Assembly: GCA_003599595.1 (NCBI GenBank)
Contig: QZIP01000006.1
Coordinates: 1-40,875, forward strand
Length of the DNA stretch: 40,875 bases
Direction: 5' to 3'
From: Candidatus Parcubacteria bacterium
GTDB taxonomy: Bacteria > Patescibacteriota > Microgenomatia > Levybacterales > GWA1-39-11
Made by a program: the position numbers and the translations under genes. The notes under the pieces were generated by a model. It made no database searches. It was not told the DNA's origin and saw nothing but the letters and a program-made list of their open reading frames with translations. This document shows, piece after piece, positions 1-40,875 of the stretch; positions within the stretch are counted from its first letter, which is position 1, and each line of letters begins with the position of its first letter.

Positions 1-2
1 CA

Positions 3-50
3 GGATCAAGAATTATGCTAATAGGTGATGAAGAATCTCTTCTTTCCTAA
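3..50 (+). CDS. 3' end of a CDS entering from the left edge (...GSRIMLIGDEESLLS*)
   Basis: Open frame from base 3 to TAA at 48-50, just before secD; too short to identify. Confidence 0.4.
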   Translation, partial: GSRIMLIGDEESLLS

Positions 51-61
51 AGACACTAAAA

Positions 62-1438
62 ATGAAAAACCCAAAAATATTTGTTTTAATTATCTTTTTA
101 TTTTCAATTCCTCTTTTTGTTTTAGATCTTCCAAGCTTAAAAAAAGTGTGGGTTCCGTTTGTCAATAAATCCATAGAATTAGATAAATACATAAACACTT
201 CAAGTATTAGCTTAGATTTTGGTTTGTTTCAAATACAAAAGGATGTAAACTATAGACTTGGATTAGATCTTCAGGGTGGAACAAAATTAACTTATAAAAT
301 TGATATGTCTAATGTTCCAGAAGGTGAAGAAGAGAATGCCTTTGAGTCTTCAAGGACAATTGTGGAAAAAAGGATAAATTTCTTTGGAGTTTCTGAGCCA
401 ACACTTCAAACGCTTAAGATAGGAAGTGAATATAGACTAACGGTGGAGCTTCCAGGAATGACCAACGTCAATGAGGCAATTGAGTTAATAGGTAAAACCG
501 CACAATTAAGTTTTTGGGAGCAGGGAGAGGGATCCAAAAGCGCCCAATTATCAAGCGGATCCGCTAGCTTGTTTCCTCTAGGAGTTACAGAGGTTTTGGG
601 CAACAATCCTGTCAAGACAAAACTTACCGGTAAAGATTTAAAAAGCGCAAAAGTGGTATTTGATCAAAATACTGGACAGCCGCAAGTGCAATTAAATTTT
701 AGTCCGGAAGGCGGAAAGCTATTTGCAGACATTACTAAAAGAAATGTAGGTAAGCCTCTTGTAATAGTTTTAGATAATCAGCTTATTGAAGCACCAAATG
801 TTATAGAGCCAATATTAAATGGGGACGCTGTTATAAATGGAAGTTTTACTACTCAAACAGCAAAAAACCTTGCAATTCAGCTTAATGCAGGAGCCCTTCC
901 TGCACCTCTTGAAGTAATTGCTCAAAACACTGTTGGCCCATCTCTTGGGATAGAGTCTCTCAAAAAAAGTCTTTTTGCTGGATTTTTAGGTTTGCTTTCA
1001 ATAATTATTTTTATGGTTTATCTGTATAGAAAAGAGGGAATTATTGCCTCACTTGCTTTGTTTGTCTACACAATAATAGTTTTGTTTATCTTTAAATTTA
1101 TACCTATTACCTTAACCCTTGCTGGAATCGCAGGATTTATTTTGTCTATTGGTATGGCAGTGGATGCAAACGTTTTAATATTTGAGAGAATGAAAGAAGA
1201 GTTTAGGGCAGGTAAACCTAAAGATATTGCTTTAAGGATTGGCTTTTTGAGAGCATGGACTTCTATTAGGGACTCTAATGTTTCAAGTCTCATAACCTGT
1301 TTCATTCTTTTCTATTTTGGTACAGGCATTGTTAGAGGATTTGCATTAACTCTTGCAATAGGAATTTTAGTTTCTATGTTTTCTGCTATTATTGTAACCA
1401 GAAACTTATTATCTGTTTTAGATATTAATAAAAAATGA
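62..1438 (+). CDS. secD: Protein translocase subunit SecD
   Basis: Translation has YRLGLDLQGGTKLTYKI, VVEKRINxFGVSEP and the C-terminal multi-TM SecD domain (GMAVDANVLIFERMKEE). Confidence 0.97.
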   Translation: MKNPKIFVLIIFLFSIPLFVLDLPSLKKVWVPFVNKSIELDKYINTSSISLDFGLFQIQKDVNYRLGLDLQGGTKLTYKIDMSNVPEGEEENAFESSRTIVEKRINFFGVSEPTLQTLKIGSEYRLTVELPGMTNVNEAIELIGKTAQLSFWEQGEGSKSAQLSSGSASLFPLGVTEVLGNNPVKTKLTGKDLKSAKVVFDQNTGQPQVQLNFSPEGGKLFADITKRNVGKPLVIVLDNQLIEAPNVIEPILNGDAVINGSFTTQTAKNLAIQLNAGALPAPLEVIAQNTVGPSLGIESLKKSLFAGFLGLLSIIIFMVYLYRKEGIIASLALFVYTIIVLFIFKFIPITLTLAGIAGFILSIGMAVDANVLIFERMKEEFRAGKPKDIALRIGFLRAWTSIRDSNVSSLITCFILFYFGTGIVRGFALTLAIGILVSMFSAIIVTRNLLSVLDINKK

Positions 1439-2340
1439 AAAACATAAACATAATAGGTAATAAAAATTTATATTTTATTATTTCAGCAATAGTTATTGTT
1501 CCTGGACTCATTTCCTTATTTTTATTTGGCTTAAATTTGTCAATTGATTTTACTGGAGGATCCAGAATAGAATATCAAATATCAAATATCAAAGATCAAA
1601 AAGAATTTAATAAAGTTATTAATGATCAAAATGTTAACCTCGTGTCTGTTAAGAAGAGTTCAAATAACCTATATACACTCAGGACTAATATTATTGATCA
1701 AAAAAAATACAAACAAATCACAGAAAGTATTAAAAAAAAGTATGGAAACGTTAAAGAGCTTAGCTTTGAAACAGTAGGACCAGTAATTGGTAGTGAAACA
1801 AAAAATAATGCTTTAAAAGCAGTTCTGGTTGCTTCAGTTGTTATTACTTTATATATTGCTTTTGTTTTCAGACAGGTTTCAAAGCCCGTGGCATCCTGGA
1901 AATTTGGCATAGCGGCAATCATTGCTCTTCTTCATGACATTTTGATAGTTATTGGAATTTTTTCTCTTCTAGGTCACTTTTTCAAGGTTGAAGTTGATTC
2001 CCTTTTTATCACTGCACTTTTAACAGTGATGGGTTTTTCTGTCCACGATACTATAGTTGTTTTTGATAGGATTAGGGAGAATCTTAAGAAAAATATCAGC
2101 TTTTCTTTTGAAGAAGTAGTTAACAACTCAATTCTGGAAACCTTTAATAGGTCATTAAATACGTCTCTAACCGTTGCACTGGTTCTAGTTTCACTTATTG
2201 TATTTGGAGGAGAAAGTATCCGCTGGTTTATTGCTGCCCTTTTGATCGGAATTATAAGTGGAACTTATTCTTCTATCTTCAGCGCCTCACCTATCTTGGT
2301 AGTCTGGCACGAATTTGATAAAAAAAGAAATAAGGCATAA
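1435..2340 (+). CDS. secF: Protein translocase subunit SecF
   Basis: LSIDFTGGSRIEYQI and GFSVHDTIVVFDRIRENL motifs; ATGA overlap with secD. Confidence 0.97.
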   Translation: MKNINIIGNKNLYFIISAIVIVPGLISLFLFGLNLSIDFTGGSRIEYQISNIKDQKEFNKVINDQNVNLVSVKKSSNNLYTLRTNIIDQKKYKQITESIKKKYGNVKELSFETVGPVIGSETKNNALKAVLVASVVITLYIAFVFRQVSKPVASWKFGIAAIIALLHDILIVIGIFSLLGHFFKVEVDSLFITALLTVMGFSVHDTIVVFDRIRENLKKNISFSFEEVVNNSILETFNRSLNTSLTVALVLVSLIVFGGESIRWFIAALLIGIISGTYSSIFSASPILVVWHEFDKKRNKA

Positions 2341-2366
2341 TCGGATAAAAATTAATTGAAGGTTTA

Positions 2367-2828
2367 CTAATTTTGAGGATGTGGTAGTTCTTCTCTGACA
2401 ATTCTACTCACTAAGCTTCCTTCTGCTTTTCCTTTTACTTTTGGCATTAAAGCGCCCATTACTTTTCCCATATCGCTCATTGAGCCCGCCCCCACTTGTT
2501 GAACCGTTTCTTTTACAATCTTTCTAACTTCTTCTTCACTCATTTGTTCAGGTTGATATGTTTTTAATATCTCCATTTCTTTTTCTTCTTTGTTTGCCAA
2601 ATCTTCACGCTGTCCTTTTCTAAACATCTCAATTGACTCCCTCCTCTTCTTTATTTCCCTTGCTATAGCTTCCTGCACATCTTCATCTGTTGCCTCATAG
2701 CCTGCTCCTCCCTTTTGAATCTCATGATAGGTTATTGCGGACAAAAGCATTCTCAAGACTGAGGTCTTAAGTTCTTCCTTTGACAACATTGAATTTTTTA
2801 AATCTTCCTGAACTTTTCCTTTTAACAT
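2367..2828 (-). CDS. GatB/YqeY domain protein
   Basis: YqeY-like translation (LRMLLSAITYHEIQKG...YQPEQMSEEEV...MGKVMGALMPKVKGKAEG). Confidence 0.9.
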   Translation of the reverse strand: MLKGKVQEDLKNSMLSKEELKTSVLRMLLSAITYHEIQKGGAGYEATDEDVQEAIAREIKKRRESIEMFRKGQREDLANKEEKEMEILKTYQPEQMSEEEVRKIVKETVQQVGAGSMSDMGKVMGALMPKVKGKAEGSLVSRIVREELPHPQN

Positions 2829-2835
2829 ATATTTA

Positions 2836-4233
2836 TTATACCATTTCTTGCCCCAATTCTTTAATTCTCTTCATTAGATATTCCCTGTTATTTCTAGATA
2901 GATCCTCATCTACTTCCTCAAAAAGCTTGTTTAATATTTTTCCAATGATTGGCCCCGGTTTTACATCTAATTCTTTCATTACATCATGTCCATTAACTGC
3001 AAGATCATTTATTGAAAATGGTGGATTTAATTGTTTTTCAATTCTATCTTTGTATTTCCTAAGTCTCCAGCTTTCAGCTTTTACACCACTTCCTAATCTG
3101 TCTGCAATCCTTAGATCTATAGCATCTCTGACATTTTCAACCCCAACCCGTCTTATAAATCTTCTTACAGCGCTATCTGTGATATATTCGCTAACACTAA
3201 ACATATGCCACCTAACAAGAGTATATAACTTTTCTCTTTGTTTTTTAGAAAGTCTTAATCTACTCGCAATCTCCTTTGACAATCTTGCACCTACAACCTC
3301 GTGATTATAAAAAGTTATAAGCCCTTGTTCATCTTTTGATGCAACATATGATTTACCAATATCATGAAGCAATATTGCGAGATTAACTATTGAATCTCTT
3401 GTGGGAGAATTTTTAAGGGATAAAAGACTATGTGTAAATACATCATCTTTATGGTGTCTGTCAGGTCTGACCTGTGAGATGCTTTTACCTTTTGTAAGCT
3501 CCGGAAGTATTATTTCTAAAATCCCTGTTTCATCAAGAAGTTTTATACCTTCATACGGATTGTTGCTCTCTAAAATCTTTAAGAGTTCATCTCTAATCCT
3601 CTCAAATGAAATATGGGAAATCAATCTTGAATTAGCAGTTATTGCTTCATGTGTTTTTTGTTCTATCTTAAATCCAAGCTGTGCTGCAAACCTGATTGCT
3701 CTCATAAGCCTCAAAGCATCCTCTTGAAATCTTTCATATGGATTGCCTTTAGCCTTTATAATTTTATTTATCAAATCATCCTGTCCGTTGAACGGATCAA
3801 TGAGTTGAAGTCTATAATCATTATTTGTGAATATAATATCGCCCGCTACTGCATTAATCGTAAAATCCCGTCTTTTTAAGTCTTCCTCAAGTGTCTTTCC
3901 CCACTCGACCTGATCAGGTCTTCTTAAATCTTTATATCCTCTTTCTGTTCTAAAGGTAGTAATTTCAATATAATTTTTCCTTTCAAGACCCTCATCCTCT
4001 ATTTTTTTTTCTTCATAAGGAATGCCCACTGTGCCAAATTTATTATCATAAAAAGAATCATGAAATATTACTTGAATCTGTTCTGGAGTGGCATTGGTGG
4101 TTAAGTCCCAATCTTTGACTTCCCGGTCCATTATTAAGTCCCTTACGCATCCGCCAACTAGATAAACTTCAAATCCCGCGTCCTTAATTTTTTTATAAAT
4201 TTCCAAAACTTCCTTTTTAATTTTAGCCTCCAT
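2836..4233 (-). CDS. CCA tRNA nucleotidyltransferase / poly(A) polymerase family with HD domain
   Basis: VYLVGGCVRDLIMDREVKDWDLTTNA head motif, RRDFTINAVA, HD motif LLHDIGK. Confidence 0.93.
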   Translation of the reverse strand: MEAKIKKEVLEIYKKIKDAGFEVYLVGGCVRDLIMDREVKDWDLTTNATPEQIQVIFHDSFYDNKFGTVGIPYEEKKIEDEGLERKNYIEITTFRTERGYKDLRRPDQVEWGKTLEEDLKRRDFTINAVAGDIIFTNNDYRLQLIDPFNGQDDLINKIIKAKGNPYERFQEDALRLMRAIRFAAQLGFKIEQKTHEAITANSRLISHISFERIRDELLKILESNNPYEGIKLLDETGILEIILPELTKGKSISQVRPDRHHKDDVFTHSLLSLKNSPTRDSIVNLAILLHDIGKSYVASKDEQGLITFYNHEVVGARLSKEIASRLRLSKKQREKLYTLVRWHMFSVSEYITDSAVRRFIRRVGVENVRDAIDLRIADRLGSGVKAESWRLRKYKDRIEKQLNPPFSINDLAVNGHDVMKELDVKPGPIIGKILNKLFEEVDEDLSRNNREYLMKRIKELGQEMV

Positions 4234-4294
4234 ATGTTAATATATATAGACAAAATATTCTAGTTTTATTCCAGGTTACAAGACCAAGTATAAC

Positions 4295-5950
4295 ATGAAA
4301 AAATGGAAACTCTTAAGTAATAATACTAAATTAGAAAAGCCAGATCAAATCGTAGAACAGCTTCTTGTTAACAGAGGGATTGAGAAAAATAAGATCGGTG
4401 AATTCCTAAATCCTAATTTGTCTCAGGTTAATTTTAAGTCTGTTGGAATTGACCAAAAAGAAGTAAAAAAAGCAGTTGATAGAATACAAAAAGTAATTAA
4501 AAATAAAGAAAAAGTTATAATTTTTGGGGACTATGATGTTGATGGAATATGTGGTACCACCATCCTTTGGGAAGTTATCTATGATAGTCATAAAAACACC
4601 TTCCCCTATATTCCGGACAGAGAAGAAGAAGGATATGGTCTAAGTGTATCTGGAATAAAAAATATTTTAGTAAAATATCCTGATTGTAAATTAATTATTA
4701 CCGTTGATAATGGAATTGTTGCAAATGAGGCGGTAGATTTTGCAAACAGTAAGAATATTGATGTAATAATTACAGATCATCATTTAAAAGGAAAAAGATT
4801 GCCAAAAGCGCATTCTATTATTCACACCACACACATTTGTGGAAGTGCAGTTGCTTGGCTTTTTTCAAAAGAATTAGACCTTACAAATAAATTCAAAAAT
4901 CATTTGGAGCTTGCTGCAATTGCCACAGTTGCGGATCTTGTTCCTTTGCAGGGAGCAAATAGAACAATTCTCAAATTTGGTTTAGACGCATTAAAACAAA
5001 CAAAAAGAATAGGACTTACTGAATTATTGATTGAGTCTGGAATAGATAGATATAAATTAGGGACTTATGAGATTGGACACATAATAGGTCCCAGAATCAA
5101 TGCCAGTGGAAGAATTACCCATGCACTTGATAGCCTGAGGCTTCTTTGTACAAAAAATCATCTAAAAGCAAGAGAGTTTGCCACACTGCTTGGTAAAACA
5201 AATAAAGATAGACAGCTTATGACTAGCCAAACGTTTTCAGAAGCAAGATCAAGTTTTTCCAAAGAAAAACTATCCTCAAAAATAATATTTGCATCTCATA
5301 AGTCATATAACCAGGGAATAATTGGTCTTGTTGCCTCAAAACTGGTAGAAGAATTTTATAGACCATCTTTTGTTTTGTCTATTGGTGAAAAGTTTTCAAA
5401 AGGCTCTGCAAGATCTATTTCAGGATTAAACATTATTGAATTTATCCGCTTATCATCCCCTCTTTTGGCAGAGGCAGGGGGTCATGCTATGGCAGCAGGC
5501 TTTACTGTTGAAACTGCAAGAATTGATGATCTTAAAAAAGATTTTGAAAAAAGAGCGCTGGAGCTAATAAATGAAGAGCTTCTTCAAAAAACCATAAACA
5601 TTGATTTTGTCCTTGACTTAGAGCATATAAACTTTGACCTTTTTGATGCAATCCAAAAACTTGCACCTTTTGGAATCGGCAATCCAGAACCTGTATTTGT
5701 TGCCCGTAAGGTCAAAATTGAAGATTTGAGACTGGTTGGAGCAGGAAAGCACGTAAAACTAAAAGTCAAAAGTCAAAAGTCAAAAGTCAAAAGTGAGGAG
5801 TTTGATTCGATTGCGTTTGGAATGGGTGAGAAGGCGGAAGAACTGAATATTGGCGGCACAATTGATATTGTCTATACAATTAGTTTAGACACCTGGAATG
5901 GGACCAAAAAACTACAACTAAAGATTAGAGATATAGAAACAAACAAATAA
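4295..5950 (+). CDS. recJ: Single-stranded-DNA-specific exonuclease RecJ
   Basis: FGDYDVDGICGTTIL, ITDHHLKGKRLP, GPRINASGRI, EAGGHAMAAGFTV (DHH/DHHA1). Confidence 0.95.
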   Translation: MKKWKLLSNNTKLEKPDQIVEQLLVNRGIEKNKIGEFLNPNLSQVNFKSVGIDQKEVKKAVDRIQKVIKNKEKVIIFGDYDVDGICGTTILWEVIYDSHKNTFPYIPDREEEGYGLSVSGIKNILVKYPDCKLIITVDNGIVANEAVDFANSKNIDVIITDHHLKGKRLPKAHSIIHTTHICGSAVAWLFSKELDLTNKFKNHLELAAIATVADLVPLQGANRTILKFGLDALKQTKRIGLTELLIESGIDRYKLGTYEIGHIIGPRINASGRITHALDSLRLLCTKNHLKAREFATLLGKTNKDRQLMTSQTFSEARSSFSKEKLSSKIIFASHKSYNQGIIGLVASKLVEEFYRPSFVLSIGEKFSKGSARSISGLNIIEFIRLSSPLLAEAGGHAMAAGFTVETARIDDLKKDFEKRALELINEELLQKTINIDFVLDLEHINFDLFDAIQKLAPFGIGNPEPVFVARKVKIEDLRLVGAGKHVKLKVKSQKSKVKSEEFDSIAFGMGEKAEELNIGGTIDIVYTISLDTWNGTKKLQLKIRDIETNK

Positions 5951-5971
5951 ATATTTTCACTTTATTTTTTT

Positions 5972-6211
5972 TTATATTCCTCTAGGTATCCCTTCGGTTA
6001 GAACATATTCTTGTGGGCTTGAAGCTTCTCCGTTCGAGCGGTGATTATTTTTTCTAACAGGCACCAGTAATTCTCCCGTTTCAGAAGGAAAAATCTCACA
6101 ATTAGGATCTCTTATTTCTTCTCTTGTGGCCTGCCTATATGGCCCACAATAAACCCATTCATCAGACAAGCCAAAACAATTACGATGTGACAATATTTCT
6201 CTGTAGCTCAT
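5972..6211 (-). CDS. Small hypothetical protein (start probably ATG, MSYREIL...)
   Basis: ORF track 5972..6223 starts at a TTG inside a U-tract; first ATG is internal. Just downstream of a promoter-hairpin-terminator unit. Family unknown. Confidence 0.5.
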   Translation of the reverse strand: MSYREILSHRNCFGLSDEWVYCGPYRQATREEIRDPNCEIFPSETGELLVPVRKNNHRSNGEASSPQEYVLTEGIPRGI

Positions 6212-6221
6212 ATTTTTTCCC

Positions 6222-6253
6222 AAAAAAAATCTCCCGCTTTTTGGCTGGGAGAT
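6222..6253 (-). terminator. Intrinsic terminator
   Basis: Minus strand ATCTCCC-agccaaaaagc-GGGAGAT followed by TTTTTTTT. Confidence 0.75.
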
Positions 6254-6391
6254 CTTGATAATGACTTTTCAACAATGCACAAAATCTCCCTCTCTATCTA
6301 TTCTTAGAGATGCAGGAGTGTTGTGCTGTATATTGTTGAAAAGTTTCCATAATTACATAAATATAGTACAAGATAAAAACCGCCTTGTCAA
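6222..6391 (-). ncRNA. Candidate small RNA or attenuator leader (promoter, long hairpin, intrinsic terminator)
   Basis: Minus strand: TTGACA (6391-6386), 17 bp, TACTAT (6368-6363); hairpin 6344-6332/6276-6264 (13 bp) plus 6326-6321/6282-6277 (6 bp) and inner TCTCTA/TAGAGA; terminator stem 6253-6247/6235-6229 followed by U8. Confidence 0.6.
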
Positions 6392-6545
6392 TACAAGAAA
6401 AAAAAGGTATGATATAAAAGTTAAAATAGTTAGTTGGTTATTGGCTCAGAGTTAGTTAGAGAATTACTTAATTACTATTTACTAATTACTCAATTACTAG
6501 TTTCCACCAACTAGCTAATCACAAACTAACATAAGCTTATATTTC

Positions 6546-7916
6546 ATGCAAAGAACCTTAACTACAGAGACAATTGAAAAAGTTGGACAGAGAGTACTTC
6601 TTGAAGGTTGGGTTGAAAGAGTGAGGACCCACGGAAAGCTTGTGTTCTTGGATTTACGCGACCGTAAAGGATTGATACAAGTTGTTGTAAATGCTCAAGT
6701 TTCTCAGGAAGCTTTCAATGTTGGCACAGAGCTTAAGCCTGAGGATGCAGTAGGGTTGGTGGGCATTGTCAATAAAAGACCGGAAAGAGCAATAAATAAA
6801 GAAATTAAAACTGGCATTGTAGAAATAGAAGCAAAGGAAATGAAAATTCTATCAAAGGCAAAAACCCTGCCTTTTGATATGACCAAAAAAGAATTGAAAC
6901 TAGAACTTCCTACCCTTTTTGACCATAGGTCTCTTACCTTAAAACACCCAAAACAACAGGAAATCTTTAAAGTTCAAGAAGCTATTGCTGATGCTTTCCG
7001 TGAAGCGGCAAAAAAACTTGATTGTACAGAGATCTTTATTCCAACAATTGCCGCATCTGCAACAGAGGGTGGAGCAGAGGTGTTTAGGGTTAATTATTAT
7101 GGCTTTCCAGCATATCTTACGCAAAGTCCACAGTTGTATAAGCAGATTATGGCGGGGGTCTTTGAAAGGGTATATACCATAGCTCATGCTTACAGGGCAG
7201 AACCTTCAGTTACTACAAGACATCTAACGGAAACTGTTCAAATGGATTGTGAAATAGCGTTTATTAATAGCTTTGACGAGCTTTTAGATGCGCTTGAATT
7301 TGTTGGAGCTTACGTTATTTCAGAAGCTGTTAAAAAATATGCTGATGCTATTCTTTCATTTGCCAAAGAATTACCTCTTGTTCCGGATCAGATTCCAAGA
7401 CTTAAAATGAGAGAAGCGCAGGAAATTATTTTTAAAAGAACAGGAAGAGATGTGAGGTCTGAAAAAGATCTTGCACCAGAGGATGAGAAAGAAATTTGGC
7501 TTTGGGCAAGGGAAGAAAAAAAATCAGATTTTGTTACGGTCACTCATTACCCAACAAAAAAAAGATCTTTTTATACAGCTCCTGATCCAGAAAATCCGGA
7601 ATATAGTCTTTCATATGATTTAATTTTTAAAGGAGTGGAGATACTCAGTGGCAGCCAGCGGATAAATGATTATGACGAGCTTGTTAAGGAAATAAAAGAG
7701 AGAGGTTTAAATCCAGCAGACTTTAGTCTTTATCTTCAGGCGTTTGAATATGGGATGCCTCCAGAAGGCGGATTTTCTTTTGGACTTGAGAGAATTACAA
7801 TGAAGCTTCTTGATCTTGCAAATGTTAGGGAAGCTTCGCTTTTCCCACGGGATATGGAAAGGGTAGATGAAAGATTATCCGTCATCCAAGAAAAACAACA
7901 AAGAAAAGAAAAGTAA
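6546..7916 (+). CDS. aspS: Aspartyl-tRNA synthetase, short (archaeal-like, probably non-discriminating) form
   Basis: VLLEGWVERVRTHGKLVFLDLRDRKG OB fold, class II motifs (AYRAEPSVTTRH, GLERITMKLL); 456 aa, with no room for the bacterial GAD insertion. Confidence 0.9.
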   Translation: MQRTLTTETIEKVGQRVLLEGWVERVRTHGKLVFLDLRDRKGLIQVVVNAQVSQEAFNVGTELKPEDAVGLVGIVNKRPERAINKEIKTGIVEIEAKEMKILSKAKTLPFDMTKKELKLELPTLFDHRSLTLKHPKQQEIFKVQEAIADAFREAAKKLDCTEIFIPTIAASATEGGAEVFRVNYYGFPAYLTQSPQLYKQIMAGVFERVYTIAHAYRAEPSVTTRHLTETVQMDCEIAFINSFDELLDALEFVGAYVISEAVKKYADAILSFAKELPLVPDQIPRLKMREAQEIIFKRTGRDVRSEKDLAPEDEKEIWLWAREEKKSDFVTVTHYPTKKRSFYTAPDPENPEYSLSYDLIFKGVEILSGSQRINDYDELVKEIKERGLNPADFSLYLQAFEYGMPPEGGFSFGLERITMKLLDLANVREASLFPRDMERVDERLSVIQEKQQRKEK

Positions 7917-7963
7917 GAAAAGTTTTACCGGAAAAGAACTTCGGTACTTAATCTCTATAATTT

Positions 7964-8000
7964 TAGAGATTGCTTCGGGCTTTAGTCTGGCAATGACAAA
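7964..8000. repeat. Degenerate half of a GTCATTGCGAGGAG...GAAGCAATCT-type interspersed repeat
   Basis: tagagattgcttcgggctttagtctggcaatgacaaa resembles ...AGATTGCTTCG...CTCGCAATGACAA, the other arm of the element at 10061-10156; AATCTCTA/TAGAGATT stem at 7950-7971. Confidence 0.55.
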
Positions 8001-8958
8001 TTTCCGTCTAAGTCTTGTTAGCCTTCGGCGTGAATTTTGTATTGCTTTAAAGAATTTATTTAAGCCTCAGCTTAAAAAAGGAATAGTTCTTCTTTTTTTG
8101 ATCAACTTATTATTAGTGATCTTATTATTTTATTATCTAAATAAAATAGAAGAAAATAAAGTTAACAATCTAAGCATTAAAGATGTTAGGATAAATTCCC
8201 TTCCTTTCTTAAGTAGCACCCCCAAGTTTGATATTACAGCAAGATCTTATATAGTCTATGAAAAAGATTCAAGGACCATAGTTTTTTCAAAGAATGAAAA
8301 CCTAAGATTTGCTCCCGCTTCTACAGTAAAGATTATGACTGCTCTTGTTTCTCTTGAATATTATGATTTAGATGAGTATTTAAGTACACAGAATGTAAAT
8401 ATGGTTAAAGGATCAAAGATGGGAATTGTAGAAGGAGATTTAATAAAAGTGCAGAACTTATTATATGGGTTACTGCTTCCTTCAGGGAATGATGCGGCTT
8501 ATGTTTTGGCAAGTAATTATCCAGGCGGAATTAACACTTTTATAACAAAGATGAATAAAAAAGCAAAAGATCTAAAGCTTATCAATACATATTTTGTTGA
8601 TACAAGCGGTTATGAAGATGCAAATTATACAACTGCTTTTGATCTTGCACGGCTTGCTTCATACGCTCTTGAAAATAAAATGTTTCAAATAATTGTTAAA
8701 ACAAAATCAATTGGAATTTACGGTCAAAACAAGGCAAATTATTATAATCTTCAAAATTTAAATAAGCTTTTAGACATAGAAGGGATAGAAGGAGTCAAAA
8801 CAGGTTTTACAGAAGAGGCAGGAGGTGTTCTTGTCACAGCATTTGTTTATAAGGGAAAGTCCTATATCTTAACCGTTTTAAAAAGTGAAGATAGATTTTA
8901 TGATACCCAAAACCTCATCAACAAAGTCATTAAAAACATAGAGTTAATAAAATATTAG
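7993..8958 (+). CDS. D-alanyl-D-alanine carboxypeptidase (serine-type, N-terminal membrane anchor)
   Basis: SxxK (ASTVKIM), SGNDAA, KTGFT motifs. Track start 7867 overlaps aspS by 50 bp and translates repeat sequence; in-frame ATG at 7993 or later is more likely. Confidence 0.85.
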   Translation: MTNFRLSLVSLRREFCIALKNLFKPQLKKGIVLLFLINLLLVILLFYYLNKIEENKVNNLSIKDVRINSLPFLSSTPKFDITARSYIVYEKDSRTIVFSKNENLRFAPASTVKIMTALVSLEYYDLDEYLSTQNVNMVKGSKMGIVEGDLIKVQNLLYGLLLPSGNDAAYVLASNYPGGINTFITKMNKKAKDLKLINTYFVDTSGYEDANYTTAFDLARLASYALENKMFQIIVKTKSIGIYGQNKANYYNLQNLNKLLDIEGIEGVKTGFTEEAGGVLVTAFVYKGKSYILTVLKSEDRFYDTQNLINKVIKNIELIKY

Positions 8959-8961
8959 AAG

Positions 8962-10035
8962 CTAAGGCAATAGGCTGATGTAGGCTAGGAAGTCGTTCCC
9001 TGAGAAAACCGCGATTGGATATAAATATTCCTGATTCTCATCATTTCCAAGAAAATAACCTATATAGACATCTTTAATATCTACTTTTGTTTTTCCTTTT
9101 GGATTATAAACATATCCCTCACCTTCCTCTAAGTCCTTAAAAGCCTGTTGGGATGTTTTTATTGCATACTCTGAGAATTTATTTGTATCAGGAGTTAAAT
9201 GAGTAAAATTTGATTCAAGAATCTCAAGTCTTCTCTCTCTTTCTCCAATTATGAAATTCATATCAGAACCGGTAAAATCAGAATAATATATGTCAACATT
9301 ATTTATCGGAGCTTGTACAAGACCTATCTTGACTATTTGTGCCAAAGATTTATCTCCCACCTCAATAAAGTCTTTACTATCAAGTTTAAAATATGACAAT
9401 TTTGTTTTACTTAGATCCAAATCGTTTAAGTCACTTCCTATCGTTTTTAAAAAGTTAACCGGAATATCAGTAATTCCTTGACTTTGCAATAGTCCTTGAT
9501 TTGCAAGTAGACTCTTATTATCTAGATAGTCAGAATAAATGTTAAAATTTCTAGAAATAATATCATACTCAATCTGCCTGGTAAGGTTTTTTGATTTATC
9601 ACCCCACCTATAAACAGTATCAGAAATTTTTGTTTCTTGTTGATCAAAGCCAATATTTGTCAGACTATTCCTTGCACTTTGAAGATTAAATAATCCTGCA
9701 TCTCCCTTTTTAATCTTATATATGTTAATTCTATCGGGAAAAACCGGCAAATAACCGGAAACCGTATTAATTACAAAATCAATATTATATTCTTCTTGAT
9801 TTGGGAAATTTAAAGATGGAAGCTTTCCAAATCTTTCTTCAGGAGCTGATGGGACAGGAGGAGATATTTGTAATAGTAAATAGTTTCCAAATCTAAACAA
9901 TAAAAGCAGAAGAACTATTATTCCTAAAAAAATTGCGGAGAATTTTATTAAAAGTCTTGTTTCTTTTGTAGCTTGTGCTAAAGACAACATACCTTGAGTA
10001 TATGAAAAATTTACGCTATCATGCAAGTGGAGCAT
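8962..10035 (-). CDS. Hypothetical protein with single N-terminal TM helix and large extracytoplasmic domain
   Basis: ORF of 357 aa; TM segment LIKFSAIFLGIIVLLLLLF; no recognised domain. Confidence 0.8.
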   Translation of the reverse strand: MLHLHDSVNFSYTQGMLSLAQATKETRLLIKFSAIFLGIIVLLLLLFRFGNYLLLQISPPVPSAPEERFGKLPSLNFPNQEEYNIDFVINTVSGYLPVFPDRINIYKIKKGDAGLFNLQSARNSLTNIGFDQQETKISDTVYRWGDKSKNLTRQIEYDIISRNFNIYSDYLDNKSLLANQGLLQSQGITDIPVNFLKTIGSDLNDLDLSKTKLSYFKLDSKDFIEVGDKSLAQIVKIGLVQAPINNVDIYYSDFTGSDMNFIIGERERRLEILESNFTHLTPDTNKFSEYAIKTSQQAFKDLEEGEGYVYNPKGKTKVDIKDVYIGYFLGNDENQEYLYPIAVFSGNDFLAYISLLP

Positions 10036-10060
10036 AATTTATATAATTGAATATTCTTTA

Positions 10061-10156
10061 ATTGTCATTGCGAGGAGTAAAACGACGAAGCAATCTTTTG
10101 ATCAAAGTTTTTGAGATCGCCGCGCTCTCCGTCTGACGGATCGCTCGCGATGACAA
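10061..10156. repeat. Palindromic interspersed repeat (ATTGTCATTGCGAGGAG...CTCGCGATGACAAT)
   Basis: Terminal inverted repeats ATTGTCATTGCGAG (10061-10074) and CTCGCGATGACAAT (10143-10156), 13/14 complementary. Confidence 0.85.
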
Positions 10157-10174
10157 TCTAACAAGTATAATAGT

Positions 10175-11617
10175 ATGATTGTAAATTTAGATTTAGATAA
10201 AAAGATAAATGTTAGGACAAGAGTAGCTCCTTCTCCCACAGGCTATCCACATATTGGAACAGTGTATCAGTCTTTATTTGACTATGCATTTGCCAAAAAA
10301 AATAGCGGTCAGTTTATAGTTAGGATAGAGGATACAGACAGGAAAAGATTTGTAGAAGGTGCAGAAGAAAAAATATATGAAGCTTTAGACTGGTTTAATC
10401 TAGAAGAAGATGAAAGTCCCAGAAAAGATGGATTGTACGGTCCGTACCGTCAGTCGGAAAGACTTGGGATTTATAAAAAATATGCAGAAGAACTTGTAGG
10501 AAAGGGCAATGCTTATTACTGTTTTTGTTTGCCCCAGAGGCTTGAAGAGGTCCGTAAGATTCAACAGGCAGAAAAAAAACCGTTAATGTATGACAAGTGC
10601 TGCCGCAATAGCTCTTTACTAGAAGCAAAGAAAAAAGTAGAACAAGGTGAATCTTACACAATCCGTCTCAAGGTTCCAGAGAATCAAAAAATAATTGTAA
10701 AAGATGAAATAAGAGGAGAAATTGAGTTTGAATCAAATTTAATAGATGATCAAGTTTTAATTAAGTCAGACGGTTTTCCAACTTACCACCTGGCAGTTGT
10801 TGTAGATGATCATCTCATGGAAATAACTCATCTTGTTAGGGCAGAGGAATGGATTTCTTCAAGTCCAAAACATATTCTTCTCTATGACTTTTTTGGATGG
10901 GAAAAGCCTTTATTTTTCCATACAGCAGATCTTAGAAATCCTGATAAATCCAAGCTTTCAAAAAGACATGGTCACACAAATGTTGCCTGGTATCAGGAAG
11001 AAGGATATCTTCCGGAAGCAATATTGAATTATTTAGCTCATTTAGGCTGGAGTCACCCAAAAGAAGAAGAGGTATTTAGCTTGGAAGAATTTATAGAGCT
11101 ATTTGAGTTAAAAGATCTGAGTCCAGTAGGTCCAATTTTTGATTTTGATAAATTAAATTGGATGAATGGAATTTATATAAGACAATTAACAGTTAAGGAA
11201 TTGTCTAAAAGACTTAAAGAATATAATCATAATCTCCTAAAACACCCAATAGAAAAAAACAAGGACTATGAGGATGAAGATATTTTTGAAAGAATAGTTA
11301 TTCTTTCCCAGAGCAGAATCAGTACTTTAAAAGATTTTTTTACATTAGCTCAAGTTTTCTTTGAAAACCCCAAATACATATTAGAAGATGATAAAAGATC
11401 TGTCGCAAAAGCTTTAATCACCCAGCTTAAGGAAATAAAAGATTGGAATAAGGATAATATATTTTTAGTTTTTAAAAATATAATGCAGGACTATAAAATA
11501 AGAATGCCTGTTCTTTACGGCATTGTAACGGGTCAAGAAAAAGGATTGCCTTTGCCTGAAACATTGGAAATTCTTGGAAAAGAAGAAACGGTAAAATGTC
11601 TTAAAAGTTTAGTCTAA
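10175..11617 (+). CDS. gltX: Glutamyl-tRNA synthetase
   Basis: RVAPSPTGYPHIGT (HIGH), KLSKRHG (KMSKS-like), FVRIEDTDRKR. Confidence 0.96.
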   Translation: MIVNLDLDKKINVRTRVAPSPTGYPHIGTVYQSLFDYAFAKKNSGQFIVRIEDTDRKRFVEGAEEKIYEALDWFNLEEDESPRKDGLYGPYRQSERLGIYKKYAEELVGKGNAYYCFCLPQRLEEVRKIQQAEKKPLMYDKCCRNSSLLEAKKKVEQGESYTIRLKVPENQKIIVKDEIRGEIEFESNLIDDQVLIKSDGFPTYHLAVVVDDHLMEITHLVRAEEWISSSPKHILLYDFFGWEKPLFFHTADLRNPDKSKLSKRHGHTNVAWYQEEGYLPEAILNYLAHLGWSHPKEEEVFSLEEFIELFELKDLSPVGPIFDFDKLNWMNGIYIRQLTVKELSKRLKEYNHNLLKHPIEKNKDYEDEDIFERIVILSQSRISTLKDFFTLAQVFFENPKYILEDDKRSVAKALITQLKEIKDWNKDNIFLVFKNIMQDYKIRMPVLYGIVTGQEKGLPLPETLEILGKEETVKCLKSLV

Positions 11618-12204
11618 TGACAAGATTTGCAAAATTTATATCTTATATTTTCCATCCAATAGTCTTTTTTCTCATCATGCCCTATGTTATTGTCTACAAA
11701 ATAACCGCAAACCATTTTTATGCAATAAAGTGGGAAGTATTTTCCTCTGCTTTTATATTTATGGGAATAATATTAATTTTATTTGGAAGATTAAGGGGAG
11801 CTTTCTCAGATGAGGATGTTTCAGTTAGAAATGAAAGAAATAGATTATTTTTTATTTTATATATCCTCTCTTTATCATATTTTGTTATCGCCCTTTTCTT
11901 CAAGGGAATATTTTTCCCTTTATCTATTATTGCTTTTAGTATAGTATTGGGAATTCTACTTTTTAATATTGTAAATAAATTTATAAAAGTCAGTATACAT
12001 TGTGCAATAGCTTCTGCTTTTGTAACCGCCATTGCTATTTTATTGGGAATAGAAGGGTTTTTGGCTACAATTTTTATTATTCCTTTAACTATCTGGTCTA
12101 GAATAGTCCTTAGAAAACACACAGTTAATGAAGCGGTAATTGGAGGTTTTCTTGGTATTTTAATAACCTTTTTAACATTTTTAACCGGTAAATATTTTTA
12201 CTAA
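11617..12204 (+). CDS. PAP2-superfamily-like integral membrane protein
   Basis: Multi-TM with KVSIHCA and RIVLRKHTVNEAVIGG resembling PAP2 SxxH / HxxxEAxxG motifs; start overlaps gltX stop. Confidence 0.65.
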   Translation: MTRFAKFISYIFHPIVFFLIMPYVIVYKITANHFYAIKWEVFSSAFIFMGIILILFGRLRGAFSDEDVSVRNERNRLFFILYILSLSYFVIALFFKGIFFPLSIIAFSIVLGILLFNIVNKFIKVSIHCAIASAFVTAIAILLGIEGFLATIFIIPLTIWSRIVLRKHTVNEAVIGGFLGILITFLTFLTGKYFY

Positions 12205-12211
12205 AATGAGA

Positions 12212-12217
12212 TATAAT
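12212..12217 (+). promoter_or_regulatory. -10 box 6 nt upstream of the dgkA ATG
   Basis: TATAAT at 12212-12217, ATG at 12224; no convincing -35. Confidence 0.5.
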
Positions 12218-12223
12218 TAATAT

Positions 12224-12598
12224 ATGATAAACAGTGATAAGCTTGTAAAATCTTTTGGATACGCTTTTGAAGGAATACGGTTTGCCTTTAAAAACAACCA
12301 AAATCTAAAAATAAATTTTTTGATGTCAACTGTTGTGATTGGAGCAAGTTTTTTCTTTCAGGTTAATACTTTTGAAAAAGGAATTTTAGGAGTAATGATC
12401 TTACTTCTTGCTTGCACTGAAATGATCAATACGGCAATAGAAGAGATGGTAAATTTTGTAACCCGTGAACATGCCCTAGAAGCAAAAATAGCCAAAGATG
12501 TCGCTGCAGGAATGGTTCTTTTAGTATTGATAGGATACTTAATAGTTGTAGGCCTAGTCTTCAAGCCCTACATAATCAAATTCCTAAACCTTAATTAA
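12224..12598 (+). CDS. dgkA: Diacylglycerol / undecaprenol kinase (DgkA family)
   Basis: EMINTAIEEMVNFV...AKIAKDVAAGMVLL motifs. Confidence 0.9.
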   Translation: MINSDKLVKSFGYAFEGIRFAFKNNQNLKINFLMSTVVIGASFFFQVNTFEKGILGVMILLLACTEMINTAIEEMVNFVTREHALEAKIAKDVAAGMVLLVLIGYLIVVGLVFKPYIIKFLNLN

Positions 12599-12862
12599 TC
12601 AATTATTATCTCCTGTTTTAGATTGTCCAAGGGTTAATGCTAAAAGTTCTGACAGTCTTTTTACAAATTTTTTTGCATGTTCCCTGCTCATTCCAATTCT
12701 TGCCACAACCTGAAAATTCTTTTCACTGCCTATCTTTTGGCAAACATCGATTATTGTTCCATCGGTATTAACATTGATAAAAACCATATCTGTATAAAGA
12801 ATTGGGGTAGTCTGAGGATTAACATTTATCTTCAGTTGGTTATCATCTTTAGTCTTAGTCAT
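12599..12862 (-). CDS. DUF3467-like small protein
   Basis: YTDMVFINVNTDGTIIDV...VVARIGMSREHAKKFVKRLSELL pattern. Confidence 0.65.
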   Translation of the reverse strand: MTKTKDDNQLKINVNPQTTPILYTDMVFINVNTDGTIIDVCQKIGSEKNFQVVARIGMSREHAKKFVKRLSELLALTLGQSKTGDNN

Positions 12863-12865
12863 GTT

Positions 12866-13189
12866 TTAAGATATTTTTTCTCCAGGTGAAACTTCCTCAT
12901 CTGGAACAATAAGTACGGGTTGGTTGTTTTGATTCTTAGCGGCAAGCAGCATTCCTTGACTTTCAAGACCCATTATTTCCCGCGGCTCAAGATTGGCAAT
13001 TATCACTATCTCTTTGTTTATTAATTGGTTTGGTTCATATTTCTTTCCAATCCCAGCAACTATTTGCCTTTTTTCATTCCCCAGATCCACGATCAATTTA
13101 ACAAGCTTATCTGAGTCTTCAACTCTTTCTGCTTCAATTATTTTTACCACTCTCAGATTTACCCTTTGAAATTCATCAAAATTTATCAT
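12866..13189 (-). CDS. Stand-alone tRNA-binding (EMAPII / MetRS C-terminal-like) domain protein
   Basis: FQRVNLRVVKIIEAERVEDSDKLVKLIVDLG...IVAGIGKKYEP...MGLESQGMLLAA; start placed at MINFDEF within ORF 12866..13225. Confidence 0.88.
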   Translation of the reverse strand: MINFDEFQRVNLRVVKIIEAERVEDSDKLVKLIVDLGNEKRQIVAGIGKKYEPNQLINKEIVIIANLEPREIMGLESQGMLLAAKNQNNQPVLIVPDEEVSPGEKIS

Positions 13190-13286
13190 AAAATGATTAT
13201 ATAACTTAAAGGGACTGAATCTCAATAATCTTGTTCAGATTTATTCCAGATTACACTCTTTCTTTATCCTTACATTATTTTATTTG

Positions 13287-13305
13287 TTATCTTAACTTAA
13301 GATAA
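13287..13305. promoter_or_regulatory. 19-bp dyad, possible operator
   Basis: TTATCTTAA-c-TTAAGATAA. Confidence 0.45.
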
Positions 13306-13357
13306 TAGGATGATTACGGTTTCAGAATAAGAGTATAATTAAAACTATTGAAAAGAT

Positions 13358-13363
13358 TATAAT
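13358..13363 (+). promoter_or_regulatory. -10 box 6 nt upstream of ATG
   Basis: TATAAT 13358-13363, ATG 13370. Confidence 0.45.
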
Positions 13364-13369
13364 CTAATC

Positions 13370-13603
13370 ATGCCAAGAAAAAAAGTTATATCTCATGATA
13401 GGAAACATAGAGATGTTAAACCTCCAAATGTAAAAGGAGAAGAATCTATAAGTGGAGATATGACTACGCCAGATGCCGACGACAATGTTTTAGATAATGC
13501 CCATGAGGCGGGTCTTTATGAAGATGCGGATGAGGAGCATCCAAAAGAATTAGATTTGGGAGAAGAAATCAACAAAGATGAAAAAGATATTAGAGAAAAA
13601 TAA
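13370..13603 (+). CDS. Small acidic hypothetical protein
   Basis: 77-aa ORF, acidic, basic N-terminus; -10 box at leaderless spacing. Confidence 0.6.
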   Translation: MPRKKVISHDRKHRDVKPPNVKGEESISGDMTTPDADDNVLDNAHEAGLYEDADEEHPKELDLGEEINKDEKDIREK

Positions 13604-13627
13604 AGTTTTAGGGAAGGAGGTGAAAAA

Positions 13628-13699
13628 TAGCGTTTAGTTTGAAAGCGTTAAGTTAGCGTTAAGTTGTATCAGTTAATTAAATTACTTAACTAAACGCTA
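13628..13699. repeat. 12-bp perfect inverted repeat with internal GCGTTAAGTTA duplications
   Basis: TAGCGTTTAGTT (13628-13639) / AACTAAACGCTA (13688-13699). Confidence 0.8.
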
Positions 13700-13727
13700 G
13701 ACGCTTAAGAACTAATCAACTAATTAT

Positions 13728-13928
13728 ATGGCTTTTGAACACACAAATGCAAAAGGGACAAAGTATTATTTAAATTCAAAGAAAGTAATATTGAGAGGTA
13801 GTGGAAGAGAACAAACTATCTATTATTTTACAAGACAACCTACTGAAAACTCTATAGATAGTGTTCCTGAAGGGTTCATGGTGGTAGAAAATCCAAGAAC
13901 AGGTCTTCCAGTACTCAAGAGAGAATAA
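13728..13928 (+). CDS. Small conserved-looking hypothetical protein (MAFEHTNAKGTKYYL...)
   Basis: 66-aa ORF; resembles a small protein I associate with Patescibacteria. Confidence 0.7.
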   Translation: MAFEHTNAKGTKYYLNSKKVILRGSGREQTIYYFTRQPTENSIDSVPEGFMVVENPRTGLPVLKRE

Positions 13929-14534
13929 CTATTCTAGACTTTTTGATATAAATATATTGTTGTTAATATAGAACCTTAAAGGCAAATGACCTGCCTTAGT
14001 TATTCCAATCCTTGTTGAAAATATTATTTCCCGCTTGTTTCTGTTAGCTTCAGGATAGGCCTTTTTAGATAAAATATTAACGGGTCCATTAATCAAGCTT
14101 GTTCCATCTAGTTTGTTTGTAATCTTAAACGCTTCTGTAAGTTTAGCTGGACCATTGCAAAGATTATAAATATTACCAACTCATCTTCTCTTTTTCATTA
14201 GTTTGATACCATCTATTGGTTCTATAGCCCTTATCAAAACCGCCTCTCCTGGAATTGCGACAACATTAAAACAATAAAGCATACCATAAATAAAATACAC
14301 ATAAGCCGTTCCAGGCTGCTCAAACATTGATTGATTTTTTTTAGTCTTGCCTTTAAGGGAATGAGAAGCGGTGTCGTTTCTAGCCAGATAAGCCTCTGTT
14401 TCAAGTATTCTTCCAACAGTTTTCCCTTCAGATGAGTTATGAACTAAAAAACATCCCAAGAGGTCCTGGGCCACTAAGATCGTTTTTCTTTTATAAAATT
14501 TGCCTGGTAAATCATATCTTAAAGATAAAATTAA
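13929..14534 (-). pseudogene. Alkyladenine (3-methyladenine) DNA glycosylase, AAG/MPG family, with in-frame TGA
   Basis: LAQDLLG-like core, [38 protein letters not shown] at 14183-14181, then the same frame continues VGNIYNLCNGPAKLTEAFKI...GHLPLRFYI to TAG; no ATG upstream of [23 protein letters not shown]. Confidence 0.85.
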
Positions 14535-14602
14535 CTAATATTTGAACTAAATTTGTATCTTATTTATTACATATTTTTGATGAAATCTTAATATGCCCGT
14601 GC

Positions 14603-14631
14603 TTGACAGTCACCCACGATTTTGGTATACT
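14603..14631 (+). promoter_or_regulatory. Sigma70-type promoter of the GH18 gene
   Basis: TTGACA (14603-14608), 17 bp, TATACT (14626-14631). Confidence 0.85.
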
Positions 14632-14745
14632 TCACACGCTCAAATTAGCCTCAAGAATTTATTCAAAAAACTTCAGGAAATCTTACTCCTGAAAAAGATA
14701 TTATTATTTAATCATATTTTTCAAAAAGGAGTAGTGGAAATCTTA

Positions 14746-16107
14746 ATGAATATACTAAATACAGACCTAGACATAGACCGGTGTAAAAAAAATAACCTAA
14801 AAAGTTTAGCAGATAAATTTTTAGGCAGAATAAAACAAAATCCTTTTTTCTCAATAATTCAGGAAAGGCTTAACACGCCAGAAAATAAAAAGAAGCTTTT
14901 TGTTTTCGCTATTGGTTTATTTTATCTATTTTCAGCTCTATTTATGGAACCAAGTTCTTATAATAAAGCAAGCATAATTTCTCCTTTAGCCCCTTCTTTT
15001 AACAGTATTACTTCAACAGCAGTCGATGACAATAAATATGAAGTTTTTGGATTCGCGCCATATTGGAATTTCACCAAGCTTGATAATATTGATTACAGTG
15101 TTCTAACGACCCTTGCATATTTTGATATTCCCGTTGCTGCTGATGGTAACCTAATACAAGGGGATGGTTATTACGCCTTTAAAGGCGACAAGGCAACAGA
15201 ATTATTTAAAAAAGCTCATAATAACGGTACTAGAGTAGTGCTAACCATTACCCAAATGAACAATTATGACATTGAAGCATTTCTTAATAGTGATACAGCT
15301 CAGAAAAGAGCAATTGACCAAACAACGGAACTAGTTAAAAAAAGAGGAATAGATGGCGTAAATATTGACTTTGAATATACAGGTGATCCGGGACAGGAGT
15401 ATAGAAATAAGTTTAGTACTTTTGTTGCAGATTTTACAAAGAAAATGCATAAGGAAGTACCTAATTCAAAAGTTACAGTTTCAGTTTATGCATCTGCAAT
15501 TAAAGAGCCAAAGGTATACGATATTCAATCATTATCAAAAAATAGCGACGGAATATTTATGATGGCCTACGATTTTGCAACCGCAAGCTCCGACAGTGCA
15601 ATGCCAACATCCCCGCTCTATGGACATAAAGAAGGTGAGTATTGGTACGATGTTTCCTCAGCAGTAGAAGATTTTCTAAAGCATATGCCTTCTGAAAAGT
15701 TAATCCTTGGCGTTCCTTATTATGGATACAATTATCTTGTTTCAGAACCAGGAGTAAAAGCTCAAACACTTCCGTACTGGAGAGGATCAATGGTTCAGAC
15801 ATATTCAGATGTAGAAGATGGTAATTCATCAAATGCCTTATCGGGTTGGGATGATAAGGGAAAGGTTTCCTGGAAAGCATATATTGATAGTAATTCCTAT
15901 GTATGGAGAATGGCATTTGTAGACGATCAGAAATCTTTAGGAATAAAGTACGATTTTGCTAAAGATAAAAAGCTTGGTGGTATAGGTATCTGGGCATTGG
16001 GGTTTGATGAAGGAAAAAGTGAGCTCTGGGAGCTTTTGAAAGACAAATTCGGGCAGAAAACTTCAAATAATGTTGCAAGTAGGAAGGTTAATATCAAAAA
16101 TATATGA
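14746..16107 (+). CDS. Glycoside hydrolase family 18 (YaaH/chitinase-like), membrane-anchored
   Basis: Catalytic motif DGVNIDFEY, FMMAYDF, GIGIWALGFD; track start 14593 lies upstream of the -35 box, and ATG 14746 has an AAAGGAG upstream. Confidence 0.88.
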   Translation: MNILNTDLDIDRCKKNNLKSLADKFLGRIKQNPFFSIIQERLNTPENKKKLFVFAIGLFYLFSALFMEPSSYNKASIISPLAPSFNSITSTAVDDNKYEVFGFAPYWNFTKLDNIDYSVLTTLAYFDIPVAADGNLIQGDGYYAFKGDKATELFKKAHNNGTRVVLTITQMNNYDIEAFLNSDTAQKRAIDQTTELVKKRGIDGVNIDFEYTGDPGQEYRNKFSTFVADFTKKMHKEVPNSKVTVSVYASAIKEPKVYDIQSLSKNSDGIFMMAYDFATASSDSAMPTSPLYGHKEGEYWYDVSSAVEDFLKHMPSEKLILGVPYYGYNYLVSEPGVKAQTLPYWRGSMVQTYSDVEDGNSSNALSGWDDKGKVSWKAYIDSNSYVWRMAFVDDQKSLGIKYDFAKDKKLGGIGIWALGFDEGKSELWELLKDKFGQKTSNNVASRKVNIKNI

Positions 16108-17198
16108 ATATAAAAAGAAGTCTAATAAGTAATAAAATAAAGTCTTTAAACTGGAAAATTTTTTGGATCGGTTTTGTAGCAGGATTTCTTGGTATATTTT
16201 TATCTCAACTAGGATTAAGGCCCCCTCAATTTCTCCAGTCCGCAACTAATCAGGTGCAAAAATCTCAGGTAAATATATTCAATATCTCAAACAGCATAGT
16301 AGAGGAAAAGATAAAAGACAAAACCAACGATTTTCAATTAAGAAAAGACGGAGGTTCTAGTCATAATATAAATATACAACCATCTTTTAACACCAATACA
16401 AGTTATGTAGTAGTTGACTACGACACAGGAGAAATTTTAGCTGAAAAAAATATGTCAGAAAAACAACAAGTAGCATCTCTTACTAAAATAATGACAGCTA
16501 TTGTTTCTTTAGATCTTGCTTCTCCTCAGGAGATATTTAGTGTTTCCGGAGGTGCGGCTATGATTAACCCAACAAAAATAGGAGTAGTGGAGGGACAAAA
16601 AATGACACTTTCAGAACTGCTTCAGGCAACTCTATTAACATCTGCAAATGATGCGGCAGAGGTTATAAAGGAAGGCATAGATAATAAATATGGCAAAGAA
16701 AGTTTTATAAAAGCAATGAATGGCAAGGCATCTTTTATTGGTTTAAAAAATACCAGATTTGACAATCCACAGGGATTTGATTCAGAGAATAACTATAGTA
16801 CAGCGTATGATCTTGCTGTTCTCTCAGGATATGCACTAAAGAATTATCCTTTAATTGCAGAAACCGTTAGAAAAGATTATGAGTTTTTGTCAGAAAATGA
16901 AAACCACAAGCAGTTCGATCTTTATAATTGGAACGGTCTTTTAGATGTCTATCCAAACATTAAAGGTATAAAAATCGGAAACACAGACAGAGCAGGCTAC
17001 ACAACTATAGTTATGTCAGAAAGGGAGAATAAGAGAGTTTTAGTTGTGCTTTTGGGAGCTCCTGGTGTAATAGATAGGGATCTTTGGGCCTCGCAACTAT
17101 TAGACATAGGTTTTAATAAACAAGCAAACTTGGCTTCTGTAAACATCACAGAACAAGAGTTGCAAACAAAATACAGTACCTGGAAGTTCTGGAACTAA
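16104..17198 (+). CDS. D-alanyl-D-alanine carboxypeptidase (serine-type)
   Basis: VASLTKIMTAIVS (SxxK), TSANDAAE (SxN), IKGIKIGNTD (KxG); overlaps GH18 stop. Confidence 0.9.
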   Translation: MNIKRSLISNKIKSLNWKIFWIGFVAGFLGIFLSQLGLRPPQFLQSATNQVQKSQVNIFNISNSIVEEKIKDKTNDFQLRKDGGSSHNINIQPSFNTNTSYVVVDYDTGEILAEKNMSEKQQVASLTKIMTAIVSLDLASPQEIFSVSGGAAMINPTKIGVVEGQKMTLSELLQATLLTSANDAAEVIKEGIDNKYGKESFIKAMNGKASFIGLKNTRFDNPQGFDSENNYSTAYDLAVLSGYALKNYPLIAETVRKDYEFLSENENHKQFDLYNWNGLLDVYPNIKGIKIGNTDRAGYTTIVMSERENKRVLVVLLGAPGVIDRDLWASQLLDIGFNKQANLASVNITEQELQTKYSTWKFWN

Positions 17199-17301
17199 CC
17201 TTCTTCACTCTCTTTACATTTCAGTTGCAGTCTTTACAACTCACACTAGTTCACAATTCCGCCCTCACAAGCTCATTTTATTCTCTCAATTCTCCCCAAT
17301 T

Positions 17302-17455
17302 CACCTTGGAGGTGTATTTCCCTTGACACCTCGGTATAAAAATCATTGATTCCTCTTACCATCAATTATTCAACAACATAATCATTTCAATTTTTGCCAA
17401 GGTGACCTAGCTAAAACACCTCCGAAGTGAACTATGCCTGTGCTTACTTAGGTAC
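17302..17455 (+). mobile_element. Non-autonomous (MITE-like) derivative of the RAYT element at 19143-19957
   Basis: Left end caccttggaggtgtatttcccttgacacctcggtataaa and right end ggtgacctagctaaaacacctccgaagtg...cttacttaggta match the ends of the transposase-containing copy; about 60 bp of unrelated interior. Confidence 0.8.
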
Positions 17456-17522
17456 ACATTTTGATGATTAGGGAAAATAAAGAATTAAAGGTTTAATAGC
17501 AAGCACAAGCCGAAAGTATCCA

Positions 17523-19076
17523 TTATTCTAATACTAATTGGTAATTGGGTGGGAGGGATACATTTGATTGTTGAACAGGATAAGACAATCTATAGGGTTG
17601 TAGTAAGCTCGAGCATAAAGTATTATCTGCTAATTCTTTAGTGTTCAGATCAATCAGTATCCAATTTTCTTCTCCCACACACACATTAGTATTATCAAGT
17701 CCTCTGAATGAAGGTGATCCATTTCCATTTACTAGGATCTCATCAGGGTAATCTAAGACCTTTTCCATCTTAAGGGTATTCAAATAAAAAACATATAAAG
17801 ATTCAGAACTAGTCAAAAATACTTTCTCAGTTTTATCATAATACACGATGTCAATAATGTTTTTGGGCATCTGTTCATTACTAATAAGATCATATGTAAG
17901 CAGGGTAGTTAGACTTGTTGCTTGAATATTTTTATATAATTTTTTCTTCAAATCATTGGAATATTCAGAACTTGCAATGATTGCTCTATTTTTAGTATTT
18001 ATTCCTAATATAACATCTCCTTTATCATTATCTGCAAATTGTTTCACTTTTTTATTTTGTATATCAAGTAAATAATCTTTTTCTCCACTAAGAAGTAAAT
18101 ATTGATCTTTTACTTTTACTATTCCTGCTGCCATCGTGTCTACTAATTTTTGAGCTTTACCAGTAGGGGGAAGATCTATCCAGAAAGCTGCAGCATAAGC
18201 ATATTCTAATAATCCACCAAGAGAAAAGAACAAAGTATTGTTTATTATCTGAAAATCAAATATATTATGTAGCCCTTTTTTGTATTTTGGATGTGTAAAT
18301 TGATTTTTAAAATTTTCTTCATCAAAAATTATTTTAGTTTCACCTGTTTTTGTATTGTAGCTGTAGACATAAGGAGTTTGAGATATTCCCGAGCCTTGAG
18401 TTAAGGCGGGAGTATCGTAAAAAAGTAGATAATCATTCCAAGTTAAAAGATAGGGCTTATAATAGTCATGGCCTGGTTGAGAAAAAGTAAAAATTTTTTC
18501 TTCTTTACCCTCTGAATTTCTCTTTAAGATCCATTTTTTAGCAACTGGCGTTGAAGAAATGACTTGGTTTGTAGAAGATACACTATCTTCTTTAGTATTA
18601 CTTGATAAAGCTTGAGTAATCAAGCTTAGGATTAAAAAGACAGCCGCAATAATTAAAATAGCAATAAATTCAGTGCGGACTTTTGCTTTTTCTTTGTTTC
18701 GTGAGAGATTCTCAACTACCTGTTTGTCTGTTCTTTCTTCTTTCACTTTTCCTTTAAAAATAAAAGTAGTTAAATGACGGATAAAAACTCCACAATACAT
18801 CGTAATGTAAAAGCCCATAAATAATAAAAGCATGAAATGCAGATTTTCTCTAAAAATCTCTAGAGTTGAAGTTTTTTTACAAGAAGAAGAAAAAAGAGCC
18901 ATTGAAAAAAGAGAAAGCAAGAACAAGACAAGACTACTGATCAAAAATTGAATTGGCCTTTTTTGAGAACTAGAGGAAGTAACAATACCCAAGACAAAAC
19001 TAACCAGAAATAATGCAACAATTACAACAAAAATAATCCCTGCAAAAAAGAAAGCAGCTAAACCACAATCATTCAT
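17523..19076 (-). CDS. Hypothetical membrane protein, several N-terminal TM segments plus large C-terminal domain
   Basis: 517-aa ORF; TM segments then a repetitive beta-rich region. Confidence 0.8.
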   Translation of the reverse strand: MNDCGLAAFFFAGIIFVVIVALFLVSFVLGIVTSSSSQKRPIQFLISSLVLFLLSLFSMALFSSSCKKTSTLEIFRENLHFMLLLFMGFYITMYCGVFIRHLTTFIFKGKVKEERTDKQVVENLSRNKEKAKVRTEFIAILIIAAVFLILSLITQALSSNTKEDSVSSTNQVISSTPVAKKWILKRNSEGKEEKIFTFSQPGHDYYKPYLLTWNDYLLFYDTPALTQGSGISQTPYVYSYNTKTGETKIIFDEENFKNQFTHPKYKKGLHNIFDFQIINNTLFFSLGGLLEYAYAAAFWIDLPPTGKAQKLVDTMAAGIVKVKDQYLLLSGEKDYLLDIQNKKVKQFADNDKGDVILGINTKNRAIIASSEYSNDLKKKLYKNIQATSLTTLLTYDLISNEQMPKNIIDIVYYDKTEKVFLTSSESLYVFYLNTLKMEKVLDYPDEILVNGNGSPSFRGLDNTNVCVGEENWILIDLNTKELADNTLCSSLLQPYRLSYPVQQSNVSLPPNYQLVLE

Positions 19077-19142
19077 AAGGATAAATTTATCATCTCATAG
19101 AATTTTTTTGAAGTAAAGAGATCTTTTCAGATTGGTCAGTCT

Positions 19143-19957
19143 CACCTTGGAGGTGTATTTCTCTTGACACCTCGGTATAAATATACTACGCTATAAATAT
19201 TAGCAACATTAATACCTATGCCTGCAAGAACAGTACCTTTAATAACAGATCAGTATTACCATATTTTTAACAGAGGGATTAATAAACAGCCAATATTTTT
19301 AGCAATAAAAGACTACGCACGTGGCAAAGATTTAATAAATTTTTATTCTTTTGCGAACATTAGGATAAGATTTTCAAAATTTTTAATCTTATCAAATGAA
19401 AAAAGAACAGAATATTTAGAAAATCTTAAAAAAGAAAATAATAAAATTGTAGAAATTACAAGCTTCAACCTTATGCCCAATCATTTCCATTTATTGATAA
19501 AACAATTAAAGGATAACGGAATTTCAAAATTTATGAGTGATTTTCAAAACAGTCTTACAAAATATTTAAATATTAAATATAAGAGAATAGGACATCTGCT
19601 ACAAGGTCAGTTTAAAGCAGTTAGAATCGAAGACGATGAACAGCTATTGCACGTTAATCGATATATTCATATTAATCCTCATACTTCATTTATTGTTAAA
19701 GATATTGATGCGCTCTTAGATTATAAATGGTCATCATTGCCTGAATATTTAGGGGAAGTGAAAGATGAGATTTGTAATAAAGAAATAATTCTATCCCATT
19801 TCAAAGATACAGAAGATTATAAAAAATTTATTACTGATCAAGCTGATTATCAAAGGGAACTTGGCAAGATTAAGCATCTGATCCTAGAAAAATAAAAATA
19901 TACCGGGGTGACCTAGCTAAGACACCTCCAAGGTGTACTTGAAGGTGTACTTAGGTA
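19143..19957 (+). mobile_element. REP-associated tyrosine transposase (RAYT) element
   Basis: Y1 transposase ORF flanked by CACCTTGGAGGTG (19143-19155) and its complement CACCTCCAAGGTG in the right end, plus palindromic subterminal hairpins. Confidence 0.85.
19218..19895 (+). CDS. Transposase, Y1_Tnp / TnpA_REP family
   Basis: YHIFNRGINKQPIF, HUH motif MPNHFHLLIKQ, YLNIKYKRIGHLLQGQFKAVRIEDDEQLLHVNRYIHINP. Confidence 0.95.
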   Translation: MPARTVPLITDQYYHIFNRGINKQPIFLAIKDYARGKDLINFYSFANIRIRFSKFLILSNEKRTEYLENLKKENNKIVEITSFNLMPNHFHLLIKQLKDNGISKFMSDFQNSLTKYLNIKYKRIGHLLQGQFKAVRIEDDEQLLHVNRYIHINPHTSFIVKDIDALLDYKWSSLPEYLGEVKDEICNKEIILSHFKDTEDYKKFITDQADYQRELGKIKHLILEK

Positions 19958-20097
19958 TGCGTTGGTGCGTTGTTTTCTTGTTTCTTCATAACTTATTTAA
20001 TGACTGATCTTCGAGTCTTCTTACCTTCTTTTTTCATTAATCTTACCTTGGATCAATAGACTTCAGCTACTATTTAAGAGAACTTAAGTTTGTTTTC

Positions 20098-22263
20098 ATG
20101 AAAACAAAAAAAACATTGAGAATCGTATTATCTTTGTTAAAAAGCTTCTTGGTAATTTTTTTAACTTTCTTTACTCTCTTCTTTTTTACATCTGTTTTCA
20201 CATACTTCTATTTTGCCCAGGATTTAACAACTAAAGAGAGCATAATGAATAGAAGTGATACAGGACTGGTTTTATTAGACAGACAAGAAAAACCTTTTTT
20301 TTACTTTTATCAAGCCAAAGTTAAAACATTCACTCCCTTATCTCAAATTCCCTCTTACCTACAGCAAGCAATAATAGTTTCAGAAGACAAAGATTTTTAC
20401 AAACATCCGGGATTTTCTCTTAGAGGAATTATCCGCTCGGTTATATTGGATATAAAAGAGAGAAGATTCGCTTATGGTGGTTCAACAATAAGTCAGCAAT
20501 TAATAAAAAACTCTCTGCTTACATTTAGAAAAGATTTTTTAAGAAAAGTACAGGAAGTAGTATTGGCGCTGGAACTTGAGAGAAATTATAGCAAAAAAGA
20601 AATATTAGAAATGTATTTAAACTCTGTATATTTTGGCAAAGGAGCCTTTGGAGTAGAGCAGGCATCAGAAGCGTATTTTGGTAAAAAAGCAAGAGATTTA
20701 ACTCTTGCCGAATCTAGTTTTCTTGTCTCCTTACTTCCCGCTCCTTCTGATTTTTCAAATGATAATCTAGATAGATATAAAGCAAGACAAAAAAACATCT
20801 TACAAAAAATGGTTGATCAGGGATATATTTCAGAAAAGCAGAAAGAAAATGCCAAAAAACAGAAACTAACATTTAAATCATCAGAAGAATATAACTCAAT
20901 CGGTATTCACTTTGCTTTAATGGTAAGAGATAGATTAGTAAAGAGCTTTGGAGAAGAAAATATTATTAGGTCAGGTTTTAAGGTAAAAACAACTCTAGAT
21001 CCAGATTGGCAAAAGTTTGCAGAAGAAACAGTCAAGAATAACGTTGAAAATTTAAGGGTGTCAGGTGCTTCAAATGGCTCTGCAGTTGTGATAAATCCAA
21101 AAACAGGAGAAGTGAAAGCCTTAGTGGGAAGCTATGATTGGTATGATGAAGAGTTTGGGAAATATAATGTTTCAACCAGTCTAAGACAGCCCGGTTCTTC
21201 TTTCAAGCCAATTTACTATTCGGCGGCTTTTGAAAAGGGAATAATTACCCCCGCTACAATACTGCAAGACAGACCAACAGATTTTGGTGGGGGTTACAAG
21301 CCTAAAGATTATGACGGTAGATATAGAGGCCCGGTGACGGTAAGACGCGCTTTGTCAAACTCTCTAAATATTCCTTCAGTTGAGGTAATGTCAAAACTTG
21401 GAATTGATCAGGCCCTTGAGATGGCGCAGAGATTAGGACTTACAACATTAACAAATACTTCTGATTACGGTTTGTCTCTGGCTCTTGGAGCGGGAGAAGT
21501 AAGACTTTTGGAGATGACAAGTGCCTACGCTGTTTTTGCCAATAATGGAATGAAAAATGACATCGCCTTCATGCTAGAAATTAAAGACAAGGAAGAAAAG
21601 AAGATCTATTCATACAAACCGAAAAACGAGAATATTTTAGATTCCAAATACGCCTTTTTAATATCATCAATTCTTTCAGATAATCAAGCAAGAGCTGAAG
21701 TATTTGGTAATACGTTAACAATATCAAAACCTGCTGCTGTAAAAACAGGCACAACAGAAGATTACCGCGATGCCTGGACAATAGGATATACCCCCTCTTT
21801 GGCAGTCGGGGTATGGGTAGGAAATAATGACAATAGGCCAATGAATAGTATAGCCGGATCCCTGGGGGCCGCACCCGTCTGGAGAAGTCTTATGGAAAAA
21901 TTTTCAGAAGGAACAAATATAGAGACATTTGATCCGCCTAACGGGATAGTAATCGGCTCCGTTTGCCGGAGTTTTGAGCTGTCTTCAAAAGCCGCAACAT
22001 CATCTGGAGGTTTTAGGGAATATTTTGTACAGGGTACAGAGCCGGATTACCTTTGTTCTACAAGGGTTAACAACGGTTCTCAGAATAGGTCACCATCGGT
22101 GGTTAAAACCATACCTCAAGTACCCGCTACATCTATCCCATCACCTGTTAATTCAACCAATATACCTTCATTCCCTACACAAACTCCTATAAACACCATT
22201 GTTCCAACTTCTACAGTCACATCTTTCCTCTCACCCACTTTTACACCATCAATATCTCCATAA
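20098..22263 (+). CDS. Penicillin-binding protein 1A (GT51 transglycosylase / transpeptidase)
   Basis: EDKDFYKHPGFSLRGIIRS, GGSTISQQLIKN, RQPGSSFKPIYYSAA (SxxK), KTGTTEDYRDAWTIGYTP; Pro/Ser/Thr-rich tail. Confidence 0.96.
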   Translation: MKTKKTLRIVLSLLKSFLVIFLTFFTLFFFTSVFTYFYFAQDLTTKESIMNRSDTGLVLLDRQEKPFFYFYQAKVKTFTPLSQIPSYLQQAIIVSEDKDFYKHPGFSLRGIIRSVILDIKERRFAYGGSTISQQLIKNSLLTFRKDFLRKVQEVVLALELERNYSKKEILEMYLNSVYFGKGAFGVEQASEAYFGKKARDLTLAESSFLVSLLPAPSDFSNDNLDRYKARQKNILQKMVDQGYISEKQKENAKKQKLTFKSSEEYNSIGIHFALMVRDRLVKSFGEENIIRSGFKVKTTLDPDWQKFAEETVKNNVENLRVSGASNGSAVVINPKTGEVKALVGSYDWYDEEFGKYNVSTSLRQPGSSFKPIYYSAAFEKGIITPATILQDRPTDFGGGYKPKDYDGRYRGPVTVRRALSNSLNIPSVEVMSKLGIDQALEMAQRLGLTTLTNTSDYGLSLALGAGEVRLLEMTSAYAVFANNGMKNDIAFMLEIKDKEEKKIYSYKPKNENILDSKYAFLISSILSDNQARAEVFGNTLTISKPAAVKTGTTEDYRDAWTIGYTPSLAVGVWVGNNDNRPMNSIAGSLGAAPVWRSLMEKFSEGTNIETFDPPNGIVIGSVCRSFELSSKAATSSGGFREYFVQGTEPDYLCSTRVNNGSQNRSPSVVKTIPQVPATSIPSPVNSTNIPSFPTQTPINTIVPTSTVTSFLSPTFTPSISP

Positions 22264-22265
22264 CA

Positions 22266-22302
22266 AAAATAAGGAACTCTTTCTGTATCCTTACCTTATT
22301 TT
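22266..22302 (+). terminator. Possible terminator after PBP1A
   Basis: AAAATAAGG / CCTTATTTT 9-bp stem with about 19-nt loop. Confidence 0.45.
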
Positions 22303-22340
22303 GCGGATTATCTTAATCTACAAATGTATTATTAATTTAT

Positions 22341-22595
22341 ATGAATATCCTAACCTGGATCCTATTTGGACTAATAGTAGGGGTTATTGCAAACTTCTTG
22401 GACCCAAGACCATCAAGGGGAGGAATTTTTGGTGCAATAATTTTGGGGATAGTTGGAGCTTTACTGGGAGGTTTTCTTTCAAATTTCCTTTTTGGAATAC
22501 CATTAACAGGTTTTGATATCCGTTCTCTTATCATTGCAGTAATTGGCGCACTTATCTTGCTTTTTGCTGGAAGAACTTTTCAGAGACAAACATAA
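22341..22595 (+). CDS. GlsB/YeaQ/YmgE-family membrane protein
   Basis: 84 aa, three TM helices, GGIFGAIILGIVGALLGGFL signature. Confidence 0.88.
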   Translation: MNILTWILFGLIVGVIANFLDPRPSRGGIFGAIILGIVGALLGGFLSNFLFGIPLTGFDIRSLIIAVIGALILLFAGRTFQRQT

Positions 22596-22620
22596 AAAAT
22601 GAAATTAACTAAATATTTGA

Positions 22621-22853
22621 AAGCTAGGGGTTGGGAGTAGAGCTGGGTTGTCCAAGGATAGAGGACTACCGGTATGTAAATTAGGGTAGTTGCTTCACCA
22701 AAAAATCCAATAAGCTTCTCGGTTCTACCCTACCAACCAGTGTTATCCCAGTCATTCTTGACAGTATTATAGTCTCTAAATTGCACGGATTATTGATCCG
22801 CGATATCCATAAAGATTTACTTTTGGATTTGACGGATGTATCGTAATCTGTGT
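22621..22853 (+). ncRNA. Candidate structured RNA region between the two glsB-type genes
   Basis: TAGGGTAG/CTACCCTA (22682-22689/22725-22732), GGTTGG/CCAACC (22629-22634/22733-22738), and GCACGGATTA/TAATCTGTGT (22783-22792/22844-22853, two G-U) enclosing ATCCG/CGGAT and ATCC/GGAT. Confidence 0.4.
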
Positions 22854-23026
22854 GATCATAAATATTAGTTAATGTTTTAGTTGTACATATGGGTAAAAAA
22901 ATATTAAAATTATTACATAGAATAAAAGAAAAAGATCTTATTAAATCTTTTATAATCCTCTTTAAAACACCAGTTCTTTAGGTAGTTTTGATTTCATTAA
23001 AGACAAAGATAATTGTGAAGATATAT

Positions 23027-23062
23027 AAAAACCAGGCAATATTTGTATTGCCTGGTTTTTTT
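23027..23062. terminator. Bidirectional intrinsic terminator
   Basis: AAAAACCAGGCAATA-tttg-TATTGCCTGGTTTTT, perfect 15-bp stem with A/T tracts on both sides. Confidence 0.93.
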
Positions 23063-23068
23063 GAATTG

Positions 23069-23317
23069 CTATCTATAAACTATTCTTCCTATCCAAATTA
23101 CAGCTATTGCTCCAAGTATGGCAACTATAATACTATAAAGGTTAAAGCCTGTAACTCCTGGTTGTCCCAAAAGAGTCATTATGAATCCTCCCACCACGGC
23201 TCCTATTATTCCAAGCAAAACATCCATTACCATATTTGACCTTGGGCCTGTTCTCATGATAACAGAAGCTACCCAGCCAACTATTCCTCCCAATATAATC
23301 CAAAGTAATATATCCAC
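23069..23317 (-). CDS. GlsB/YeaQ/YmgE-family membrane protein (second paralogue)
   Basis: MDILLWIILGGIVGWVASVIM...DVLLGIIGAVVGGFIM; GTG start preceded by GGGAGGTGA. Confidence 0.9.
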   Translation of the reverse strand: MDILLWIILGGIVGWVASVIMRTGPRSNMVMDVLLGIIGAVVGGFIMTLLGQPGVTGFNLYSIIVAILGAIAVIWIGRIVYR

Positions 23318-23382
23318 ATCCTCACCTCCCTTCTCTTATAATTTAATGAGATAGGTTAAGTACAAATATTAATTCTCTCCCA

Positions 23383-23422
23383 TTAAGATGTAGTTAAGAT
23401 ACTGTAAGAATTAATTAAGAAT
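23383..23422 (+). promoter_or_regulatory. Four heptamers at exact 11-bp spacing (PhoB/OmpR-type binding-site geometry)
   Basis: TTAAGAT-gtag-TTAAGAT-actg-TAAGAAT-taat-TAAGAAT at 23383, 23394, 23405, 23416. Confidence 0.75.
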
Positions 23423-23435
23423 GAATATTAATTGA

Positions 23436-23464
23436 TTTACATAATGAAGTAATTTTGGTAAGAT
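23436..23464 (+). promoter_or_regulatory. Promoter of the histidine kinase operon
   Basis: TTTACA (23436-23441), 17 bp, TAAGAT (23459-23464). Confidence 0.6.
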
Positions 23465-23482
23465 TAGCCTAGAATATTGAAT

Positions 23483-25150
23483 ATGGAAAACTTAATTGGA
23501 AAAATAAACAAAACAGGACTAAAATTTTTAGAGCCACTATCTCTTCAAAAAACCTATAAAACCATTATGAGTGAGGCGCTTAATCTGACAAAAGCAGAAT
23601 ATGGAGAAATATATATCAGAAACAAAAGAGAATTTGAAAAAGTATATGCAATACCAGAAATCCTCTTCAGTGTTAAGGCGCGGAAAAAAGGATTTACCTA
23701 CAAATCCTATAGAGAAAACAAACCTTTTAAAATTGACATAACCGAAGCCAGTAAAATTCATCCTGAATTAATAAAACTGGGAGTAAAATCCATTCTTTTT
23801 ATCCCTTTATCTTACAAAAGTAAATCGATAGGGGTACTTACAGTTCAGTTTAAAAATATAAACAATTATGATAGGGAAGACCTTAAGAAGCTTAGAATTT
23901 TTGGTTCAATGGCGACCCTTACTATCCTTAAGGCAAGGTATCAAAGTGAGGCGCGTGAAGCCATTAAATCAAGGGATACATACAAACGGACAGAAAATAT
24001 TTTAGAAAAAATAAATAAATCAGCACTCAATTTCTTAGAACCATTAACATATGAAGAAACAGGGAAAATTGTTGTTAGGGAATTAATGGAGGTTGTTGAT
24101 GGAGAAGATGCTACTATGGTCTTACCAATAAAAAACACCTTTAAAGTTTTTTTTCCTACGTCAGAAAAGATTGGAAAAATAAAACCAAGAGACAAAGGAT
24201 ACGCTTATAGAGCGCTTAATGAGCAGATTCCCTTTATGATTCATTTGGAAGAAATGTCAAAACCTCATCCGGAAATTATTAAACAAGGAGTCAAATCAAC
24301 CCTATTTATTCCCCTTTCATATAAAAAGCAATCTATTGGTGCTCTTGTTGTTTTCTTTTACAAAGACAGGAAGATGTCCCAAGAAGAATTAGACATTTTA
24401 AATTTATATGGTTCCCTGGCAACTTTAGCGCTTAGAAAGGCACAGCTTCATCAAGAAACCAATAGGGCATTGGAAGCACGGGACTTGTTTATGTCTATTG
24501 CTTCTCATGAGTTTAGAACGCCTCTTACTTCAATTAACGGTTATGCTCAGCTTCTTTATAACAAGCTTTCCAAAGACAATAGTACAGAAGTTAAATGGGC
24601 AAAAATAGTATATGAAGAAGGGGTAAGGCTAACAAACTTAATTAAAGAATTATTAGACGTTAACAGGATTAAAGCAGGTCAAATGCAGTATTTTCTTAGA
24701 GAAAATAGTATTTTAGACATTGTTAATAGGGTTGTTTATGGTTTCCGTTTTGAACATCCTGGACGTAAGTTGATATTTAAGAATAGTTTAAGCAGTCAAA
24801 ACACTTTTGTTATTGGTGATTATGACAAGCTGGTGCAGGTGTTTAATAATCTCTTGGAAAACGCTGTAAAATTCTCTTCCCCAGAGGAGCCTATTTTTAT
24901 GTCTTTATATTTAAGAGACCCAAATTTTGTTATAGAAATAGTAGACAAAGGAAAAGGAATTGATAGAAAAGATATTAATAGAATTTTCGAGGGATTTCAG
25001 AAAGCAGATAGTGGAATTGATGAAGGAATGGGAATAGGATTGTTTTTGGCAAAAAACATAATTGAAAAACATAAAGGTAGCATAAAAGTTCAATCAAAGC
25101 TAAATAAGGGAACAAAAGTAAGAATATTATTGCCGCAAATAAAGATATGA
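23483..25150 (+). CDS. Sensor histidine kinase with two tandem GAF-like domains
   Basis: HEFRTPLTSINGYAQLL (H box), NNLLENAVKFS (N box), DKGKGIDRKDINRIFEGF (G boxes); two repeats containing KSxLFIPLSYKxxSIG; track start is TTG 23477, ATG at 23483. Confidence 0.93.
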   Translation: MENLIGKINKTGLKFLEPLSLQKTYKTIMSEALNLTKAEYGEIYIRNKREFEKVYAIPEILFSVKARKKGFTYKSYRENKPFKIDITEASKIHPELIKLGVKSILFIPLSYKSKSIGVLTVQFKNINNYDREDLKKLRIFGSMATLTILKARYQSEAREAIKSRDTYKRTENILEKINKSALNFLEPLTYEETGKIVVRELMEVVDGEDATMVLPIKNTFKVFFPTSEKIGKIKPRDKGYAYRALNEQIPFMIHLEEMSKPHPEIIKQGVKSTLFIPLSYKKQSIGALVVFFYKDRKMSQEELDILNLYGSLATLALRKAQLHQETNRALEARDLFMSIASHEFRTPLTSINGYAQLLYNKLSKDNSTEVKWAKIVYEEGVRLTNLIKELLDVNRIKAGQMQYFLRENSILDIVNRVVYGFRFEHPGRKLIFKNSLSSQNTFVIGDYDKLVQVFNNLLENAVKFSSPEEPIFMSLYLRDPNFVIEIVDKGKGIDRKDINRIFEGFQKADSGIDEGMGIGLFLAKNIIEKHKGSIKVQSKLNKGTKVRILLPQIKI

Positions 25151-26592
25151 TGAGAAGAGAAAATGCTCCCATTCAAAATGTATTAGGTTTGCTACCATCT
25201 GAAATGAATCCTGAAATAGGTAGTAGAAGAGAGGTATTACAGCCACCCTTCTCTTCATCTCTTAATCCTCCATGTTTCTATGAGTTTTCTCAAGAGATGG
25301 AATTGTCCCTTGAACTTATACAGATTATGGAAAAGATAGCAGAGATGAGAGGTGAAGAGGGTATGGAAGTGTTTTTCAGCATAGAGGGAATGGATAAATA
25401 TGTTGCTAAAATGATTTATGAAATACAAGAAAAGCCCCAAGAAAGGCACTTTTTGGTAATAATGGGCGGGACAGGAGCAGGTAAAGAAGCTCTGGGAAGT
25501 GGAATAATTCAAGTATTTAATCAGGTTCTTGCTCCGCTTTTAGAAGAAAAAGAAGCAAGGTTAATGTTGAAATATATGTCAAATTCAGACTCATTGAAAA
25601 ATGCCCAGGAAGTGGGTCAAATGCCCCAAGACAAATGGGTAAATGAAGTTCCGCCGGAGGATTTGCCAAAATACACGCAGGCGGGCACAGATCAGATGGT
25701 GAACGCAGTACAATGGCTTCAAGAAATGCCCGGAAAAGATAAAAAAGGTAAGACAGTTACTGCGGTTGGAATATATGAGGTTTTAGGTATAACAGATGCT
25801 CATCCTGAAGATCCAAATGACTTCTCTTTCCCTCGGTTTGCAGAAGGAAAGATGCCCATAAAACTAAATATGGGAGGAGGACTTGTTCAGATGTTGGCAA
25901 ATGAAGTTCCTGAAAATCATCATGTTATTGCCTTAACTTCAGATTTAAACGTAATCATGAAAGCAGCAGCTATACGGGGATTTATAGAAGAAGCATACAA
26001 AATGTATAAAAGTGGAAATTTTACAGATAGAGACTTAAAACTTACGCTTTCTTTATTAGAAGAGTTGGGAATGAAAATAGATGATCCTAACATTACGATA
26101 GAGGATCTTGTTAAAAGCAATGGAGGAAGAGATGTTGCGCAGATAGTCTACGGTGCAATAGATCAAGTGTTAATTAGGTTTTTGCCTGAGATACTGTGGG
26201 AATGTTCTGATGAAACAAGGCTTAAATTCGCAAAGGCCACAGAAAGAAAAAGAATCACGTCAAAATATCTTGAGAAAAACCCAGAGGTTAGAAAGGAATT
26301 AGAAAGAGGGTATATGATGATTTTATTGAGAAGTTGGGGAATAAGTGAACACAATGTATTTATAGGAGAAAACAATGAAATTAGTGTTAATAAAGAAACA
26401 GAACCAAAAGAGAAAGGTGGTAAAAGGAGAGAAGAAGGAAAAATAACAAGAACACATAAAAGGGGTTTAATTAAAAAACTTGCCTTCCCCCCACCTTGGA
26501 AAAGGGAAAAAGATATGAGAAGGTGGCAAAGACAAAGAAAAAAAACCAATCCAACTCAACTAAATGGCTTACACGGAGAATTTTATATATAA
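25147..26592 (+). CDS. Unrecognised P-loop-containing protein coupled to the histidine kinase
   Basis: Walker A-like VIMGGTGAGKEALGSGI; ATGA overlap with kinase; long basic C-terminal tail. Confidence 0.85.
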   Translation: MMRRENAPIQNVLGLLPSEMNPEIGSRREVLQPPFSSSLNPPCFYEFSQEMELSLELIQIMEKIAEMRGEEGMEVFFSIEGMDKYVAKMIYEIQEKPQERHFLVIMGGTGAGKEALGSGIIQVFNQVLAPLLEEKEARLMLKYMSNSDSLKNAQEVGQMPQDKWVNEVPPEDLPKYTQAGTDQMVNAVQWLQEMPGKDKKGKTVTAVGIYEVLGITDAHPEDPNDFSFPRFAEGKMPIKLNMGGGLVQMLANEVPENHHVIALTSDLNVIMKAAAIRGFIEEAYKMYKSGNFTDRDLKLTLSLLEELGMKIDDPNITIEDLVKSNGGRDVAQIVYGAIDQVLIRFLPEILWECSDETRLKFAKATERKRITSKYLEKNPEVRKELERGYMMILLRSWGISEHNVFIGENNEISVNKETEPKEKGGKRREEGKITRTHKRGLIKKLAFPPPWKREKDMRRWQRQRKKTNPTQLNGLHGEFYI

Positions 26593-26605
26593 CCTTAACT
26601 GTCCT

Positions 26606-27277
26606 TTACTCCTTAATCATATATCCAAACCCTCTTACTGATTTGATCAGATTCTTTTCATAGCCGGAATCCACTTTTTTTCTGATATATCCCATATACA
26701 CATCTACAACTCTCGTCTCAATATCAGGCGAATAAAGCCAGATTCTGTTTAATATCATCTCACGGGTTAGTATCCTGCCTTTGTTGTGCATTAAGTATTC
26801 AAGAAGCCTAAATTCTCTGGGAGTTAGTTGAATAAGTTTTCCATCCCTTTTTACCTCAAGGGTTTGTTTGTCAAGCTCTAGATTTCCAACTTTAAGCTTT
26901 GAACTATCGCTTTCCGGCTGCCTAAGTCTTGCTTTGATTCTTGCCAGAAGCTCATCTGCAACAAATGGCTTTGTAATATAATCATCTGCTCCAATATCAA
27001 ACCCATGAACAATATCTGCCACCTGATCCTTTGCTGTTAATATTATCACAGGAAGTTTTGGAAATTTTTTTCTCAGCTCCATACACACTGCTTCCCCACT
27101 CATATTAGGAAGCCCTAGATCTAACACCACAAGGTCAGGTTCAAGTTTTTTAACCAGATTTAAAGCCGCAATTCCATCAGGGGAAGATTGTACGGCATAT
27201 CCATTGTCTAAAAGGAGTTCTCTGATATAACTTTGGACGCTGTTGTCGTCTTCTACAACTAAAATTGTATTAGCCAT
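26606..27277 (-). CDS. Response regulator, PhoB/OmpR family (REC + winged helix)
   Basis: ILVVEDD, LVVLDLGLP, ILTAKD, YITKPF; C-terminal LTPREFRLLEYLMHNKGRILTREMIL...VDVYMGYIRKKVD; start placed at MANTILVVEDD within ORF 26606..27289. Confidence 0.96.
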   Translation of the reverse strand: MANTILVVEDDNSVQSYIRELLLDNGYAVQSSPDGIAALNLVKKLEPDLVVLDLGLPNMSGEAVCMELRKKFPKLPVIILTAKDQVADIVHGFDIGADDYITKPFVADELLARIKARLRQPESDSSKLKVGNLELDKQTLEVKRDGKLIQLTPREFRLLEYLMHNKGRILTREMILNRIWLYSPDIETRVVDVYMGYIRKKVDSGYEKNLIKSVRGFGYMIKE

Positions 27278-27519
27278 TATGATGACCATTATAGCAAATT
27301 CTTACAATTGATCAATACCTTCGGAAACTTTCTTTCATAATTCTTACTTTTTAAAAAATTTAAGATTAATTGATTCGAAGCCCCAAATGATACACGGGAA
27401 TATCACTCCCCTTCATCTCTTTCTATCCTGTTTCTTACAATCTTTTAGTTAAAATATCAATCCAAGCAAACATTATTAAAAACTAAATAGTTTAGGAAGT
27501 TTATTATTTCAAAAATATT

Positions 27520-27726
27520 TTAAAATCTTTCCTTAGACATTCTTCCTTGACCTTCTATGGTGGATAATGTATTTAAAACTTCCTCAATATGTGTGACATC
27601 TGGAAGAATAAATTCAACACCTAGCTCCTTTGCCTCTTCCCCGTTCATTAGACCGCTTAGAACTGCAATTGGCCTCCTTGTAACAGGGTGTAACCTTAGA
27701 AGAAGGTTAATCCCACAAATACTCAA
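27520..27726 (-). pseudogene. Possible truncated receiver-like fragment
   Basis: RRPIAVLSGLMNGEEAKELGVEFILPDVTHIEEVLNTL resembles the C-terminal half of a REC domain; no phospho-acceptor half upstream. Confidence 0.4.
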
Positions 27727-27728
27727 AT

Positions 27729-27754
27729 GCTTTGATGATTTAAATCATCAAAGC
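27729..27754. repeat. Perfect 26-bp palindrome
   Basis: GCTTTGATGATTTAAATCATCAAAGC; 23/26 identical copy at 30124-30149. Confidence 0.9.
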
Positions 27755-28287
27755 AAAATAAATAAACCTTTATCGTTTTGAATAAGCTGAAATAAATTTG
27801 AAGCGTCTTCTTCAGGAGAGTTAATATTTTCATAAACATATCCCGGCCAACTCTTAACTTCATCCCGGTCTCTTTGATCTTTTTCTAAATCAATAAGCGA
27901 ATGCGGTCCCCGTTTGTGAAGTCTCTGTTTTCTTAAAGATATTGGAATGCTTAGATGAAAAAGATAAACTGAACAATTTATTTTTACTTTTTCAACAAAA
28001 GCAATCACATTCTCCTTTGTTAAAAATCTTTCACCAATAGCAATTACTATAAAGTTTTCTTGAAGATATTTGTTGATGTCCTGGGCAAAATTTATTCTTG
28101 CATTTAATTGATCCTCTTTTTCTCTTTCTTTGTCCTCCCAAACCCAAGAAGGATTGAATTCCTCAACATAAGTATCTAAATCCAAAAGTACAGCCCTTTG
28201 TTCAAGTTTTTGAAATTTTTCAACAAGCAAATTTCCTAAAGTATTTTTTCCAGAAGCTGGTCCACCATCAATTAATATCAATTTCAT
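27748..28287 (-). CDS. P-loop kinase-like protein (AAA_33 / nucleoside-kinase-like)
   Basis: LILIDGGPASGKNTLGNLL Walker A; 179 aa. Confidence 0.75.
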   Translation of the reverse strand: MKLILIDGGPASGKNTLGNLLVEKFQKLEQRAVLLDLDTYVEEFNPSWVWEDKEREKEDQLNARINFAQDINKYLQENFIVIAIGERFLTKENVIAFVEKVKINCSVYLFHLSIPISLRKQRLHKRGPHSLIDLEKDQRDRDEVKSWPGYVYENINSPEEDASNLFQLIQNDKGLFILL

Positions 28288-28372
28288 ACAATATTTTTAT
28301 AAGTCTTCTTATCTGAAAGTTGTGTAGCTTCTCCAGGTCATTGTAACAAAAGTTTATATTTTCTATCTTAAA

Positions 28373-28870
28373 TCATTTTATATATTGATATATTCCGTAC
28401 GAAAAAATTCCCTTATTGTGCTTTGCATTTATTATAAATGGTAACTCAAAAACGTCTTGTAGAAAATCTGTAGTATCGCGGGTCATTAAGCAGATATTTT
28501 GCTTATACTGTATTAACATTGAACCTAACATTAAATCCGTAACATCAAGAGCGGTTCCATCAATTCCATACTCGCGGATTAGTTTAAAAGTCAGATCAAA
28601 GTTTTCAGGTAAAACTGGAATTGTTACATCTATTATGTCGTTAATTAGCTTCTCCTTTTCCTTGTATTTATTGGCACTGGCAGATCCTTTTAGCAGTTCG
28701 TATTTAACAAAATTTATTGTAGTAAGGGTTACATCTGCCTTTTTTAACTCGTTAAAAAAGCTTCTAAAAACAGTATGTTGATTTGCAGCATCTCTAAATA
28801 TATTAGTATCTAGTAGAAGGTGTTTGTTTTTAAGAAAGGCAATAAGGGAGGGAGGATATATTATCTCCAT
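28373..28870 (-). CDS. PIN-domain protein, probable type II toxin
   Basis: LLLDTNIFRDAA, conserved acidic residues (KYELLKG, ALDVTDLMLGSM, LMTRDTTDF). Confidence 0.85.
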   Translation of the reverse strand: MEIIYPPSLIAFLKNKHLLLDTNIFRDAANQHTVFRSFFNELKKADVTLTTINFVKYELLKGSASANKYKEKEKLINDIIDVTIPVLPENFDLTFKLIREYGIDGTALDVTDLMLGSMLIQYKQNICLMTRDTTDFLQDVFELPFIINAKHNKGIFSYGIYQYIK

Positions 28871-28991
28871 ATTTTAATCTCTTTTCATTCAAGTACTTCT
28901 CTTCTTCCTCCAGGCTTTTTCTAACTTTTTTTGCTACTTTGGCAAATTCCTTCTCATTAATTAATTTTTTGCTTTTTGCTTTAGGCAACAT
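28830..28991 (-). CDS. Putative antitoxin of the PIN toxin
   Basis: Small charged protein overlapping the toxin start by about 41 bp; start at MLPKAKSKK preceded by GAGGAG. Confidence 0.65.
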   Translation of the reverse strand: MLPKAKSKKLINEKEFAKVAKKVRKSLEEEEKYLNEKRLKYGDNISSLPYCLS

Positions 28992-29012
28992 ATTTTTTTC
29001 TCCTCTCTTCAT

Positions 29013-29039
29013 ATTATAGACATACTATATAATTGTCAA
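29013..29039 (-). promoter_or_regulatory. Promoter with operator-like dyad for the toxin-antitoxin pair
   Basis: Minus strand TTGACA (29039-29034), 15 bp, TATAAT (29018-29013); TATAG-N5-CTATA dyad at 29015-29029 overlapping the -10/spacer. Confidence 0.55.
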
Positions 29040-29122
29040 TATTGTGTTAAAGATATGTAATATAAATATTAGAAAACCTAGTAATTAAGGCTAAATTTTA
29101 GTAGAATATAAACACTTTCTAT

Positions 29123-29179
29123 TGCGGGGTCGTCTAATGGTCCGCCAGAGGCGGGATTTCGCCAAAGGCGAATAGGACA
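29123..29179 (+). pseudogene. 5' fragment of tRNA-Gln with a 32-nt double-hairpin insertion in the D-loop
   Basis: TGCGGGGTCGTCTAATGG (29123-29140) + TCCGCCAGAGGCGGGATTTCGCCAAAGGCGAA (29141-29172) + TAGGACA (29173-29179); flanks equal the first 25 nt of the tRNA at 29254. Confidence 0.85.
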
Positions 29180-29253
29180 TGAAGAATTGGTACGTTTACT
29201 TATTAAGTTAAAAGTTGTACGGAAGCAAGGAGAAAGGAAAAATATTTGATCAA

Positions 29254-29323
29254 TGCGGGGTCGTCTAATGGTAGGACACGACACTCTGAATGTCGGTATT
29301 GGGGTTCGAATCCCTGCCCCGCA
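29254..29323 (+). tRNA. tRNA-Gln (anticodon CTG)
   Basis: Cloverleaf: acceptor TGCGGGG/CCCCGCA, D arm GTCTAATGGTAGGAC, anticodon arm CGACA-CTCTGAA-TGTCG, T arm TGGGG-TTCGAAT-CCCTG. Confidence 0.93.
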
Positions 29324-29354
29324 GCTCGTCTTTCGCTAAAGCTACAGACGATCT

Positions 29355-29597
29355 ATGCATTACGTTTATATACTGAAAAGTTCAAAATCCACCACCCTAT
29401 ATTATGGTTATACTGCTGATTTAAAGAAAAGGATCAAAGAGCATAATGATGGAAAATCAAGTTATACAAAACCATTAATTCCATGGAAACTTGTCTGGTA
29501 CTGTGCTTTTCCAAATGAAAAACAAGCAAAAGATTTTGAACTTTATCTAAAAAGTGGGTCAGGTAAAGCTTTCACTTATAAAAGATTAGTAATGTAG
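29355..29597 (+). CDS. GIY-YIG nuclease-fold protein
   Basis: HYVYILKSSKSTTLYYGYTADLKKRIKEHNDGKSSYT. Confidence 0.93.
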   Translation: MHYVYILKSSKSTTLYYGYTADLKKRIKEHNDGKSSYTKPLIPWKLVWYCAFPNEKQAKDFELYLKSGSGKAFTYKRLVM

Positions 29598-29656
29598 TCT
29601 TAGCGAAAGATGATTTGAGGATAATTTAAGGTGCTCTGAAGTTTTAACGAAAGACA

Positions 29657-29670
29657 CCCTGCCCCGCAGC
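29657..29670 (+). repeat. Duplicate of the tRNA-Gln 3' end
   Basis: CCCTGCCCCGCAGC identical to 29312-29325. Confidence 0.85.
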
Positions 29671-29763
29671 CGATTCGACTCACTGCGCTCGCTCACGGCT
29701 ATAGCCGCATTATTTAACATACTAAAAATGTAGGAAAAGTTTCGATTCAATATGAGTTGAATC

Positions 29764-29806
29764 GTCCTGAGCGAATGGTGAGCAGAGTTGAACCAGAGTC
29801 GAAGGA
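29764..29806. repeat. Interspersed repeat of GTCCTGAGCGAA...GAGTCGAAGGA type
   Basis: gtcctgagcgaatggtgagcagagttgaaccagagtcgaagga; adjacent hairpin CGATTCAA/TTGAATCG 29743-29764. Confidence 0.6.
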
Positions 29807-29817
29807 AGTTATTAACC

Positions 29818-30069
29818 ATGTCATATTTTGTCTATATTCTCCGTACATCTTCAAATACTCTTTATATTGGTCAGACAAATAATTTAGAAAAAAGAGTAAA
29901 AGAGCATAAAGCTAAAACATCAAAATCATCTAGATATGTTAGGTCATTTCCATCTTTTGAATTGGTATATTTAGAAACCTATTCAACTAGAAAAGAAGCT
30001 ATGCAAAGAGAACATCAACTTAAAAATTGGACAAAAGCAAAAAAAGAGGCTTTAATTAATGGAGATTGA
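29818..30069 (+). CDS. GIY-YIG nuclease-fold protein (second)
   Basis: YFVYILRTSSNTLYIGQTNNLEKRVKEHK; track start 29788 is a TTG inside repeat sequence, ATG at 29818 is more likely. Confidence 0.92.
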   Translation: MSYFVYILRTSSNTLYIGQTNNLEKRVKEHKAKTSKSSRYVRSFPSFELVYLETYSTRKEAMQREHQLKNWTKAKKEALINGD

Positions 30070-30123
30070 AATTACTAAAAAAACTTTAGATAAGAACTTA
30101 AAAGAAGGTTAAATCCTCACAAT

Positions 30124-30149
30124 TGCTTTGATGACTCAAATCATTAAAG
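30124..30149. repeat. Diverged copy of the 26-bp palindrome
   Basis: GCTTTGATGACTCAAATCATTAAAGC; 23/26 identical to 27729-27754. Confidence 0.8.
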
Positions 30150-30182
30150 CAAAGAAGGACAAAATATAAGAAGTTTTCCCTA

Positions 30183-30227
30183 GGTTGCCTAGCTGGACAA
30201 CCTCCCAGGTTGCACACAGGTTGCACA
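30183..30227 (+). repeat. REP-like element end of a second RAYT-type family
   Basis: GGTTGcctagctggaCAACCtcccAGGTTGCACACAGGTTGCACA; same layout as GGTGacctagctaagaCACCtccaAGGTGTACTTGAAGGTGTACTTA at 19907. Confidence 0.65.
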
Positions 30228-30285
30228 AATTTGACAAGGAAGATATTTGGTAGAATGTGGATGTTGAAAAATAAAATAAGAAAGT

Positions 30286-30612
30286 TTATTTATCATCTCC
30301 TTTACTATTTAAAGCTTCGGGTTCAACCATTAGTACAAAAGATTTTTCTTTGGCAATAGGTCGATGCCTTAATCCTTTTGGGATCACCGTCCCTTGTCCA
30401 GCCTTAAGGTTTATATCACCTTCCTCCGTTTCAATTATGATTTCGCCCTTATAAATAAGGAAAAATTCGTCTTCATTTTCATGAACATGCCAATGATATT
30501 CTCCCTCAAAAATAGCTACTCTTAAAACCTGACCATTAAATTCTGCTACATCAACTGGTGACCAAGCTTTATCAATTTGTTGTTCTATTTCATCTAAGCT
30601 AATTTTTTTCAT
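30286..30612 (-). CDS. Cupin-domain protein
   Basis: WHVHENEDEFFLIYKGEI...LKAGQGTVIPKGLRHRP. Confidence 0.92.
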   Translation of the reverse strand: MKKISLDEIEQQIDKAWSPVDVAEFNGQVLRVAIFEGEYHWHVHENEDEFFLIYKGEIIIETEEGDINLKAGQGTVIPKGLRHRPIAKEKSFVLMVEPEALNSKGDDK

Positions 30613-30688
30613 GGATCAATTTTATTTTACCAAATAGTTACTAATTTTATTGTAACAAACGAATAGCTGAAAGACAAAATCCTATAGT

Positions 30689-30717
30689 TTGAGATTTTAC
30701 TCACTTTTTGCTAAAAT
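30689..30717 (+). promoter_or_regulatory. Promoter positioned for a leaderless transcript
   Basis: TTGAGA (30689-30694), 17 bp, TAAAAT (30712-30717), ATG at 30724. Confidence 0.65.
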
Positions 30718-30723
30718 ACATTC

Positions 30724-31329
30724 ATGTCTGAACGATTTCTAAATAGGTTTATACCAGAGAAACAATGCGTGCCAGGTCTTCCTTGCACTGAAAATGTTAC
30801 TTATAGGGCTAGCTATAGTTACGTGGAGTATTTACTTTGGAAATGGAAAGGACAGAATGGTGTTGTTAATTTGAATTCATTGCAAGAAGCACGTGTGCTT
30901 GACTTAGGTTGTGGTACGGTAGAAAATGGGATAAAATTCAGAGGCAGTTCTACTCCTTGTTTCTGTCATATAACTGCGCTCGCAGGAGCGTATACTGTTG
31001 GGGTGGATAGTCAAAAACCACTTCACGGAGAAGCTAAGTGGTTTAATTTTGCTCAAGCAGATTTAGTTGACATCATTTTAAACAAAGGTCTTCAGAATAT
31101 CCCAGCAATTAAAGGGAAAACTTTTGATATTATAACCGCCAAATGTCTACTCGGAGATTTGATTGACCCTAATATATTATTTAGACTACATAGGTTAGGT
31201 ATCGATTCTGAAGATTTTGAGCAATCATTGCTTTCCCAAACCAGGGATCTACTCGATTTAGATGGTATTATTGCAATAAATTCACGTTGTTTTAGACAAG
31301 AAGGCTCTGACTTAATTGAGACTTTTTAA
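30724..31329 (+). CDS. Putative SAM-dependent methyltransferase-like protein
   Basis: ARVLDLGCGTVENG motif I-like; AYTVGVDSQKP; ADLVDIILN. Confidence 0.6.
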   Translation: MSERFLNRFIPEKQCVPGLPCTENVTYRASYSYVEYLLWKWKGQNGVVNLNSLQEARVLDLGCGTVENGIKFRGSSTPCFCHITALAGAYTVGVDSQKPLHGEAKWFNFAQADLVDIILNKGLQNIPAIKGKTFDIITAKCLLGDLIDPNILFRLHRLGIDSEDFEQSLLSQTRDLLDLDGIIAINSRCFRQEGSDLIETF

Positions 31330-32309
31330 ATATAAACTAATTAGCTTATCAACCTCTCCCAGGTTGCCCACACAGGTTGCACACACGCATGTTGCGCATT
31401 TAAAAAGGTCTTTAAAAGCAAATGTTTTGCTTCCCCATTTTGCCTTTTTGAATGGAATGAATAACTTCTCTTGAACTTGATCAAAAATCTCTCTGGTTGT
31501 TAAAGGCTCGTGAGCACCTTTATACCAATTTCCACTTCCGACCGGATATTCAAACTCACCATAGTAGAAAGAATTTTGAGCATTAGATAAAGATTGTTTA
31601 GATGAACCTTTTTTCCTGATCTTGTGGTCATTCCGGCACTATCCATCCATCGCTTGAGTGTCCGTCCGCTATCTCCGTTCTTTGCAACTTTCTCAAACAT
31701 CTCAGTTATAAAAGGGGCACGTTCAGGATCCGGGATAATATCCTTTATTCCGTTCATTGCACGGTTGAAATAACCGATTGGCGGCATTCCGGGTCTCCAT
31801 CCCATGTTGCATTTTGCTCGAATACCCCTTTTTACATTTATTCCTTTTTGATGATTCTCAAGTTTTGCTTGAGAGCAGAGAATCATTAATAAAAACTTTT
31901 CATTTGGGTTATTTGAAAAACTTTGACTAAACGTTTTTATCTGTTGTAGTTTTCCTTGATCCATAAGATCCACAACTATCCCTAGATCTCCTGCATTATG
32001 ACTTAAACGGTCAGGAGCCCATGAGAGAATACCTGTAAACATTCCATTCCTAATATCTTCAAGAAGCTTTTTAAACACTGGTCGTTGTCCTGATTCTTTA
32101 GCAGAATGGCTCTCCCGGCGAATTTCTTTTATAAAGAACCCTTCTCGCTGTGCCAGTTCGCTCATTTCCTGAATTTGGGAGTCAATAGACATAGCTTGTC
32201 TTTCATCATCTTCACTAGATTTTCTTGCGTATAAGCAATATTCCACGCTTATTATTGGAGGCACTATTTGGTTTGCCGGGGCGGGTATTTTGGCCATTTC
32301 AATGGTCAA
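31312..32309 (-). pseudogene. Large serine recombinase, frameshifted and 3'-truncated
   Basis: EYCLYARKSSEDDERQAMSIDSQI, WAPDRLSHNAGDLG, AKLENHQKGINVKRGIRAKCNMGWRPGMPPIGYF; frame 1 stops at 31500 while the shifted frame reads [38 protein letters not shown]...FKDLFKCATC. Confidence 0.88.
31350..31393 (+). repeat. Second copy of the GGTTG-type REP-like end, at the recombinase 3' end
   Basis: caacctctcccaggttgcccacacaggttgcacacacgcatgtt resembles caacctcccaggttgcacacaggttgcaca at 30198-30227. Confidence 0.6.
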
Positions 32310-32434
32310 GGTACCGGGAATCTCTCGAGAAGTCCAGCCTCAAACAGTTCCCAAGCTAATGTTATCTTTGTTATATTTAGCATATTCATATCTTACTCCT
32401 ACTGTCGGATTTCTACGGAGAATATTGCGATATG

Positions 32435-32463
32435 TTGAATTTGATTCTGAATAAAGATATAAT
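32435..32463 (+). promoter_or_regulatory. Promoter positioned for a leaderless transcript
   Basis: TTGAAT (32435-32440), 17 bp, TATAAT (32458-32463), ATG at 32471. Confidence 0.7.
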
Positions 32464-32470
32464 TTAATTT

Positions 32471-33013
32471 ATGTCTGAGAAGTTTGCTGATGAAGTTGGA
32501 GAAGATGATACAGTTGGATTTTGGAAACAATCCAGAAAGGATAAAAGGAGAATTTTTGATATGAAAAGACAGAAAGAAAAACTAGGAGGAGGTTTTAAAT
32601 GTTCTCATTGCGCCACATTTGTGCCCATAAATCAAGAAATGGGTACTGCTCATAGAAATCATTGCAATCAATGCTTATGGTCAAAACATGTGGATGAAAA
32701 AACTTCTGGAGACAGACAATCTATCTGCCAAGCTGGAATGGAGCCAATAGGAATTACCTTAAAGCATGAAGGCTTAGATAAATACGGGCATGAAAAGCTA
32801 GGCGATGTTATGCTCGTACATAGATGTACAGGATGTGATAAATGCGTGATTAATAGAGTTGCTGCTGACGATCCATCAGATACTATAGTGTCTATTTTTG
32901 ATAAATCTCAAGTACTACCGCAGGACATAAAAGATAGGCTGCAAAAAGAAGGTATTGACTTAATAACAACTGATCAAAGACCAATGGTGCAAGAACGGCT
33001 TTATGGCAAGTAA
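32471..33013 (+). CDS. RNHCP-domain protein
   Basis: FKCSHCATFVPINQEMGTAHRNHCNQCLWSKHVD...VHRCTGCDKCVINRVAADD. Confidence 0.85.
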   Translation: MSEKFADEVGEDDTVGFWKQSRKDKRRIFDMKRQKEKLGGGFKCSHCATFVPINQEMGTAHRNHCNQCLWSKHVDEKTSGDRQSICQAGMEPIGITLKHEGLDKYGHEKLGDVMLVHRCTGCDKCVINRVAADDPSDTIVSIFDKSQVLPQDIKDRLQKEGIDLITTDQRPMVQERLYGK

Positions 33014-33014
33014 C

Positions 33015-34325
33015 ATGCAAGCTCATAAAATAATACCTGCCCATAAGCTCCGAAGCAACAATATTGTCGTTGTAGGGTTAGGATATGTTGGATTACCACT
33101 TGCGCTTCTAGCTAAAAAAAATGGGTATAACGTTAGTGGAATTGTAAGAAGTAAATACAAAGCGGATTTGATCAATAAAAAAATTTGTCCCTTCGAAGAT
33201 AAAAGCATATCAAGAGAACTTAAACAACACTTTATTTCTGCAACTGTTGATTTCTCTATAATAAAAGACGCTGATATCGTAATAATTTGTGTGCCAACCC
33301 CGGTTGATGGTTATCATAAACCTGATTTAGAACCAATTATTACTACTAGTAAAAATATTGGAATAAATTTAAAAAAGGGTACCCTCATTATTTTAGAATC
33401 TACAGTAAACCCAGGTACTATACGTGAACAGGTCATTCCATTGCTTGAAAGAGAATCAAAATTAATTGCTGGAAAAGATTTCTACATTGCTCACTGTCCA
33501 GAGAGAATAAATCCAGGAGATACCACATGGAACGTTAAAAATATTTCTAGAATCGTCGGTGGCTTTGATGATAAAAGTCTTGAAAGAGCAGTTAGATTTT
33601 ACAAGTCTATTATATCTGCAAAAATTAAACCTATGCAATCAATCGAAGAAGCAGAGGCTGTAAAAATTGTGGAGAATTGTTTTAGAGATATAAATATTGC
33701 TTTTGTGAATGAATTAGCTATATCGTTTTCCTTATTGGGAATAGACGTAGTAAATGTTATAGAGGGTGCTTCGACTAAACCTTTTTCATTCTTACCTCAT
33801 TATCCAGGATGCGGCGTTGGAGGACACTGTATACCAGTAGATCCTTATTACATGATTGAATATGCTTCAGGAAAAGGCTTTAGCCACAGATTTTTGTCTT
33901 TAGCGAGACAAATAAATAACGATATGCCATTGTATACAGCTAATTTAGCTATAAATGAACTAGAAAATCAAGGGAAAAATCTTAAAAATTCCACTGTAAC
34001 TGTACTTGGTATTTCTTACAAGAAAAATATTGATGATTTTAGGGAAAGTACATCTTTTAAGATAATTGAGTCGTTAAAAAAGAGAGGGATTAATGTTAAG
34101 TCTTATGATCCTCATGTACTAGATAAGTCTACTGCTAAAAACCTTGATGAGGCATTGAATAACGCAGATGCTATCATACTTGCAACCGACCACGATGAAT
34201 TCTTGACATTAACTCCGGAATATTTATTGGAAAATAATATCAATATTTTAATTGATGGAAGAAATTGCTTTAATGGAGAACAATTTATTAAAGCAGGTAT
34301 CTATTACAAGGGAATAGGAAGATAA
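33015..34325 (+). CDS. UDP-sugar (UDP-ManNAc/UDP-glucose type) 6-dehydrogenase
   Basis: NIVVVGLGYVGLPLALLAKKNG, VPTPVD, ESTVNPGT, HCPERINPGD, GCGVGGHCIPVDPYY; start may be 33003 or 33015. Confidence 0.93.
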   Translation: MQAHKIIPAHKLRSNNIVVVGLGYVGLPLALLAKKNGYNVSGIVRSKYKADLINKKICPFEDKSISRELKQHFISATVDFSIIKDADIVIICVPTPVDGYHKPDLEPIITTSKNIGINLKKGTLIILESTVNPGTIREQVIPLLERESKLIAGKDFYIAHCPERINPGDTTWNVKNISRIVGGFDDKSLERAVRFYKSIISAKIKPMQSIEEAEAVKIVENCFRDINIAFVNELAISFSLLGIDVVNVIEGASTKPFSFLPHYPGCGVGGHCIPVDPYYMIEYASGKGFSHRFLSLARQINNDMPLYTANLAINELENQGKNLKNSTVTVLGISYKKNIDDFRESTSFKIIESLKKRGINVKSYDPHVLDKSTAKNLDEALNNADAIILATDHDEFLTLTPEYLLENNINILIDGRNCFNGEQFIKAGIYYKGIGR

Positions 34326-34326
34326 T

Positions 34327-34401
34327 ATGCAAAACATAGCAGTTGCTTTAACTCATTTAATGACGGCATATTGGAATTATGAGCATGAAAAGATTATATG
34401 A
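34327..34401 (+). CDS. 24-codon ORF coupled (ATGA) to the next gene
   Basis: MQNIAVALTHLMTAYWNYEHEKII*, stop overlaps ATG at 34398. Confidence 0.3.
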   Translation: MQNIAVALTHLMTAYWNYEHEKII

Positions 34402-35294
34402 TAAAACTTGCAGTTCCTTTCTTGCTATCCGAGCCTAAACAAATTCCCAATTCAATTAAGGGAAAAGATTTTTTTCTTGAAGGAATTGTTTTTGATGCAA
34501 ATTTATTTATAGAAGATACATACTGGGAAAAGATAGAGAATTCAATAATATTTTTATCTAAAAAGTTCCCGAATCAACTATATAGCTTGCATTTCCCTGT
34601 TAATAATGCAGACTATCTTACTTCCCCGAAGGTAAAAGAATATCTTTATAAATTCATAGATTTAGCTTTTAAACATAATATAAGCGTGATTGTATTGCAT
34701 AGTAATAGTATTGAATTATTGGAAACATTCAATATAAAATCTCTTGCCAAAAAAAGAGCGAGATACTTAGCCTTTTTTAAAAAATTAGACTTATATCTTT
34801 TAAATAAAAAGTTAAAAATATGTATAGAAAATATGCCGATAGTAGGTAACTCTGGAGAGGATGTAGATTGTATATTTGTTCTTCCTAAGGATTTTAAAAA
34901 ACTTAATTTTAATAATATCAAAATTACCTGGGATATTGGTCATTGGGCATACACATGGTCTGTTCTAAAATCATTGACAGCAATATCCCCTTATATAAAA
35001 ACAACAAAAGTACAATTTAATGAATTTTTAAAGTTAAGGAGAAATTTAGCGCATTTTCAATTTAGTTCATTTAGGACGATTGCATTGCCTGGCACCAATA
35101 GCGTATGCGTGGAAGGAGTTGTCCCTATGCAGGGAGATATTGATGAAAAGTTGCTCCAAAATGTCTTACATGTTATATATTCCTGGAAAGAGCAATATGT
35201 GATGTCTCTAGAGATACAGGACGAGGACTATGCTCATAGGGTTAATTTATTAAAGACTATCAACTGGATTGAAAATGTCATATTTCATTACTAA
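34398..35294 (+). CDS. Sugar-phosphate isomerase/epimerase-like TIM-barrel protein
   Basis: LYSLHFPVN, ISVIVLHSNS, LKICIENMP, ITWDIGHWAYT pattern of xylose isomerase-like barrels. Confidence 0.7.
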   Translation: MIKLAVPFLLSEPKQIPNSIKGKDFFLEGIVFDANLFIEDTYWEKIENSIIFLSKKFPNQLYSLHFPVNNADYLTSPKVKEYLYKFIDLAFKHNISVIVLHSNSIELLETFNIKSLAKKRARYLAFFKKLDLYLLNKKLKICIENMPIVGNSGEDVDCIFVLPKDFKKLNFNNIKITWDIGHWAYTWSVLKSLTAISPYIKTTKVQFNEFLKLRRNLAHFQFSSFRTIALPGTNSVCVEGVVPMQGDIDEKLLQNVLHVIYSWKEQYVMSLEIQDEDYAHRVNLLKTINWIENVIFHY

Positions 35295-35305
35295 CTTAAT
35301 GACCA

Positions 35306-36196
35306 TTATTCTATTATTATAAGAGGCATAAGCTTAGCTCCCCATTTTAATTTTGGTTGTTCTATAGTTGAAGAATGAGAAGACGCCATGTCTAAAAATG
35401 CAAATTTATTATCAATGCAAAAATTTAATGCTTCAAAAATAATAGCGTAGTTAGCAGACAGATTTCGGCCTATTTCATTCGAAGAATTCCACCAATAATA
35501 CATTGCATCTTTGTAATAAAAGAAAACGCTGCCAGCGACCAACATAGAATTATCAAAAGCTCCCAAAAAAAGAGTATATTTCATGTCTATTAAATCACTA
35601 AAAAAATCTTTTGGAGTAAGATAACTACTATTAACCCTATTCATTGTTTCTTTATAAAAAGAATAAAAAATATCCAGATCAACTTTCTTTATCTTTCTTA
35701 CTAAAATTCCATGCTTAAAAGCGTACCTCGCTGCAGTTCTTGTTTTTTTATGCATATTTCTTTCCTGGTCTATCATGGTTTTTCTTATCGGAACTATGGC
35801 AGAATATCTAGTCGCTTGAGGAACAAGATTTGGGTACAAAAAAATATTTTGTGGGAAAATAGTTATTCTTTCGATTCGGATCATATATTTTTTTTCTACT
35901 TCTTTTTTTATCTTAAGATTTAAATCAAATGGAAATAATTTGTCTGAAAAAACACCTCCATATCCAATAAAAGAAGAGTATCCTATATAAGCTTTGTTTT
36001 CCTGAAGTGAAAAATAATAATTTGTTTCCTTTATTTTTATTTCTAAATACCTATTTTTGAGTTTAAAATGTTTAGCAGAAAGATTTAGAAACAATGGTAA
36101 TTGAAAGTAATTATTGTATTTTGATTTTCCTAAAATTTTCCCCCATTCTGATTCCGAAATTTCCTTTATTTCCATATGCTTAATAGGTATTAACAA
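35306..36196 (-). CDS. GNAT/FemAB-like acyl- or aminoacyl-transferase
   Basis: KTRTAARYAFKHGI, FYSFYKETMNR, LFLGAFDNSMLVAGSVFFYYKDAMYYWWNSSNE typical of FemAB/GNAT-fold proteins. Confidence 0.8.
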   Translation of the reverse strand: MLIPIKHMEIKEISESEWGKILGKSKYNNYFQLPLFLNLSAKHFKLKNRYLEIKIKETNYYFSLQENKAYIGYSSFIGYGGVFSDKLFPFDLNLKIKKEVEKKYMIRIERITIFPQNIFLYPNLVPQATRYSAIVPIRKTMIDQERNMHKKTRTAARYAFKHGILVRKIKKVDLDIFYSFYKETMNRVNSSYLTPKDFFSDLIDMKYTLFLGAFDNSMLVAGSVFFYYKDAMYYWWNSSNEIGRNLSANYAIIFEALNFCIDNKFAFLDMASSHSSTIEQPKLKWGAKLMPLIIIE

Positions 36197-37370
36197 GACT
36201 TATTATCTTTTCGATCACATGCGTATTAATAGGATACCTAAATGGTATCGAAAGCGTTTTCCGCCACAATATTTCCACCATTTTTTTGTCAATAATTTTA
36301 TACTTCTTATAGGCATTAAAATAGTACAAAGGGAGATAATTCCAAGTTGTAGGAATATTATTCATATCTAGATATGAAGCCAATTTGTATCGATGATCAT
36401 CTTTAACAATTATTGTTGCGTATAAAGGTAACGACACATGCTCATGCTCGCTATATAAAAGATTGTATTTTAAGCGAGAACGTAATAATTCAAAATTCTC
36501 TTGCGTGGTATCATAATATTTTTTATATGTTTTTAATTTGCTTAACAGGCTAAAGAGTTGAGAGTCACTCATTCGATAGATAGGCACCGAATTAGGCTTC
36601 GTAATGTCAGTTGCCATTTTCTTTATATTTAATTTTATTAACAAAGGAAAATATTTACGAGCCAAAAATTTGAAGTAATAACGACCTCTCTGTAGGAAAA
36701 AACGTAATGCCATTCCGTCTACTTTGTTGGGGTAAAGCTTCTCAGCATATTTAATCAGACTATTATTATTTACCATTAAGCACCCTCCTCCTAGAGCAAA
36801 GAGATGCTTTCCTGGGCTAAAACTGTAAATCGAAATATCTCCAAATTTATTTAAATTTTTCTTTGAATCTAGATTCTCAAAGGTTTGGGCTAAATCGTTA
36901 ATAAAATAGAGATTGTTATTTTTACAAAATTCATTCAAGAGTTCTAAATTATCAACTAAACCATAAACATTTGTTGCAACAATTGCTTTTGTTCTGTTTG
37001 ATAAGGCTTTTCTTGCGCTTTTTATATTGATTCCTCCATAAGAATTTATATCTATAAGTACAGGAACTGCACCCGCAGCTATAATAGAATCAATAACGGC
37101 TGGGCAATTAAATGAAGTTATTAACACTTCTGAATTTGGAGCTAGATGCAGGGATTTAATAGCTAGCGTTAATGCGGCGCTTCCAGAGCTTGTGAAAAAA
37201 ATTTTTCGATGGTTCAATATGCTCTCCAAGCTTGTAATTATTTTATTCCTTTGTTTTTTTATAGGAACTAAGGCAAACAAATCAATAATCCAATCATTCC
37301 AAGGATATATTAATGAAATTTTAGAATGGGAAACGGGTGAATAATAAAAGCTTTTAGAATTCACTTTCAT
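36180..37370 (-). CDS. DegT/DnrJ/EryC1/StrS family aminotransferase
   Basis: TSSGSAALTLAIKSL, NDLAQTFE, SFSPGKHLFALGGGCL (PLP lysine). Confidence 0.88.
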   Translation of the reverse strand: MKVNSKSFYYSPVSHSKISLIYPWNDWIIDLFALVPIKKQRNKIITSLESILNHRKIFFTSSGSAALTLAIKSLHLAPNSEVLITSFNCPAVIDSIIAAGAVPVLIDINSYGGINIKSARKALSNRTKAIVATNVYGLVDNLELLNEFCKNNNLYFINDLAQTFENLDSKKNLNKFGDISIYSFSPGKHLFALGGGCLMVNNNSLIKYAEKLYPNKVDGMALRFFLQRGRYYFKFLARKYFPLLIKLNIKKMATDITKPNSVPIYRMSDSQLFSLLSKLKTYKKYYDTTQENFELLRSRLKYNLLYSEHEHVSLPLYATIIVKDDHRYKLASYLDMNNIPTTWNYLPLYYFNAYKKYKIIDKKMVEILWRKTLSIPFRYPINTHVIEKIISLVNTY

Positions 37371-38281
37371 AAAATAGCCTTTATTCCTTCTTCCAAAGAC
37401 GTTTTTGCCTCAAAACCAAGTAACATCTTTGCTTTATCAACAGAGGGAACACGTCTTTTAATTTCCAGATCAGATTCTCTAATACCATTTCTGCCGTATT
37501 GTTTATACTCTAATTTAGATTTTGATGTCGGAATGCACTTTAAGATTAATTGGGCTAAGTCATTCATTGTTGACTCATATCTTCGCCCTATGTTAATAAT
37601 TTCATACGTACTTTTGTCATACTCAAAAAGCTTGACAATTCCTTCAGTTGCATCTTTCACGTAAGTAAAACATCTAATTTGATTGCCATCTCCTAGTAGC
37701 GGAAGATTATCGCCCTGTAGCGCAAGATCAACAAAGATAGGAACGACAAAATGTTTTCTTTGGTGTGGTCCGTATACATTAAACAGCCTTACAATTCCTA
37801 CTCTCATATTGCTTTCTTTACTCACTTTCTCTAAATACTTCTCGATAAGCACTTTTGTTTTTCCGTATGTAGATATTGGTTCCAGATGACCATTTTCTTT
37901 GTACGGAACATCGGGAGAATTACCATATACTTCAGATGAAGAGGTAAACATAAACTTTTTAATATTTGCTTTTACACATAGGTCAATAAAATTCTTCGTG
38001 GCCGAATAATTTATTTTAATTACTTTTTCGGGATTTAAACGACATTTATCAACCCCAACTACGGCAGCGAGATGAAAAACCGCATCAACATCTTCCAATA
38101 GCGGTTTCATTACTAATTCATTGCTGAAATCTGCTTCGACAAATTTTACATTTCTTACATTAGGTTCATATCTGTCAACAATGGTAACATTGTAACCTTC
38201 TTTTATTAAATCGGGAACAAGATGTGTTGCAAGGAAACCAGCTCCTCCAGTCAATAAAATATTTTTGTGCTTTTTCTTCAT
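37367..38281 (-). CDS. NAD-dependent epimerase/dehydratase
   Basis: ILLTGGAGFLATHLV, FTSSSEVYGN, STYGKTKVLIEKYL (YxxxK), VRLFNVYGPHQ. Confidence 0.94.
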   Translation of the reverse strand: MKKKHKNILLTGGAGFLATHLVPDLIKEGYNVTIVDRYEPNVRNVKFVEADFSNELVMKPLLEDVDAVFHLAAVVGVDKCRLNPEKVIKINYSATKNFIDLCVKANIKKFMFTSSSEVYGNSPDVPYKENGHLEPISTYGKTKVLIEKYLEKVSKESNMRVGIVRLFNVYGPHQRKHFVVPIFVDLALQGDNLPLLGDGNQIRCFTYVKDATEGIVKLFEYDKSTYEIINIGRRYESTMNDLAQLILKCIPTSKSKLEYKQYGRNGIRESDLEIKRRVPSVDKAKMLLGFEAKTSLEEGIKAIL

Positions 38282-39420
38282 ATAGTTAGTTTGTTAATTA
38301 TTCGACAAACTTTTTTTATTTGAGGTTCAGTTAAATCTTCAAAAAATGGGAGGGAGATTATTGAATCAAAAACTTTTTCAGTAATAGGCAAATGAATAGT
38401 ATTGTCCAATATCGTGCGATAATAAGATTGTAAGTGATTCGGAATAAAGTGGACACTTGTTCCTATTTCATTTTCTTTCAATAATTCAATGAGTGTATCT
38501 CTATTAACTTTAGACTTTTCTGTCAACCTGATGGTAAACAAGTGCCACGCATGCTGACTATCGGGATAAGGAGGGTCTATCGGCAATATAATACTAGAAT
38601 TATTTTTAAGATACTTTTTATATAATGAAGAAAGATGTTGGCGTTTTCTTACAGATTCTCTCACGTGCTTTAGCTGCTCAATACCTATAACTGCTTGGAT
38701 ATCTGTCATGTTATATTTATATCCAGGTGCAATAACATCATATTTCCAGCTTCCTTCTTTGCTATATCTTTTCCAGGCATTTTTTGAAATTCCATGAAGA
38801 CTCATAATCTTACTAAAAGTAGCTATCTCTTCATCGTTTGTGGTTATTATACCGCCTTCAATAGTAGTTAAGTTTTTTGTTGCATAAAAACTAAAACAGA
38901 CAGTGTTATCGCTCTCACCGATATATTTGCCTTTATAGCTAGTCATAAAAGCATGCGCCGCATCCTCAATAATGATTAGTTTATGCTTATTGGCTATGTT
39001 GTTAATTTTATCCATATCAGCAGGCATGCCCGCAAAATGTACAACTACTATGCCTTTCGTTTTCTTTGTTATTCGTTTTTCAATATCTACAGGATCTATA
39101 CACAGCGTATTTTCGTCTATGTCACAAAAAACTGGCTTAGCGCCAGCATGTACGATAGCATTTACTGTTGAAACAAATGTATAGCTAGGTACAATAATTT
39201 CATCTCCAGGACTAAATTTATGAGCGAGATATGCTAGGTGTAACGCTGCCGTGCAGGAAGATACGGCGATTGCATGTTGAGATTTAATAACTTCTGTAAA
39301 CTTATTTTCGAAAATTTTTACATTTGGACCAGTAGTTAACCATCCTGAATCAAATACTTTTTTCACAGCAGGATACGTAGAATTTGGAAGATGGGGTTTA
39401 TGAAAAGGGATATACGTCAT
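38278..39420 (-). CDS. DegT/DnrJ/EryC1/StrS family aminotransferase
   Basis: AVSSCTAALHLA, PSYTFVSTVNAI, EDAAHAF, FSFYATKNLTTIEGG (PLP lysine). Confidence 0.95.
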   Translation of the reverse strand: MTYIPFHKPHLPNSTYPAVKKVFDSGWLTTGPNVKIFENKFTEVIKSQHAIAVSSCTAALHLAYLAHKFSPGDEIIVPSYTFVSTVNAIVHAGAKPVFCDIDENTLCIDPVDIEKRITKKTKGIVVVHFAGMPADMDKINNIANKHKLIIIEDAAHAFMTSYKGKYIGESDNTVCFSFYATKNLTTIEGGIITTNDEEIATFSKIMSLHGISKNAWKRYSKEGSWKYDVIAPGYKYNMTDIQAVIGIEQLKHVRESVRKRQHLSSLYKKYLKNNSSIILPIDPPYPDSQHAWHLFTIRLTEKSKVNRDTLIELLKENEIGTSVHFIPNHLQSYYRTILDNTIHLPITEKVFDSIISLPFFEDLTEPQIKKVCRIINKLTI

Positions 39421-39422
39421 AT

Positions 39423-40721
39423 TTAAGTTTTAGACAGACCCGCAATAAATGCGGCCATTACCTGAGAAAACACAAACAACTCATCTCTTAACAAGAATTC
39501 ATTTGGAACATGTGCTTCCGTAAGATGTCCTGGTCCAAATATGGTTGTTGGCGTACCAGTTGCTATATAAAGTCTCATGTCGCAGGGTGAAGGAAATCCA
39601 GTTTCCGATAGGGGTCTATTTAAGAATTTTCCTGCTTGAATTAACGCATCGGGTATTGTTCTCTCAGATGAAATTGCCCCATCGAAACTCATATTCGAAA
39701 GAGAGATAGAAGCATTAAGAGATGGTTCAGAGGCTAATGTTTCTTCAAGAAGATTTTGAATGTCTTGGCGAGTTTGTTGAGGTGAAGAAAATAAAACTCC
39801 CTCAAGATTGCATGTTTCTGCCGGAACTGCAGGGTCCTGCCCTCCAGCAATTCTTCCAGTCACAAGAGGATTAACATTGCTCTCTTCAAACCCCGGCACG
39901 CCTACAATTACTTGTTTAAGCTTGGCACGTAAGCCGTTTAAACGATTATGTATTTCGACTGCAACATCAATAGCGCTTTGTCCTTCCGATGCTTGAGACA
40001 TATGCACCGGCGTTCCCCAACTTTTTGCCTGAAAGTGATGAAAGCCTAAGCTTGATTGATTAATCGTAAGACCTGTTGGTTCAGCAATTAATGCCCAGTC
40101 TGCCTTAGGACCATCAATAAGACATTTTAAAGTGCCATTCCCGCCTATTTCTTCATCAGCAACGCTATGAAATAAAATATTAACTTGCGGCGCTAAAGGA
40201 CTATTAAGAATATGCTTTAAAGAAAACAATAATCCAGCAACGCCACCGAGCATGTCTGTAGCCCCTCTTCCGTATATCCGATCACCTACAATAGATCCAC
40301 TTCTCCAAAGTGCTGGATCTTTCCATGTCTTTGGATCAAAAACCGGCTCAACATCAACATGTCCATTCAAAGCAAGCGTAGGAGCTTTATCATCAATATG
40401 TAAGATGCCCAATTGAGTAAGATTTTTTTCGGGAGAATAATGTTCAAATCGAGATCCCCAATCTTTAACTCGTGTATAAAGAGAGTGATTTCTCATAACA
40501 TCTTCTTGCACGTGTACTTCTTTAACCTGAAATCCTAATGATGTAAGCTCTCTACGAACGATAGATTGCGCTACTTTAATTCCGCTACCATCTTCTATAT
40601 AGGTTGGATAACATCGAATAAGATCTCCTACTAAATTTTCCAAATAAGGTCTATCTTTCTCCATTGAAGAAAGAATAGGCTCCAATACTTCTTTGGGTAA
40701 GCTATCTCTTTCGTTATGCAT
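39423..40721 (-). CDS. M20-family metallohydrolase (ArgE/DapE/ACY1-like)
   Basis: ALNGHVDVEP, GRGATDMLGGVAG, ADEEIGGNGT, EPTGL, GPGHLTEAHVPNEF metal-ligand motifs. Confidence 0.93.
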   Translation of the reverse strand: MHNERDSLPKEVLEPILSSMEKDRPYLENLVGDLIRCYPTYIEDGSGIKVAQSIVRRELTSLGFQVKEVHVQEDVMRNHSLYTRVKDWGSRFEHYSPEKNLTQLGILHIDDKAPTLALNGHVDVEPVFDPKTWKDPALWRSGSIVGDRIYGRGATDMLGGVAGLLFSLKHILNSPLAPQVNILFHSVADEEIGGNGTLKCLIDGPKADWALIAEPTGLTINQSSLGFHHFQAKSWGTPVHMSQASEGQSAIDVAVEIHNRLNGLRAKLKQVIVGVPGFEESNVNPLVTGRIAGGQDPAVPAETCNLEGVLFSSPQQTRQDIQNLLEETLASEPSLNASISLSNMSFDGAISSERTIPDALIQAGKFLNRPLSETGFPSPCDMRLYIATGTPTTIFGPGHLTEAHVPNEFLLRDELFVFSQVMAAFIAGLSKT

Positions 40722-40875
40722 ATTAGTAACTAATGTTAACCTTATAATATCATATCTACGTTATTAAGGGAATAAATTAGGGTATTATGTACTTACGGGA
40801 CGAGATATAATGAATCGTGTCGGCAATTAAGACTGTCTATTCAAGCAAATTAAGCGATAGGGACATACTTTTACA

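Follow-up and report, generated by a model that had tools for sequence, protein, structure and literature searches.

The PmrA (BasR) box, which is read by an OmpR-family regulator, consists of TTAAG repeats one helical turn apart (consensus YTTAAG-N5-YTTAAG). In Salmonella enterica, the PhoP box works in direct orientation when it lies an integral number of helical turns away from the -10 box (12, 23 or 33 nt), and reverse boxes work at half-integral turns, those at 27, 37 and 48 nt being active and those at 31 nt inactive (PMC3335776). PhoP of Mycobacterium tuberculosis binds as a tandem dimer to 7-bp motifs separated by 4-bp spacers, and arrays of three and four units are bound more tightly than a pair (PMC4832192). 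A search of the open-access literature, whose coverage is incomplete, found no described two-component regulon in Patescibacteria/CPR-type bacteria. The class of mechanism considered below is known; the regulator, operator and regulon in this little-studied group seem to be undescribed in the searchable literature.

The window, i.e. the whole stretch of 40,875 nt that was analysed, belongs to a genome of 1.4 Mb in 52 contigs, and protein families were assigned from Pfam and PDB sequence matches. A histidine kinase with two GAF domains, HisKA and HATPase_c is encoded on the forward strand (23477-25150; start codon TTG at 23477 or ATG at 23483), and its closest relative in genome_contigs, from a Levyibacteriota MAG, is 38% identical, which makes a Patescibacteria/CPR bacterium the probable host. 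The kinase stop codon is overlapped by the forward-strand gene of a P-loop protein (25147-26592; Walker A GGTGAGKE, no Pfam match), which is presumably co-transcribed with it. An OmpR/PhoB-family response regulator is encoded on the reverse strand (26606-27277; Response_reg PF00072 and winged-helix Trans_reg_C PF00486; PDB sequence matches MtrA, RegX3, PrrA and PhoP); an alternative, longer ORF start at 27289 overlaps its -10 box. Two further genes encode GlsB-like small membrane proteins of the Transgly_assoc family, TG1 (23069-23317, reverse strand, PF04226) and TG2 (22341-22595, forward strand, assigned with Pfam). Orthologues of the regulator, the kinase and the GlsB-like proteins adjoin in many related genomes, and kinase and regulator genes are often convergent, as they are here. 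This conserved neighbourhood of a HisKA/HATPase_c kinase and a regulator makes the GAF-domain kinase (23477-25150) the likely partner of the regulator (26606-27277), to which it would transfer phosphate. No relatives were found in viral_contigs. Elsewhere in the window we noted a strong terminator-like hairpin of 15 pairs just downstream of TG1 (23027-23060), two adjoining small ORFs that look GIY-YIG nuclease-like by eye (29355-30069), and an ORF resembling, also by eye, a REP-associated Y1-type transposase (19218-19895); 82 nt upstream of a similar ORF on contig C21 (L162) there is an operator-like site.

The intergenic region between the kinase gene and TG1 contains an array of four half-sites on the forward strand, TTAAGAT, TTAAGAT, GTAAGAAT and TTAAGAAT (23383-23422), which we propose to be a bidirectional operator. 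The original prediction had placed heptamers TTAAGAT at 23383 and 23394 and TAAGAAT at 23405 and 23416, and a promoter TTTACA (23436-23441)-N17-TAAGAT (23459-23464) beginning 13 bp past the last of them, and all these elements are present as described. The exact 11-11-11 phasing claimed for the heptamers holds when two unlike heptamers are compared, but not in their common TAAGA register, in which the units start at 23384, 23395, 23405 and 23416, in steps of 11, 10 and 11. The two 3' units, TGTAAGAA-n3-TTAAGAA, form a canonical 11-bp pair and constitute the 19-bp core operator TGTAAGAATTAATTAAGAA (23403-23421, forward strand). The kinase -10 box itself coincides in part with a fifth GTAAGA, at 23458. 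A lone half-site GTAAGAAT at 25118, at the 3' end of the kinase gene and ahead of the P-loop gene, was taken to be a chance occurrence.

If up to three mismatches are allowed, shuffles give an expectation of 0.05 occurrences per window for the pattern TAAGAN6TAAGAN5TAAGAN6TAAGA; it was seen once, with 0 mismatches, albeit that the four-unit pattern was picked after the site had been seen. It is therefore unlikely that the array arose by chance. TAAGAT does resemble a -10 box and TTAAG pairs are common in the genome, so one could regard the array, noticed before it was specified, as an accident of an AT-rich intergenic region or as tandem -10-like TAAGAT boxes that serve no regulator. We consider this highly improbable in view of the independent recovery of the motif without the window, its fixed spacing, its orientation rule and its phyletic co-occurrence with the regulator, all presented below. 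The generic word TTAAG-N6-TTAAG (up to one mismatch) is not enriched genome-wide, with 206 matches versus 286 for the reversed control, and the evidence thus resides in the fuller motif and its conservation and not in the simple word. This also distinguishes the sites from the PmrA box: both have TTAAG half-sites one turn apart, but, set against the consensus given above, what is conserved here is TGTAAGAA-n3-gtAAGAA, with GTAAGAA as its unit, and plain TTAAG pairs do not exceed the control.

An unseeded, de novo EM motif search was run on 50 promoters from other genomes, comprising the upstream regions of 32 regulators and 18 kinases, with the window left out. The best solutions were GTAAGAAattngtAAgAAa, and the resulting motif is an 11-bp direct repeat, GTAAGAA-n4-gtAAGAA. 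When the window was scanned with this model, the regulator promoter ranked first (27329, reverse strand, 18.8 bits) and the kinase-side array second (23404, forward strand, 16.5 bits). The highest score in 30 Markov-simulated windows was likewise 16.5 bits, so that the score of the array alone is borderline, and it is the position of the array upstream of the kinase, rather than its score, that carries the weight. Pairs of half-sites in the promoters of other genomes occurred 11 times at 11-bp spacing versus 0.3 expected, and a slight excess was also present at 21-22 bp; a clear site was absent from several of the orthologous regulator promoters. The conservation of the phased repeat in orthologous intergenic regions, proposed as a check at the outset, is hence borne out both by the motif search and by the spacing of the half-sites. 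The arrangement has two features of OmpR/PhoB operators, namely a direct repeat one helical turn (~11 bp) apart and a cognate regulator with a receiver and a winged-helix Trans_reg_C domain.

The best site in the window is the putative operator AGTAAGAATTATGAAAGAA in the regulator's own promoter (27330-27348, reverse strand). An additional half-site, GTAAGAAT (27298-27305, reverse strand), lies between this operator and the -10 box, and a similar extra copy is present in L115 and L134. The motif scan also located an inverted putative operator of TG2, GGTAAGGATACAGAAAGAG (22277-22295, reverse strand), 22 bp from which lies a TTAAGAT half-site (22310-22316, reverse strand); the flanking TTAAGA half-site of the kinase-side array is kept at other GlsB-like promoters too. 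A further candidate, the operator-like site TGTAAGGATAAAGAAAGAG (13256-13274, reverse strand), is situated between a tRNA_bind-domain gene and the gene of a 77-aa acidic protein (13370). The region comprising this site and its flanks (13256-13311) closely resembles the TG2 promoter (CTCTTTCTnTATCCTTACnTTATTTTn5TTATCTTAA). A second model, trained on regulator promoters alone and again without the window, found sites in 7/11 GlsB-like promoters versus 25/289 promoters of other genes (p=2e-5), and all seven were inverted. For the kinase promoters alone, the same model yielded 4/18, all direct, which is not significant (p=0.08).

The position of the sites relative to predicted -10 boxes follows two rules. 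The kinase promoter TTTACA-N17-TAAGAT (23436-23464, forward strand) has a TG before its -10 box, which is 37 nt from the core operator. The same TTGG/CTAAGAT element occurs in L115, L122 and L124 at a distance of 37 or 46-48 nt; an alternative kinase -10 box, TAGAAT (~23470), was dropped because it is the TTGG/CTAAGAT element that recurs in orthologues. The regulator has a predicted extended -10 box TATAAT (27288-27293, reverse strand), 36 nt from its operator. This box lies about 10 nt ahead of the start codon, here (27277-27293) and in many orthologues, and the regulator mRNA is therefore probably leaderless. Overall, in promoters with direct sites the predicted -10 box lies 12, 24-28, 34-38 or 46-48 nt from the 3' edge of the site, a distribution with a period of 11 (Rayleigh p about 5e-5, with some selection since one -10 box was chosen per promoter). 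For inverted sites the distance is fixed. The predicted -10 boxes of TG1 (TAATAT, 23366-23371, reverse strand) and TG2 (TATTAT, 22327-22332, forward strand) each lie 31 nt away from their inverted site, the core operator for TG1 and the TG2 operator for TG2, and 7/9 other GlsB-like promoters have TAnnnT at exactly 31 nt (shuffle maximum 5). We also examined 39 further sites, chosen by pattern alone in regulator-positive genomes and including two from this genome. On their inverted side TAnnnT stood at 31 nt in 13 cases, versus a shuffle maximum of 9, and ATG at 43 nt in 7 cases; on their direct side there was no peak.

The direct and inverted classes are thus about half a helical turn apart, and the helical phasing to the predicted -10 box is a third feature that the sites share with OmpR/PhoB operators. 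The array satisfies both rules at once, being direct at 37 nt from TAAGAT of the kinase and inverted at 31 nt from TAATAT of TG1. The proposal that the shared region also drives the divergent GlsB-like gene gains support from the other GlsB-like genes, where inverted sites stand a constant distance away from the predicted -10 box. The half-turn rule and the direct-repeat box are shared with the Salmonella PhoP box. The Salmonella half-site, however, is (T/G)GTTTA, arrays of three to four half-sites occur here, and the inverted sites here lie at 31 nt and not at 27, 37 or 48 nt; as reverse boxes at 31 nt are inactive in Salmonella, the exact inverted distance does not transfer from that system.

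The same operator and regulator might instead repress the GlsB-like genes, the kinase gene, or both. In GlsB-like promoters a third half-site is positioned 11 nt away from the -10 box, where bound protein could block polymerase, and the proximal TTAAGA half-site falls between the -35 and -10 boxes of the GlsB-like promoter. The placement of direct sites, at 12/25/36/47 nt, and of inverted sites half a turn off nevertheless follows the activation pattern of Salmonella PhoP (PMC3335776), and many promoters combine an extended -10 box with a poor -35 box, as at activated promoters, so that we regard repression as an unlikely, though not negligible, outcome. In the favoured reading, the phosphorylated regulator would bind as head-to-tail tandem dimers, with a monomer on each of the half-sites, which are spaced by about 11 bp; two to four half-sites would be filled, and four half-sites would fit two tandem dimers. 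On the kinase side the operator would act in direct orientation, 37 nt from the extended -10 box (TGGTAAGAT), and on the TG1 side in inverted orientation, 31 nt from TAATAT. This offset of half a turn would place the regulator on the same face of the helix for both promoters, and activation of both the kinase and TG1 promoters, a sign deduced from the phasing, is hence most likely. The regulator would also control its own gene (27330-27348) and the second GlsB-like gene (22277-22295).

Which regulator reads the operator is addressed by the distribution of the motif. The pattern TGTAAGRN7AAGAR occurs at 3.76/Mb in 35 genomes with the regulator versus 1.15/Mb in 63 genomes without it (p=1.2e-9); reversed-pattern controls gave 1.28/Mb and 1.21/Mb, respectively. 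After subtraction of the listed sites at two-component loci the density in regulator-positive genomes was 3.10/Mb (p=1.5e-7), and after removal of at least one site from each of these genomes it was 2.48/Mb (p=3e-4). Among the 98 genomes, enrichment of the motif is confined to those encoding this regulator. The genome encodes three Trans_reg_C domains, and the operator could in principle be read mainly by another of its OmpR-type regulators (C6 or C2). This is improbable: motif density tracks this subfamily across the 98 genomes, whereas other OmpR-type regulators are common in genomes without it; the motif is found upstream of this regulator's own gene; and the recognition helix, nearly invariant among the regulator orthologues, is different in the paralogue C6. 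The view that the neighbouring regulator reads the array as an OmpR/PhoB operator, as originally predicted, is supported by the orthologous 11-bp repeat, the spacing peak and this co-occurrence, from which we infer binding. Compared with M. tuberculosis PhoP, to which the regulator is related by sequence, the 7-bp motifs with a 4-bp spacer and the extension to three or four units are alike; the recognition sequence is different, as are the targets as far as can be judged from sequence, and one step here is of 10 bp.

The original prediction of a small regulon comprising the kinase, the P-loop protein and the membrane protein was supported for the kinase and the GlsB-like gene, and the predicted targets now also include the regulator's own gene and the second GlsB-like gene (22341). 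The P-loop protein is lineage-specific. No convincing relative was detected among 60 related genomes, with almost none in the order, so that only the overlap of its start with the kinase stop speaks for its membership; as a conserved regulon member it is not supported, and it lies outside the conserved neighbour set. The regulon is also probably not small. Apart from the two-component loci that were retrieved, 34 of 40 sites are intergenic, and the genes adjoining these wider sites encode FtsH, PspC, YflT, rhomboid, GH18, MsrA, MraZ and PAS kinases, as well as cupredoxins in two genomes; near two-component loci, sites are also found beside genes for KGG stress proteins and another GH18. Chance alone should account for about a third of the pattern matches (1.2 of 3.8 per Mb), and single targets are therefore not secure. 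Taken as a set, these neighbours predict a regulon wider than the locus and stress/envelope-like in character. L172 and L207 encode a small secreted family without Pfam match, 49% identical between two distant genomes, with an inverted site ~50 nt before the start in both.

Together, we assign a probability of roughly 0.85 to the reading that the array is a bidirectional operator of the response regulator 26606-27277, with the GAF kinase as its likely partner. The repeats are very probably a conserved docking site of this nearby OmpR/PhoB-type regulator, common to the genes of the kinase, the regulator and the small stress membrane proteins, and similar sites are predicted to mark a larger set of stress and cell-envelope genes in related small-genome bacteria. 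Sequence alone yielded a regulator together with the sequence it would recognise, a rule for its promoters and candidate targets (GlsB-like, KGG, YflT, PspC, FtsH, rhomboid, cupredoxin, GH18, MsrA and MraZ genes); purified protein, and reporters in standard laboratory strains, would suffice to test these predictions, and culture of the host is not needed. More tentatively, with odds somewhat below even, one OmpR-type system may run a general or envelope stress regulon across this order with two promoter grammars: its own genes would have direct, helically phased sites, and effectors would have inverted ones fixed at 31 nt from the -10 box. If so, several effector mRNAs would be leaderless and begin at a start codon located 43 nt away from the site, and the array would join the direct and inverted grammars in one bidirectional operator.
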